NCBI GenBank assembly: GCA_958510825.1
Contig: OY294044.1
Coordinates: 69,204,095 to 69,268,094 of the forward strand
Source: Brachypterus glaber
Taxonomy: Eukaryota > Arthropoda > Insecta > Coleoptera > Kateretidae
Direction of reading: 5' to 3'
Length of the DNA stretch: 64,000 bases
Shown here: positions 1 through 64,000 of the stretch, in pieces
Position numbering within the stretch: the stretch's first letter is position 1
Layout of the letters: each line of letters starts with the position of its first letter
Notes under the pieces: model-generated
What the model was told of the DNA's origin: nothing
Databases searched by the model: none
What the model saw: the letters and a program-made list of their open reading frames with translations, nothing else
Made by a program: the position numbers and the translations under genes

Positions 1-304
1 GCGAACGCTATGATTTTATAACACAACTGTAAACCTATTGTAGGTAATTCAAATCCTGCACGAAAGAATCGCGTATTTTTTCAAACCGTAAAAAATGACG
101 GATTGTTTTATAAATATAATATTTAAATAATATATTAATTATAATAATTATAATTAATTACGTATTATGATATATCATAAGATAATTTCAATTATTAGCC
201 CTATTATAATATTATAATATTAAAGGGCCCCTATATTAACCCCAGAAACATGTACCAAGGTATTATACTTAGCTAAGCTGAGAGCTAAGCTGCAGGTTAT
301 CCAA
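1..304. other. AT-rich stretch without a recognised gene
   Basis: No coding or RNA gene is visible. The only notable feature is a 17-nt motif at 216-232 (AATATTAAAGGGCCCCT) that recurs at 38,615-38,631, which suggests a dispersed repeat. The rest is mixed AT sequence. Confidence 0.5.
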
Positions 305-588
305 TATGTTTTATGTTTTATGTTTATGTTTTATGTTTATTTTTAACCTCGTACTATTCCACTTAATTAAGCATCCCCTAAGTCCAGGACTTGTGTGGGC
401 TAGTAGTAGAGGGAACCACCGGCTTTAATTGACTTTCGAACCAATATATCTAGGGAGTACGCCTTCGCCAAATTTCAATTATTAATTAACTGAAAAAGGC
501 AATCGGCGCCAGTGAGGTTTGAACTCACGATCATTAGCTCAGTGTCAATGCTATATCGATGCCTTAAACCGCTGAGCTAATCCCCCAT
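305..588 (-). mobile_element. tRNA-derived SINE, copy 1 (full length)
   Basis: Read on the minus strand. The tRNA-like head starts near 588 (GGGGGATTAGCTCAGCGG, A-box-like), followed by a B-box-like GAGTTCAAACCTC near 518-530, a GGCGCC junction and a unique body. The body ends in a conserved segment (344-425) and a tail of imperfect AAACATA units (305-344). The body matches copies at 25.8 kb, 55.6 kb and, truncated, 3.5 kb. It would be an RNA polymerase III transcript mobilised by a LINE. The head differs from those of the other copies except for the T arm. Confidence 0.85.
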
Positions 589-668
589 AAATAAATATAA
601 ATACCCTATTATCTTTAAAAGTACAATTAATATGATAATAATTATTATAAATATAATAACCTAATTAA

Positions 669-872
669 GGGTCGTCCATAAAATACGTCACACAAATTTA
701 CTTAAATTCATACACTTCATACCCCGTTTCTCGCGTTATTAAAGGATGTAGATATTTTATATTTTGGCTACCCCCCAATAGGGGGGGTGTTACGGGGGGT
801 AGCCGAAATATAAAATCTCTACAGCCTTTATTAACGCGAGAAACGGGGTATGAATTGTATGAATTTTGGTCA
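669..872. mobile_element. Palindromic MITE with G-rich loop
   Basis: Two inverted arms of about 58 bp (about 719-776 and 798-852) are nearly perfect complements, reading CATACCCCGTTTCTCGCG inwards and its complement outwards. They are separated by a short loop of C and G runs. The left outer sequence starts GGGTCGTCCATAAAATACG, a terminus also present at 941. No coding capacity. The right outer terminus seems to be lost. Confidence 0.75.
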
Positions 873-940
873 ATTTAATTAATTAATTAATTAATATTAA
901 TTATTATATTAATAATTGGATATTGTACTTTTTATGATAA

Positions 941-1075
941 GGGGTCGTCCATAAAATACCTCACACAAATCGAACAAAATTCATACACTTCATACCCTGT
1001 TTCTCGCCTTATTAAAGGCTGTAGAGATATTATATTTTGGCTACCCCCGCCCCCTAACACCCCCCCAACAACCTG
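941..1075. mobile_element. Partial second copy of the G-rich MITE
   Basis: Starts GGGGTCGTCCATAAAATACC and follows the left half of the element at 669-872 (ATTCATACACTTCATACCC, then TCTCGCC, then a run of C). It breaks off at the C-rich loop, so only one arm remains. A related core (ATTCATACACTTCAT plus AGGCTGTAGAGATATTAT) lies in the element at 42,261-42,468. Confidence 0.7.
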
Positions 1076-1234
1076 TTTTTTGGGGGAAGGTGACTGTTCT
1101 GTGCTGGCTCTGCTCGGAGAGCGGGGTTGGCAACCGCAATCGTCCTAAAATTTGTATTTTTGAAAATGGACGTTTTAATTAATGTCATCAGTATATTTTA
1201 GTTTAAACACTAGTCCTTTGTTATACGCCCCCCC

Positions 1235-1345
1235 CACTTTACCTTGAGTACAATGGAGACAGGGGGGCAAGGGGAAACACTTTTTTAAATAGAAACGGGG
1301 ACGTGTTATACATTATTTTAAAGCTTATAAAATTCTCTATTCGAC
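1235..1345 (+). repeat. Dispersed module, copy 1
   Basis: Contains a G-rich stretch followed by a segment ending in ACATTATTTTAAAGCTTAT and AAATTCTCT. The same order is seen near 2,690-2,760, 51,750-51,790, 59,270-59,310 and 60,420-60,450. No protein is evident. It appears to be an internal piece of a larger dispersed element. Confidence 0.5.
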
Positions 1346-1764
1346 TATATGCACTACTATCCTTTAAAATATCAGCCCGTGTACATTTATTGCAATTTAA
1401 CACAGGAATTTCTCGTTATTTGACTGGACTAACTCGTGTCGAGTGTTGGTCCAAGTGAAGAAAATTTTCGACAGGGTCAAACACCTTGCACTGATTTACG
1501 GTTATAGTTCTTCTAAAATCAGATGCACTTACCTTTCACAAAAAATAATTAACGGAATTTTGAATTGTTTTATGCTTTTCAGTCGACCTTTGAGCAATGG
1601 CCTCCGACAAAATAGGTTTTTTTAATTCATCAAATTAAAATTTTTGTTTTCTTTATACTTTCCCTTGCGTTAGTAAAAAAAATTCGAAAAATTTGTGTTG
1701 CTTTTTTTTATGTTTTTGGACGTTTTATATAAAAAAAAATATGATTTCCGTAAAAAAAAACTAT

Positions 1765-2100
1765 GCGTCGGTCTGTCGGTCTGTGTGTACGAGAAATTTG
1801 TGATCACGATAACTCAAGAACGCTTCGGGCTACAGACTTTAAATTTGGACCACAGATTGATTATCCAAAGTTCTAGGCTGGAATTGTTTTTCGTAAAAAT
1901 CGGGTTAGCTTAAGGGGGTAAAATGGGGTAAAAATAATTTTTTTTTAAAACTCATTTTTTTCAATTTATTTTTTATTTTACGAAAAACGAAACTTTTTTG
2001 AAAAAAAAAATATATATTTTTTTTGTTTTTAATTTTAATGATCCTAGGGCTATAGGGGAAAGTATTTTTTGGCAGCAGTATTTTACTTAATTAGCTAAGA
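1765..2100 (+). repeat. GTCGGTCTGT / CGATAACTCAAGAACG repeat block
   Basis: A GTCGGTCTGTCGGTCTGTG run is followed by CACGATAACTCAAGAACG and a segment reading TTTAAATTTGGACC. The same order appears at 27.16 kb, and weaker forms at 5.04 and 10.1 kb. From about 1,920 it continues into poly-A/T sequence with GGCAGCAGTATTTTA, shared with 18.77 kb and, inverted, with 32.7 and 33.6 kb. A 72-codon open frame here is not supported as a gene. Confidence 0.5.
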
Positions 2101-2197
2101 CAAAAAAATTCTTCATTTTTATTGCATTTTACTAGATAATTTGGATCACCCTGGGTCGAAATTTACACTAAAAAAATATTTCTGCCTCTCTGTAGAC

Positions 2198-2447
2198 ACG
2201 ATACACATAAAAAATATTATCTTAAATCAAGAATGTGTGATTTGGATATAACGAAGGAAATTAGATATTTTTTAAAGCAAAATTTTGCTTCAAATATGAA
2301 AGGATAAAGGATGAAAGGATAAAGAAGAATATATTTTTAAATATGAAAGGATAAAAATATGGCATGCATAAAAAAAGAATATATTCTGTTGTAATATACA
2401 AATCACCTTATTCTTGATTTAAGACAATGTTTTTCTGTGTGTACTAT
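2198..2447. mobile_element. Small foldback (MITE-like) element
   Basis: Inverted ends of about 55 bp share TCTTAAATCAAGAAT and GTGATTTG (2,222-2,245, and their complement near 2,400-2,425). The interior has three copies of ATGAAAGGATAAA (2,296-2,360) and no coding capacity. The termini do not match a superfamily I know. Confidence 0.65.
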
Positions 2448-2679
2448 CCGAAAACGTTTTTATTTTCTCGCAACTCCCGGGAACAGAGAACTTGACCTCG
2501 TCCCGGACTGAAAAATGCCGGGACCAAAGTACCGGGACTTTGGTTTCCAAAATAAAAAATAAAACCCTCACCGCTCCTAACTTTTAAACGAGAGGAGAAA
2601 TCTAATTAAAATTTGGAACGCGTAAATAAGACAACTTATACTATACTATATTTGATATTTGTAGCTAATAAAGTGTGTG

Positions 2680-2880
2680 GAGAAGATCATAGGGGGGATT
2701 ATTTAAAAGCTCATAAAATTTTCTATTTGACCATATATTTTTTAATTTTTTAAAATATATTTTAAGTTTAAAATGGGGTTAAAAATTGGAATTTTCGTCA
2801 AAGTTTCTTTAAAAAAGTCGAAGAATTTTTGTTAAATTTTATGATGCAAAAAAAGTAAATTATATTTTTAAACAAATGTT
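2680..2880 (+). repeat. Dispersed module, copy 2
   Basis: Shares AAAAGCTCATAAAATT plus TTCTATTTGACC and then AAAATGGGGTTAAAAATTGG with the blocks at 1.3 kb, 51.7 kb and 59.3 kb. The surrounding poly-A/T sequence makes boundaries uncertain. Confidence 0.4.
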
Positions 2881-3476
2881 TAATGATATAAATAAAAATA
2901 CTCAAACAACATCCACACAAAATCCACAAAAATCGCATTTTCTAGCAAAACAAATTGAAAAATCAACTTCTTTAAAAAAATGTTTAAAAAAAAATGGTCA
3001 AATAGAAAATTTTAATTGCTTTAAAGTGATAGTTTTTACATTTTTTGACTCTCATACTCCACTTCAATTTTGACTAAAGATTTGCCGAACAGAAAGAACT
3101 TTTGTAGGGGAAATCGCCTTGTATGCATGTAAAATGTAAAAAACTTAATAAATTTTTTTATTTTTTTACAAGTCTTTCCTCGTGGAAAGTAATAAGATTT
3201 CGAGATGTATGTAATGCCATGTGATCCTCTGCAGGTATTAATATCTTGCAAGAACTAATAAATAGCAAGGTTTCAAGTGTTTTTTCGCTAGGGTGAGTAA
3301 TTTAAAGTCATGTAACATTACCCTGTAAAAAATTGAAAAATTGTAGTTTTCAGGTAAAGAGGCGTAAATTATAAGTTAGCGCAGATAGAAAATTAGCAGA
3401 AAAATAAGCCCTGTAGATATAGCATTGCTTCGTTTGATACTGTATACATGTACCATCGTTCGTATGTTTACAGTAC
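2881..3476. other. AT-rich stretch, no supported gene
   Basis: Two short open frames overlap on opposite strands (2,876-3,073 + and 3,036-3,251 -). Both have low-complexity Lys/Phe/Asn composition and look like chance frames in AT-rich DNA. Nothing else was recognised. Confidence 0.5.
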
Positions 3477-3588
3477 ATGTTTATTAACCTCGTACTATTC
3501 TACTTAATTAAGCATCCCCTAAGAACAGGAGTTGTGTGGGCTAGGAGTGGAGAGAACCACCGGCTTTAACTGACTTTCAAACCAATTT
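3477..3588 (-). mobile_element. tRNA-derived SINE, copy 2 (5'-truncated)
   Basis: Matches only the 3' body of the SINE: ACCTCGTACTATTCTACTTA, then TTGTGTGGGCTAGGAGTGG, then CCACCGGCTTTAACTGAC. The tRNA-like head and middle are missing, as expected when LINE-mediated reverse transcription stops early. It is more diverged than the copies at 25.8 and 55.6 kb. Confidence 0.8.
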
Positions 3589-3663
3589 ACTATTGCAATG
3601 GTACAGTATTCTGGAATATTTACGGGTTACCGTGTTATATAATTTTTTTTTTGATTGTGACTA

Positions 3664-4422
3664 CACCTTTTCAGGTTGTAAATAGGAAAGTGTAAATTGA
3701 TATTCAGAATTTCAAGTTAAATTTCAGAAAGTATAAATTGTAATTCAGATTTGCAAGTTATATTTTTAGAAAGTGTAAATTGTAATTCAGATTTTCAACT
3801 TATATTTCAGAAAGTGTAAATTAAATTTCATAAACTGTAAATTATATTTCAGAAAGCGTAAGTTGAAATTCAGAAAGTGTAAATTATATTTCAGAAATTA
3901 TAACTTTATATTATTATTACAGAGTAAATTGTATTTTAGAAAGTGTAAATTAAATTTCAGAAATATTAATTTTGTTAAGTTTTATGTAAAAAATACAATA
4001 TTTATTACCGAATATATGTATAATACATAACTGCTACTTTTTTTTAAATTTGTTGAATACAATAATACGTTCCGAAATAAAAATTATGATTTCTGATTTA
4101 CACTTTCTGAAATTGAATTTACAGATCCAAATTTAAATAAAATAACACGTTCTGAAAATTAATTTCTACTTTCTGAAATATAATTTACACTTTCTGAATT
4201 TCAACTTACGCTTACTGAAATATATATTACAAATCTGAATTTCAATTTATACTTTCTGAAATATAACTTGCAAATCCGAATTACAATTTACACTTTCTGA
4301 AATATAATTTAAAAATCTGAATTACAATTTATACTTTCTGAAATTTATTTTAAAAATCTGAATATCAAATTACACTGTCTGAAATTAATATCAAACTTTC
4401 TGATTTACAACTTGAAAAGGTG
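3664..4422. mobile_element. Foldback element with arrayed internal repeats
   Basis: Ends are CACCTTTTCAGGTTGTAAAT (left) and its near complement ATTTACAACTTGAAAAGGTG (right), each next to TA, so a TA target duplication is likely. Both arms, about 300 bp each, consist of many degenerate copies of a unit of about 23 bp, GAAAGTGTAAATTxTAATTCA, in opposite orientation. The centre (about 3,970-4,080) is unique and AT-rich. No coding capacity. This resembles foldback transposons whose arms are built of short direct repeats. Confidence 0.85.
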
Positions 4423-4489
4423 TAATTATAATGAATTATTAAAATATATTTAATTTTAAACTGTATTTTCTTTTTCTACTACTAACCTA

Positions 4490-5000
4490 TCTAGTTATCC
4501 AATCAAATCGATGAAAAAATTGAATCGTTTCTTTTGAGTGCGGTTTCATTTTCAAACTAGCTTATAGGCTCAGTGTTTTGATTAATTTGTGTTAACATGT
4601 ATTTTTTATAAAAAAATTAATACTTCTGAAACCGTTCTATAAATATTATAAATATTGAAATTGATTTTACAATTGAAATGTTGTGTTTGTGATTTGTTTT
4701 AGTGGATAAATACAGATTAACGGGTTAACTATATGTTTTGAGGTTATGTTATTAAAGAAGTTTTTATTTATATGAAATGATTATCTTGTCAAAAAGAACA
4801 TATAGTTCAAGACCAAAAGGTCCTATTTCTTTATAAATATTACAGTAAAGGTAAAGCATCTTATTAAAAAAAAGCTTAAAAATTACAAGTTTTGGTTAGC
4901 TGAAAAAAAAACTGTTCGCCCGCAAAACATGAACAAAAACTGATGCTTTTAGAATTAATGAAATAAAAATATTCTTTTTGAATGTTGGGATTTAGTATGC
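4490..5000 (+). repeat. Dispersed repeat R1, copy A
   Basis: About 500 bp matches the reverse complement of 50,815-51,360. Shared pieces in order are GGTTTCATTTTCAAACTAGC, CAGTGTTTTGATTA, GATTAACGGGTTAAC, GACCAAAAGGTCCTA, TTTACAGTAAAGGTAAAGC (approximate) and CAAAACATGAACAAAAACTG. Divergence is moderate. No open reading frame. Confidence 0.8.
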
Positions 5001-5034
5001 CATAAAACATCGAGAAAATGTAAATAAGTGGGTG

Positions 5035-5200
5035 TTAAAAAAATGTCCGTCTCTCTGTCAGTCTTTCTGTCCGTCTGTCTGTATGTAAACATTATAACTT
5101 TTGAACAAGCGGAATTTAAAAAAAACTTTCACCAAACAGTTCAGGACCTTTGTAGTTTGTGTCACGTGAGATATAGTTAATATTGGTGTAGGGTAAGGGG
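5035..5200 (+). repeat. GTCCGTCTGTCTGT block
   Basis: A CTGTC-rich run (5,044-5,085) is followed by ATTATAACTTTTGAACAAGC, resembling the order at 27.16 kb. A 60-codon minus-strand frame across it has no recognisable domain. Confidence 0.4.
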
Positions 5201-5280
5201 AAAGTGAGAAAAGTAATATATTTGCAAAGCTAAAAAGCATTTAAAATTTCCTACAAAAACATTTTAAATTATTTTTGTCA

Positions 5281-5429
5281 TAGAACTATTGTACTGCCCT
5301 ACTACGCTAGAAAACAGTAACTCCATTTATCGCATAGCAGCGTTTTCAAAATATTACATCAGAGTCAAAACGTCGCTAGGCGACAAATGGAGTTGCTGCT
5401 TTCTAGCGTAGTAGGGCAGTATAGTTCTA
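5281..5429. mobile_element. 149-bp palindromic MITE
   Basis: Terminal inverted repeats of about 32 bp: TAGAACTATTGTACTGCCC then TACTACGCTAGAAA on the left, with the complement TTTCTAGCGTAGTAGGGCAG then TATAGTTCTA on the right. The subterminal part is also palindromic (ACTCCATTT/AAATGGAGT, CGCATAGCAGCG region). No coding capacity. Confidence 0.85.
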
Positions 5430-5663
5430 CTTACAATAAGTAAACGAGATATAGCAATTTAAATCTAAAAAAGGTAGGTATCCGTTTTGGTTTGTTTGTT
5501 TTTTTTTTGTTTTGGTAAATCTATAGTTAGATCTATAAAACTTCCATATTTTTTAGTGAGATATATTCTAAAAAATTGGATTTTTTTTGTTGAGGACAAG
5601 GTTTTCTAGCACAACTACACCCTGTAATTACAGATACATTTTATATTAAAAAATCCCCACATT

Positions 5664-5698
5664 GAAGTGAAGTGAAGTGAAGTGAAGTGAAGTGAAGT
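5664..5698 (+). repeat. (GAAGT)7 microsatellite
   Basis: Seven perfect tandem copies of the pentamer GAAGT. Confidence 0.95.
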
Positions 5699-6790
5699 CA
5701 TAACTTAATAGCCTCGTTAATAGCATCAAAGCAAGTTATACTTTTTTGTAAATAATAGTAAATATGTAATAGTTATTAGGAGACAACCTGCTATATGCTC
5801 TTTTGTAAAATTAAAAGGAGCTCTTTATAAATTAAAAATATTCTTAAATTTTTGCTTACTCCTTACTACTACTAAAACTGCAATATATTGGTGTTTTATG
5901 GAACGTTGATTGTATTGTAACGTAGCTGACACTCAAGGACCCAGGTTTATTAACTTTGCAGCAAATTATTCTTTAAAATAAATTATAATAAATTATAATT
6001 TATATAAATAAAAATCGAATATTTTTTCCGTAGGCTTTTACTTGGTTCATTGTAATAATTTACAAGATTTTTATTTTTGGTTATCACTGTAAAAGTTTTA
6101 AATCCAAATTTTGACATATTAAGTAGAGCAGTAAGGTCTGTGGCTCAGACTTTGATCATTTTCTAAGAAAGACTAGTAGTAGTAATTGATAACTGGTCTA
6201 AATTGACCCTTCTTGTCTATTCTAAGTCTAGTTAAGTTAACCAGGTTGACTACTTTCGTCTCTGCCAAATCTTCCAGGCCACGACATCTTGTTAGACAAG
6301 GGCAATATGAACTTTTCACGGGTGTTGCTGCTCCGAGGGTATTATGCACCAGCCAGAAAAAAAAAGAGACAAAATTCTGAATTTCGGCATACGATATTTT
6401 TGATACCGCTGATTTCGAAAAATAAAAAAAAGTCTACTCCATTAGAGTGATCCAAAATTTTATTTTTGTTTCGATCTTTCTATAAATGTGTCAAATGGCT
6501 TCTTCTGAATATGTTTATGCAGACCAATTTTCATAACTTCTAAATTCAAAATGGCGGAGTCAATATTTCGCTTCGGTTTTTAAACCTTAACTGTATTGCA
6601 CGAAACTAAGGCTATTTTTTGCAAAGTCATCGGTTTTAGAGAAATAAAAGCATTTATTATGATAAAGATATGATCAAAGTTAACAATTTAACCCGCTATT
6701 TTGGTGAAAATCTATATTTTAAGACCTGTAAAATAAATTAAATTTTTTAATTATAGAATATATCCTTAATTATCCTCAGGTATATCTAAA
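5699..6790. other. Unannotated stretch
   Basis: Mostly AT-rich. Around 6,370-6,425, a segment reading AAAATTCTGAATTTCGGC then GATACCGCTGATTTCG is the approximate reverse complement of pieces at 9,722-9,770 and 9,833-9,850, so another dispersed repeat exists. A moderately GC-richer piece at 6,245-6,355 has no recognisable protein. No gene can be supported. Confidence 0.4.
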
Positions 6791-7118
6791 TAGTTATTTA
6801 TGGTACTAGTGGGTAAAGTAAGATATTGCCCATGAGAAAATTAACCTGCGGAAGTCAGCCAAGTAGGAAAATTTTCGAGAGGGCAATATCGGTTTACCAA
6901 TGAGTGCCATACAAGGTTTTATCCAATAAATCTTAGGAATTCATATTTTTATTAAAAATTTTAATGAGATTTACAAGAAAATAATTTGACAAGTGACAGT
7001 TGAGTGGGTAAAATAAATAATTATCCACTCAATAAAGTAAAAGCCACGCGGGGGTTATTATTGAGTTTATCTATTTAAAATAAAGCTGGTAATTGTCTCA
7101 TTATCTGTATGTATTGGA
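6791..7118 (+). repeat. Left inverted arm of a 4.5-kb composite structure
   Basis: About 330 bp matches the reverse complement of 11,041-11,346. Shared blocks include TACTAGTGGGTAAAGTAAGA, GAGGGCAATATCGGTTTACC, GGCACTCATxG (complement), GACAAGTGACAGTTGAGTGG and AAGCCACGCGGGGGTTATTA. The two arms enclose about 3.9 kb. They could be terminal inverted repeats of one large element or two inverted insertions. Confidence 0.8.
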
Positions 7119-7245
7119 TAAAATATATTACGTAATTAATAAAGTGTCTAATGTAAAGGTCCTCGAAACGTGAAAATAAAACTATCAGTTTAAATCATAA
7201 ATAATAAAAAATAATCATTTGTTAATGATCACTTTCCATGCAGAT

Positions 7246-9635
7246 ACTATAGGAGCTGTCTTCTTCAGACTAACACGGCGCGCCTTGGCGCCCGACTTTC
7301 ATCTCTCCGATTTTGCTCAAATTTGGCACTTATCACTTATCAAATAGGGTCCAGATTACTAGACCGAAAGGATTTTGCTAGAAAAAGACTAGTTTTGGAG
7401 ATATTAGGGTGGCTCATTTTGACGTTTTTTTAAATTCCAAAAACATGATTTACATAAATCTAAATATCAGGACTTGTGTAAAAGATAGAAAGATATTTTT
7501 GCCAGATATCAAAAAACACTAAATTTTACTCTTAAGCAAGAAAAAATTTTACGACCAATTTCATTTCAATATGGCCTACTAGATTCAACTTGTCAAATTT
7601 TAAAATGCTATCCCCAAAATACACGCCTTCGATTCGTTTTTTATTTTTTGTCAGTAAACTCATATATAGTGGTGGAGTATGCTTATAAAATATTATAAAA
7701 AGTATTTAACATTTGTAGAAGTTAGAGCAAAAAATGTCCGAGAGAAGTCCAATAGTTTACACCAAAATTTGTTTTGGCTTCAGAAACTATTTTTTTATCA
7801 AAGTAGAATTAAATACTTTTACACGTAATAAGCCAAAAGCCACGTATAAGCCAAAACAATTTAACAAAGTTCTCTTCAACCCCCACCCCATAAAATAACC
7901 ACCCAAATGTTTTAAATTGTTTCCCAGGACGTTTCCAAAATGTCTTAGGGTTGGTGAGATTTCTTCAAAATAATGCCACAAGTTCATATAATTTTTTTGA
8001 CTAGTCTACTCTGAGATATTTGACCACAAGATAAAATAGAATTTTTTTTTTTTGATAACTTTTTTACTTTTTAATATATTTTAACAATTTTTTCAGGATT
8101 TTTTTAGAAATTTAATGCTCATCGAATGATTTTAACAGAAGTTTTGAAACTTATCAGAAAAGTCAGGGATTGAATTCCGTTATGGTCCCAAACCCGTAAA
8201 TTTTTTAGGGTTACAAATTTTAGACTTTTGATTACTTTTTTTACATTATGTGACCAATTTTGATCTAATAAGTACTCTACGAAAAATTTAATAAAATGGA
8301 GCGTTTTCAAGAAAAATACACTTTATTAATCCGCAGGCAGGAGCACCGAAAAAAATATGTTTATATTATTTCAAAAATGATCAAAATTTGAGTTACGTAA
8401 TACTTAAACGTTACCTTAGATGAAAAATTAAAATCAAATCTAAGGAGCGAATAGAAGGGGGTTCTAGTCGAAAATTTCATGTGAACTTTTTATTTCATTT
8501 TAATGAGATACAAACGTTTTTAAAATAAATTATAAATAATTTATACTTTTTCGTTGCTACGGCCTGCGGATTAAAAAAGTGCCTTTTTCTTTAAAACGCT
8601 TCATTTTATCAAATTTTGGGTACTTTTTTGAAGAAAATTGCTCACAGAATGTAAAAAAAGTAATCGAAAGTTTAAAACTTGTAACCCTAAAAAAACTTAC
8701 GGGTTTGGGACCATAACGGAAGTCCGCCCCTGACTTTTCTGACAACTTTCAAAACTTCTTCCAAAATCATTCGATGAGTATTAATTTTCTTAAACAATCC
8801 TGAAAAAATTCTTAAAATATATTAAAAAGTAAAAAAGTTATCCAAATAAAAATATTTTTCTATTTCATCTCGGGGGGAAATATCTCAGAGTAGGGGGCCG
8901 TAGCCAAAAATTTTATATGAACTTCTGGCATTATTTTGAAGAAATCTGATCACCCTTAAGAGATTTTTGAAACATTCTGGGACACAATTTAATACATTTG
9001 GGGGATTATTTTATGGGGTGGGGGTTGGAGAGAGCTTTGTTAAATTCTTGCAACATTTTGGCACATACATTTTACATGTAAAAGTATTAAATTCAAGGCC
9101 TACTTTGATAAAAAAATAGTTTCTGAAGCCAAAACAAATTTTTGGTGTTAACTATTGGACCTCAATCTTTTTTTTTTTTTGCTCCAACTTCTACAAATGT
9201 CAAATACTTTTTCTATTATTTTATAGGCATACTCCACCACAATATATGAGTTCTAAGACAAAAAATTAAAAAAATCGAAGGGGTTATATTTTGGGGATAG
9301 CATTTTTAAATTTGACAAGTTGCATTTAGTAGGTCGTCATATTGAAATTAAATTTTTGGTAAATTTTTCTTGGTTAAGAGTGAAATTTAATGTTCTTTTG
9401 ATATCTGGCAAAAATATCTTTTTATCTTTTACACAAGTCCTGATATTTAGATTTATGTAAATAATTTTTTTGGAATTTTAAAAAACGTCAAAAATGAGCT
9501 TTCTAGCAAAATCCTTTCTGTCTAGTAATCTAGACCCTATTTGATAAGGATGTGCCAAGTTTGAGCAAAATTGGAAAGATGAAGGTGCGGCGCCGCGGCG
9601 CGCTGTGTTGATCTGACGAAGAAAGCTCCTATAGT
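7246..9635. mobile_element. Giant foldback element (2.39 kb, arms about 1.1 kb)
   Basis: Starts ACTATAGGAGCTGTCTTC and ends with the near complement GAAGAAAGCTCCTATAGT. The arms (7,246-8,340 and 8,561-9,635) pair along their length, for example TTCCGTTATGGTCCCAAACC (8,176) against GGGTTTGGGACCATAACGGA (8,702). A loop of about 220 bp (8,341-8,560) joins them. Both arms have CG-rich tips (GGCGCGCCTTGGCGCC, left). No open frame exceeds 66 codons, so it has no transposase. The loop holds ACGTAATACTTAAACGTTAC, very like the terminus of the MITE at 42.3 kb. Confidence 0.9.
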
Positions 9636-10100
9636 AATATATTTATTATATGGAAAACAAATTGCTAATTCTTGCTAAACACGAAAAAAAAAATAATAAA
9701 GTATGTTTAATTAAAAAATTTAGTTTATTTTATTCAAAATCAGAGGTATCAAAAATAGTCTTATGCAAAAATTTAGAATTTTCTTCTTCTTCTTCCTTTA
9801 TTTTGGCCTTTTCTCAGTGAGATAATTAGCCAAATTCAGAATTTTGTCCCTGTTGTTTACCATCCCACTGCAATTAAGTTAATTAAACTAAAGGCTAACT
9901 GTGAGTATATTGCCAGTGCATTTAAACATTTAAACACGTATGGGAGGATTCCTTGATAAAATTTTACATCTAAAAACTACAAGATGTATTTTGCTTTCCC
10001 ATTTTGAAAACTTTCAAATTTTAGTGCAAAATTTTTATTTTTTTTTGCGTATTTTTGCGTTTTATGACGTTTTATGTCAATATAAATCAATTTCGAGTAA
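9636..10100. other. Interior of composite, no gene
   Basis: AT-rich. It includes a CTTCTT pyrimidine run near 9,782-9,797 and the inverted partner of the 6,370-6,425 segment, split by about 60 bp. Overlapping frames of 77 and 99 codons on opposite strands are low-complexity. Confidence 0.4.
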
Positions 10101-10160
10101 AAAAAAAATGTCAGACGGTCGGTCGATCGGTCGGTCAATCGGTCCATCGTTCTGTAAGCA
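10100..10160 (+). repeat. GGTCGGTCGATCGGTC run
   Basis: Short degenerate tandem of GGTC/GATCGGTC (10,115-10,148), followed by ATCGTTCTGTAAGCAAACTC. It is similar in layout to the runs at 1.77, 5.04 and 27.16 kb. Confidence 0.5.
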
Positions 10161-10429
10161 AACTCTAAGCTAGAGACTTGACAATTGCTATATTGGGGTT
10201 TTTGAGGTTGCTGAAAGTGAATCTGATAATAAAAATAAAAAAAATTGAAAAACGTTCTGCAGTACAAGTAAAGCAAAACCGTGATACCATTAATATATTT
10301 TAAGCCTCCAGTTACGAGATACGGTTTTCTTTACTTGCATATTTCTTAATTTTGTAAGCGTCACATAAATTTAAAGTTCTCTGCTGAGATCGTCACATAA
10401 TTTTGGGATACTTTTGCGTTACATAACAA

Positions 10430-10587
10430 CAATGATTCCATCCGAGAACTCAATGATCCCAGCCGAAAACTTAATGATCCCATCTGAGAACTCAATGATC
10501 CCATCTGAGAACTCAATGATCCCAACCGAGAACATTAAATTTATGTGACGCTTACCATATCAACAATGATACCGGCCGAGAACTCAA
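10430..10587 (+). repeat. 21-bp minisatellite, five units plus one
   Basis: Five tandem units of 21 bp (CAATGATCCCATCTGAGAACT with few changes) occupy 10,430-10,534, and one isolated unit lies at 10,563-10,587. They are flanked by inverted pieces, CGTCACATAAATTTAAAG near 10,367 and ATTAAATTTATGTGACGC near 10,535, so the array may sit inside a small foldback. Confidence 0.85.
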
Positions 10588-10609
10588 TGCGAGCGTTACA
10601 TATTTTGGG

Positions 10610-10700
10610 ATAATTTTCGTAACGGTTTTTTCAAAACGGTTTTTTCGTAACGGTTTTTTTCGTATCGGCTTTCTCCCTAACGGTTTTTTTTCGTAACTGT
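10610..10700 (+). repeat. Short tandem of CGTAACGGTTTTTT
   Basis: Four to five degenerate copies of TTCGTAACGGTTTTTT. Low complexity; no function evident. Confidence 0.7.
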
Positions 10701-10734
10701 TTCAGCCCTTTACCAAAAAAGTCCAAACCAAAAA

Positions 10735-10960
10735 GTCTTAAATATATTAATGTTAAAATTCGAACTACACCCCTAAGGGTCGGGGGGGTAGTACTCTTGA
10801 AAATTGATATATTGGGGTTTTTGAGGTCGTTAAAACTGAATCTTAAAATAATTTTTTTACAAATCCACACTCTGAGGTGCGAATGGTAGTTTTCGTGAAA
10901 ATTGGTATATTGGGATTTTAAAGGTTGCTGAAAGTGAATCTGATAATAAAAATCCATTAC
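10735..10960 (-). repeat. Degenerate repeat of about 110 bp (CCCC-TAAGGGG family), copy 1
   Basis: Two units share TTGAAAATTGATATATTGGG with GTGAAAATTGGTATATTGGG, then TTTTGAGGTCGTTAAAAC with TTTAAAGGTTGCTGAAAG, and ACACCCCTAAGGG. The same pattern is on the opposite strand at 47,630-47,900 and weaker at 30,450-30,860. A 108-codon minus-strand frame (10,631-10,957) runs through it but mirrors the repeat rather than a known protein. Confidence 0.65.
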
Positions 10961-11040
10961 ACGCGTGAAGGTGAAAAATGGGAAAGCTCTTTTACTGAAA
11001 AGTGTATTTTAAAGTTGTATTGACTGCCACAAATTTCCTC

Positions 11041-11346
11041 TATCCAATACATACAGATAATAAGACAGTTACCAGCTTTATTTTAAATAGATAAACTCAA
11101 TAATAACCCCCGCGTGGCTTTTACTTTATTGAGTGGATAATTATTTATTTTACCCACTCAACTGTCACTTGTCAAATTACTTTCTTGTAAATGTCATTAA
11201 AATTTTTAATAAAAATATGAATTCCTAAGCTATTTATTGGATAAAACCTTGTATGGCACTCATAGGTAAACCGATATTGCCCTCTCGAAAATTAATTTTC
11301 TCATGGACAATATCTTACTTTACCCACTAGTACCATAAATAACTAT
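11041..11346 (-). repeat. Right inverted arm of the 4.5-kb composite
   Basis: Reverse complement of 6,791-7,118. It ends TACCCACTAGTACCATAAAT. Identity is high for AACCCCCGCGTGGCTTTTAC and the block around GCCCTCTCGAAAATT. One side carries small indels; the left arm has about 27 extra bases (around CCTGCGGAAGTCAGCCAAG). Confidence 0.8.
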
Positions 11347-11740
11347 TAACGAGCAAATAACCCAAATATACATTTGAATAGTCTTCTAAAAATGCGGAGA
11401 GTGCAATAACAAGTAAACGCGTTGACGTTTATTTATTAGCAGCGAATAAAGTATTTCCCAGCAATGTTCAACATCAAATTGCCCAGTGTATCTTCTTGAA
11501 TAACAAAGGCTAATTTGGATAGGTAAATTCCAAAGTGCCTTGTAGGGTACTTGTACGCTTTTAGCTGGTACACTTGTACTCATTAGTGTTTTTATCTTGT
11601 TACTTTCGGTTTCACGGTAATGAAGCTACCGAAAACGCTGTTTTCTTGTAATTTTTTGAGCCATTTTGAGCCATGCTATTAACTGACAACATGATTGATG
11701 AATACAAGCATTATACAAACCAAGTTGACTTACAATGATG
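11347..11740. other. Unannotated; one open frame of 65 codons on the minus strand
   Basis: The frame at 11,386-11,583 (-) starts MSTSVPAKSVQVPYKALWNL. Its composition is less biased than that of most short frames here, so it may be a gene or exon remnant. I recognise no domain and see no promoter or splice evidence. It ends against no neighbour, and a chance frame remains possible. Confidence 0.25.
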
Positions 11741-11744
11741 TAGG

Positions 11745-11917
11745 CAGGGCCGGATTCAGGTAGTGAAGATTCCCCGGGGCCAGGGGCCCAGCGTCGAACG
11801 GTTTATTTATTTATACTCTCCCAGAACGATACGGGCGTTAAAAAGAGCAAATATTTAGAGTAAAGTCCAAGTGAACCATAACCCTTAAATTTGTAAAAAT
11901 AATTGCCTGCGGCGCTA
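11745..11917. repeat. GGGCCGGATTCAGG motif and start of degenerate array
   Basis: A short GC-rich patch reads GGCAGGGCCGGATTCAGGTA then CCCCGGGGCCAGGGGCCC. Such text is common in insect repeats but cannot be assigned. At 11,904-11,917 the first GCCTGCGGCGCTA unit of the downstream array is interrupted by the next element. Confidence 0.4.
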
Positions 11918-12723
11918 CACTGAGATAAATTTTTACATCCACGTGCATGGGTAATTTACTTGCAGCTGCTGCTGATTACACTCGAAGCGTTAATATAAAT
12001 GCGATGTGTATTATATTTTTACATCCAGTGTGTAAAGTTTACACCAACGCGTAAATATAATTTTTACCTAAAACCCTTCAATATATTAAAAAAATATAGA
12101 ATAACCATTTTGTTATTTTTCTATTTATGAATAGTGTTTTATGGAAAAACTACGCAACAGAAAAATAAAACATATATTCGTAATCAGCGCTACAAAAAGT
12201 ACCAATATAAAATAGAAACAGAAAACACACAAATCTTAACAACTCAAAATTTGCAGGCCAGTGTTACCGCCTAAATAAGTAAAATATTATAAAATGTATG
12301 TTTTAAGGATATTGTATTAATCACACTTTTTAAATATTTACTTTTAATCAACACTTACCAATTATTTCTCTGAAAAACCTGGCACACACACACAATTATA
12401 CGTACGCTCTTACAAATGTGGCTTCTGGCTTCTCGAGTCAAGTGACTAGCTTAACGCCAGCGATTGGCTGGCTTGTACATCAGAAGTGTGATTTTTACAC
12501 TTCGGGTGTATTGTTGCTAAAGGTATGTTTATAAAAATACACTTTCTTCAGCTCCGAGTGTATTGTTGCAGAAGGTATGAATGTAAAAATTCACACTCTA
12601 GGTCAAAATCACCTCACCTGTGTAGTGTCACATCAATGTTGATGTACATTTATATAAAGGTGTAAAATTTACACATTTATAGAGTGTATTTTTTACACCT
12701 TTTCAATGTAATTTCTTTCAGTG
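11918..12723. mobile_element. 806-bp TA-flanked element with CACTG ends
   Basis: Begins CACTGAGATAAATTTTTACA and ends with the near complement TGTAATTTCTTTCAGTG, with TA on each side (11,916-11,917 and 12,724-12,725). It splits a GCGGCGCTA unit of the surrounding array, so it inserted after the array formed. Internal sequence holds many GTGTAAAAxTTACAC-like subterminal repeats and a duplicated unit of about 55 bp (GTGTATTGTTGC near 12,508 and 12,558). No transposase, so it is a non-autonomous MITE-like element. Confidence 0.85.
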
Positions 12724-12725
12724 TA

Positions 12726-13529
12726 GGGTTTTCATTCATTTTTTTATTAATTTAAGATTCTAAAACTTAAACATTCTATATATTTTCGCCAGCGGCGCTT
12801 AAGCCTTCTTGCATTTTTCTAAAACTTTACATTGTAACAGTGCACTGTTACTATAGTTACTATAGTAGTATACACTATAGTGTTTTAAAATATTCATTCA
12901 TATCAAATTTGTAAAAAAATCTGCCCACAGCGCTAGAGCCCTCTTATATTTATATGAAACTTAAAATTGTAACACTGTTATAAAATTAGAATAGACTATG
13001 TAATTTGTAAAAATTTTTGCCTCCAGCCTATTTCAAAGTTAGAATAGAATATTAAAATTGTAAAAATATCTGCCTGCGAAACCATAATATACTTACCAAG
13101 CCGAGTTAGAGTGCCGGCCATAAATTTTATAAAATTTATAAAATAATTTGTTTTTTAAAGTTTAAGGTGTTTAAAATATACTTGTCATGTCCTAAATAAT
13201 TTCGCCTCCGGCGCTAAACTGTTTAGCAATAAGGTGATACAACAATTTTACTTAAAATGTATTCTATTCAATAATTTGCATACCCGTATCTGAGAAATGC
13301 GAAACCTAAATATTCCTAAAAATTTTATAGATAATTTTCTTTTTAAATTGTTTTTGTTAGGAAATTACGTGAAGTTAAAAATTAAATAAAATCGCCTGAG
13401 GTGCTTAACTTGATTTCCAAAAGACTGATATCACAATATGTTAATAAAGATTTTATTAAATAATTTTATATGAAGTTCTGGAAAATACGATACCTAAAGA
13501 TTTCTAAAAAATATTTCCTGCCGCTCTAA

Positions 13530-13530
<1 letters not shown>
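12726..13530 (+). repeat. Degenerate array around a GCCTCCGGCGCT core
   Basis: GCCxxCGGCGCT-like cores occur near 11,904, 12,789, 12,922, 13,019, 13,072, 13,204, 13,394 and 13,507. Most follow AAAATTGTAAAAAT, and the better ones precede TTCTTGCATTTTT and ACGAAACTTAAAATTGTAA. Spacing is irregular, about 55-190 bp. Single copies occur in each half of the duplication at 32.6-34.3 kb (TTTTGCGGTGATAGAGC). It looks like an old decayed tandem repeat. Confidence 0.6.

Positions 13531-13578
<48 letters not shown>
13530..13578 (+). repeat. (ATA)16 microsatellite
   Basis: Uninterrupted trinucleotide run. It abuts the probable 3' end of a minus-strand retroposon and may have been seeded by that element's tail. 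Confidence 0.95.
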
Positions 13579-13905
13579 CCTTTATTCCAGCCCAGAAGGC
13601 CATATACAAAAAATACAAAACATACAAAATATCTACAAGAAAATTAATAATTAGCCAATATACAAAAGTTCAAAAGAGCTACCGTCCCCCCATTAAAACT
13701 CTACTCCAGGTATGCCATAGATTGGAACGCCATAGAATGTCACTCCTTAGCAGAGCCACAATAAAGAGGTTGGAAGATTTATACAGCTGATCGCGGAACC
13801 CAAAAGCCCGAAATCTACGAATAGCTAGGAATCGCCCGAAATCTACGAATAGCTAGGAAGTTATGTGTTGAGGATTTTATGATACCACTGAATCTGTTAA
13901 ATATT
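13579..13905 (-). mobile_element. Probable 3' end of a LINE
   Basis: On the minus strand the sequence ends GGCCTTCTGGGCTGGAATAA followed by the ATT microsatellite. That is the way CR1/jockey-type LINEs commonly end in a hairpin-like GGCC block and a short-repeat tail. Upstream there is moderately GC-rich sequence without a clear protein match. A perfect direct duplication of about 27 bp (ATCTACGAATAGCTAGGAA) lies at 13,807-13,860. Assignment rests on 3'-end layout only. Confidence 0.45.
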
Positions 13906-14069
13906 AGTTTATCAGGAAAAAAGATTGGCCCTTTTTGACAATTTAGCAAAAACTTTTTATTGATAATGTTGCTAAGCCGAATAGGCTTGCCCCCCCCCTA
14001 TGAAAAATCCTGCGGGCGTCCCTGGACAGAATACTTTGTGGATCCAGAACATAACTTGTAGTTTTTAAG

Positions 14070-14205
14070 TCACCTACTTTAATATTTCAGGACGGACATG
14101 ATATGTTGCTGGTTTTTAACAAAAATTAAAGTACAATTGTATAAGATAATAACTTTTCCTAACCATTTGTAACTGAATATTCAGTCTACTTTTTACAGTG
14201 TGCAT
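14070..14205 (+). mobile_element. Solo arm of the 19.6-kb foldback family
   Basis: Matches the right arm of 19,617-20,052: TACTTTAATATTTCAGGACG, TTTTTAACAAAAATTAAAG, ATTGTATAAGATAATAAC, CATTTGTAACTGAATATTC and ACTTTTTACAGTGTG in the same order. Only one arm is present, so it is either a truncated copy or a deletion product. Confidence 0.8.
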
Positions 14206-14393
14206 AACTTGGGATATAGGTCTCGATGCAATTTTTATAGTTTTATGTAGTTCCAGAAGTTATGGTAAAATGTACGAATTTTAGCACTTAGTGAGTGTAA
14301 AATAAATTAAAAAAAATGATGAGGGCTGTAAATTTTGTAGTAATGTATGTAAACCTTTATGCACTTTTAATTTAAACTTCATATTGTAGAATA

Positions 14394-15004
14394 GTATATT
14401 GTTTTACTAAGAGGAAAGGTGAAGCTTTTTTTACTAGTCTGTAGAATTTACGGACGACGCGACGCGGAGTCCGGAAACTACAGACGAGTAAAAAAAGCAC
14501 TTTTCATAGGAGTGAAACATACTATTTTTTTTTAAGCGTGCTATATATTATTTTTTATATTAATTTTTGAATTTAATTTATTCACTAATAAAGTATGTTA
14601 TTTTATTAAAATAGGCCAATAAAAAAATTTCGAAATAAACTTAAACCTTCCTTAGTTCATATTAAATTTTTTTCGTAGGCTAAATCGTACACTTTTCGCG
14701 ATTTCGATGGTAACTTGTCTAATGTAGCAATTGCATTCGGAGAGATTTGTAGGTGTATAAACCATATATTCTTCTTCGATCATTTTTAATCAATTTCACA
14801 CAAGCTTTTTGCCACCTGTTTACATAATAAACAAACAAGTTTGAAGTATTTCTGTCATCAAAGTCGAAGAGTGCTGCGGCCAGTGGTGGTTTTGCTAACT
14901 AACTTTTTTTTTACGGCGTACAACAATGAACTCATTTTTTTACTGTAAAAAAATAGATCACTTCTAACTAGTGTGTTCAGTTATGAAATATGAAAATTTA
15001 AGTA
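14394..15004 (+). repeat. Dispersed repeat R2, copy A (uninterrupted)
   Basis: About 610 bp repeated at 24,197-26,153. It starts TAGTATATTGTTTTACTAAG and ends TAGTGTGTTCAGTTATGAAA. Other shared landmarks are TTCGCGATTTCGATGGTAAC, TTTGTAGGTGTATAAACC and ACGGCGTACAACAATGAAC. Near the start, copy A alone has a CG-rich palindrome at about 14,440-14,490 (TCTGTAGAATTTACGGACG and AGTCCGGAAACTACAGACG). No coding capacity. Confidence 0.9.
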
Positions 15005-16142
15005 CGCTTGAAGAAAAAAGATAAAATATATCGCGCAAACATTATAAAAGTCTTATAATATTAAATAATGGTAGATACTTAATTCTAGAAATAATTGAAA
15101 TAACAGTGAAGATTCATACTTATTATTGTTCAAGTACCTATCTGTCATTTACATGAAATGAATAGAATTACCACAGATAGACATCACACTACAATGATAT
15201 TAATCAGAATAGCTTTACTGTTGCTTGTTTTAAACAAACACGTTCATTATAGGCTTCTTAATATGAAAGGAATTTGTATTTAAAATAATTTAATTATTAA
15301 TTTTAATAACACGAAACAATTTTTTTAGTAGAGAATATCTGGTAATAATTTGACACAGTACTCATTTATTTTAATGTAAAAAATGTGTCTTGAAAAATTT
15401 TAAATACGTTTAGTAGTTTTACAAATTTTCTACAGCTTAACGCATTTGCCTAGCTTTTCTTTATTTGTTTAGTATAATATAGTAATAGTAAAAAATCCAA
15501 AACAAAGCAAAATTTGCCCAAGAGACCTATGACTTGTGTCATTTAGCATTAAATTTTAAAAAGTTATTTTTTTTGATTTTATAATTTTTATTCGAGTTTT
15601 AGGACTTTTCATTTGTCCCTTTACTTTAAAATTGTTGATATTTTACATTCATATTTATATTCAAAAAAAATAAAATAAGCATAATAATATTTAGCATATT
15701 ATTATGCGCATGCTATATTTATTTTAATATTATATAGTGACTAAAGTGTAGTTTTTATTGCTATAATTTTATAAAAACTGTTATTTCATATTAAATTTTC
15801 AAATTACTGCTTAATTTAAATTTAGTTTTACGGTAATTTTACATTAAGTTTAATAAACAATAAATAAAAGTAGTATTTTATACAGAGTGGTTTAGAAATA
15901 AGTTATAAAATTTTAGGGGATAAATCTAGTTTAAAATCTATAAAAAAAGTTTTAGTTCGCCATTAAAATTTAAAGGAAATTTGTTGAATATGCAAAAATA
16001 TTCTGGAAAATCGGGGGCACCTGTGAATTTATGACATGAAGCTTTCCGTATTTAAAAAAATCGACTAATAATTTTATGAGATTTAATTAAATATTTATTA
16101 GCAGAGTGTAATAAATTTTATTGAAAACAAAAAATTAATAAC
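15005..16142. other. AT-rich stretch, nothing recognised
   Basis: No open frame of note and no clear repeat structure. Short self-complementary AT words such as TAATATTTAGCATATTATTA (about 15,686) are expected in this composition. Confidence 0.5.
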
Positions 16143-16188
16143 AATTAATTAGAAATTTATTATTCCATCAATCTATTTTCTAATCATC

Positions 16189-16261
16189 GTACAGAGTGAT
16201 ATTGGTAGACTGACAGTTTCGGGCTGCTGGCCCTCTTCAGTACCAAGAGTCAACTCTGCAC
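16189..16261 (-). ncRNA. Type I hammerhead ribozyme, unit 1
   Basis: On the minus strand: distal helix I GUGCAGAG/CUCUGUAC (8 bp with one G-U), internal loop UUGACUC/UAUCA, proximal helix I UUGGUA/UACCAA, core CUGAAGA, helix II GGGC-CAGCA-GCCC, core GAAA, and helix III ACU-GUC-AGU (3 bp, or 4 bp with one-base loop). Predicted cleavage is after C17, opposite G16,208. All invariant core positions (C3 U4 G5 A6 G8 A9, G12 A13 A14, A15.1-U16.1) are present. The 73 nt are identical in all four units. Confidence 0.9.
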
Positions 16262-16335
16262 GCTGATTAAGAAAACGTTTTTAGACTTTACTCGCAAAAG
16301 GAATATAGCCATTAGATTGATGTAGACTTGTGCGC

Positions 16336-16351
16336 CATCTATTTCTAGATG
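16336..16351 (-). ncRNA. GAAA-tetraloop hairpin, unit 1
   Basis: On the minus strand CAUCUA-GAAA-UAGAUG, a 6-bp stem closed by a GNRA tetraloop, followed by GCGCAC. It lies about 75 nt upstream of the hammerhead in the same sense. Equivalent hairpins are at 16,874-16,889 and 17,228-17,243 (-), 17,412-17,427 (+), and in the foldback at 36.0 and 37.1 kb. It may be a structural part of the mobile RNA. Confidence 0.6.
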
Positions 16352-16542
16352 TAGACAACTACTCATACCTCTCCTTATCTGGAGACTTTGAATGGTAGCA
16401 AGTTGAAGACTTGTGTGTCTCAAGCACATAGTACCACTAACGGGTGGTTAGACGTAAAATTAGTAAGGACAGAAATTTTTAATTTTAAACAAAATTATAA
16501 AAATATTCATTTATTATTCCATCAATCTATTTTCTAATCATC

Positions 16543-16615
16543 GTACAGAGTGATATTGGTAGACTGACAGTTTCGGGCTGCTGGCCCTCTTCAGTACCAA
16601 GAGTCAACTCTGCAC
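16543..16615 (-). ncRNA. Type I hammerhead ribozyme, unit 2
   Basis: Identical 73-nt sequence to unit 1, with predicted cleavage opposite position 16,562. The distance to the unit 1 cleavage site is 354 nt, the expected length of a circular monomer. Confidence 0.9.
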
Positions 16616-16623
16616 GCTGATTA

Positions 16624-16807
16624 ATCATCATCTGTAATTTGTTTGGTCTTTACGAGACAGGCTCAGTGCCTATGGCTCATTTATCTAAAATTTGAATTAG
16701 TTTGAATGGATAATTGGGGGAGTGAGTCTCTGCTCACTGATGCTGATTTGCATCTGTCATGAATTTTTTGGGTGTGACGAGGAAGGTGGGAGGGGGTACG
16801 CTGATTA
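16624..16807. mobile_element. 174-bp insertion in unit 2 with 10-bp duplication
   Basis: Unit 2 alone carries 174 extra bases (16,624-16,797) bordered by ACGCTGATTA on both sides (16,614-16,623 and 16,798-16,807). This is a target duplication or a recombination joint. The insert is GC-richer than its surroundings (GGCTCAGTGCCTATGGCTCA, GGAAGGTGGGAGGGGG) and I do not recognise it. A retained internal piece of a longer parental element is an alternative. Confidence 0.7.
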
Positions 16808-17080
16808 AGAAAACGTTTTTAGACTTTACTCGCAAAAGGAATATAGCCATTAGATTGATGTAGACTTGTGCGCCATCTATTTCTAGATGTAGACAACTAC
16901 TCATACCTCTCCTTATCTGGAGACTTTGAATGGTAGCAAGTTGAAGACTTGTGTGTCTCAAGCACATAGTACCACTAACGGGTGGTTAGACGTAAAATTA
17001 GTAAGGACAGAAATTTTTAATTTAAAACAAAATTATAAAAATATTAATTTATTATTCCATCAATCTATTTTCTAATCATC

Positions 17081-17153
17081 GTACAGAGTGATATTGGTAG
17101 ACTGACAGTTTCGGGCTGCTGGCCCTCTTCAGTACCAAGAGTCAACTCTGCAC
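17081..17153 (-). ncRNA. Type I hammerhead ribozyme, unit 3
   Basis: Identical 73-nt sequence; predicted cleavage opposite 17,100. The unit is truncated at its upstream (sense) side by the junction to the inverted copy at about 17,319, but the ribozyme is complete. Confidence 0.9.
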
Positions 17154-17501
17154 GCTGATTAAGAAAACGTTTTTAGACTTTACTCGCAAAAGGAATATAG
17201 CCATTAGATTGATGTAGACTTGTGCGCCATCTATTTCTAGATGTAGACAACTACTCATACCTCTTCTTATCTGGAGACTTTGAATGGTAGCAAGTTGAAG
17301 ACTTGTGTGTCTCAAGCACCCGTTAGTGGTACTATGTGCTTGAGACACACAAGTCTTCAACTTGCTACCATTCAAAGTCTCCAGATAAGGAGAGGTATGA
17401 GTAGTTGTCTACATCTAGAAATAGATGGCGCACAAGTCTACATCAATCTAATGGCTATATTCCTTTTGCGAGTAAAGTCTAAAAACGTTTTCTTAATCAG
17501 C

Positions 17502-17574
17502 GTGCAGAGTTGACTCTTGGTACTGAAGAGGGCCAGCAGCCCGAAACTGTCAGTCTACCAATATCACTCTGTAC
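17502..17574 (+). ncRNA. Type I hammerhead ribozyme, inverted unit 4
   Basis: Plus-strand copy, 73/73 identical. Helix I 5' strand 17,502-17,509 and 17,517-17,522; CUGAAGA 17,523-17,529; helix II 17,530-17,542; GAAA 17,543-17,546; helix III to U17,554; cleavage after C17,555; helix I 3' strand 17,556-17,561 and 17,567-17,574. Helix III is so short that a monomer may be weakly active; a head-to-tail pair could form a dimeric fold with a U-U mismatch. Confidence 0.9.
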
Positions 17575-17668
17575 GATGATTAGAAAATAGATTGATGGAA
17601 TAATAAATTAATATTTTTATAATTTTGTTTAAAATTAAAAATTTCTGTCCTTATTAATTAATTAGAAA

Positions 17669-18350
17669 GATGTGATAAAACTACTTGGCTTAAACATAGA
17701 TGACTTTTAATAGAATTAAATGAACAGTTGTATGCATACATTTCATCAAAAACACGAATATTGCATAAATTGATCAACAATTTTAATTTAATTTAACATC
17801 ATCAACAGGAGTGGTCCACTTTTGAATTGAATGAAGATGATTTTTTTTTCGATTTTTTTTTCATATTTTGCAGGGTACCTTTATTTCGGAGAGTAGAAAG
17901 ACTGATATAACGAGTCTGAGGTTGTGATTATACTCTATTGGTTTCAACACATAGCTTTTTTTTATCAGTCGTTCTTTGGTATGTTGAGCTGAATTTAAAC
18001 GCCCTCTCGACCTGGGTATCTATTCTCGGGGTCGAGAGAACGTGAACAATTTTCGTTTGGAAGGGAACTGATCACATAATTTCAAAGTTCCCCAAAGTTA
18101 AAAAATGCTGTTCTTGAACAGTAGTGACTAATACCTAACAAGTTCTATGCTGCAGATCCCTTAAGGGATCTAAAGGGATCTAATTAGACGAATGGGGCCG
18201 AAATTAAGCGAATCACACCCGAATTGATATGATCTACGCCCTCTACCACATACTCGCAAATAGGTCACTGCACGTTTCACTGGAAGTATACTGTAAACAT
18301 CAATAAATTGTATGTTTATGGTAAATAGATAGAACTTAATAAACAAATAA
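17669..18350. other. Unannotated, with one element fragment and two hairpins
   Basis: 17,790-17,880 resembles one arm of the foldback at 56,978-57,520 (AACATCATCAACAGGAGTGG, then TTTTTTTTCATATTTTGCAG). A hairpin TCTCGACC/GGTCGAGA with a loop of about 17 nt lies near 18,010-18,045. A perfect 18-bp palindrome AGATCCCTTAAGGGATCT is at 18,154-18,171. No gene is visible. Confidence 0.5.
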
Positions 18351-19240
18351 CACTGGTCGACAAATCTGAAGATTTCTCTAACTGAGATTCCAGACATAGG
18401 TTTATACTAATTTTGGGTCGCTGAATCCAAATCCGAAGGCCGTTTGTCTCCATCACCCTCAAATTTTTTGATATCATAAAAAAATAAAATAAGGAAAATT
18501 GATTTTGTGTAATTACAAGAAAATGCTTTGCTTATCACATTAAAATTTAGTACGGTTAAGGATTAAGGATATTTTTTTTTATAAACATCGGGGTGGGGTA
18601 AAGGGGTAAAATGGGGTTAAAACTTTTTTTAATTTTTTTTTCAATTTATTTTTCGTTAAAACGAAAAAAAGAGACTTTTATTATTATTATTATTTTTAAT
18701 TTATTTATTTATTTTTATTTTTATTTTAATAAACCTAGACCTATAGGAGAAAGTATTATCTTGTTGGCAGCAGTTTTTTTCTTAGTAGAACTTGCAGAGA
18801 TATGTTTAAACCTATTTTTCTCGAAAACTATTGACCTTTGATCAAAAGGTCCAATATGTTTTTTACGTAAAATTAATCAATAAATAATAATTTTTTATCG
18901 AAATTAAAAATTCTTAAACATAAATTTTGTTGGAGAAATATATTACAGAAACACTTTAGAACGCACGCTTCTGACATACACACAACTGTATTTTTGGGTA
19001 AGTAGGTGAATAAATAACTTATATTACCACTATTAACCGTACTAAATTTTAATGTGATAAGTCAAAGCATTTTCTTGTAATTACACAAAATAAATTTTCC
19101 TTATTTTAACTTTTTTTATGATATCAAAAAATTTGAGGGTGATGGAGAGAAACGGCCTTCGGATTTGGATTCAGCGACCCAAAATTAGTATAATCCTATG
19201 TCTGGAATCTCAGAGAAATCTTCAGATTTGTCGACCAGTG
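18351..19240. mobile_element. 890-bp element with about 205-bp terminal inverted repeats
   Basis: Starts CACTGGTCGACAAATCTGAA and ends with the complement TTCAGATTTGTCGACCAGTG, flanked by TAA on both sides. Arms (18,351-18,557 and 19,032-19,240) share GGTCGCTGAATCCAAATCCG and TTGATATCATAAAAAA. The interior contains the AAAATGGGG/GGCAGCAGT module also seen at 1.9-2.1 kb. A 76-codon frame there is low-complexity. Non-autonomous. Confidence 0.88.
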
Positions 19241-19616
19241 TAATTGGTCTATTCGTGATAATTAAAAATAACTATTTAATAAATTTTCTTACCATTAAGC
19301 GTTTACTACCACAGACAGTTTATTTGGTTTTGTCCGGAAGATTTAAGGCAAATAAATTTTATATTAAAGGTTATTATATAACTTAATTAGTACTTAATTA
19401 GTACAATTAAACTTTTTAATTAGTAGAACCATTAACAATGGTCATTGGCTCGAGCCAATTAAAATAATATAGTTGATTAGAATGGTTTATTTATTACCAA
19501 TATACTTAAAAAACTGAGTTTATTACTGGAGATTAAAATATACTCTTGTCACCTATTTTGTTATACTTTCTAGTTTTGATTATTTAACTTACATTTGCAG
19601 TAATTATACTTTTTTT
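19241..19616. other. AT-rich stretch, nothing recognised
   Basis: Includes a short direct repeat TACTTAATTAGTAC near 19,388-19,403 and GGCTCGAGCC at 19,447-19,456. No gene. Confidence 0.5.
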
Positions 19617-20052
19617 TCAGTGCGAGAGTCATCTTTGAAGTAAACTGAATATTCTGTTACAAATAGATAGGTAATCGAAAGTTATTATCCTATACAATTG
19701 TACTGTATTTTTTTTAAACATGCAACATTTCATGTCCGTCCTTAAATATTAAAGTACGTGACTTTACAACTATAGTGTATTTAACAAAAATTAAAGTACA
19801 TTTGTACAGGATCATAGCTATACTCATTTGTAAGTAAAAATTCAGTTACAGATGGATAGGAAGTTATTACCCTATACAAATGTACTTTAATTTTGTTAAA
19901 AACACTATAGTTCTAAAGTCACGTACTTTAATATTTAAGGACATGAAGTGTTGCGTGTTTTTAACCAAAGTTAAATACAGTTGTATAGGATAATAACTTC
20001 CGATTCCCTATCAATTTGTAACTGAATATTCAGTTTACTTTTTACAGTGTAA
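19617..20052. mobile_element. Foldback MITE with about 150-bp arms
   Basis: Left arm AAGTAAACTGAATATTCTG to CTATAGTG, right arm from CACTATAGTTCTAAAGTCAC to ATATTCAGTTTACTTTTTAC. They are complementary apart from small changes. The right end is CAGTG followed by TA; the left end is CAGTGCGAGAG, so the left terminus has diverged. A solo arm is at 14,070-14,205. Confidence 0.88.
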
Positions 20053-20324
20053 TTATAACTAGTGAATATTATTTCAAAATAGTTAATATTTCTCTCGGTG
20101 TTTGAATAATACTTTTGTGCCGAAGTAATTTCGATATAATTAATGGCTTCCTATTGCCGATACCCTGCAACTTAAACCACTAAACTGAATCTATTAAATT
20201 AATAATTTTAATTAGAAATAGTCGTTAATCAATATTTATATTTTGAATGTCCACGAAAAGAAATTTTAGTAAAAAATACCGTTTAATTCTAATAATATAT
20301 TACATTTGTTGCCAAATAAATGTA

Positions 20325-20560
20325 TTAAAATATTACTATTTAATAAAAAATAGTGTATGATACATAGACAAAAACTGTTTTCAAAGCGGTTACGCAGATT
20401 GCCAACCGAGCTCGTAGAGCGAGGTTACCAATTTTTACCCTTAAAACTGTATTTTTTGTCTTTGTGTCATAAATAACCATCATATGACCGTCAGTCATGT
20501 AGGGTAAAGTAGTGTAACCATGCGCAGTGGGTAACAGTGCACCCGACCAAAAATTCATAT
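20325..20560. mobile_element. Small palindromic repeat
   Basis: Inverted pair ATAGACAAAAACTGTTTT (20,364) and AAAACTGTATTTTTTGTCTT (20,443), with CG-rich GAGCTCGTAGAGCGAGG between them. A weakly similar block lies at 51,475-51,640 (AATAAAAAATATTGTATAAT, then GTAAATAACTATTTGTCAT). A 72-codon minus frame is repeat-derived. Confidence 0.5.
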
Positions 20561-20880
20561 TACGATGTATTCTGAAACATCTCTGACATCCATGCTTGAG
20601 GGGTTTTGACTAACAATTCGCTAGTGCCAAGAATGGCGACTGACACATTACAGTTGTTAACAATATTTGAATACCTATGTCTAAATCGATGCTTGTTGTT
20701 ATTATTTTGCACGTTACGAAATAGGATGGTAAGTTCATAATTCCAAAACAATTATTCTAAAATAAGTATATTCTTTGTTAAATTTAATTAAATAGTTTTT
20801 GTTATGTGAAGTGATTGATTTTTAAGTTCATGATGGGGTAATGAAGCGCGTGCCCCCTCATCAGTTAAATGGTAATAAAA
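20561..20880. other. Unannotated; one 63-codon minus frame
   Basis: Frame 20,560-20,751 (-) contains VSVAILGTSELLVKTPQAWM, which is not obviously low-complexity, but no family is recognised and no neighbouring signals support it. Confidence 0.2.
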
Positions 20881-20929
20881 TTAAATAAAAACAAGTTTTT
20901 AAAGTTAAACCCCTTCTATTAATTACATG

Positions 20930-21095
20930 TTACGTATAACCAACAAGTAGAAAACAAGATATTTATGAAAATGTGTAAAAACTCGATTAAAAAAAAGTTT
21001 TAAAACCTTCTTTAAACTATCAAAAATCTCAAAACCCTTATTTTAAAAATCTAGTTTTTGAAAACCTGTATAAATATCTTGTGTTTAATAAATAC
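20930..21095. repeat. Inverted repeat
   Basis: CAAGATATTTATGAAAATG at 20,956 pairs imperfectly with CCTGTATAAATATCTTGTG at 21,065. AACTCGATT and AATCTAGTTTTTG extend the match. Likely a decayed palindromic element. Confidence 0.5.
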
Positions 21096-21429
21096 TTTGA
21101 ACTTTTTTCTTTTTTATCTTTTACCATATTTCCCCAACAAGCGCGCACCATTCCCACACGGGGTGGGGAATTGTGAGCAAATGTACTTTTGTAATTTTTT
21201 TTGTGGTTATGGTAAAAGCTACTTAAATTTTAATGATACTCGTTGATAGTTGTTGATAGTAAGGCCTCCTTTGCTACTTATAAAATTTCTGTAGCATTCT
21301 TAAGGTACCGATCACATCAATTTTTGCTTAGATGTACATTTTCCCCCGACTTTCCCCTACCGTACATGCGTACAGCATATATGATTTACGCCCATAAAAA
21401 GTGATTTGATTATAACTAGAGACCTTCTG

Positions 21430-21553
21430 CCACCAGAGGCAGAACTGTCATAATATCAAGGTTCTTTAATTAAAACTATTCATTTAAATTTAAAAATGAT
21501 TTAGTTTATATTAAGTTATAAGCAAAATTGTTATTAGATTAAATTAATAATTA
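21430..21553. other. AT-rich spacer
   Basis: Nothing recognised except a short imperfect palindrome CTGCCACCAGAGGCAG at 21,427-21,442. It ends in the A that would be the left base of the Helitron target. Confidence 0.4.
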
Positions 21554-21554
21554 T

Positions 21555-21617
<63 letters not shown>

Positions 21618-22321
21618 CTGCTTTGTCCTGACTGACTGACTGACAGAGAATCAACGCCCAGCCTAAATCTCTTAACCTAGAAACTTGAAATTTGGACAGT
21701 TTATTCCTTTTGTGATATAAGCACCCACTAAGAAGCGATTTTTCGAAATTCAACCCTTAACGGGGAGAAACGGGGGTTGAAAAGTATCATATCTTAGAGA
21801 CCTCTTAATGTAGAATTTTCATATTTGGCAAAAATTTTCTTTTTTGGAATCGAAAAGATACGTGTTTCATGATTATTCAAAATTCAATCCTTACGGGAGT
21901 GAAACGGGGGTTAAAAAGAATCTCAGAGACCTCTTAATCTAAAATCTTCATATTTGGCAAGAATGTTCTTTATCGTAATCGAAAACATACGTGTTTCAGG
22001 ATTTTTCGATATTCGACCCCTAAGGGGTAAAACGTGGGTTGAAAGGTTTTTAAAGAGATAACCAATTAAAGTTTTTAACTAACCGTTCAAAGAACAGGCT
22101 TCATGGTATCTCTCTATATATAGGCTTACATCAAGCCGTGACGGGCGAAGCCTCGACGGGACTTCCTTTATGTTTTCATCAAGCCGCAACGGGCACGGGC
22201 GACGGGTGACGGGAGACGGGCGACGGGACTTCCTTAATGTTTTGAAGTATACGACAACAGTGAACATGATGCTTTTTGGTGTCGCGATTCCTACGCGGAC
22301 GAAGTCGCGGGTATATACTAG
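21554..22321 (+). mobile_element. Non-autonomous Helitron-like element
   Basis: Starts TC (21,554-21,555) after A and ends CTAG (22,318-22,321) before T, matching the Helitron rule of TC...CTRR inserted between A and T. A 3' hairpin CGCGGAC-GAA-GTCGCG (one bulged G) lies at 22,295-22,309, about 9 nt before the end. The 5' part is a (TA)n run (to 21,614) and CTGACTGACTGAC. The middle has about 2.5 tandem units of 126-136 bp, each with CGGGGGTTGAAAAG-like text (21,770, 21,906, 22,032). Near the 3' end is a short GACGGGCGACGGG run. No Rep/helicase is present. Confidence 0.75.
21558..21614 (+). repeat. (TA)n microsatellite
   Basis: About 28 uninterrupted TA units at the 5' side of the Helitron-like element. 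Confidence 0.95.
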
Positions 22322-22664
22322 TAATTTCATAAAATCACTACACTAATTATAATTTGTAATATGCTTACTATAAGCATAACAATCAATTTGTTCCAAAATG
22401 TAAAATGTAATGCAAGAGATAAATGAGTTTAGCTTGTAGTTAAACTAAACTATAAACAAGCCGTTAAGATATTTAATGATTAGCATTCTTTAGTATATTC
22501 CTCGAAATTGCAAGTAAGTTTTTCCTGGTGAAGTTTTTAAAACCTAAAACTTAAACGTTTTATATTTTATTGAGATATTTTTATTTTTTTTTAGGTCGCA
22601 CTTAGGGGGTGCTGTAACTTTTTTACACGCTTTTATTTAACTCACTTTCTCTGTTAGTATTTAG
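22322..22664. other. AT-rich stretch, nothing recognised
   Basis: No frame or repeat that can be supported. Confidence 0.5.
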
Positions 22665-23190
22665 GGACTGTTCATATATTATTTAACACATTTTTTTTAA
22701 AATTTTTGACCCCTCCCCCCTGTGTCATAAGCTGTCACATTTACTAACAACAGGGAGTCATGTCACAATATCCAAATTAGTAATTTTTTCCTAATGTACT
22801 CCCGAATTTTCATAAGAGCGCTCTTTAAAAAAAAACCCGGTTTATTGCGATTAACTTTCAAACGAAACGTCTGAGAGCAGTGGTTCTGGGACTTCCCCAC
22901 GCTGAACTCAGGGGGTAGCCTTAAATTTTAAATTTTCGATCCGCCTGTCGCGGTCCCAAATCCCTGGGATTTTTATTTAGAGATATAAATAATTTTAAAG
23001 TTCAGTTCATATTTTTAACCCATGAAATTTACAATTTTTTCAAATTTCAGGATAGGTAGGGGGAGGGTGCCTCCCCATCCCCCTAAAGCTACAGCCCTGG
23101 TCATGTGTTTTTTCATGTCGCCAAACGGCATTACAGATCTCTATTTCTTCCATTTCTGGTGAACAATCGCTCAAATCAATGTCCGTTACG
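22665..23190. mobile_element. Diverged copy of the 49.2-50.5-kb MITE family
   Basis: Starts GGGACTGTTCATATATTATT, then CCCTCCCCCC and CATAAGCTGTCACATTTAC. Later it has CATCCCCCTAAAGCTACAGC then CCTGGTCATGTG, CGGCATTACAGATC and CTCTATTTCTTCCATTTCTG. These pieces also occur at 50,290-50,430 or, inverted, at the end of that element. Confidence 0.7.
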
Positions 23191-23429
23191 TAACATATTC
23201 GATTGTACAAATTGTATTTTTGACAACAAATTTGGGGTTAGAATTCAAATGTCAACAGTTTCAATATCAATCAACGTCGACTATTTTACTTTTGCGGCTT
23301 AGGCCAAGAAATTTAACTTTTTGTACAGTTTTTTTTTTAATGGAGCTTTTATATTTAATCCAATAAAAAAGTATTATATTCCTCTGCAGTAAAGCTGCGA
23401 GGAGTATAGTAAACTGCATTCCATTATTT

Positions 23430-23780
23430 TTAAGTAATAAAAATAATAATAATTTATTTCAGAAACGTTATTGACTCTTAATGGTCTGGCCTTGTGAAGG
23501 CCACAGACTATCTTATTATTGTTAGATTAAAAGACATATAAATAAATGAGTCCTGAAGATTGTATTTGACTTTCCATTATCAATTTGGGTGAGTGACTTT
23601 TGGACCTCAAGATATAAATTCCTAGGACTGTTAACAGTCCTATGTTTTAGCGTTGATTCAAAGTATGAATTTGCTTTTACTTTTTTTTTTATTTGATTGG
23701 ATAGTATTGTTAACTCACGTGTTTCTAGTATTTTAAATGTGCTCATTGACTGAGCCTTCATCATAAAATTTCTAAAGTTA
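23430..23780 (-). mobile_element. Probable LINE 3' end
   Basis: Read on minus, an 80-codon open frame (23,522-23,764; starts MMKAQSMSTFKILETRELTI) is followed by GGCCTTCACAAGGCC, an inverted-repeat block, then AATAAATTATTATTATT. This order of C-terminal coding remnant, hairpin and ATT-type tail is typical of CR1/jockey-type LINE 3' ends. The protein remnant itself is not recognised. Confidence 0.45.
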
Positions 23781-24280
23781 TTATACTTTTACACATAATT
23801 TTAGCGGTTTTTTCATACTTTTGCATAATTTCAGCGCACTGCTTAAAAAAATGCATAATACTCACTATGTATACCATATTGAATATTTATAGCAGAAAAA
23901 GGTACAAAAATATTTCGACGAGACCAAGATAATAAGATTGCGAATCCAGTTTTTAGAATTTTCATATAAATGCTTTTTATTGCGCGCTTTATAGTAATTT
24001 AATGGGAAAAAGATAATAAACTATGGCTGTTTATTATTAGTAGATTAAAATTCAAAACCTGAATTCCAGGGGCGAACAACATTTTTTTTGAAATACAGGA
24101 AAAAAAAACTTCTAGGAAAAAACTTATAACAGAAAAATAGTAGAAGCACACAACTAAAATGGGTTGATTTAAAATTTTACATTTACCTAATAAGTATAGT
24201 GTATTGTTTTACTAAGAGGAAAAGTGATGCACTTTTCCTCTGAGTGAGACATATTATTTTTTCTTCAAACATCCTATATA

Positions 24281-25403
24281 CAGGGTGTTGCGTGAGGAAA
24301 AGGAAATATTTTAAGGATGTATTCTAGAGGTCAAAATAAGAAAAAAAGTTCCATAAACATATGTCCAAAAACGACTCGTAAGGGAGCTACGCCCCTTCAA
24401 AAGAGGATTCAAAATTTCGATTTTTATTAATAACTTAGTAACCCTTTGTATATAGCATCGAGGTTAGGCATGCGATCTATGCCTTATAAGGCCTATCAGC
24501 CAATGGTGTATGCATGTAGTTACTTCAACCAGGGGCGTCCGTAACGGGGGTCTTATCACTTTTTTGCCCAAACTTTTTTCTGCTTATCTTTTTTGTAGAT
24601 TTATTTTTAGAATAGTATTACTCAGGTAAAAACACATAAAAAAGGCACTCCTGTTGTAATACCGTAGGATTAACCGTTTTCGAGAAAAATAGAATTAAAG
24701 GCAAAATCACACCGTCGTAGAACCAAAAATTAAACACTAAAATGTTAAAAATCAAAATTTCAATAATGCAGAGTGATTCTACATAAAAAGCTAAGAAAAA
24801 AAGTTTTTATACATGTAGGTCCAAAAATTGATTTTAAAGGAGGCTGTAACTCCCGTAGCATTGATTTTTGGAATTTCGCGTATGAAATTAGTTTTTGGTG
24901 TACAGAGTTACCGTACACTATTGAAGTTTTGGTTTTCAAGATTTTAGTGTTTAATTTTTCGTCCCCGAAACTTTTTTTGCCTTTAATTGTATTTTTCTCG
25001 AAAACGGTTAATCCTAAATTATTACAGCAACAGGACCTTTTTATTGTCTTTTTACCTGAGGAATAGTATTCTAATAATAAACCCACAAAAAATTAAACAG
25101 AAAAAAGTTTGGGACAAAAAAGTGATAAGACGACTCATTTCGCACGCCCCTGGTATAAGTAACTGCATGCAAATACCATTGGCTGATAGGCCTTATTAAG
25201 AATAGATAACATGCAAAACCTTGTTGCTATAACACAAAGGGTTCCCAAGTTATTAATTAAAAATCGAATTTTTGGAACCCCTTTGAAGGGGCGTAGCTCC
25301 CTTACGATTGGTTTTTGGACATATGTTTATGGGAACTTTTTTTCTTATTTTGACCTCTAGAACACATCTTTAAAATATTTCCCTTTCCTCACGGAACACC
25401 CTG
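24281..25403. mobile_element. 1,123-bp foldback element (CAGGGTG family)
   Basis: Ends CAGGGTGTTGCGTGAGGAAA and its near complement TTTCCTCACGGAACACCCTG (the left end has AAAGGAAA where the right has TTTCCCTTTCC), flanked by TATA on both sides. Arms of about 430 bp pair almost throughout, for example GGGAGCTACGCCCCTTC and GAAGGGGCGTAGCTCCC. The short centre (about 24,700-24,980) also contains frames of 97-108 codons on both strands that are mirror products of the palindrome. Related arms occur at 35.6, 46.0, 54.4 and 59.6 kb. Confidence 0.92.
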
Positions 25404-25744
25404 TATATTATTTTAAATATTATTTTTTGAATTTAATTTATTCAGTAATAAAGTATGTTTTTTTTTTAAATAGGCTAATAAAACCCTTTCGAAATAAACT
25501 TAAACCTTTCTTAGCTCATTTTAAATTTTTTCGTGGTTAAATCGTATACTTTTCGCGATTTCGATGGTAACTTGTCTAATGTAGCATTTGCAATTTCGGA
25601 GAGATTTGTAGGTGTATAAACCATATATTCTTCTTCAATCATTTTTAATCAATTTCAGGTTTTTGCACAGAATCTCGAGTCAACCACCTGTTTACATAAT
25701 AAACAAACAAGTTTGAAGCATGGCTGTCATCAAATTCAAAGAGT

Positions 25745-26026
25745 GCTGCCAGTGGTTTGTTTGTTTGTTTGTTTGTTTAACCTCCTACTATTCTACTTAA
25801 TTAAGCATCCCCTAAGTCCAGGACTTGTGTGGGCTAGTAGTAGAGGGAACCACCGGCTTATACTGACTTTCGAACCAGTTTCTAGGGAGTGTCCGTTTCA
25901 CTTATCGCCTTCGCCAAATTTCAATTATTAATTAACTGAAAAAGGCAAATCGGCGCCAGTGAGAATCGAACTCACGATAGTAGACTTGCTATGCATACGC
26001 GCTAGCCACTACGCTATGCCTCCCAT
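25745..26026 (-). mobile_element. tRNA-derived SINE, copy 3 (full length)
   Basis: Minus-strand order: head GGGAGGCATAGCGTAGTGG near 26,026, B-box-like GAGTTCGATTCTC (about 25,963-25,975), GGCGCCG, body, and a (AAAC)n tail (25,757-25,780). AGTGG is repeated on both sides, consistent with a target duplication. The intact R2 sequence at 14.87 kb shows the empty site. Confidence 0.93.
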
Positions 26027-26153
26027 AAAGTGGTGGTCTTGCTAACTAAGTTTTTTTTACGGCGTACAACAATGAACTCATTTTTACTGTAAAAAAATAG
26101 ATCACTTCTAACTAGTGTGTTCAGTTATAAAATATGAACATTTTACTACCCTT

Positions 26154-26740
26154 GAAAAATATTTTTTTGCACTACCAAGACTAAAACTAAATTCTATGCT
26201 TTCATTTGCTGGGCTTATTTTTTTCTAGGGAAAAAATATTAAACATACAACGTGCTTTACTGGTACAAAAATTAGGTTTGGTGATGTATATGCAAAAAGA
26301 TTTTTATTTTTTCACATTAATTTTGCTAATTTTTGCAACGCTAATAATTTTGGTATTTTAGCGGAGTTGGAGCAGCGACCCTCTCACTTAAAATATCCTC
26401 AAAAATATGTCTGGTAATAATTCTAACGTTTACACATAAAAAATCATAACAAAAATATGATAAAGGAAAAGTAATGAAATCGTTTGATTTTGTGAATTTA
26501 CGCCCTTTTTGAAAAAAATCTATGAATTTTTGTTTTGTTTTTGGTATTAAAATGGAGTATTTTAACTAAAGAAATGCTTACACAGAAAAAAAAACAGTAA
26601 AAATACACAAAAGAAGAACATAGTTGTCATTTTATGAATTTATGGACATGCGACTTTTTTGATAAAAACCCAACGTTTATTTTGTTTTTGGTCTTAAAAT
26701 TAATTTTTTGACTAAAATTAATTTTAAAACCGATAACAAA
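26154..26740. other. AT-rich stretch, nothing recognised
   Basis: No coding homology. Contains GGAGTTGGAGCAGCGACCC (26,364), a brief GC-richer patch of unknown nature. Confidence 0.4.
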
Positions 26741-26741
26741 T

Positions 26742-26885
26742 CGGCTCTTAATTTTTTTTTTTGTAAAAAAGTTATTTCCCACACATTTTAATAATAATAA
26801 TAACAAATTATTAGACACAAACTAATTAAAAACAATGAAAATCGGCTCTTAATTTTTTTTTGTAAAAAAGTTATTTCACACATAT
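26742..26885 (+). repeat. Short direct duplication
   Basis: ATCGGCTCTTAATTTTTTTT then GTAAAAAAGTTATTTC occurs at 26,742-26,787 and again about 97 bp on at 26,838-26,885, a local tandem duplication. A 63-codon minus frame crosses it without support. Confidence 0.75.
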
Positions 26886-27009
26886 TGTGATCTGTATGCA
26901 TTAAAAGCACCTACTATAGGCTTGTTGTACTTTCTTCCAATAAAGTACACCCAAAAAATAAGTGCTGTATTTGTGTTTTAAACAACCGTAAAGTGCAAGA
27001 GTGCAGGAA

Positions 27010-27480
27010 CCAACGGGCATGCCTTATTATACTATTCACAGCGCCTGCGCTAGAATAGTATTAAAAAGTTATCAAAAATTTTCAAAAATCGTCCTAGACA
27101 AAAAATTCTTGGGTATAAATTTGTTTTATGAGAAACTAAGCAGCTCTTTTTTAAATGTCCGTCTGTCTGTCTGTCTGACACACGATTTTTGTAGACACGA
27201 TAACTCAAGAACGAATAATCCGACTGACTTAAAATTTTCAGGAAAAATCAAGTTCTATGTGGGAAAGATCTGTATTGTTTTTGAAAGTAATCCCTCTCAA
27301 AGAAAGTTGTAGGGGGTCAAACTTTTGAAAGTAATCCCTCCCAAAAAAAAGTGAAAAAAGCGGAAAGAACACTCCGTTTAACGTATTTTTTTAAGGAAAA
27401 ATTACTTTTTTTATAAGGATCAAATCTAACAATTTTAAAAGTAGTAGGGTTAAACTTTAAAAAAAAATTAAAATAAACTT
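27010..27480 (+). repeat. CTGTCTGTCTG / CGATAACTCAAGAACG block
   Basis: GTCCGTCTGTCTGTCTGTCT (27,162) precedes ACACGATAACTCAAGAACG (27,195) and ACTTAAAATTTTCAGG. It begins with CCTTATTATACTATTCACAG (27,020), repeated exactly at 29,763. GAAAGTAATCCCTC is duplicated at 27,282 and 27,328. A 103-codon plus frame (27,001-27,312) is driven by the repeat and has no known domain. Confidence 0.6.
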
Positions 27481-28167
27481 TAATTTTAATTTTTTTTATT
27501 TTTCGTTTTTCGCCAAAAGAAAATTGAAAAAAAAAATGAAAAATTTTGATTTTTTTTTTAGTTTTTTTTTATTTATTTATTTTTTTTTTTGAAAAAGTGT
27601 TAACATGTTCAAACATGATATGTATAACAAGTATATAACGTAATGCGTAGTATATCTTCATGACTTGTCCGTTGTCCCTCCATAAGAAAAGATTCCGGGA
27701 AAACTACTTAATAAAAGTACACCCATTTTAGTTTTTTTCCAAATTATGAAACATACTTTACAAGAAAAAGTACCGTTAGGAGATTTAAAATTTGTGTGTA
27801 TGACATTATTTAAAATGTTTATATTATACATATTCAGAGTAATTCAACATAATTACTATAATAGAGACGAAATTAAACTTTTTAATGATATTTAGACCAC
27901 ACACATACATTAATTGCTTTAATTTTATTAAATTAAAATTTTTCATGTTAGAAAGGTGAATGAAGAGAGATATATATATGCCCGTGCATATTGTAATCTG
28001 TGCACTATAATTAATTTTGGTTATCTAGGCACCATCTTTGATCACTGATCAATAAATTCGATAAGGTATATCAAATTGATACTTTTATTTTTTTAATGGT
28101 ATTATGCTTGAGATTTTAGTATTATTATTAATCTAAAATAATGATTACTAATTTATATTATAATATA
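27481..28167. other. AT-rich stretch with A/T homopolymers
   Basis: 27,480-27,600 is A/T homopolymer-rich. The remainder has no feature that can be supported. Confidence 0.5.
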
Positions 28168-28549
28168 CAGGGTACCCCATTAACTATCTCACCGTTATTA
28201 TCTTGAAAACTGTAAGAGATATCAAAAATCTAAAAAGTTAGATATTTTTAGTAGGCTTTCTATTTATGTAATCGGTAAGGTTCAAAAACTTACCCCCCCA
28301 ACCCCCAGCAAGCCCAACTTTAAAATCTCAAATAGCAATATGGGTCAAGTGATGCATTATTTGAAACTTATTTTATTTTGATTAAAATTAATTTTTAATC
28401 TTTAAAATCGGATAAGCCGTTCCAGATATATCCATTAAAATAATTTCAAAAAATTAAAATAAGGTAATATTGAAAAAAAATCTTATATTTTAAAAATAAA
28501 GGTATCTTAATTGTGTTATTGACCAAATTCTAACATTCACTACGTCCAT

Positions 28550-28745
28550 ATGACGTAAAATACCCTGTTCAAATCGTGAAATTAAATTTTTTCTGCAAGC
28601 TGCATATGCCATATCCGGATTAATAGTCTCACAATCATTAGTAATGTCTTGAAGTCCTATAGGTCAGTTGGTTATGTTTGGTAAACTATTCCTTCCTCAT
28701 AAAAAAATCTAGTGGCGTTAGGTCAGGAGAGCTTGGTGGCCAAGA
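28550..28745 (-). pseudogene. Transposase C-terminal remnant (left arm)
   Basis: On minus, 28,742 to 28,701 reads WPPSSPDLTPLDFF in one frame. This is the region around the third catalytic acidic residue (the D of SPDL) of IS630/Tc1/mariner-type transposases. Downstream sequence matches the right-arm copy (GACTATTAATCCGGATATGG). Frameshifts and the lack of the first two acidic residues make it non-functional. Confidence 0.8.
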
Positions 28746-28892
28746 AATTATTCCCCTGTTTCCAATCTATTTTTTTTGGAAAATTATTATTTAATTGTTG
28801 ACGGACGGATTTAATACCGTGAGAGGGATCCCTCCCGGGAGCGTCTCTTGCTGCCATCACGTTTCTACCTTATGGTAGTAATTCCTTCATGT

Positions 28893-29180
28893 TTCCAGGG
28901 GAACAATTTCTTGGCCACCAAGCTCTCCTGACCTAACGCCACTAGATTTTTTTATGAGGAAGGAACAGTTTACCAAACATAACCAACTGACCTAGAGGAC
29001 TTAAAGACACGCATTACTAATGCTTGTGAGACTATTAATCCGGATATGGTATAACATATTATGCATAATAATATATTATGCATATTATGCAGCTTGCAGA
29101 AGAAATTTAATGTCATTTGAACAGTGTCTAGTTGAAAATGGTAGTCATATGGATATAGCGAATGTTAGAATTTGGCCAAT
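28893..29180 (+). pseudogene. Transposase C-terminal remnant (right arm)
   Basis: 28,912-28,953 encodes WPPSSPDLTPLDFF. Further on, in shifted frames, come an RITNACETINPDM-like stretch (about 29,010-29,050) and QCLVENGSHM (about 29,122-29,150), the usual order at the C-terminus of mariner-like transposases. An AT insertion with TATTATGCATAATA near 29,055-29,085 and at least two frameshifts break it. An 80-codon open frame (29,020-29,262) covers only part. Confidence 0.82.
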
Positions 29181-29575
29181 AACACAATTAAATTACCTTT
29201 ATTTTTCAAATATACGATTTTTTTCAATATTAATTTTTTTTAATTTTTTGATACTATTTTAATGGATATCTCCGAAACGGCATATCCGATTTTAAAAATT
29301 AAAAATGAATTTTAATCAAAATAAAATTAGCTTTCAAATAATACATCACTTGACCCATATTGCTATTTGAAATTTTAAAGTTGGGGTTGCTGGGGGTTAG
29401 GGGGTGAGTTTTTGAACCTTACCGATTACATAAATAGAAAGCTTACTAAAAATATCTAATAGATCTACTTTTTAGATTTTTGATATCTCTTACAGTTTTC
29501 AAGATAATGACTGTAGGAAAGTTAATGGAATACCCTGTATATATACATATTATATATTTACTAAACACTGCAATT

Positions 29576-29601
29576 CTACCTATATATGTATATATAGGTA
29601 G
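29576..29601. repeat. 26-bp perfect hairpin
   Basis: CTACCTATATATG then TATATATAGGTAG: near-perfect AT-rich palindrome, 39 bp after the preceding foldback. Function unknown. Confidence 0.7.
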
Positions 29602-29664
29602 TGAACATTGTATCATTTAGTAAATATTTAGTGAAATCTTAAACCTAAGATAGAAATGTATACC

Positions 29665-30060
29665 GGGTGTCCCTCTATTTAACCAGCGATTTTCTCGAAA
29701 ACTAAAAGAGATAATCAAGTTCTGCGAAAACCATCTTAAATCATAACTGCTCTGATATTACTCCTTATTATACTATTCACAGCGCAGGAAAAATAAAGTT
29801 TTGTGAGAAAAAAATCCCTATTGTTTTTGCAAACAATTTCCCCAAAAACAAAAAAGTTATTGGAGGTTGAATTTAAAAAAAAATCGAATAAACTATCTTT
29901 TTAATTTTTTTTTTTCAAAAATTTTTCGTTTCTCGAAAAGATAATTTTTTTTTTTCAATTTTTTTTTAATTTTTTTTTTTTAGATTTTAAAATTAAATAA
30001 GAAGAAATGTTTTTCAATGTTTTAATTTTCAAAAAAAAAAGAAAAAACTTGATTTAGGTT
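29665..30060. mobile_element. Fragment of the ACCGGGTGTCCC element family
   Basis: Starts ACCGGGTGTCCCTCTATT, then GCGATTTTCTCGAAAACT and GATAATCAAGTTCTGCG. These are the reverse complement of two copies at 52,198-52,290 and 52,413-52,500. It then joins CCTTATTATACTATTCACAG, shared with 27.02 kb, and poly-A/T sequence. The far end was not found. Confidence 0.65.
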
Positions 30061-30129
30061 TCCTCACCCATTATAAGTTTTACAAAATGGTCGAAGGAAA
30101 ATTAATTAAAGTAGGTATTTCTTGTTATT

Positions 30130-30320
30130 AAAATCTCCAAGTGTTGGTTCCGATACGCTGACGCCTGCTAAGTTCGGCGCTGGTCAAGAACCAGCAGCAG
30201 AAGATCATCATCCCCGTGTAGTCGATGTTCTGGAACGTCCTTGACCCGCCCAACGGCCTTCTAGGATAACCCAAAACAACGAGATATGGCAGATCCTCGG
30301 CACCAACGGTAACACTAGTT
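30130..30320. other. GC-rich island of unknown origin
   Basis: About 190 bp is much richer in G+C than its surroundings. The minus strand stays open across it in one frame (for example YLVVLGYPRRPLGG then SRTFQNIDYTG), which suggests a fragment of coding DNA, perhaps from a retroelement, but I recognise no family. No TSD or tail was found. Confidence 0.4.
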
Positions 30321-30449
30321 TACAAGGGTTTTATGCGCAACTTTATTTTAATGTTCTCTTACATATTTTTTGATGCTGATTCCAAGTCCGTCAAGAAAAA
30401 AATATTGTTGGTTCAGTTTTCGAGATATATATTTCGTTTAATATTTAGG

Positions 30450-30860
30450 AAAGTTGATATTTGGAGGTGTTGAGACTCGCTAAAGATTAATTTAATATTT
30501 AAAAAACTCTATCCTCACCCCTTAATGGGGTAGAACCATCCCTTTTATTAACGGACTTCCAAAAAAGAGGAGGTAATGAATTCGCCGTGTGACTTTGTTT
30601 TTTTTTATATTATTTTTTTAGTAACCCTATCAGAGTTGGTACCTGGGGTTTTTCATCTCGCTGAAAATGAATTTGATATTTAAGGGTTTAAGGGAGTAGA
30701 ACCACCCCTATTTATATATTTTTAATTAAAGTGATAAAAATTCTTAAATAGGGGTTTTGGGACTTAAACAAAACGAATTTTACTTATTCATATATTAACA
30801 AATCTATCTTCACCGTCTAGGGGTGTAGAACTACCCCCTATACTTTCCCGAGGAAAGTCT
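30450..30860. repeat. Degenerate CCCCTTAATGGGG repeat region
   Basis: CACCCCTTAATGGGGTAGAA (30,515), TTAAGGGAGTAGAACCACCC (30,690) and CGTCTAGGGGTGTAGAACTA (30,810) mark about three units of roughly 130-160 bp, related in style to 10.74 and 47.7 kb. ACGGACTTCCAAAAAAGAGG (30,551) recurs at 54,830. Confidence 0.5.
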
Positions 30861-32030
30861 TGAGTTAGAAAAAAAATGAAAATTTTCGAAAAAAAAAACA
30901 AAAATGTCACTAGTATTAAAAACGAATACAAAACAAAAGTTCTAGCCTTTGTGAACAGATGGCTTCTTTAATAAACAGTTTGCTGAGTGCAACAATTTTA
31001 GTACTGAATACATATTATTACCTAATATGTTTAACTGTATAATATAAAATTAAATTAGTGTTAAAATAAATAAGGTAAATATAAATAGTTTTTATTGCTT
31101 ATATTGGCTACTCTGATTACTTTGTCTTTCTTACGTTGGCTAAACGGTTAAAAACTGTTAGAAAGAGTTAGCACTGTAGAACTAATTTTGACTGTCAGTT
31201 AAAGCGTGGCCTTTGAATGGGACGGGTGTATCTTTCTTGGCACATTCCAGTGCAGCGAATTTGCCATCTTTTATGATGTGCCTTGTGTATTTTTGTTTTA
31301 CCATCTTCTATGATATGCCTAGAGTATTTTTATATTAATGTATTATGTACAAGTTAAAGTGAACCATATATCGTGTGAACTGTTGAATTTTAAGTTAATA
31401 ATAATGGACGTTTGAAGATAATTTTTTTTTTGTTTTTAATGATAACTTTTTATATTAGCGTGGAAATTACTACAGTAGTAATTTATCAGTGATAGTGCGC
31501 AAGTCAGGATACATATCCGATTAGTACTTGCGCACTGGAAACCTCATGATTATATACAGAAACCCTGGTTAATTATTCGGAAGAAAAAGACCAAATGAAC
31601 AGAGAGGGAGAAAAAAAAATTGACTGTCTTTGTCGTCAAGAAACTATCCTATTGAAATAATAGCTGATAGTGTAATACACTTGATGCATCTACAAAAAGA
31701 AGAAGAAAAAGAAAAACTAAAGCTTCCTGTTCGCATAATTCATTCCTAATACAAATATAATTTAAAATATCAATATAATTTATGTTTATTATCTCGATAC
31801 GTATCTCTATATGATCTGTAGTATACTCATTTATAAATGAAATAACTACTATAATGATTAATGGATATAACCAACAATAAATTGTTAATTATATTAATTA
31901 CCATTTAAAATAATTAAATTTATAATTATAATTACATTTAAACTATTTTTTTTTAAATTATAGCTCCATGAATTAATGTTGGTCCCCAGTGCATTGCGGG
32001 TCAACATAATATGTTGGGCATATTATGCCC
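30861..32030. other. AT-rich stretch; one small duplication
   Basis: 31,259-31,334 contains two units of about 48 bp: TTGCCATCTTTTATGATGTG and TTACCATCTTCTATGATATG. Near 31,690 is a purine run AAGAAGAAGAAAAAGAAAAA. No gene. Confidence 0.5.
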
Positions 32031-32044
32031 ATGGGTATATGCTA

Positions 32045-32115
32045 ATTACGTGGGAGCCTCCAACACATACAATAAAGATTGAATTGGTTAAATCAATCAA
32101 TCAATAAAAAATGAA
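32045..32115 (+). mobile_element. Possible retroposon 3' end with (AATC)n tail
   Basis: ACAATAAAGATTGAATTGG is followed by about four AATC units (32,093-32,108). An AATAAA signal plus a short-repeat tail suggests a LINE or SINE 3' terminus; no body was recognised. Confidence 0.35.
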
Positions 32116-32372
32116 AAACCGACTACGGTACCCCACCCTGTTGCAGGGGTAAAAAACTAAAAAATAGACAAAACAGAAGTAACGAAGATATGCAATGCTC
32201 CACATTTACAGTGGTTAGTATTGCATTTTCCCAAATAATTTTAAGGTCAAATTCGGGTTCTGCGCCTTTAAATTAATAAGAAAAACATGTTTTGCTCTCG
32301 GGAAAAAAGTGTGCGGTGTTTTATTTTATTTATTTATTTTTTACAAACTAAGGAAAATATATATATTTTTAC

Positions 32373-32440
32373 ATATAGATAGATAGAAATTTATTGACCA
32401 ACGCCAATGGGCAATGGACCGAAGTCCTTCTGCCCAAATA
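32373..32440 (-). mobile_element. LINE 3' terminus fragment
   Basis: On minus: GGGCAGAAGGACTTCGGTCC, then CATTGGCGTTGGTCAATAAA and TTTCTATCTATCTAT. The hairpin-like GGCC text, AATAAA and a tetranucleotide tail are usual for CR1/L2-type 3' ends. A 76-codon plus frame over it is not supported. Confidence 0.5.
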
Positions 32441-32574
32441 AATATATATGTTTGTATAATCTACAAATTAAGTCCTATAAAGTTTTTATACAAATTTGAC
32501 CGTTTTACCACAATAAAGCAAATAAGTGAACTCCAACTACTTTCTGTGCCAAAAGGACCTTTGCATATTGATTT

Positions 32575-34318
32575 TCAAATTTCTCGTATTTTTTTTTTAA
32601 GATACCCCAAATTTACAAAATCCTGTTTTTTTCTTAGTTATTAGTTATAAAAATTTACTTACAGCAGGGCAAAAAAAAAGTTGAGATTTGTTGCCTTGTG
32701 ATGTTTAAAATTCATAATAAAATACTGCTGCCAACAAAAGAGTACTTCCCATGTAGACATAGTTTCATTAAAATTAAAAATCATGTTAAAAAAACATTAA
32801 AAACATTTTTTTGTTTCTTTTTTCGAAAAACGAAAAATTAAAAAAATTTTATTTTTAATTTTTTAAAAAGTTTAAGGGAAATATTATTGCATTTTATGTT
32901 ATTCGAAAAAAGTTTTATCGTTCGGTTTCTCCGAAAAATTTGGCACTAGATTGGTGAATAAAGCATAAAGCATATTTCGCGTTTTTTGCGGTGATAGAGC
33001 TTTCTTGCATTTTTACGAAACTTAAAATTGTAAAAATGTTTTAAAACTAAAATAGAGGAAATACGCCTAATTTGGGACGGTTTCCCAATTTCGGATAGTA
33101 GTGTATCTAAGATGTTTCTAATCTATAAAGCAGAAAGTTGCCTAATTTCGGATAGTGATACTAAGATATCCGAAATTGGGAATCTAATATTATGGCTCTT
33201 ATAGTATTTCATAAAAAACTGCCTAATAATTAATGAACTTCTTAAATGTAAAGGAATAACAAGAAACGCAAAGCAATGGGATCCAGATCTACTCTTGAAA
33301 AAAAAATTTGCGTATGTCCAAAATTAGGATCCCTTTTTTAAATGCACCAAAAAGGGCAAAGTTTTTTTAACCGTGTTTTTTGTAAAAAAAGACTAATAAA
33401 AATGTTTTCATAATAAATCATGATTCTTTATAAAAAATTGTGTTTGGACTTTTTCAAATTTCTCGTATTTTTTGTTTAAGATACCCCAAATTTTTAAAAT
33501 CCTGTTTTTTTCTTAGTTATTAGTTATAAAAATTTACTTACAGCAGGGCAAAAAAAAGTTGAGATTTGTTGCCTTGTGATGTTTAAAATTCATAATAAAA
33601 TACTGCTGCCAACAAAAGAGTACTTCCCATGTAGACATAGACATTAAAATTAAAAATCATGTTAAAAAAACATTAAACACAAATTTTTTGTTTCTTTTTT
33701 CGAAAAACGAAAAATTAAAAAAATAGTTTTTTTTATTTTTTAAAACGTTTAAGGGAAATATTATTGCATTTTATGTTATTCGAAAAAAGTTTTATCGTTC
33801 GGTTTCTCCGAAAAATTTGGCACTAGATTGGTGAATAAAGCATAAAGCATATTTCGCGTTTTTTGCGGCGATAGAGCTTTCTTGCATTTTTACGAAACTT
33901 AAAATTGTAAAAATGTTTTAAAACTAAAATAGAGGAAATACGCCTAATTTGGGACGATTTCCCAATTTCGGATAGTAGTGTATCTAAGATGTTTCTAATC
34001 TATAAAGCAGAAAGTTGCCTAATTTCGGATAGTGATACTAAGATATCCGAAATTGGGAATCTAATATTATGACTCTTATAGTATTTCATAAAAAACTGCC
34101 TAATAATTAAAGAACTTCTTAAATGTAAAGGAATAACAAGAAACGCAAAGCAATGGGATCCAGATCTACTCTTGAAAAAAAATTTTGCGTATGTCCAAAA
34201 TTAGGATCCCTTTTTTAAATGCACCAAAAAGGGCAAAGTTTTTTTAACCGTGTTTTTTGTAAAAAAAAGACTAATAAAAATGTTTTCATAATATATTTAT
34301 AAAAAATTGTGTTATTAT
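32575..34318 (+). repeat. 879-bp tandem segmental duplication
   Basis: Unit 1 about 32,575-33,450 and unit 2 about 33,454-34,318 are nearly identical with an offset of 878-879 bp. They differ by a few substitutions and small indels in A/T runs. Each unit contains the GCAGCAGTATTTTA module (inverted), the TTTTGCGGxGATAGAGC core of the 12.7-kb array, and CCCAATTTCGGATAGT with its complement ATCCGAAATTGGGAA (33,088/33,168 and 33,961/34,046). High identity implies a recent event. No gene. Confidence 0.95.
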
Positions 34319-35571
34319 ATAAAATATATCAAAAAGTAATACCGCCTATTAAATATTGGGTAAATTGTAAATGGTTCCCGAAATTAGGCGACTTTCCTCT
34401 AGACAATCAAAATTATAAAAAAATTTAATACATACATACCTATGTATTGTTGTTTTTGTCACTTTTAAATATATTTTGCTTATTATTGGAGGTTTATTCG
34501 AGTGTTTTTGTTTATTTTCGAAAAAAACATCCAAAAGAAATTTTGATACAAGGCCTACTCAGGGCTAGCTAGTGTCAGCTCTTAGGGTGTCAACATCCAC
34601 ATGCCATGCATATTTTTAAGTTATTAATAAAAATCAGGAGTTATTTTAATGTGCATTTGGATAAAAAATGTGCAGTTGGAAATTTTGATTAGTTACGCAA
34701 AACATTTATCAAACAATATTAAAAAAATGTTAGGGGCTTTCTTCATAAATTATAAATTTTGGAGCTTTTGGCTGCATGTTTAAAGCGTCCTACGTAGCCA
34801 GTTATTTTTAAGATGGGGTAGGATGGGCGTCACCAGCTGTAATAACTGTCATGGCTGTCTGCAGCTTACCTAATATTGGCAGTAAATTAAAGATATTAAT
34901 TGCAAAAATCACAATTTTTTTTTTGTAATTAGGTACTTAGGTAAATAGTATAATTGACACACAATAAGTTTTTGTATGCAAATTGTAATACGCCTTCGAA
35001 GATTTCATATGCAAATTTTGATACGCATACGAATCCATTAATATCTGTAATTAAAAATTTAAAATCCGATAGTTTCAAAGATAGAAACTCCCTATTTAAA
35101 TGAAGCCAAATTGCGCGATTAATCATACACTGTACCACACAATTATTGCTTTAAGCCGACCGAATCAAATTATTCCGTGTCTGTGATTCATTAACCTACT
35201 GTAAATATCAATCCCTATGAACAGCAAGACAATTTAACAATAATTTATTACTAATAAGTAAAAATGGCAACATGTCATTCTTTGTTACATTCTCCATTTA
35301 TCGAATTGCGAAAATCAAAATTATTGAGATGCATAATTTAAGGTAAAATATACCTCTCTAAAAAAAGCTTCTGGTTTGGCGCCCCTATTTGAAGAAAAAA
35401 AGTTTTGTAACCTACAAAATTTTAATGACTAAAAAAAAGGTCCTCACCGAAAAAAAGCTTAAAAACCTTAAAAAGCTTTTCCACCTCGCTACCCAGTTCT
35501 ACCCCACCTCCCTCTATACCAACCCAAGTCGGTAGCTTGCTAAGATGAAAGAATCAGCACAGTTGCTTATA
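34319..35571. other. Mostly AT-rich, no gene
   Basis: TTCCCGAAATTAGGCGAC at 34,375 echoes the duplicated region. Two short minus frames (34,349-34,534 and 34,929-35,138) have no recognisable domain. A pyrimidine-rich patch lies at 35,485-35,525. Confidence 0.45.
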
Positions 35572-35813
35572 CAGGTGATTTAGAAATAAGGTAAAAAATT
35601 TTAAAGGGTGATTCTAGGTACGGCATGTGCATAAAATTGTTACTGTAGTTCATAGGGATCCAGAGATATTAAATAAAAACTACTTTTCAGATGTACCCTT
35701 AGAAGGGTAGTAGCTCCCTTAGGGCTAATTTCAGGACCAATTATACAGGAACTTTTTTTTCATATTTTTGAATCACCTCTGAAAATTTTGTACCTTATTT
35801 CTGAATCTTCCAG
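35572..35813. mobile_element. 242-bp MITE (CAGGGTG family, short form)
   Basis: Terminal repeats CAGGTGATTTAGAAATAAGG and the near complement CCTTATTTCTGAATCTTCCAG, with TA on both sides. The middle contains GTAGTAGCTCCCTTAGGGC, TTTCAGGACCAA and GGAACTTTTTTTTC, the same order as the arms at 24.3, 46.0, 54.9 and 59.7 kb. Confidence 0.88.
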
Positions 35814-35930
35814 TATATTATTATTTTCTCGCCTCACAGAGCATCAATTTTAAAGTATAGGACACCGTCTTAAAGTATTTTTTTACTAAATTAAATTATA
35901 TAGAATCTATAATTTATTTGAGGCGTATAT
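35814..35930. other. Short AT-rich spacer
   Basis: Nothing recognised between the MITE and the following foldback. Confidence 0.5.
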
Positions 35931-36850
35931 AAATTTATTGTATTATTAATTTGAGCCATTTCGCCTCAATGATTATTTATATCGATAAAAAATCCAAAAC
36001 AGAAAATAAAATTAAAATGTTCTTATCACATGCACCTATTTCTAGATGGACTGTTAAGGTATTGCGTTTAAAATAATACTAATCTGCTATATCTTCTTGA
36101 TAAATCGTTAAAATAATTAAAAAAGAATGAAAAACTGAATAAAAGTTAACTTCTTCAAAATATGACAAATTTCAAAATATGTCATTTCGAGGTAATTGAA
36201 ACAAAGACACCCGTAACAATAAAAATTAATTTGGAAAAGGCGTTTTTGTTGAAAACCTGTAGAGAAGTTAATTTGGAAAAAAAACTTTTTTATTGAAAAG
36301 AGGGCAAAGTTAAGTTACCGCGTAATACTTCATCATTAAATATGGGTGTCCAAATATTAGATAAAGATGAAGAGCATTCGCTAATACAGTTATCTCTGCA
36401 TAATTTTATGAAAATTGGTTCTTTTAGCTTTCGTATTTCTGTGATAGGCTCTTTAGTTATAATTTTTGTATTATCAAATAAAAAATGGTGACAATTATTA
36501 AATTAGTGATCAACTAATTTTGAAGAAAATATTTTCTTTTTTGACAGTTAATTTGGTGTTCTGTCAGAGGACAGATAAAGGCCTACCAGATTCACCGCCA
36601 TAAAATTTCCCGCATTGACAGGGAATGCAATAAACGCTGTTTTTATAATTTATATTTGCATTAAAATAAAAAAAAATTTTTAACAGATTACTTCTCTACA
36701 CGTTTTCAACAAAAACGCATTTTTCAAATTAATTTCTCTACGCCTTTTTAATGTTTTGGTGTCTTTGTTTCAATTCTCTCGAAATGACATATTTTGACAT
36801 TTGTCATATTTCGAATGATAAAACCAAATATTGCACAAATTCTTTCAAAA

Positions 36851-36905
36851 ACTAATAATTGTCTTTGAAAACGGGATCAGATTAGATCCCGAAACGTTAG
36901 AAGTT
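36851..36905 (+). ncRNA. Degenerate hammerhead-like hairpin (tentative)
   Basis: UUUGAAAAC is followed by the stem GGGAUC-AGAUUA-GAUCCC and then GAAACGUUAG. Stem plus GAAA resembles helix II and the 3' core of a hammerhead, but CUGANGA is degenerate (UUGAAAA) with an extra C, and no helix III or cleavage triplet can be drawn convincingly. It could be a decayed ribozyme or an unrelated hairpin. Confidence 0.3.
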
Positions 36906-37084
36906 AACTTTTATTCAATTTTTCGTTTATTTTAATTATTTTAACGATTTCTCAAGAATTTTATTAAAAATTATTTATTTAGGCAAAAATTTGAAACTTT
37001 GGTGAGGTATTGACTAATAATATTTTTTAGGTAAAGAAGATATAGCAAGCAGATAAGTATTATTTTAAACGCAATACCTTACCA

Positions 37085-37106
37085 GCGCATCTAGAAATAG
37101 GTGCGC
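37085..37106 (+). ncRNA. GAAA-tetraloop hairpin (right arm)
   Basis: GCGCAUCUA-GAAA-UAGGUGCGC gives a 9-bp stem (one U-G pair). The left arm holds the 6-bp version at 36,033-36,048 (-). The array units have CAUCUA-GAAA-UAGAUG. Loop and stem are kept while one stem base changes from A to G with pairing preserved as U-G. Confidence 0.55.
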
Positions 37107-37206
37107 CCGATAAAAACATTTTAATTTTATTTTCTGTTTTAGATTTTTTATCGATATAAATAATCATTGAGGCGAAATGGCTCAAATTAATAATACTATA
37201 AATTAA

Positions 37207-39455
37207 ATTATCTTTTATTTTATAAGAAGAATTAAAAGCAAAATAATTAAATTTACTATTTGCGTGGAATAGCCCATAAGCTATTATAAACAATTAGCAG
37301 AGTTGATTATTAATTCACTTTGAAGTGGTACATCATTCTTCAAATGCAAGGTTCAATTTTAATGCAATGTCAATATTTTAATATTATTTCATCTTTAAAT
37401 ATTTACCTATTTTTAAACATTTTTAATTAATAATTTTGGTTACCAACGTTTACTCACAGAACTAACTAAAAAAATAATCATCTTCTCATTGCGCACGATT
37501 AGTAACAAAGTCCATTATACACACACATGCTGGCGCACTGGCTTCATAATTAGTTAGTTTTCTTAATTAGTTTAGTTAATTCAAAGCATAAACGTAAATT
37601 AAGTATAACACTGATCTACAAAAATAGATTTTTTTATTTTCCTTATAGTTAATTCTGGCTATATTTGATGTGCTGATTGCGGAAGTCCATTTCGTAAATA
37701 GTGAGAAGGTGCACTTTTTTGTCGATTTAAAATTGGCCCTAAATATGGGCTACCCCCAAAAATGTGTAATAAATATGTGAATGTGAAATAGCAATCAATC
37801 TTATTGGAAGTAATAAGTTAAAAGTATAAAAGTTATATCTAAAATGAAATAATAAATCAAATACCTCATAATGTAGAACGTGGTATATTAAACATTTTTA
37901 AAGCTTTGAAGGTACTCATCTCGTGCTGCCTCACCGCTATTATATCGCGTTCCATGTCGCCCTCGTCCTATTTTTTTCTATTCTTGGCTGATAGCTGATC
38001 TTTCCTTGACATCCTAGAAAAATTCTGGGCTTAGGTATATAGTTCTATATAGCCCATAACAGAAACACAGGGGTGGCCCATATTGCAAAAATACTCGGCC
38101 TATACAAGACAAAACCTCTTTTGTTGTATGATATAACAAAAAAAGTTTTGTCTAAAATTCGTTAATTAGAAGAAAACTAATAACCTCACATCAAAGCCCG
38201 ATTATGTGGCTTGGACTTATAGAAATGGTTTTAAAAACATTGTTATTTTTCATGTAATGGAATTTATAAACTAAGCCGAAAAAGTTCTGTGACTTGCTGA
38301 AAACGACGGAAAATGAAAATACATTTTTAAACATCAACGAATGTCAACGCGGTGTGACGTCAGAGTCGCATTCTCAGATTGACACGAGTATAAATGAATG
38401 TTGTTAAACTGTGATATTACAGTGATATCAATACATATATTTCCTTACCCTATAAGCCCAGTTATAAAATATTATATGATTAAAATTTAATGATACTGTA
38501 TCAGTTAGGACAACTGAATTAAAGTGCTGTTATGACATTCTAACACCCTTTCTCAAGAAAAATAATTAATGGTTGTTAGTATTCTCAGCATTAAGTGGTG
38601 ACTTAATACTATTCAATATTAAAGGGCCCCTTTAGAAGGAGTAAATTGCACCCTAATATTTATAAGCTTCATTACCAAGAAATACAATGCTTATATCATT
38701 AATAAAGTTCAGAAAAACAAGAGCGATCAAGCAGTGCCGCAGATTAGGGAAGTCCCTCTTGTCCCACTATAAAAAGCTTTATTAAAGACGCCCCTGATTA
38801 TAGTAGAACACACCAAAAAATTGAGTTTACAATGAAAAAAAGGATCTTTTGCGGTAATGGCGTATGAAATTAGGCTAAATGCTACGTCCAAAAGCGACTT
38901 CTCTTAACATGAAAATATTATTCACTTGCCAAGATCTTTCTGATTCTTTAAGTTAAAATTCTTTGATCTTGTGTGAAATTCAAGTGGTCTTATCTCAAAA
39001 GAAAATTTCTTGGGCAAAAGTATTTAAAATTATTTAATTTTTAACAATCTTAAAACAAGATAAATTATTTTGCCTTAAATGCGCCAGGTCCAAGAGAATT
39101 TTAATAATATTTCAAAACAGACACTTTTCTTCGGACGAGATAAATACTTTTGTTTGAAGATACACATCTTTTAAGCTAAAAGAATAACTGCCAAGAGAGA
39201 ATTTTACACTCGCTTTACACTCACACTGGTTTATGGAGTGTAATTATCATGGCGGTTAAAAAAGTGGTAAATTTATCATACAAATCATCGCTGCCAATTT
39301 ACCATTCGTAATGATTGTCCGGACTATAGATATTCTGAAACCGTTGGATACAAGGGAATCCATATTAGAGAGTTTGTACTGTATATATTTTAAGATATCC
39401 ACTGAACGATAGGTGTACGTATAATAAATTAAAAATTTGATATAGGGGAGACTGT
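37207..39455. other. AT-rich stretch, no gene
   Basis: One strong hairpin at 38,117-38,163 (AGACAAAACCTCTTTTGTT and AACAAAAAAAGTTTTGTCT). 37,900-38,030 is slightly GC-richer, unrecognised. A copy of the AATATTAAAGGGCCCC motif lies at 38,615. A minus frame of 76 codons at 39,256-39,486 is unsupported. Confidence 0.45.
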
Positions 39456-39529
39456 TGTATCTTGATAATAATGTACCTTGGATCACCCTTCAGTTTCTTG
39501 ACAGTTGCTGACAATGATTATTCAGTAAA

Positions 39530-39874
39530 GTGGCCTCTCTGGGGGACTGTCGTCTGGACATCGGGGTGAGGGGTGGATGTCCACAGGGCAGTTGTCTTTC
39601 ACCTCACTTATGGTGTCTAGTTATGGACAGTCTCCTAGAGAGGCTGACGGCCGCTGGGCTATACGCACAAGCATTTGCAGATGATGGCACGGTCCTAGTC
39701 AGTGGAAGGTTCTTGGGCACGGTCTGTGAAAGAAACCAGACAGCCTGCAGGATAATAGAAGAGTAGTGTGAGGAAAAAGGCTTATCAGTCAACCCAACAA
39801 AGACTGAGCTTATCCTCTTTACCAATAGGAGAAAGATAGAGAACTTTAGGGCCCCCCAAATGTATGGAAACCGC
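39530..39874 (+). pseudogene. LINE reverse transcriptase fragment (palm)
   Basis: Frame 2. GCPQGSCLSPHLW (about 39,573-39,611) and YAQAFADDGTVLVSG (about 39,662-39,706) are RT motifs, FADD carrying two catalytic aspartates. A TAG stop at 39,764-39,766 lies where W is usual (EE-stop-CEEKGLSVNPTKTEL), probably a single-base change. The frame continues to RAPQMYGNRL and is then lost to a frameshift near 39,874. Confidence 0.9.
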
Positions 39875-39876
39875 TT

Positions 39877-40578
39877 GTGCTCTCACAAGAGGTCAAGTAC
39901 TTGGGAGTAACCCTAGACAGTAAACCCAACTGGAAGGCGCATGTAGACAAAGTCATTGACAAGTCGATTGCGACCTTCTGGCACTTGCGTCGGGCAGTGG
40001 GAAAAAGCTGGGGCATGACCTCACAGATACTATTATGGATCTATACCGCCGTCATTAGACCCAGAGTCCAATATGGCTCGGTGGTATGGTGGCCAAGCGT
40101 CAGCAAAACCACAGTAGCTCGGAGTCTGAGTAAGATCCAAAGACTAGCGTGTCTCGGGATCACCGGCGCAATCAGGACGACTCCCACATCAGCACTGGAA
40201 GTTCTACTGGGGCTGCCAACGCTTCCGTCCTGGATAAGGAGGGAGGAAATGGCTAGCTACCTTAGAATGAGAGATGTTGGATGCTGGCTGGGTGAAGGGG
40301 CAGTCTACGGACATACAAAAATCGCCGATGTTGCCAGAGTAGAGTTACCTATCAGCAGCATCAAGGTGATAGAGGCGGAAGACCGATTAAGGTTTGACAG
40401 AGCATTCTCTCTCACTATACCAACAAAACACGAGTGGGAGAACAAGGAAGTTAATTTTGCCGAAAACGCAACAGTGTGCTATACAGACGGCTCCGGGATG
40501 GAAAGCACGCAAAGCTCGGGCGCAGGCTTCTTTGTACAAGACACGGGGGTTCAAAAGAGCTATTCGCTCGGCAGGTAA
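39877..40578 (+). pseudogene. LINE RT thumb/connection and start of RNase H
   Basis: Frame 1, 233 codons open. EVKYLGVTLDSKPNWKAHVD and WIYTAVIRPRVQYGSVVWW are typical of the region after the RT core. GITGAIRTTPTSALEVLLG follows. CYTDGSGMES (D at 40,486-40,488) is the first catalytic aspartate of RNase H. It ends at TAA 40,576-40,578 in the same frame as the next piece, so this stop is a point lesion. Confidence 0.92.
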
Positions 40579-41322
40579 CCCACGGTATTCCAAGCGGAAG
40601 TCTTTGCGATACAGGAAGCGGTAAGATGCGAAGAGGTTCTAGGGAGTAACGGATCAGATGTATACATCTGCTCCGACAGCCAAGCAGCCCTCAAGGCTCT
40701 CAGTGCACCCGGCACAAGATCCAGTCTTGTGCAGGAATGCATAGAAGCCCTGGAGGAGCTAGCGAGGAACAAAAGAGTCCACCTTGTATGGGTCCCTGGA
40801 CACAGCGGGATACCAGGCAACGAGAAGGCAGACGAACTTGCCAGGCTCGGAGCCGAAACTCCGTGCATGGGACCCGAACTCATGCTTGGTATTACAAGGA
40901 AACAAGTCACATCAGCCCTCAACACGTGGGCTGGAGAAAAACTAAGGGAAAGCTGGTCAACGGTCACGAACTGCAGACAGGCAAAGGACTTCCTTTCCGG
41001 TCCAAGCAAGTCAAAAACCGCGTGGCTACTAGGAAGAAGCCGAGCCACGATCAGCCAACTCACAGGGATCCTCACGGGTCACTGTAGACTAGGAAGGCAC
41101 CTGTTCAAGATGAAGGTCGGTAACGACCCCGTCTGTTCGGGTTGCGGGATAGACGAAGAATCGTCCTTCCATTTCCTAGGACAATGCGATCGGCTCGGCA
41201 GAATACGACAGGAGATCTTCGGAGTGGCAACTCTCCGAAGAGAGGAGTTGCGTACCCTTGCCTGGACAGATATCGCGACCAATATAAGGAGGTCCGGCAG
41301 GTTTAGGCAGGGAGTAGGGTAG
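40579..41322 (+). pseudogene. LINE RNase H remainder and C-terminal Cys/His motif
   Basis: Continues in frame 1: FQAEVFAI (E at 40,597), YICSDSQAALKAL (D at 40,675), VHLVWVPGHSGIPGNEKADE then LAR complete the D-E-D-D RNase H set. GHCRLGRHLFKM precedes CSGCGIDEESSFHFLGQC, a C-C-H-C arrangement common near LINE C-termini. Stop TAG at 41,320-41,322. Apart from the upstream stop, this part is intact, so decay is recent. Confidence 0.93.
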
Positions 41323-41405
41323 ATGTGTGGCTGGGACAGCTCGGGGCTGGCAAAAAGGGTAATTGTTATTCAGGATAACCAACCATTAATTATTATTATT
41401 ATAAT

Positions 41406-42258
41406 GATACAACAAACCAAGCTACACAATTCTGAAAAAGAGAAAAAAGAGAAAATTACAAGTGGGAGAGTGGTTGTCCATGTTCTATTGTTTTCGAGTA
41501 AAATAGAAATCACATTTTTTAGCTCAAAAAGTAACAACTTTTGGTTTTACTGTTTATTTTTTTCAAGTTGTTTTTTGTGTTTTAAATCACATTCTATCTG
41601 AATCACTGCTTATTGGTGAGTAATTTGTTATGCCATATTTCAATTTTAAACCTAACCTAGAATGTTGAGAAGGTTTCTTTAAAAAAAAACGCACCATAAT
41701 GTACCTTGGATCAAAACAACGTCTTGTACCACTGATCAATGATTATAGGTAGACTTTTCTAGCTTTAAAGTTAAACGATTTAGTTAACTAATTTTGAGTA
41801 AAATTTAATTTATATACCTTATTTTTCTATTGCCTATTAATTTTAAGTTATAAATTTCATATTGTAACTTCTTGTAAATATGTATACAAATAAAAATTAG
41901 GGTATACTTTAACACAATAAAATGAAACAATAAAATACAAATTGCTGTATAAAAATTTTGTTTTTAATACCTATTGTCTTCCTTATAGGTACATAACGTT
42001 GATGATCCAACGTACACTAGGATGTGATCAATGGTACATTACGGTCTTGTACAATTGATCACATTACAATTAAATATAAATATGTATTTTTTTCTATAAC
42101 TTTTTAATATTTAAACTCTCAAAAAATAAATAGTGTGTAGGAATAATGGCGTTATCAGGAGAGACCCTTTCCGTTGTTATATTTTAAAAAATAAAAAGTA
42201 AATTGTGATCCAAGGTACAATCATCTCAGTAAAGTTAAAAAAAAACTATTCAAATCGG
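41406..42258. other. AT-rich downstream flank of the LINE
   Basis: No coding homology. A 92-codon frame (41,323-41,601) begins in the LINE 3' UTR and runs into low-complexity sequence. It contains most of the diverged TGTACC/GATCA motifs listed above. Confidence 0.5.
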
Positions 42259-42260
42259 TA

Positions 42261-42468
42261 AGGGGACGTTGAAGTATTACTTTAGCAAATTATGGCAAAA
42301 TTCATACACTTCATGGGTGTAAAGTGTATGAATTTTGCCACAATTTGCTATCGGGGTCGATTCTCGCTTTATTAAAGGCTGTAGAGATATTATCTTTTGG
42401 CTAGCCCTTGGGTTATGAAGTGTATGAATCTAGCCACCATTTGATTACTTAATACTTAAACGTCCCCT
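42261..42468. mobile_element. 208-bp MITE with nested inner palindrome
   Basis: Terminal repeats AGGGGACGTTGAAGTATTAC and the near complement TAATACTTAAACGTCCCCT, each next to TA. Inside, ATTCATACACTTCAT and AAGTGTATGAAT form a second palindrome. AGGCTGTAGAGATATTAT is shared with the MITEs at 0.7-1.0 kb. Hence related to that family with a different outer terminus. Confidence 0.9.
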
Positions 42469-43437
42469 TAATTCAGTTTGGAGCTATGATAGAAGGCACA
42501 AAAAGCAAACAAGCAAACCAAGGTACCTACGGGTGAAAGTTTTAACCCACCATTTTTGGTCGGGGGTTTTAATTTTATTAAAATAAAATGAAATTGTGGT
42601 CAAGGAAGTTTTTAAATGCACATTTTGTATTTGCTTTTAAAAAATCAAATACAAAATATGCCTTATTTGAATCGTTTTTCAGTGTAGGATGTGCATATTT
42701 TTTACCAGCACATCTTATACAAGTTTAATAATTTCCAGGCTGCCATTTCGTAAATATCATTTACGTAAAGTAGTTAAAGATTTTGTAAAATATTTTAGAC
42801 TTTATGTTGTCTAGTGTATATCCATGTTCTTTAGTCAAGATATTACATTAATAAGAATTCTTAAAACTAATATATCTTATTTTTTATTAGAAAATAAAAC
42901 TCCATTTTCAAGAAGATGTTCGATATAGATCTATTTTGAACTTGTGGCGCCAACACTAGGGTCACTCGATCAGTTGTTACCTTGTTTAGTGTTACGAAAA
43001 ATAATATTTATGGAGAAAAGTACCTAAATATTAAAGAATGTACATACCCATTCATTTTAGCTTTAATATTCTTCTTTATTCTACTCTACTCTACATTCAC
43101 ATTCTTTACTACAATATTATTGAATTAAATTCAATTAATTAATTTTAAAAGGAAAAATTACAAATAATTTGTTTTGTTGGTTATAATAACTTCGAGTTCT
43201 TAGGCTATTAATATTAATTTGTATTTATTACTAATTAACACTTTTAATTAAAAATTATTGACTGGTTTATGTATCATTATAACGGTATTAACTATATAAC
43301 TAAATTAAGATTTTGACCAATTAAATGTCATCTATTAATCATAATATATTATATAGGATGATTCTTAAATAGGTATATTTTTTTATAGGGTGATACTTAA
43401 AATAATAAATCATAATATTCGGTTTTTATTTAATAAC
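42469..43437. other. AT-rich stretch with two hairpins
   Basis: Hairpins at 42,618-42,661 (GCACATTTTGTATTTG and CAAATACAAAATATGC) and 42,685-42,718 (TAGGATGTGC and GCACATCTTA). GTGGCGCCAACACTAGGG near 42,946 is a GC patch. No gene. Confidence 0.5.
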
Positions 43438-44205
43438 AAAATTTTATTGGATTTTTGATACTGAATATTATTTGTTAATACATATTTTTTATTTATATCG
43501 CCACCATTGGTATTTAATACTTTACTTGTGATATTAAATACTGCAATGTGTGTATTGTATACAAAATGTTGTCATACTAACATAGAGACCGTGTTGGTAC
43601 ATTTGGATCCCCACGCAACGTGTTTATTAATACTAGCATGTTATAGTAAAAATTACTGTAACATATCACACTTATAGTATGGTATACTTTGAGTTGTTGT
43701 TAAGTTGTATTACTGATCTAGTTTAAAGTATGTTACAGTATTCAGAATAGTTAACAATCGGTAAATAATACCAAAATTTTGATTAGTAAAAATATAAAGA
43801 TTTCAACCATACACAATTACACACTGACAAAATAATCAATGCTTTTTTACTTTTCTCTGTATTATTACTAATAAAAATTGTGGTATTATTTACCGATTGT
43901 TATTTTACTAAATACTGTAAAATCCTTTAAACTAGATCAATAACACAACTACAACTTAAAGTATACCAAACTATAACTGTGATATAATTTACCAAATGTT
44001 TAATGTATTAATAAAATCATGTTGCGTGGGGATCCAAATGTACCAGCACGGTCTCTAATTAGTATGACAACATTTTGTATTAATATACATATTACAGTAT
44101 TTAATATTACAATTAAAGTATTAAATACCAACGGTGGCGATATAAATAAAAGATATGTATTAACAAACAACATTCAGTATTAAAAATACAACGAAATTGT
44201 GGAAC
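43438..44205. mobile_element. Foldback element with about 330-bp arms
   Basis: Left arm TTTTTGATACTGAATATT to about 43,780; right arm from about 43,870 to CATTCAGTATTAAAAATAC. Landmarks: ATTTATATCGCCACCATTGG against CCAACGGTGGCGATATAAAT; ACATTTGGATCCCCACGCAA against TTGCGTGGGGATCCAAATGT. Centre about 80 bp. No coding capacity. Exact termini unclear. Confidence 0.88.
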
Positions 44206-44414
44206 CCTTTATTCTATTTTTGTCAAAGTTGTGTATTTTCACGTTTATAAAATTACTTATTCCTACAAATATTGTTATATATATTAATTGTTTTAATTAA
44301 TTTATTTTTTTTATAATAATTCATAATTGTTTTAACCTAAAACTAACCACTTTAGAATTAGTAATTTTTTTAGTATGAATTTATCTTTAAGCTTTTTATA
44401 TTTTAATTCATAGG

Positions 44415-44800
44415 ATTTTTCAGTACAAAAAAAAAGCACTACGATATATGTTTGGGCTAAGCAAGCGAACATCTTGCAGAGAACATTATAAAGAACATGG
44501 AATCTTAACTCTCACTATCTTTATTCATTATTAACATAAATCAAATCCAAACCTCATTTACTCAGAGAAAATGTCCACGGTTATGACACCCGGCTCAGGA
44601 ACAATATACTACAACCTATTGCAAGACTTTTTATAAGGTATCAGAAAAAAACCCCGCTTGTGCAGGGGTTATGCATGAAAAAGCTTTTTCAATTAGATAA
44701 AAATTTTGCTAACTACAACAAAAATACATTTAACAGAAAATTAAAAGAATTTTTAATAAACAGAACCTATTACTCTTTAAAAGAGTTTTTAAATAATTGA
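44415..44800 (+). pseudogene. LINE reverse transcriptase C-terminus (3' fragment)
   Basis: An open frame without ATG. KALRYMFGLSKRTSCREHYK-like text (early part) is separated by a frameshift from HLLRENVHGYDTRLRNN (about 44,553-44,603), then NRKLKEFLINRTYYSLKEFL and stop TGA at 44,798-44,800. These are typical of the C-terminal region of jockey/CR1-type LINEs. Insertion is 5'-truncated. Confidence 0.85.
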
Positions 44801-44920
44801 AATATATGTTTTTAAATATTTTTATATGAATTTTGACAATGTCCATATTTTGTATTGGTCACTCTACTTATACTGTAACATTATCTGACAATAAAATTAC
44901 TTTACTTTACTTTACTTTAC
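44801..44920 (+). mobile_element. LINE 3' UTR with (TTTAC)n tail
   Basis: Follows the stop codon above, with CTGACAATAAAATTAC and then five TTTAC units to 44,920. The AATAAA-like signal and pentamer tail mark the retroposon 3' end. Confidence 0.85.
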
Positions 44921-45011
44921 CACACACGACCCAAGGGCTTAGGTGGATCCTTTTTTATTATGTACACTGTTTATTATTTTGTAAATAAATATACTTACTT
45001 AAGTGCCTATT

Positions 45012-45556
45012 CACAGTCTCTCATAAGAACATAACAATGCGATGCCGTGATTGGCTTGATGGGCAGCCATGTATCTTGTAAGCCAATCACAGCATCGCAT
45101 TCTTATGTATATGTTTTATGAAAGCTTCAGGATATTCCTTAGGGCATATCCACAAGCTCGCTTAACAACATAGTATATAAGAATGCGGTACCGTCATTGG
45201 CTTACAACATACATGGCGGCATCGTATTCTTATGTACTATGTTGTTAGGTACACTACACGACAAGAAATATATGTAGGATTACCCGTTTTGGAGAAAAAT
45301 GCAACCTCGCTGCTATAGCTCGAAGTAAGAGCATATCCACAAGCTCGCATAACAACATAGTATATAAGAATGCGGTACCGTCATTGGCTTACAACATACA
45401 TGGCGGCACTTCAAGCCAATCACGGCATCGCATTCTTATGTACTATGTTGTTATGCGAGCTTGTGCATATGCTCTTACTTCGAGCTATTGCAGCGAGGTT
45501 GCATTTTTCTCCAAAACGGGTAATCCTACATATATTTCTTGTCGTGTAGGGTACCT
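45012..45556. mobile_element. Cluster of three related palindromic MITEs
   Basis: First: 45,012-45,122, arms CATAAGAACATAACAATGCG and the complement. Second: about 45,152-45,247, starting GCATATCCACAAGCTCGC and ending in the short complement ATGTTGTTAGG. Third: 45,330-45,474 with full arms GAGCATATCCACAAGCTCGC. The third sits at the exact centre of a larger palindrome (45,251-45,553) whose arms include GACAAGAAATATATGTAGGA and GGTTGCATTTTTCTCC. All share GCGxTxCCGTxATTGGCTT. A 72-codon frame across the third is palindrome-derived. Confidence 0.88.
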
Positions 45557-45644
45557 AAATTTTAGGGTTTTTCGTCTCAAAAAGAAAAACAGAACATTTT
45601 AAAGCAATATTCAGAACCCTATACTATTTTATATATTTATTTCT

Positions 45645-45700
45645 AAAGCCTATAAGCCTAAGCCTAAGTAGCCTAAGTAGCCTAAGTAGCTACTTAGTAG
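45645..45700 (+). repeat. Short tandem of CCTAAG / CCTAAGTAG
   Basis: Three CCTAAGTAG units follow two CCTAAG-like hexamers and lead into a CTACTTAGTAG palindrome. It is not the insect telomere repeat. Confidence 0.8.
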
Positions 45701-46004
45701 TTTCAGGCTTCAACTAAAAACATGGAATAAAAGTAAGCCTTTTTGTCTGATAGCCAGTTGTTTACGAGTTTAATAAACCATTTAATAGGAAAATAAGGAA
45801 GTGTAACACCCACTATAAACAGTTTATTGACGGTAATAATAATAAATAGGATTATTACCATTTATTTAATTATTATTGGACGGTACAACTTAGGCTTTAT
45901 CAATGTTGCAAATATTTATTTCAAAATTATTTGTTACGGATGGTCATTCAAATTGACCTAAAAATCTTATTGATTAAAAACTTTATTTTTATTACAATTT
46001 TAAA

Positions 46005-46127
46005 GAGCCGTAGGTTCCTTAGGACTCATTTCCGGACCAACCTTTATAGGAACTTCTTTTGATATTTTTTAACGTGGAATCACCTCTTTAATTTCTCGAA
46101 CTTATTTGTGATAACCCTGTATATTAT
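46005..46127 (+). mobile_element. Solo arm of the CAGGGTG foldback family
   Basis: GAGCCGTAGGTTCCTTAGGA, CATTTCCGGACCAACC, TATAGGAACTTC and TTTGTGATAACCCTG follow the arm order of 24.3 and 54.9 kb. The partner arm is absent. Confidence 0.75.
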
Positions 46128-46519
46128 AATTACACAGGCCTACAAAAAACATTCTTGTCTTGGATTCCAATGTGATATTCATATGTATTTTTTCCCGCTA
46201 AAACTGAATCCGCAACCTGTGTAACCCCTACACGTCAGGATTTTGACATAACCTCAAAAAACACCCGAAAAACTACTGAAACCGCTAAAATCATCTATGC
46301 CATACCACTGTCACCCCCTGTCCCCAAATTGCTAATTCTATAACCCCAAAACCCCATAATACCCTAACCTTATAATACCATAAAAATTTAGTTTGGGAAA
46401 ACAGAACATATTCTTCAGTTTTTTTTTTGTGGAACATAGTCATAGATAAGTAACTCTATAACCCCAAAATCCCCTAACACCATAACCTCAAAATCCCTTC
46501 ACTTATACTATATACCGTT

Positions 46520-46775
46520 ATCCTATTGTGTGGAGAAAAAACCCCCATGTAGGGCTCCCGTTCCGATCGCGGGTGAGTCCACCGGCCTAGGGGTGATAAC
46601 CCCCATACCACCCTAGTACTAAGCATGGGGCTTTCCGACTTCGACGAGGACAATGTCAACTCGTCGTCGGACACACTCCGGCTACATCCTCACACCTGCA
46701 GAGCAGCGCGCCTACGCTGGTTTCGTTACCTAAGAAGTGTCACCATCTCCAATGTTCTCGTAGGTAACAGGATTT
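46520..46775. other. GC-rich foreign segment inside the foldback
   Basis: Higher G+C than its surroundings. Overlapping open frames exist on both strands: plus MGLSDFDEDNVNSSSDTLRL (46,625-) and minus MSDDELTLSSSKSESPMLST (46,474-46,674). The acidic/Ser-rich minus frame is of a type seen at the N-terminus of LINE ORF1, but this is a guess. It has no partner in the opposite arm, so it was inserted after the palindrome formed. Confidence 0.45.
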
Positions 46776-46826
46776 CAATTCCGGAAAAAAATAGAAATAG
46801 AACTTCTCACAATTGCAATCTTGAAA

Positions 46827-46840
46827 AGTAGTAGTAGTGT

Positions 46841-46868
<28 letters not shown>
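46827..46868 (+). repeat. (AGT)n microsatellite
   Basis: About 13 AGT units with one interruption (TGTTAGT) next to the GC-rich segment; it may represent the tail of that insertion. Confidence 0.9.
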
Positions 46869-46871
<3 letters not shown>

Positions 46872-47599
46872 CTTTCGTTAAATAATTGCGTAAATACCAC
46901 GAAAAAAATCAATTTCATAAATATTGCAAAAAAGATTGTATAACAAGCATACTGAGGTATCAGACGTCTGAGAGGTGTTAAAAAAATAATGAAGTAGACC
47001 TTGATTCATAACTTCAGTCACAAAACTCTTATGATTTCAGGAAACCGGACTTCTTCCACAGAATAGGATGATGGGGTTAAGAGGTTATAATATATGGGGT
47101 TACGGAGTAAAGGGGTTAGGACGTTATGGTGTGATGGGATTTTAGGATTATACAGTTACTTATTTATAACTATGTTCAACAAGAAAATTTCACGTAATTG
47201 TTCTGTTTTTCCGAATCAGATTTTTCTACTTAATGATGTTACGGGGTTTTGAGGTTATGGAGTAATGGTATTCCGAGGTTAGGGGATTATGGGGTTACGA
47301 AATTACGAATTTGGAGGAAGGGGGTGAAAGTGGTATGTAGTTCATTTTAGCGGTTTCAGTAGTTTTTCGAGTGTTTTTTGAGGTTATGTCAAAATCCTGA
47401 CTTGTAAGGGTTAAACGGGTTACGGATTCGGTTTCAGCGGGAAAAAATACATAGGAATATTATATTGGAATCCAAGACTCACAATTTTTTTTTGTGGGCC
47501 TGTGTCATTAAAAAAAAAACCAAATATAAAATACACTGCCCAGTAAAAAATTTTACGAAAATTACCTCTGGCCCGGGTAAATTTAGTTTTTTTTTTAAT

Positions 47600-47900
47600 T
47601 TAAGATTCGGTTTTAGCAACCTCGAAAACCCCTAGATACCAATTTTCACTAAATCACCCCTTCACCCTCCGGTTCAACTGCAGGACCATTTCTATTATCA
47701 GATTCACTTTCAGAAACCTCAAAAACCCCAATATACCAATTTTCACAAAAACCATCCCCCACCCCTAAGGGGGTGGATTAGAAAAAAATATTTCAAGATT
47801 AAGTTTTAGCAACCTCAATAACCCTTGTATACAAATTTTGAGCAAAATATTGAAAACATTAAAATTATATACGCCATCACCCCCACGGGGGATATTCCAA
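47600..47900 (+). repeat. Degenerate repeat of about 110 bp (CCCC-TAAGGGG family), copy 2
   Basis: Three units: GTTTTAGCAACCTCGAAAAC (47,611), CACTTTCAGAAACCTCAAAA (47,706) and AGTTTTAGCAACCTCAATAA (47,802), each followed by TATACCAATTTTCAC-like text and a CACCCCTAAGGGGGTGG-like box. Reverse complement of the units at 10.74-10.96 kb. Confidence 0.8.
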
Positions 47901-49212
47901 ATTTGAAATCTCTAACTTTTGAAATTGGGAAAACGGGGTAATAAGAAACAAATATGTTTCTGAAAGTAAAAGCATTAAAATGTCTTGTAAAAATATGAAA
48001 AAAACCTACAAGGACCCCACATTCATAAGTTTTTATTCTTAAAAACTGCAGGTTCCTACTTTTAAGTAAATTTAAGTAAATGCTTAAAAGCATTTTTATA
48101 TTTTTTAATTAAAAAGTCACTATAGTCAATGACTTTAATGTTGAAAGTGGGAACATTTTATCTTCGACTATAAACCAAAATTTTGTTAAAAGTTTTAACA
48201 GGCTTTGCAACACCGACATATTTTACTGACATTTGAAGGTTTTAAATGTAGCTATAATAATTTATTAAAAGTGTTTCTGGAATTTGCAGCTTTGGATTCT
48301 CTTATTACACCGGGGTAATAAGTAACACTTTTTAAAACTCTTTATTTTTAGGATTTTTCTCGGAATTTTTTTAGGAATAAGTTTAAAATGTAGCATAAAA
48401 TATTAAAAATATTGAATTTGTTAAAAAAAGACAATTTTTTATAAAATAATTCAACTGTTAGGAATGGACCATTTAAATTACGTCAAAGAGATAAATTAGC
48501 TATTAACAATAATTATAATTGTTGTAAAAGATAAAATTTACCAATTATTAATAGTGCTTTTCATATTTTTTTAGTTTTTTATTATTATTTTTTAATGCAT
48601 TTTTTACTTTGAGTGTTTACCTTTTCAAAATAAAATTTTGTTTATTAATAAGTTTTTTAATCTTTATTAATTTTTGTTAAAATTTTAAGTAAACTTAGAG
48701 GTGCTTTAGAGGTATATGTATATTTAGTTTATTCGTTTAAACCTTTTTTATGTGATATAATATTTCTGTATAAAGGAGTATAAAGAAACAAAATAACAAA
48801 AAACAAATATTTTTTTACCAATAAACATATTAGTATTATTTGAATTTTATACAAGTAACTTAATACTACATATCAATACATAATACAAAAAAAAATCTGC
48901 CTATATGTTAATTCCTAATTCTAACATGTTCTGTTTCTTAAACCCCAAGTGTTTCTTATTACCCCTTCCTCCCCTACATATAATAGACAAACATGACTCT
49001 TTGCTGGCCCGATTTTATGACATTGATTAAGTTGACTTTAAAGTTTTTTTAAACGTTCCTTTCTAAAAAAGGTTTCGTGTTAATGTATACGTTTAGAAAT
49101 TCCCACCATGAGGTCTAAATTAAAAAATGCGTTTTCATTTGAACCGTAATGTTTTTATTCTCTTCACAAGGGAAAGTTCAATATCGGATTTTGGTCTCAA
49201 CACGCAAGATAA
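47901..49212. other. AT-rich stretch with a recurring GGGGTAATAAGAAAC motif
   Basis: GGGGTAATAAGAAAC (47,936), GGGGTAATAAGTAAC (48,313) and the inverted GTTTCTTATTACCCC (about 48,950) lie over 1 kb, pointing to an unrecognised repeat. A 92-codon minus frame (47,815-48,093) is unsupported. Confidence 0.45.
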
Positions 49213-49339
49213 GGGGCTGTCCATATATTACGTAATGTAATTTTTCGAAATTTTGAAATTGAAATTTTTTAGTCTAAAATTAAAAAACGTTCCCACTACA
49301 CGGTAAAAATAAATTACATTAAATTACATAGTGCGTAAA

Positions 49340-49530
49340 TGGTAATATGTTGCCATAGACCGGAATGGTAAAAATTACATAGTAATGTTTTGCATAGACC
49401 GGAACAGTAAAAATTACATAGTTCATAATGGTAATATTTTGCATAGACCGGAACGGTAAAAATTACATAGTCCAGAATGGTAATATTTTGCATAGACCGG
49501 AACGGTAAAAATTATATAGTTCAGAATGGT
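49340..49530 (+). repeat. 49-bp tandem array
   Basis: CATAGACCGGAACGGTAAAA begins near-identical units at 49,354, 49,393, 49,442 and 49,491. The first spacing is 39 bp, the next two 49 bp, so one unit lost 10 bp. Each also has AATGGTAATATTTTG. Confidence 0.9.
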
Positions 49531-50000
49531 TTGGACTTTTTGACATAGAGACGAAATTAAAAAAAAAATATTTACTACTTAGAAAATATTTGTTCCAAAT
49601 TCCAAAAGTCTCTGTGTCAAAGCTTTTTCGAAATATCCTAGCGTAAAGTTCATTTGGTTTAATAAACCAAACGATTTGCACCCATAATACGAGTATAAAA
49701 TGCTTACATCTTTCTTTAAAGATCTATTGTTGGATAAATAATAATTTATAATGAATGTAAATTTTAGGCCACAAATAAAGCATTTAAATATCGTACTTAA
49801 ATAATATTTACCTTTTTTACACTTTTTACACTAACCTAGCAGCATGCGTCGCTATCTCTGTAACAATAACAATATTAAAAGGTCCGTCTCATGATGCGAC
49901 GCCTTCTTGGTTATTGTCCAAAGCGCACGCGCATCTTAAAATAACATAGTAGACATTGTAAAATCATGTAAAAATATGTAAATCAATGTAAATATATATT

Positions 50001-50098
50001 TTACATTATTTTACATTCTTTTACATTATTTTACATTCTTTTACATTCTTTTACATTCTTTTACATTATTTTACATTATTTTACATTATTTTACATAA
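50001..50098 (+). repeat. 10-bp tandem array (TTTTACATTA/C)
   Basis: About nine to ten decamers TTTTACATTA or TTTTACATTC in mixed order within the nested element. Confidence 0.93.
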
Positions 50099-50474
50099 AT
50101 TCATGAATTATGCATAGTCCAGAATAGTAAATTTACTATTCCGTACTATGTAAATTCATGTATTTTTACATTATTTTACATGCAATTTTAACAGTGTACT
50201 GCTAAAATTACAACTTTCATATTTTTGACCCTTAAAATTTCCAACTTTTTCGAATTTCAAGGTATCTGGGGGAAGGCTCCCCCATCCCCCTATACCTACG
50301 GCCCTGGTCATGTGTTATCCAGGTCTAAAAACGGCATTACAGATGTCTCTATTTCTTCAATTTCTAGTTCACGAACATTAGCTCAATTCCCCCCTCCCCC
50401 CCATGTCACAAACTGTCACATTTTCTGTGACCCCCTCCCCTCCTAGGCGCGTTACCTAATATATCAACAGCCTC

Positions 50475-50814
50475 TAGCAAGATTTATATACATAAACATA
50501 CATAGATATATAAAGAAATACTTACTTTACCAATATTTTAGCTCTTAAAATGGCGGGACAATTTTTTTTTTTTATTTTTTTTTTATTGCGCATTTTTACA
50601 TAGAGAAATTCTGGATATGAAAACGTCGAAAGTGGAAGAGTGAGAAAGGATTACCCTTACTGGTTAATTTAAAAATCGAGCTAATAATTGGTTTTGTCGA
50701 GTGATGTGCCAAATTTTCGATATTATAATGGGTTTTAACGATTTTTTATTTATTTATTTATTTGTTCAATAATAGTAAATAAAACTCAAAAATCATAATA
50801 TCTTTTAATCAAAA
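50475..50814. other. AT-rich stretch, nothing recognised
   Basis: Includes a T homopolymer near 50,563-50,582 and TTTATTTATTTATTTGTTC at 50,748. No gene. Confidence 0.5.
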
Positions 50815-51360
50815 TCCTTTTTTTAACAAAACAATACTTTGTATTCGATTTATTCTAAAAGCGTCACTTTTTGTTCATGTTTCGCGGGTGAAAAGTTGGA
50901 CTTTGTGGCCCTAGGGCCAAAAAGTTTTTTTTTTGCCCGCTAACTAAAACTTGTTATTTTAAAGATTTTTTAAATAAGATGCTTTACCTTTACTGTAATA
51001 TTTATAAAGAAATATGACCTTTTGGTCACTTTTGGTCCTAAACTGTACGTTCTTTTTGAACAGATACAAGTATTATAATCATTTAATATAAATACAAATT
51101 CCTTCTATAACATAACCTCAAAACATATGGTTAACCGTTTAATCTGTATTCTTCCACTAAAACAAGTCACGAACAGAAAATTTTAATTATAAAATCAATT
51201 TCAATATTTATAATATTTATAAAACGGTTTTGAAGGTATTAATATTTTCATAACAAACACATTTTAACACAAAATAATCAAAACACTAAGCTAATTTGAA
51301 AATGAAACCGTACGTAAAAAAACGATTATTATTTTTTTTAGCGATTTGATTAGATAGCAA
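50815..51360 (-). repeat. Dispersed repeat R1, copy B (inverted)
   Basis: Reverse complement of 4,490-5,000, with matching order of blocks (TTTTTGTTCATGTTTCGCGG, GCTTTACCTTTACTGTAATA, GACCTTTTGGTC, GGTTAACCGTTTAATCTG, ACCGTACG near the end). The two copies are 46 kb apart and could pair or recombine. Confidence 0.8.
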
Positions 51361-51419
51361 TTTATCATGCATAACTAGATTATAAGACAGTAAAAGGAAA
51401 TATTTTTTTGCAATTTAAA

Positions 51420-51680
51420 ATTAAATACAATTTAATAGTTTATTATAATTAGTAACAATCGAATAAAAAATATTGTATAATACACGGACGAAAAATTTTG
51501 ATTTCGTAGGTTTATTACCCTCGGATTGGCCGGCTGGCCGGCCCTCGGCTTCTAAAACACTACTCAATAGAAAAAATTTGCTTTTCGCCCTTATGTTGTA
51601 AATAACTATTTGTCATTTAGCCCAAAATTCACTATTAAAACTAATATCACCTTACGCAGGGTCCCTAATTAAAACGATAT
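51420..51680. repeat. Diverged relative of the 20.3-kb palindrome
   Basis: AATAAAAAATATTGTATAAT, a GC-rich core GGCCGGCTGGCCGGCC (51,528-51,543) and GTAAATAACTATTTGTCAT follow the order of 20,345-20,480. Similarity is weak. Confidence 0.4.
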
Positions 51681-51729
51681 TCTTCTTTACAGAAAAAAAT
51701 CCCTTAATTGACAGAAATATTTATTCAAT

Positions 51730-52165
51730 TATAATTGAGGGGGGTGTGATACATCATTTTAAAGCAAATAAAATTCTCTAGGACTGTATATTTTTTATTT
51801 TTTTAAACAATTTTTTTAAGGTTTTGATTCTTTAATTTTTTGTGCTAAAAAATGCGATTTTTTAAGTTTTTTTGTAAATTTTTATTTGTGCCAATTAAAA
51901 TTACTTTAAAAATATAATTTATGTTTTTTTATCATAAAATTAGTAACTTTTAAAAAATTGTTTGATTTTTTTAGAGTAATTTTGACAAAAATACCCATTT
52001 TCAACCCTATTTTAAACCCAAAAAAAATGTTTAAAAAAATTAAAAAATATATAGTTAAATGGAGAATTTAATAAGCTTTAAAATGATGGTCCAAACGACT
52101 CCCCTTTCCATTTAAAAAATGCCCCCCTATGCCCCCTGCTCACATTTTAAGAGCTGAAAGTATCA
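51730..52165. mobile_element. Palindromic copy of the dispersed module
   Basis: ACATCATTTTAAAGCAAATA (51,752) pairs with AATAAGCTTTAAAATGATGG (52,070). TATATTTTTTATTTTTTTAA pairs with the A-rich stretch at 52,030-52,055. Thus this copy is a palindrome of about 430 bp. Single-sided versions are at 1.3, 2.7, 59.3 and 60.4 kb. Confidence 0.65.
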
Positions 52166-52189
52166 AATATATGCTAAAAGATAATTTAA

Positions 52190-52502
52190 GTTCTCTAATT
52201 TAAGATGGTTTTCGCAGAACTTGATTATCTCTTTTAGTTTTCGAGGAAATCGCAGGGTAAGTAGAGTTGGGACACATAGTTGGGTGTAAGTTCTAAGGGT
52301 CTGTTTGCCAAAATTAGATATTTTAAGTTATATACATGTATAAAGAGTCCTAGTATCATACGCAATTATACTATAAAGGTTATATCGATTTAATATTTTT
52401 GCACATAGACCCCCAAGTTGTCTTGTTTTCGCAGAAATTGATTATCTTTTTAAGTTTTCGAGAAAATCGTTGGGTAAATAGAGTTGGGACACCCGGTATA
52501 GG
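52190..52502 (+). mobile_element. Two partial copies of the ACCGGGTGTCCC family
   Basis: Each copy has TTCGCAGAA.TTGATTATCT, TTTTCGAGxAAATCGxxGGG and TAxATAGAGTTGGGACAC (52,198-52,290 and 52,413-52,500). Both are in the same orientation, opposite to the copy at 29.67 kb. The second ends CACCCGGTATA, a probable terminus. Confidence 0.7.
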
Positions 52503-52948
52503 GAAACTATTTTTTAACAAGGTATAAATAATAAAGTGCGCCCACAACATCAAAGAAATTATATTTTGGAAATATCATCTAGAAAAAACGAAATTTGCTA
52601 TCCACTATAAAGAGTATACGATGGAATGCGAAGCATTATATCTTCACGATTTGTTTTTATTTTTATAAAATTCTGGGTGGTTAAAATAGATATATAATAT
52701 TGCCATCATAATACACGCATAGTTAAACACATATGGATTTTATTTAGCAATTGACATAAACCCGCCACAATTAGCAGTTCCAAGAATTACAAATCGAGGA
52801 ATAGGCCATCAAGAATAACATGTGTGAGAGTCTTAAAGAAACTGAACATCTGCCACACTAAATTTTTGTTAATTTATAATAAACGAGTAGCGTCTTGTGT
52901 TTAAATTGTCATACATTGTGAGAAAATCTTTGCGAACAGGACAAACCG
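52503..52948. other. AT-rich stretch, nothing recognised
   Basis: No coding or repeat signal that can be supported. Confidence 0.5.
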
Positions 52949-53190
52949 GCTAGTATGTATGAAAAGCTCGTATCTTTTAACATGATAACTTTACAGGAAT
53001 GGTTTATTATTGTTTTGTCATTAAATCTTGCAGTAAAATTTTTGCTGGAAACTTAAAAATTAAATAATTTTAATGAGAAACACACCTTAGGTGATTTTGC
53101 AAAATCACGGAATCCCATTTATTTAAGGAAAATATAAACAAAATGGTTTATTCTGCACCTACGACTTACGAGCTTTTCACACAGACCAGT
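52949..53190. mobile_element. Small MITE
   Basis: TAGTATGTATGAAAAGCTCG (52,950) and its near complement CGAGCTTTTCACACAGACCA (53,168) form imperfect terminal repeats of about 26 bp. Interior AT-rich with no coding capacity. Confidence 0.6.
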
Positions 53191-53830
53191 AGAAACGCTT
53201 ACCTTAGTTAAAATAATTTTTATATAGAAAAGAAATTATTTTTTTCTACGACTGCTTTAGAATGTAAGCACATACACACACTTTTCAAACAGTGAAAGAA
53301 TCCATTCTAGCTCTAGATAGGGTATGAATATTCCGTATCAAGTGTTAGAATGAGCACATGTAGTGCCATCTCTTGTTTATAAAATTAAAGAAAACTGTAG
53401 CAAAATTAGCAAAAATATATACATTTTAGCATGAAATATTGAATAATTTAATGCAATTAAAAGTTTTGCTTTAAAATTACATAAAGTTAATTAGTTTTTC
53501 TTAATATTTCAGTTTTTTATCAATTTAGTTCAAAAAATTAAAACTGCTCCATCTATTGTTAAATATTTAAACCTGATATCTGTAACAACAATCTGACATA
53601 ATCTTCAATTTTTGCATTATAATTTGTAAATATGTGCTAAAATTAAATAAAAATCGTTTTTAAGTACTGATTTGATAAAATTATTAAATAATATTAATTG
53701 CTTTATTTAAAAATATGTGTTTTGTTGCATTTACAATGTCGAGTCACAAAAAACATTGTTGTTAACCTTGTCCGCAGTTTAAAGCCAAAGAGTGTTTCAT
53801 ATTTGCAGTCGAAGAAAAAGTATAGTCTAC
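53191..53830. other. AT-rich stretch, nothing recognised
   Basis: No feature supported. Two overlapping plus frames start near its end (53,698 and 53,792) and run into the hairpin below. Confidence 0.45.
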
Positions 53831-53835
53831 AACAC

Positions 53836-53933
53836 GTATGGAATGTTCATTCCGCACACGCGGGACCGTCATACTCGCCTGCCGGCTAGTATGACAAACT
53901 TTCCGCTCGCTCGGAATATTGTCTATTCCATAC
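53836..53933. repeat. GC-rich 98-bp nested hairpin
   Basis: Outer stem GTATGGAAT/ATTCCATAC, next ATTCCG/CGGAAT, and a central stem GTCATACT/AGTATGAC (53,869-53,876 and 53,887-53,894) around CGCCTGCCGG. It would fold into a long branched hairpin in DNA or RNA. Its compact GC content contrasts with the flanks. Nature unknown: MITE or structured RNA. Confidence 0.6.
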
Positions 53934-54118
53934 TAGTTATAGAATATACTATTCTGTATCACTTTTGCAATTGTACTTTTTTACTTTCGCGATCGTGGGT
54001 CATAGACGATACCTTTTTCGTAAAGAAATTCTTAAACATTTAGTAATTAAATAATATTTTAAAATTTTCGCAATGCCAGTTTGATGTTTCTCTATAAATT
54101 AGAAAATAACTTGTTAAA

Positions 54119-54188
54119 CATGTAAGACTTGCAAAATTTGTAAAACTAGTAAAACATGTAAAACTTGTAAAACTGGTAAAACTTGCAA
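54119..54188 (+). repeat. 10-bp tandem (GTAAAACTTG)
   Basis: About seven degenerate decamers, for example GTAAAACTAG, TAAAACATG, GTAAAACTTG and GTAAAACTGG. Confidence 0.85.
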
Positions 54189-54373
54189 TGTGTTGCTTTT
54201 AGCAGTATTTTTGAATCTAAATAGCTTGGGTCACAGAGCGTCAAACTTTTTAAAGGACACTTTTCGTATATTATTACTATGGGCCCCAGGTCCCCACTCT
54301 TAATAATTAAAAAATGTAGTTTAAAAGTTAATTTGAGAAAACATATAACATCTAATTAGATTTGTCTATAATA

Positions 54374-55110
54374 CAGGGTGATCAGAAACTATCATGTCAA
54401 AGTTTAAGAAGTGAAAAAAAATCCTATAAACGTTGGTCCGGAAATGAGCTCCTTTGGTGCTCCTACTGTCCTTTAAAATTGTACTAAAATAAGGTTTTTA
54501 ATTAATAACTCTGGTACCCTTTAGGCTAAAGCGATGAGTCCTTGCATGTGTACTAGTATTAATAAGGGCAATTTGTTTATGTTAATTATTTTTTTTTCAT
54601 CATCCAGAGGCATGCCTAGATAGACAAAATGTCTGAGGCTTAACACATTTTTTTCCCAAACTTTTTTATGTGCATTTATTTTTGTAAAAAATATAGATTA
54701 CTTGAGTAAAGTTACATAAAAAATGTCATATAGTGTAACATTTCGTTTGGACTTTTATATATATATAGTGTAACATTTTGTGTTACCAAAAATGTTACCT
54801 TCTAAAATACTATAACACCGACTTCCAAAAAAAGAGGAGGTTATCAATTCGATGTGTGACTTTGCTTTTTAAAATAATAAATTTAGGTGTTTCTGTCAAG
54901 AATACTTTTTTGCTTAGTTTTAAATGAAGAATCAGCCTGCAGCATTAAAATTTTAATGGTGCTTTTTTTGTTTCCTATTCAATATGTCCATCTTCGAAGG
55001 CCCGTAGCCCTTTGGGCTCATTTCCTGACCAACCTTTATAGAATTTTTTGTTATATTTTTGGATGTAAATCACCTCTTACATTTTGGCATGCCAGTTACT
55101 GATCACCCTG
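54374..55110. mobile_element. 737-bp foldback (CAGGGTG family)
   Basis: Ends CAGGGTGATCAGAAACT and AGTTACTGATCACCCTG with TA on both sides. Arms contain TGGTCCGGAAATGAGCTCC against GGGCTCATTTCCTGACCAAC. The centre has two TATAGTGTAACATTT copies (54,732 and 54,766) and ACACCGACTTCCAAAAAAAG, also found at 30.55 kb. A 71-codon frame is arm-derived. Confidence 0.88.
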
Positions 55111-55548
55111 TATTTAGCTAAATATAATCGACAAACTGACATTTCCTAGAAAATGTGACCATTTAAAGACCATAAAATTAATTATATCTACGACTTGAAA
55201 GTGAATGTTTAATAAAAAAGTTTACTTATGAAACCCGTAAAATCTTTATCTTACTGTTCCAAAATAAATATTATTGACTTTCCAAGAAATATCTTTATTT
55301 AATCATATTTTCTTTTTTAAACAACTTATGCATAAGTTTTTATTTTGTAAATTGCTATTTTTGTTATTCGATGGAAAGGGAATTTTCAGCTTCAAATTCG
55401 GATCACTTGAAAGGGACACCATCTTTTGATATACAAAATGTGGCAATGGGGCTTGGTGGATTTTTTAAATAAACATATTTAACTAATTTTAAAAAAATCA
55501 ATAATTTGTTCAATTAGTACTTGTTTCCAAGAAATAAGTAATAATTAT

Positions 55549-55805
55549 GGGAGGGATTGGTTTAGTGGGCTAGAGCGTCAGAATGACGAGCCGACTAACG
55601 TGAGTTCGATTTTCACTGGCGCTGCCGATTAGCCTTTTCAGTTAACTAATAAATGAAATTTGGCGAAGGCGATAAGTGAAACGGACACTCCCTAGACACT
55701 AGTTCAAAAGCCAGTATAAACCGGTGGTTCCCTCTACTACTAGCCCACACAAGTCCTGGACTTAATGCTTAATTAAGTAGAATAGTACGAGGTTAAACAA
55801 ACATG
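55549..55805 (+). mobile_element. tRNA-derived SINE, copy 4 (full length, plus strand)
   Basis: Head GGGAGGGATTGGTTTAGTGG (A-box-like TGGTTTAGTGG at 55,558), B-box-like GAGTTCGATTTTC at about 55,602, then CTGGCGCTG, the body (TTTCAGTTAACTAATAAATG, AAGTCCTGGACTTAATGC, AGAATAGTACGAGGTTAAAC) and a short AAACA tail. Head D- and anticodon-arm regions differ from copies 1 and 3. Confidence 0.93.
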
Positions 55806-56556
55806 TAAAGACTACGTAGACTTTACTTTCAGTAAACATTTATGTAATTATTAGAACTAATTATAATTATTGGAATTTTTTATTATTTTTAGTATTTTAA
55901 ATATTCAGTATACCTAAATATCAACTTTCATTTAAGTTTCTTTAAAACTGAATACAAGAAATATTATTTTATTCCCAACTATGTAATACATGCATTACAT
56001 GTATTAATAAAGTTTGGAAAGTACGTGATTTCTTGTCCCACTGTTTTCATGCCTGGACCTGACCTGTAATGAAAAATAGAGACCAGTTAACTAATTATTA
56101 CTGGTCTGAATTATAAATCATTAATTTTCGCTAGATGGCGCCACCGACTAAAATGTCAAAATGGCTGAACTGCTGTTGTTATGATAAACACCAAAGTACT
56201 TAAACACGAATGTAATCTAATATATTTTGTTTAAAAAACCTAAATGTACAGTTTTAGTCAATGTTTTTTACTTTAGAGACTGAAAAAGATAATAAATGTT
56301 ATAAACGGTGCCTTGTGAGCTATCAACAAATGCTTTTTGTGATTGTTTTTTTGGGTTACGCGTATGTAAAACTTCAGGTTTGTATGAATGCGCTTCTCTT
56401 GTGAAATGAAGGAAAAATGATTTGTGATAAATATGAAAAGAACCAAAAAACAAAGCATTATAGTATTATTTTCTTCATTTGAATTCAAACATCTAGGTTT
56501 CAAAAAAAAACTAGTACTTTATCTTTAAATAAAAACAGTTGCGAATAAAATAGTAT
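55806..56556. other. AT-rich stretch, no gene
   Basis: GCTAGATGGCGCCACC at 56,130 is a short GC motif. Overlapping minus frames of 61 and 76 codons (56,268-56,503) lack recognisable domains. Confidence 0.45.
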
Positions 56557-56638
56557 ATAGGTCTCCCGGAAAATGGTACTTTTCCTCTACCTATAAATGT
56601 ATAAATCTCGGTAAAGTACTATTTTCCGAGTCGACCTG
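56557..56638. mobile_element. About 82-bp palindromic mini-element
   Basis: AGGTCTCCCGGAAAATGGTA then CTTTTCC on the left and GGTAAAGTACTATTTTCC then GAGTCGACCT on the right are near complements. TA-rich flanks. Very short MITE or its solo ends. Confidence 0.75.
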
Positions 56639-56977
56639 TAATCTACTATTTCAAACCAAGTACTTTTACGTGATTGAATTCTTATCCTATTGTTCTAAGT
56701 AAGATACGCATTAAGCTTTAATCAAGCACAAAAATTATTAACATGCTTGAGAATATACAAAGTTTTAAGCCACTTGATCTGAATATTACTAGTAGTATAC
56801 TATGTGGTTAGTTGTATTAAGGTAGTATCATTTCTCTTTTTACTTATCAAGCCTTATAAGCTCTATTAATTTTATCTCGTATCAATGATGCTCATTAGGA
56901 ATGTGCAAAGACATGCAAATACCGAATAAAGTATCTACTATTTAAAGATAACATATATCATCTGTAAGGTTAAATAG

Positions 56978-57520
56978 TAGCCTGTTCCAAAACTTGCTTA
57001 CAGAAATTTGAGGGTATATTAAAAACCCTCTGGAAAATATGAAAAAAATGTTAAAAAAAACCACCTTCGTTCAATTCAAAAATAAAAACGCTTTAAGTGG
57101 ACCAATACTGTTGCTGATGTTAAATTACCTTTAAAAGTTGAATTTGTAGGAAGCAAATTTAATTATTGCAGGATTCTGTAGGTTGACATGGTAATTAATG
57201 TGACATAAATATTTATTAAAGTCAAAAAACCGCCGGATGGAGTGACCCTACAAAAATAGAATATAATAACCTAAAAAGATTCTAAAGTTGAAAGTCTCAA
57301 ACAATGCACTCGTCAATAATTAAAATACAACCATAGTTACTAACAACTAGGGAAAAACTAATTTGTAGGTAATTTAACATCAGCAACAGGATTGGTCAGA
57401 TTAAATAGCTTTCTTTATATTTAGTATTAAAGATGGATTTTTTTTTGAATTTTTTTTTCATATTTTCCAGGGATTTTAATATACCCTCAAATTTCTGTAC
57501 GCGAGTTCTGGAACAGGCTG
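56978..57520. mobile_element. 543-bp foldback element
   Basis: Left TAGCCTGTTCCAAAACTTGC then ACAGAAATTTGAGGGTATAT; right ATATACCCTCAAATTTCTGT then GAGTTCTGGAACAGGCTG. Subterminal TGTTGCTGATGTTAAATTAC pairs with GTAATTTAACATCAGCAACA. TA lies after the right end. One-arm fragment at 17.8 kb. Confidence 0.9.
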
Positions 57521-57654
57521 TATAAACACTCCAGAAAAAATTGTTTTGGAAAAATAGACTATTGTTAAATTTGCATTTTATATTCTAATTAATTCAAAGA
57601 AACAGTAGGTGTTTATTATATTAATAAATGGTGTGTTTATAAATAGATTTAAAA

Positions 57655-58855
57655 ACAGTAATAATAATATATTTATTCACGGAAGTTCCATTTTAAAATT
57701 TACAATATAAAATAAATATTTCACTTAATATATAGGTACAATAAAATATGAAAAACAGGTACAATAGAATCACGAACAAAATAGACTTTTACAAAAGAAA
57801 AAAATATATATATGTATATCACAGTCTGTCCAATTTTCTCTTAATATGAGATTTATAAGCACTTAGAGATAAAGTGAAATCAACACTAAGATCGTTGGCA
57901 AGCTTGCACATTCTGTTAATTGGTGCATTTAACATATAATTTGTTTTACACAACCTCTCATATTCAGTGACGGAACTAAAAAATTTAATAATGATAGCGC
58001 TACTGGGCAATCTATCATACCATTGACTAGCTTATATAAAAAAATTAAGTCATGAAATTTACGTCTATTTTCAAGAGTATCAATATTAAAATATTGTCGA
58101 ACTGTTGAAGTTTCCAAAAATAGCATCCCCGTCTTAAAATTTAAAAATCTAAGAAACCTGTTTTGAACTCTCTCCAATTGAGACTTCTGCTCAATATAAA
58201 ATGGAGACCAAACTATTGAAGATAATTCCAAATTAGATCTCACTATAGAAAAATAAAGCTGCTTTATACAATTTACATTTATAAAATCTCTCAAATTTCT
58301 TTTCAGAAAACCCAGAAGTTTAAGTGATTTATTGCACTGAATTTCTATGTGCTTGTTAAAACACAATGTGCTATCATATGTAACACCTAGATCCTTCATC
58401 ATCGTAACGTTTTCAAGGACAACTCCATTGATGTTGTAAGCAAACTGTATGGGATTATGACTTCGAGAAAAGTACATTGCTTTGCATTTTTCTGCATTTA
58501 ATTTCATACCGTTTGCCACACACCATCCATGGAGTCTGTCCAGAGCTTCCTGAAGTTTTAAACAATCAATCAAATTTCTGATAATAAGATATAGTTTAAG
58601 GTCATCAGCAAATAGTAAAAAAAGCAAATAACCCAAAACGGATTTAATATCATTAATAAAACAGTTAAAAAGTATAGTAGATATGATAGATAGGTGTAGT
58701 AGATAGGTGTCCGCCTTGAGGCACTCCCGACGTTACCTCAAAAGCATATGATAGCACATTATGTAATTTAACCACTTGATATCTACTCTTTAAGTAATCT
58801 GAAACAGTGGATCAACTAACTAATGATCCTTGCGGCGACCAGAAAAAATCATTGA
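57655..58855 (-). mobile_element. 5'-truncated jockey/CR1-type LINE
   Basis: Minus-strand element running from about 58,855 (coding, just before the RT GVPQG motif) to a 3' UTR ending near 57,655 in an AATAATATATTATT-like tail. Endonuclease and ORF1 are missing and no RNase H is seen, as in jockey/CR1-group LINEs. It is broken by frameshifts near 58,636 and 58,000. Confidence 0.9.
57819..58855 (-). pseudogene. LINE reverse transcriptase (second half)
   Basis: From 5' to 3': EVTSGVPQGGHLS (about 58,740-58,700) in one frame; after a frameshift near 58,636, LLFLLFADDLKLYLI with the catalytic FADD (about 58,600); LDRLHGWCVANGMKLNAEKC, KDLGVTYDSTLCFNKHIE and LYFSIVRSNLELSSIVWSPF, standard for the palm-thumb region. 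A second frameshift near 58,000 leads to CKLANDLSVDFTLSLSAYKS and stop at 57,819. The 235-codon open frame is 57,929-58,636. Confidence 0.92.
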
Positions 58856-59240
58856 GAAGCAAAACGGAATTAATTTTCTTAATAAATACCATGAAAAAAA
58901 TTAAATATATGTTTGTCTGGCAAGGGGCTTTTTCCCAAATTTACTAAATCGCTATTTCATATGAAAAAAAAGTAATCGAGTCATAAAGGACGTATTTTGA
59001 CAATATTTTTCGGCCTTGATAGCTATAGTTATTTGACCGACCCAAATAACATTTATGTAAATGGTTTTGAGGAATTTATAGTAAATTCATCTGATTTATT
59101 TCTACAGGGTAATGCACAAGGTTTATTTTGAAAAAATGGAAAAGTTAAGGCAAAAGCTTCAAACTTTGAATGGTTTAAGATATGACTCTGAAATTTGGAA
59201 TACCTAATTAACATAACCGATATAGAGCCAATAGAAGCAG
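58856..59240. other. AT-rich stretch, nothing recognised
   Basis: A 64-codon minus frame (59,053-59,247) lacks known domains. No repeat assigned. Confidence 0.45.
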
Positions 59241-59560
59241 GGATCAAGGAGGAACATTTTTTTTATGGAAAGAGGAGTTGTCTGATATATCATTTTAAAG
59301 CTTATTATATTCTCTTTTTTATCATCATTTTTAATTTTTAGGTGTTTGGACTTTTTTCAATTTTTTCGTAAAAAATTCGATTTTGTTTTGTTTTTTTCAA
59401 CATTTTTATTTATACCAATTATAATTAATTTGAAAGTATAATCTAAGTTTTTTTTTATCATGAAATTAATCATTAAACAAAATTTCTTTATGTTTTTTAA
59501 GAAATGACAATTTCAGCACTTTTTTAACCCCTTCAAAAAAATGCAAAAATGATGTATCTA
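59241..59560 (+). repeat. Dispersed module, copy 4
   Basis: TATCATTTTAAAGCTTATTA then TATTCTCTTTTTTATC, followed by T-rich text and ATCATGAAATTAATCATT, parallels 51.75-51.96 kb and 60.42-60.60 kb. Confidence 0.55.
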
Positions 59561-59589
59561 TCACACGATTCTCTTTTCATAAAAATAAT

Positions 59590-59842
59590 CTCCCTGGCTA
59601 TAACTCCTTTAATAATAAATTTAGGTGTTTTGGTAAAGAATACTTTTTTGCTTAGTTTTAAGTTAGAATCGTTCTACAACATTAAAATTTTATTGGTACC
59701 TTTTTTGTTCCCAATTCAATATGTGCCGCAGCTTTCTTAGGGCTCATTTCCGGACCAATCTTTATAGCAACTTTTTTTCATATTTTTTAACGTAAAATCA
59801 GCTCTTAAATTTCTCGAACTTATTACTGAATAACCCTGTATA
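59590..59842 (+). mobile_element. Solo arm of the CAGGGTG foldback family
   Basis: ATAATAAATTTAGGTGTTT, GAATACTTTTTTGCTTAGTT, CATTAAAATTTT, GGGCTCATTTCCGGACCAAT and GAATAACCCTG match 54,875-55,110 almost step by step. The opposite arm is missing. Confidence 0.82.
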
Positions 59843-60237
59843 CCTCAAATTGTCTATAACGCTACTTTATTTGTTTTTTTTTACTTTGACTTCTGAATAA
59901 CCCTGTGCATATTTTGCACATAAATAATATGATGACCACACCATTCCGGATACAGGTGTAAACAATAATTTAAACCGCAGGAATCATTGAGCCAACAACA
60001 TTCATTCAATATACTACCAAGAAATTGCCCATAACAGTAAAACTTATTGAACATCCTTCGAAAAAACTAAAAAAATCATCAATCAATCCTAAGATTCACA
60101 CACATATATTTTTTTTAGTCTTCTAATTCCAAAAACCTAAAAAGTTCATTCTTATATCGGAACTTTCAGTATCAAATTACAATATTGCTGGTCTGCATTT
60201 GAAAGATTATTGCATTTCGTTATACATAATGTATAAT
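59843..60237. other. AT-rich stretch, nothing recognised
   Basis: GAATAACCCTGTGCATATT (59,896) is another short trace of the CAGGG terminus. No gene. Confidence 0.4.
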
Positions 60238-60848
60238 CAGAGCGTGTCAAAAGTCCGCCCTCCCCCCTTAACTTTTGAACGGCTTATGATATTAACTTGA
60301 AATTTAAAACACTTAAATAACATAATTCAAATCATTTTTTAGTATATATTTGATATGCTTAGGGGGCGCAATGGTAACAGCGGGGCAAGGGGGACATTTT
60401 TTTTATGAAAAGGAGGGTCGTGTGGTACATTATTTTAAAGCTTATTAAGTACTCTAGTTGTCTGTATAATTTTTATTTTTTTTAACATTTTTTTTTTAAG
60501 GTTTTCAGTTTTAAATTCTATTTATATCGTTCAAAATTAGTTTAAAAGTATAATTGATGTATTTTTTAAAAATTGTTTATTTTTTTAATGAAATGTTTTG
60601 ACGAAAATTCCCAATTTTGGGGCTTTAAAATAACCCCAAAAATTTCCCTTTAAAATGATGTACACACGACCACCATTTCTATTTAAAAAAGTTCCCCCCG
60701 TTGCCCCCTGTCTCCATCGTGCCGCCTAAGTATACCAAATATTTACCAACAAATTATTTTATTTGGGTTAAGTTATTTATGTGTTTTATATTTTAATTTG
60801 ATATCTTAAATCGTTCAAAAGTGTGGGGGGCGGACTTTTGACACCCTG
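60238..60848. mobile_element. 611-bp foldback (CAGxGTGTCAAAAGTCCG)
   Basis: Left CAGAGCGTGTCAAAAGTCCG then CCCTCCCCCC; right GGGGGGCGGACTTTTGACAC then CCTG. Further inner pairs: GGGGCAAGGGGGAC and GTTCCCCCCGTTGCCCC; TATTTTAAAGCTTATT and the AAAATGATGT side. The interior is the dispersed module seen at 1.3 kb, so that module travels within these palindromes. Confidence 0.88.
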
Positions 60849-61194
60849 TGCTTATAGTAGTAATAATTACAAAAATGCCTTCAGTTTTCTTTTATCACAT
60901 AATGTTTTTAAACTACTGTACTTTGGATCATATGAGGCTTTTAGTCGTATTTTTGTGAAAAGGTGTATCCATGTGTTTTTTTGGGTTGATAAAATCGAAC
61001 CCACAATTAAAAATTCGAAATTCAAAATGGCGGTTCCAATATGATGGGATAATTTCATTAATTTTAATAAATTTTGATAAAAGTATACCTGAAACCGAAT
61101 ATATTATGAAATTTTAAATATTCATGATGGCTGATACTTAGTTTTGTTTAAATAAAAAAGCAATTCACCATTTTTAATTCGTCATTTGGAATTC
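60849..61194. other. Unannotated stretch
   Basis: Contains AAATTCAAAATGGCGGTTCC (61,017), similar in wording to AAATTCAAAATGGCGGAGTC at 6,542, and two overlapping frames on opposite strands (73 and 63 codons) that are not supported. Confidence 0.4.
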
Positions 61195-61415
61195 AGGAAA
61201 TTGAGTAAGAAAGGCCTGAAGTTTGGATAAAAGAGTTTAGTTCAGGGTGATTTTATTGAGGTTGGTGCTGCGCAGAGGAGGGTTTGATTTTAGAGAAGAA
61301 GTTTGTTTTTCATGGATAGGGGGTAGAGTTTGGATAGACGGTCGTTGGCCATTTGGAGGGTGTATTTGGGTTGCTGATCCCACGTAAGGTCGTTGGATAG
61401 GGTAATGCCTAGATA
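61195..61415 (-). pseudogene. LINE reverse transcriptase remnant (thumb region)
   Basis: Minus strand, no start codon needed: YLGITLSNDLTWDQQPKYTL then QMANDRLSKLYPL (61,415 down to about 61,310), followed by a stop and frameshift. YLGITL...LTW and the NDRLSKLYPL helix are typical of jockey-group LINEs just after the RT core. Both ends are cut, and the GC content is higher than the flanks. A fragment of an older insertion. Confidence 0.8.
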
Positions 61416-62320
61416 AGGTTTAAATAATTTAAATAAAATTATAAGAAATATTTTATTTATAAGTTTTATAACAATGCGTTATTTTTTATAGAGCGCATTG
61501 TTTATAACAAATACCTACACAATTTTATATAAATAAATACTAGAATAAGGTAGTTATTCTTAAGTCAAGCATATCATCGATGATGATGATGATGATGATG
61601 CATCTTTAAAATAAAAATACAATATTCTTGAGCATATGAAAATACTATGTTTTAACACAAGTTTTACTCCTGAACAGAAAGTACTAATAGATATAACATT
61701 TGTTTAAATATATAGTCTTTTTTTTATAATTTCCGTGAAGAATTGTTAATCGAATTTTTACCGTGTATCAGTCTAGTCTGACAACTTTAGTGCATTTAAT
61801 TTTTTAGCACATAAATGTTTAGATGTATAAATAATAATAATAATATTAATAATAATAATAATATTTATTAAATATCTCGACGGGAATTGTATATTGAGGG
61901 ATTAATAGGTTTAAAACACGTATATGAGAGAAAGTCCTCTCGCTTATCTGAGATATATATTTTTTGTATATATACAAGTAATAGTAATATAATATAATAA
62001 CATATAATATCATTACCACAAACAGGAATAGGCGTAATGTATTTTTTTCACTAATTCACTAATTAAACCCAAGAAAATAGCTTTAAATAACTTTTTATTT
62101 ATTAAATATAATTAATTATAATTATTACCAATTAATACCATCAATAATTAACTAAATATTATGAAAAAATAAATAAAAAAACTAAATTTTTAAACGTCAG
62201 TTGGTAAGTATTTATTTGAGCAAATGTCATTGATCAAGGCTACTTGATTTTTATGAAAATTTTAAGAAATATAATTTCTGTTAATAATTTATTTTATTAT
62301 TTGAATAAAAATAGTTAAAT
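61416..62320. other. AT-rich stretch with two microsatellites
   Basis: (GAT)8 at 61,578-61,602 and an AAT/AATATT run at 61,829-61,864. ATAGAGCGCATTGTTTATAA near 61,490 pairs loosely with TTTATAACAATGCG near 61,466. No gene. Confidence 0.6.
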
Positions 62321-62321
62321 A

Positions 62322-62460
62322 GTGCTAGTAGTGAAAAAAACTAACATATAAACCATGGTAGAGAAGACTATTATAGTCTCACACTCTTAAATACCTTGCT
62401 GCTATGCAGCTCGGGATTAAATACGCTCGGCTATAAAAAGTCTTCTATACCTTGGTATAT
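62322..62460. mobile_element. Palindromic element, left copy
   Basis: ATAAACCATGGTAGAGAAGA (62,348) faces AAAAGTCTTCTATACCTTGG (62,438). The outer piece GTAGTGAAAAAAACTAACAT is inverted again at 63,935-63,970 (CTACCGTAGTTTATATATTA then GTTTTTTCACTAC). The sequence therefore belongs to a larger inverted pair spanning 62.3-64.0 kb. Confidence 0.65.
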
Positions 62461-62704
62461 AATTACTATTATAAGTAGCTTTAATAAAGACATCAACTAA
62501 ATTTGGATTTTAATTTATTTTTGACCGATCGGCGAAACGTACTCAAGGAACGCGACTCTAGATAAAATTTAACTCTACTACTACATCAATAACCAACAAA
62601 TATTTTTCTTCTTAATTACAGAATAGCAGTCTTTTGGAATCAGAAGATATAATGTCAACTAGAGTGTATTTAAACAAATCACTGATGTACTTATTAGCAT
62701 TCTT

Positions 62705-62895
62705 GAATAATGTTTAATTAAAATAAAAATGCATAAAAGACTCAACCTGTTACAAATATGGTATACAAATGCTGGGAGATTAATCGGACATTGATTAGGT
62801 ATAAATAGTAAACAAATTATTGCTACTGATTAAATAAAAACCCTATTGAAGGAGTTATTTGAATTAATTGCTAAAAAATTGTAGCTGAAATGGTT
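62705..62895 (+). repeat. Direct repeat R3, copy A
   Basis: GTTTAATTAAAATAAAAATG, ATAAAAGACTCAACCTG, TATACAAATG and CCCTATTGAAGGAGTTATTT recur in the same order at 63,040-63,390 with an insertion. No coding capacity. Confidence 0.75.
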
Positions 62896-63039
62896 CTTAT
62901 TAAATTTTAACAACAAAAATACACTGTAAAAAATTATTTAAAATGAAAAAGTTGACTATGGTATAGTATACCTTACCAAATTTAAATACTATTAAGCTTG
63001 CCATACATTTTGATAAGGTACAAGTTTTTGGCAAAGAAA

Positions 63040-63392
63040 AATTGTTTAATTAAAATTAAAATGCATAGAAGACAATCTGCTATAATTTTTGTAAAGATGC
63101 AAGTCGCTTGCAAAACAACTTTACGCCACGATATTTTACGAACGTTATGACATAGAGACTTGAAATTTAAAACAATTTTTTTCTACTACTTGAAAAATCT
63201 TTGTTCCAAATTTCAAGTCACTGGGTCAAAGCAATTTTGAAATATCGTAGTGGAAATTTATTTTGCAAGAGACTTGCATTTTTACAGGAACTATACAAAT
63301 ATCTAAAAGGTCGTGATTAGAAATAAATAGAAAAAAAACCTTATTGAAAGAGATATTTAGATTATTTATTTAAAAATTGTAGCAAATAGTAA
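63040..63392 (+). repeat. Direct repeat R3, copy B, interrupted
   Basis: GTTTAATTAAAATTAAAATG, ATAGAAGACAATCTG, then the palindromic MITE at 63,091-63,285, then ACTATACAAATATC and CCTTATTGAAAGAGATATTT. Copy A shows the uninterrupted arrangement. Confidence 0.75.
63091..63285. mobile_element. 195-bp palindromic MITE
   Basis: GTAAAGATGCAAGTCGCTTG on the left and CAAGAGACTTGCATTTTTAC on the right are near complements, as are CCACGATATTTTACG and AAATATCGTAGTGG. The middle (GACATAGAGACTTGAAATTT, TTGTTCCAAATTTCAAGTC) is shared with 49,545-49,670. Confidence 0.88.
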
Positions 63393-63393
63393 T

Positions 63394-63889
63394 TATACCG
63401 GGTGTATTTTAAGGCCAAATTCTTTAAAATAAACCATGCATGTGTAGTATCAAAATGTACCGTAAAAAAATTCTCTATCATTTAAAAGTAATGAGCCACC
63501 CTCTTCCCATTAAAAAAAATGACTTATGGGCAAAAGTGTAACTTTTAAACTTTTAAGAGCGCACCAAAAATAGAGTTTTCGGAAAAAAATCAAAATAGTA
63601 TTTTTCTTAAGAAACTAGACCAAAAATTAAGCAAATAAGCCAATTCAAGGCACTCTAGGTTTAAAATGAAAATTTAAATAAAAAATGATATGACCTGTCA
63701 AAAATTGACAAGTGACATATGGTTATATTCAGAATTGATTTCGAAGACAAAAAATATATGTATATGTAATAATATATAGGGTGTCCCATTTAAAAATCGA
63801 AAGTTAAGATCTCCAAATTTCATTTGGATAGCTATAGAAGTATAAAAAAGTTAAGGGGGGTGAACCACCTTCCTGAAACACCCGGTATA
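63394..63889. mobile_element. Element with TATACCGGGTGT ends
   Basis: TATACCGGGTGT (63,394) and ACACCCGGTATA (63,878) are perfect 12-bp terminal inverted repeats. The same terminus occurs at 52.49 and 29.67 kb. The interior has TATAGGGTGTCCCATTT (63,775), a trace of another end, but no protein. Confidence 0.65.
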
Positions 63890-64000
63890 CCGAGGTAGAA
63901 AATAAATTTTTTATATCTGAGCGGATTCTCTACCGTAGTTTATATATTAGTTTTTTCACTACTACCACTATTTTACTATTTTTATTAATAATAAAATAAA
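63890..64000. repeat. Inverted partner of 62,322-62,362, at window edge
   Basis: TTCTCTACCGTAGTTTATAT then TAGTTTTTTCACTAC is the reverse complement of the sequence at 62,325-62,365. The feature may continue beyond the window. Confidence 0.6.

Follow-up and report, generated by a model that had tools for sequence, protein, structure and literature searches.

The retrozyme described here, a non-coding, hammerhead-bearing repeat in the genome of the beetle Brachypterus glaber, belongs to a known animal class, and the way its copies are inserted resembles that of Penelope-like elements. What is new is the way in which its copies end, namely with one end at a site denoted here A and the other at a second site, B; no earlier statement of this rule for retrozymes was found in the open-licence literature that was searched. 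Below, the window is the whole stretch of 64,000 nucleotides that was analysed (contig OY294044.1), and coordinates given without a locus name refer to it.

Anatomy of the array in the window

The array (16156-17655) contains four identical type I hammerhead motifs, three of them sense on the minus strand and one on the plus strand, and is enclosed by an exact 13-bp direct repeat, the target-site duplication (TSD) AATTAATTAGAAA, at 16143-16155 and 17656-17668. A preliminary description, made from the sequence alone, had proposed four identical ribozymes, a cut on the plus strand at C17555/U17556 and a 13-bp repeat around the whole, all of which were borne out: a type I descriptor scan of both strands of the 64 kb found exactly these four motifs, the descriptor motif places the cut at the same bond, and the repeat is exact. 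On 60 first-order Markov shuffles, the same descriptor gave a mean of 0.05 matches per shuffle, none with a helix I of at least 6 bp together with a helix II of at least 4 bp. The motif comprises CUGAAGA, helix II GGGC/GCCC, GAAA, helix III ACU/AGU with the cut after UC, and a helix I made of a proximal part, UUGGUA/UACCAA, and a distal part of 9 bp with one G-U pair. The retrozyme unit is 354 nt long with a G+C content of 36%, and no open reading frame of at least 120 codons overlaps the array.

The left arm (minus strand) is 2.8 unit lengths long, not counting a nested insert, and starts at an end of type A, where the sense 3' sequence ...GGAATAATAAA stops about 51 nt past the cut. This edge belongs to unit 1 (16156-16509), which is complete at 354 bp and carries hammerhead copy 1 (16188-16262, a span that takes in the distal helix as read from the sequence; predicted cut 16208/16207). 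Unit 2 (16510-17047), with hammerhead copy 2 (16542-16616), measures 538 bp, that is, 354 bp plus a gain of 184 bp, because it harbours an unrelated 173-bp insert with an 11-bp duplication; the insert (16625-16797, minus strand, 3' end ...GATGATGA) is not retrozyme sequence and lies between two copies of ACGCTGATTAA at 16614-16624 and 16798-16808. Unit 3 (17048-17319, 272 nt), the partial, 5'-most portion of the arm, carries hammerhead copy 3 (17080-17154) and ends at the 5'-to-5' inversion junction 17319/17320, where the arms share a 3-bp microhomology, CAC (17317-17320). Beyond the junction, the right arm consists of the inverted unit 4 (17320-17655, plus strand, 336 nt, 0.95 unit) with hammerhead copy 4 (17501-17575, predicted cut 17555/17556), which was found by the descriptor scan and was folded both freely and under constraint; the right edge of this unit is an end of type B, the sense 3' sequence ...CTGTCCTTA reaching 17653, +98 past the cut, followed by TT. 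The inverted arms are complementary at 99% over 324 nt, so the fourth unit is indeed inverted as first described, and the earlier statement that every unit has about 354 bp holds for unit 1 only. A search for an empty site with the joined flanks of the window recovered no empty copy, its results being the flanks themselves and a 43-nt match to one side.

The nested insert is probably a 5'-truncated LINE or SINE fragment. The possibility that it is a one-off was rejected, given that three further loci have related, different inserts at the equivalent position of the unit: relatives about 82% identical, with a GATGAT-type 3' end and differing lengths, were found at L009 (2826-3000 and 3722-3896), L012 (2960-3204) and L013 (3924-4154), and another lies outside a retrozyme in L031. 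The insert position, about u291-304 with the target TTAATCAGCGT, recurs in several retrozymes, which suggests a preferred target site for a LINE/SINE-like family. At L009 (2129-4411), insert-bearing units alternate with insert-free ones, the two inserts being 896 nt apart, a pattern which fits a two-unit RNA template copied round more than once and is no proof of a circle.

The window contains other repeats as well. Remnants of non-LTR retrotransposons with RNase H and reverse transcriptase (RT) domains are located at 39518-41322 and 57929-58732, and the named relatives of the latter reading frame are headed by Nesidiocoris tenuis (a mirid, 46% identity), followed by a seed beetle and then Lygus hesperus. 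Close to the retrozyme, an inverted repeat of about 220 bp with 94% identity (18338-18559 and 19033-19253) is perhaps another mobile element, and a tRNA-like Rfam match of 40.7 bits at 25951-26023 marks a tRNA gene or else a tRNA-derived SINE, of which it would be the head.

The family in the genome and its predicted ribozyme

A search for the element throughout the genome, as the preliminary description had advised, was productive: a 33-nt core of the motif, allowing at most 2 mismatches, occurs 2704 times on the plus strand and 2644 times on the minus strand of the 648-Mb genome, and the same pattern read backwards, used as a control, has 0 occurrences. These 5348 motif copies identify an abundant animal-type (non-LTR) retrozyme family. 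No retrozyme match was detected in collections of phage, viral and prokaryote sequences, the last two searched with the exact 33-nt core only.

Animal retrozymes were defined by Cervera and de la Pena in 2020 (PMC7229834). The family shows the features of that class, with a type I core, a short multimeric non-coding unit, a G+C content below 50% and TSDs longer than 4 bp, and it lacks LTR structure, given that its ends are internal positions of the unit. As portrayed in the text available from PMC7229834 and from a 2020 review (PMC7761336), metazoan non-LTR retrozymes likewise have non-coding units of about 170-400 bp with a type I hammerhead and low G+C, form multimeric arrays with TSDs of more than 4 bp and coexist with Penelope-like elements. 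They are described there as tandem, with no mention of inverted arms in the portions of these sources at hand, unlike the present copies which usually consist of two 5'-to-5' arms with A and B ends. Plant LTR retrozymes are similar in being ribozyme-bearing and non-autonomous, with a proposed circular RNA stage, and have features of their own, in particular type III hammerheads, LTRs, a PBS, a PPT, a 4-bp TSD and a Ty3-Gypsy helper (PMC7761336, in the part available).

The retrozyme RNA is predicted to cleave itself through the hammerhead. Alternatively, the motif could be a decayed, inactive relic of a hammerhead with no role in the life cycle, and several observations point in that direction. 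An Rfam hammerhead covariance match, the first check named in the preliminary description, did not materialize, either at the gathering threshold in the window or at E<=10 in 16000-17800. For an 87-nt stretch, the free fold reaches -30.9 kcal/mol compared with -24.6 kcal/mol for the imposed hammerhead, so that in a model without tertiary contacts a non-hammerhead fold is favoured by 6.3 kcal/mol. Furthermore, helix III of the monomer has only 3 bp with a 3-nt loop, and the distal part of helix I, with variation in 7.5% of cells, is as variable as unpaired sequence (6.5%), so no constraint is seen there. A relic is nevertheless rather unlikely. Thousands of copies persist within 2 mismatches and, among 68 distinct variants, proximal helix I (1.7% of cells) and the core (2.1%) vary less than the rest of the block (6.5%), a comparison affected by the search anchor, which favours helix III and some of the core. 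Moreover, the helix III strand ACUGUCAGU is self-complementary except for one U-U, so that two units could pair as a dimer with an 8-bp helix III (-8.3 kcal/mol). Dimers have been reported for amphibian hammerhead repeats, and the helix III of the possible retrozyme dimer is comparable.

Folded as a circle, the monomer has 64% of its bases paired (z-score about -2.9 against 60 shuffles). Covariation, the absence of which was among the refuting conditions of the preliminary description, neither supports nor refutes the hammerhead because it is sparse: among 195 hammerhead copies, 68 of them distinct, a double change with pairing preserved occurs once (GC to AT in helix II), and one distal pair shows G-U/A-U exchange, a scarcity to be expected given that 110 of the 195 copies are identical. 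The Rfam microRNA matches in 16000-17800 scored below the gathering threshold and fall on the palindrome.

Ends, targets and junctions of the retrozyme copies

Ends were read at 49 loci, comprising 39 that were scored out of 3003 candidates (the window and 38 others) and ten near-consecutive ones, which are ten of the first eleven coordinate-ordered exact-core matches on contig 1 (a three-motif array near 2.158 Mb was left out). With arrays shorter than 60 bp dropped, these loci yielded 54 arrays, the longest spanning at least 14 unit lengths (L032). Positions were numbered from the first base after the ribozyme cut. The two arms of an array meet 5'-to-5', the outer ends being RNA 3' ends, and these fall mostly at two sites, A at about +51 (typical end sequence ...GGAATAATAA) and B at about +98 (...CTGTCCTTA); with microhomology included, the medians are +53 and +99. 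Among 99 outward RNA 3' ends, 49 lie in interval A (44-66) and 41 in interval B (86-110), which means that 48 of the 354 unit positions take 90 of the ends.

The two sites are used in a complementary manner. An A end is combined with a B end in 36 arrays, including the copy in the window (A on the left, B on the right); one array has two A ends (L029) and none has two B ends; the other 17 consist of 8 with one A or B end and one end elsewhere and 9 with a single outward end (6 A, 2 B and 1 other). Thus, of the 37 arrays whose two ends both lie in the intervals, all but one are mixed (P about 3e-10 against independent choice, a value that is descriptive and no blind test, given that the intervals were drawn after the ends had been seen). 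The ten near-consecutive loci on their own gave 6 A/B arrays, 3 with one end elsewhere and 1 with a single A end, with no A/A or B/B array among them.

Most arrays, 36 of 54 overall and 32 of the 36 with A/B ends, lie between direct repeats of 11 bp or more, compared with 0.5% of 2852 mismatched pairs, in which the left edge of one locus was paired with the right edge of another. In the 31 A/B arrays that enter the target profile (five of the 36, with no TSD or a TSD outside 10-17 bp, were omitted), the duplications measure 13 bp (9 arrays), 14 bp (8), 12 bp (6), 11 bp (3), 16 bp (2), 17 bp (2) and 15 bp (1). The target is 77% A+T, and the majority nick context over these 31 loci lies between AA and TAA at the B side and between ATT and GTT at the A side, although edges shift where TSD and element overlap. 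The earlier reading of the window array as a multimer reverse transcribed and inserted in a single event is upheld as regards the single event, given the one TSD around the array and the repeats of at least 11 bp at most arrays, but it leaves the inverted unit unexplained.

At the inversion junctions, 41 in all, microhomology of at least 3 bp is present in 14, compared with about 6% by random pairing; at 12 others, 1-10 extra bases are present, and a single junction is blunt. The positions at which the arms meet are scattered, with 7 of 41 pairs within 20 nt of each other where 4.7 are expected. The scatter and the microhomology together suggest that two independent cDNAs were joined, which argues against fold-back of a single one. 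The arm 5' ends give no clear sign of a linear cleaved template with run-off at the cut: 5 of 82 lie within 9 nt of it, with 4.4 expected, and of three that map to the cut exactly, one (L032) is an artefact of the mapping ruler. Two loci, L014 (2743) and L016 (3564), have an identical junction (u231/u158, 5-bp microhomology), and one of these was possibly derived by retrocopying the other.

A probable Penelope-type mode of insertion

The genome contains 31 GIY-YIG matches. One locus, L057 (1-6001), encompasses two partial tandem Penelope-like copies with one open frame for RT and GIY-YIG, and the 6 kb read shows no obvious hammerhead. Four of the eight 3' regions read (L058, L059, L064 and L065) do have a minimal type I hammerhead, which ends in GAAACGUU; L059 and L064 represent one family. 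Families 1 and 2, queried with L058 and L059, respectively, are known from a GIY-YIG match and a 3' region, the RT frame having been read for L057 only. In the best 40 matches of family 1, excluding the full-length row that represents the query itself, there are 57 match ends, of which 52 cluster in two intervals of the query, 494-518 and 525-543 (medians +68 and +97 past the cut). Both ends can be assigned in 14 of its 18 neighbouring inverted pairs, and each of these 14 is mixed. For family 2, again among the best 40 matches, 49 of 54 ends form two clusters with medians of +70.5 and +98, and the 12 of 16 neighbouring inverted pairs that can be classified at both ends are likewise all mixed. 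Within the best 40 matches of each family, this amounts to 26 classifiable pairs out of 34, every one of them mixed. The ends in a third GIY-YIG family (L065) would agree with two sites, and this family was left out of the count because an indel in the query makes the first site unreadable.

The retrozyme itself codes for no RT or GIY-YIG domain and is not a Penelope-like element, nor does it share sequence with the Penelope-like stretches examined in this genome. Specifically, no tail sequence common to both was found in the eight 3' regions and one longer stretch. The one match, in L061, was considered as a shared tail and rejected as a decayed piece resembling the retrozyme; this piece (oriented 1194-1230), 86% identical to the sequence just 3' of the cut, has no ribozyme core beside it and carries C at the distal helix position occupied in the retrozyme by the U of the G-U pair. 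What is common is spacing: the distance from the cut to B is nearly equal in the retrozyme and in families 1 and 2, with no shared sequence found there. Site A lies at +51 in the retrozyme and near +70 in the two families, and the tail between the sites accordingly measures 47 nt in the retrozyme; the two host families have median tails of about 28-29 nt, and that of the rotifer element is 31 bp long. Given the lack of a shared tail, a partnership of the two is recognised by architecture only.

Retrozymes and Penelope-like elements, both named as comparators in the preliminary description, were the right ones. With GIY-YIG Penelope-like elements of the Penelope/Poseidon type, such as PAc of Anolis and Penelope of A. 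vaga, the retrozyme has in common inverted terminal copies and a hammerhead that precedes the start sites, as well as a short TSD, two RT start sites (the 'tail'), an AT-rich target and, in all likelihood, extension of both strands. In the available text of PMC11167929, purified PAc protein cuts and extends both strands, prefers AT-rich (ATT) sites and starts internally at two adjacent sites that match the genomic tail; the ribozyme cut lies 26 bp and the common start 111-118 bp into the ORF, 85-92 nt apart, and ribozyme mutants still inserted in vitro. In that assay the two strands showed no difference in start site, so the one-each rule is not explained by PAc. For rotifer Penelope, PMC3846280, in the part available, describes inverted pLTRs, 8-10-bp TSDs and a 31-bp tail on one inverted pLTR. 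A Penelope-like helper for animal retrozymes was suspected in PMC7229834 on account of the hammerheads, tandem copies and hosts that the two have in common, and PMC8969392, which mentions inverted pLTRs with short 3' extensions, also states that retrozymes may rely on Penelope-like elements; the repeats themselves, as summarized in the accessible part of PMC7761336, contain no conserved motif that would reveal the helper retrotransposon.

Taken together, an insertion of this retrozyme family is likely to be made by Penelope-type machinery in the following way. The array would be transcribed and cut by its type I hammerheads, and circular or multimeric RNA would serve as the template. An enzyme with Penelope-like RT and GIY-YIG domains, which we infer to be that of families 1 or 2, would nick the two strands of an AT-rich target with a stagger of about 12-14 bp, as given by the TSDs. 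Each nicked 3' end would then prime inside the RNA, at about +98 (B) on one strand and about +51 (A) on the other, as the observed end positions indicate, and the cDNAs would extend 5'-ward round the RNA, so that one arm may hold several units. Finally, joining of the far cDNA ends by short microhomology would produce the observed structure, a 5'-to-5' inverted array in one TSD. The geometry of the copies would agree with cutting and extension of both target strands by the same enzyme, and two converging cDNAs, one primed per target strand, fit both the inversion as the usual state and the fixed ends. Standing against the model are the 18 of 54 arrays without an A/B pair and the 8 of 34 Penelope-like pairs in which at least one end escaped classification.

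Other modes of insertion have to be weighed against this one. In L1 twin priming, cDNA synthesis starts at the RNA 3' end from one nicked strand and at a variable internal position from the other, which gives head-to-head arms, TSDs and microhomology at the inversion. LINE machinery acting in this manner would yield much of what is seen here, including an inverted 5' part within one TSD; 5'-inverted L1 retrocopies are mentioned in PMC2912911, as far as the available part goes, and LINE remnants are present in the window. However, twin priming does not predict a fixed second place, whereas the retrozyme ends are both fixed and complementary, differing in all but one of 37 arrays; there is no poly-A run at the insertion ends inspected; and the hammerhead-bearing GIY-YIG families of the same genome obey the same rule. 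We therefore regard this scenario as quite unlikely. Self-priming, in which a single cDNA turns back or antisense RNA primes itself to form a palindrome, was proposed from palindromes at rotifer Penelope junctions (PMC3846280, in the part available), and the junction in the window is near-palindromic, with arms 19 unit positions apart. Across the family, though, the arms should then meet at near-equal unit positions, as 7 of 41 do where chance gives 4.7, and fold-back offers no reason for the far end to lie at the other start site, making it very improbable. An origin by recombination, in which tandem repeats were dispersed and inverted and the 13-bp repeat arose by chance, is barely credible: similar hammerhead repeats were first described as satellites (according to the available text of PMC7229834), but the excess of flanking repeats over mismatched edges, the fixed ends and the short, dispersed arrays all speak against rearrangement of satellite-like DNA.

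Within the Penelope-type scheme, a narrower proposal, plausible yet short of probable and the favoured account of the one-each rule, is that a single complex carries out the insertion, with a Penelope-type dimer nicking both strands, one protomer starting at B and the other at A on the same RNA. In that case, recognition would rely on the hammerhead together with the spacing that follows it, a module through which a non-coding RNA could capture Penelope machinery without a shared tail. SINEs, by comparison, take a shared tail sequence from LINEs. If the Penelope-type scheme holds, the helper enzyme of a retrozyme would be readable from the ends of its insertions, and the question of the helper becomes directly testable. 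The retrozyme, non-coding and present in thousands of copies, would also provide a clean system for the study of two-strand insertion by Penelope-like elements, which make up a third class of retroelements and are poorly understood.
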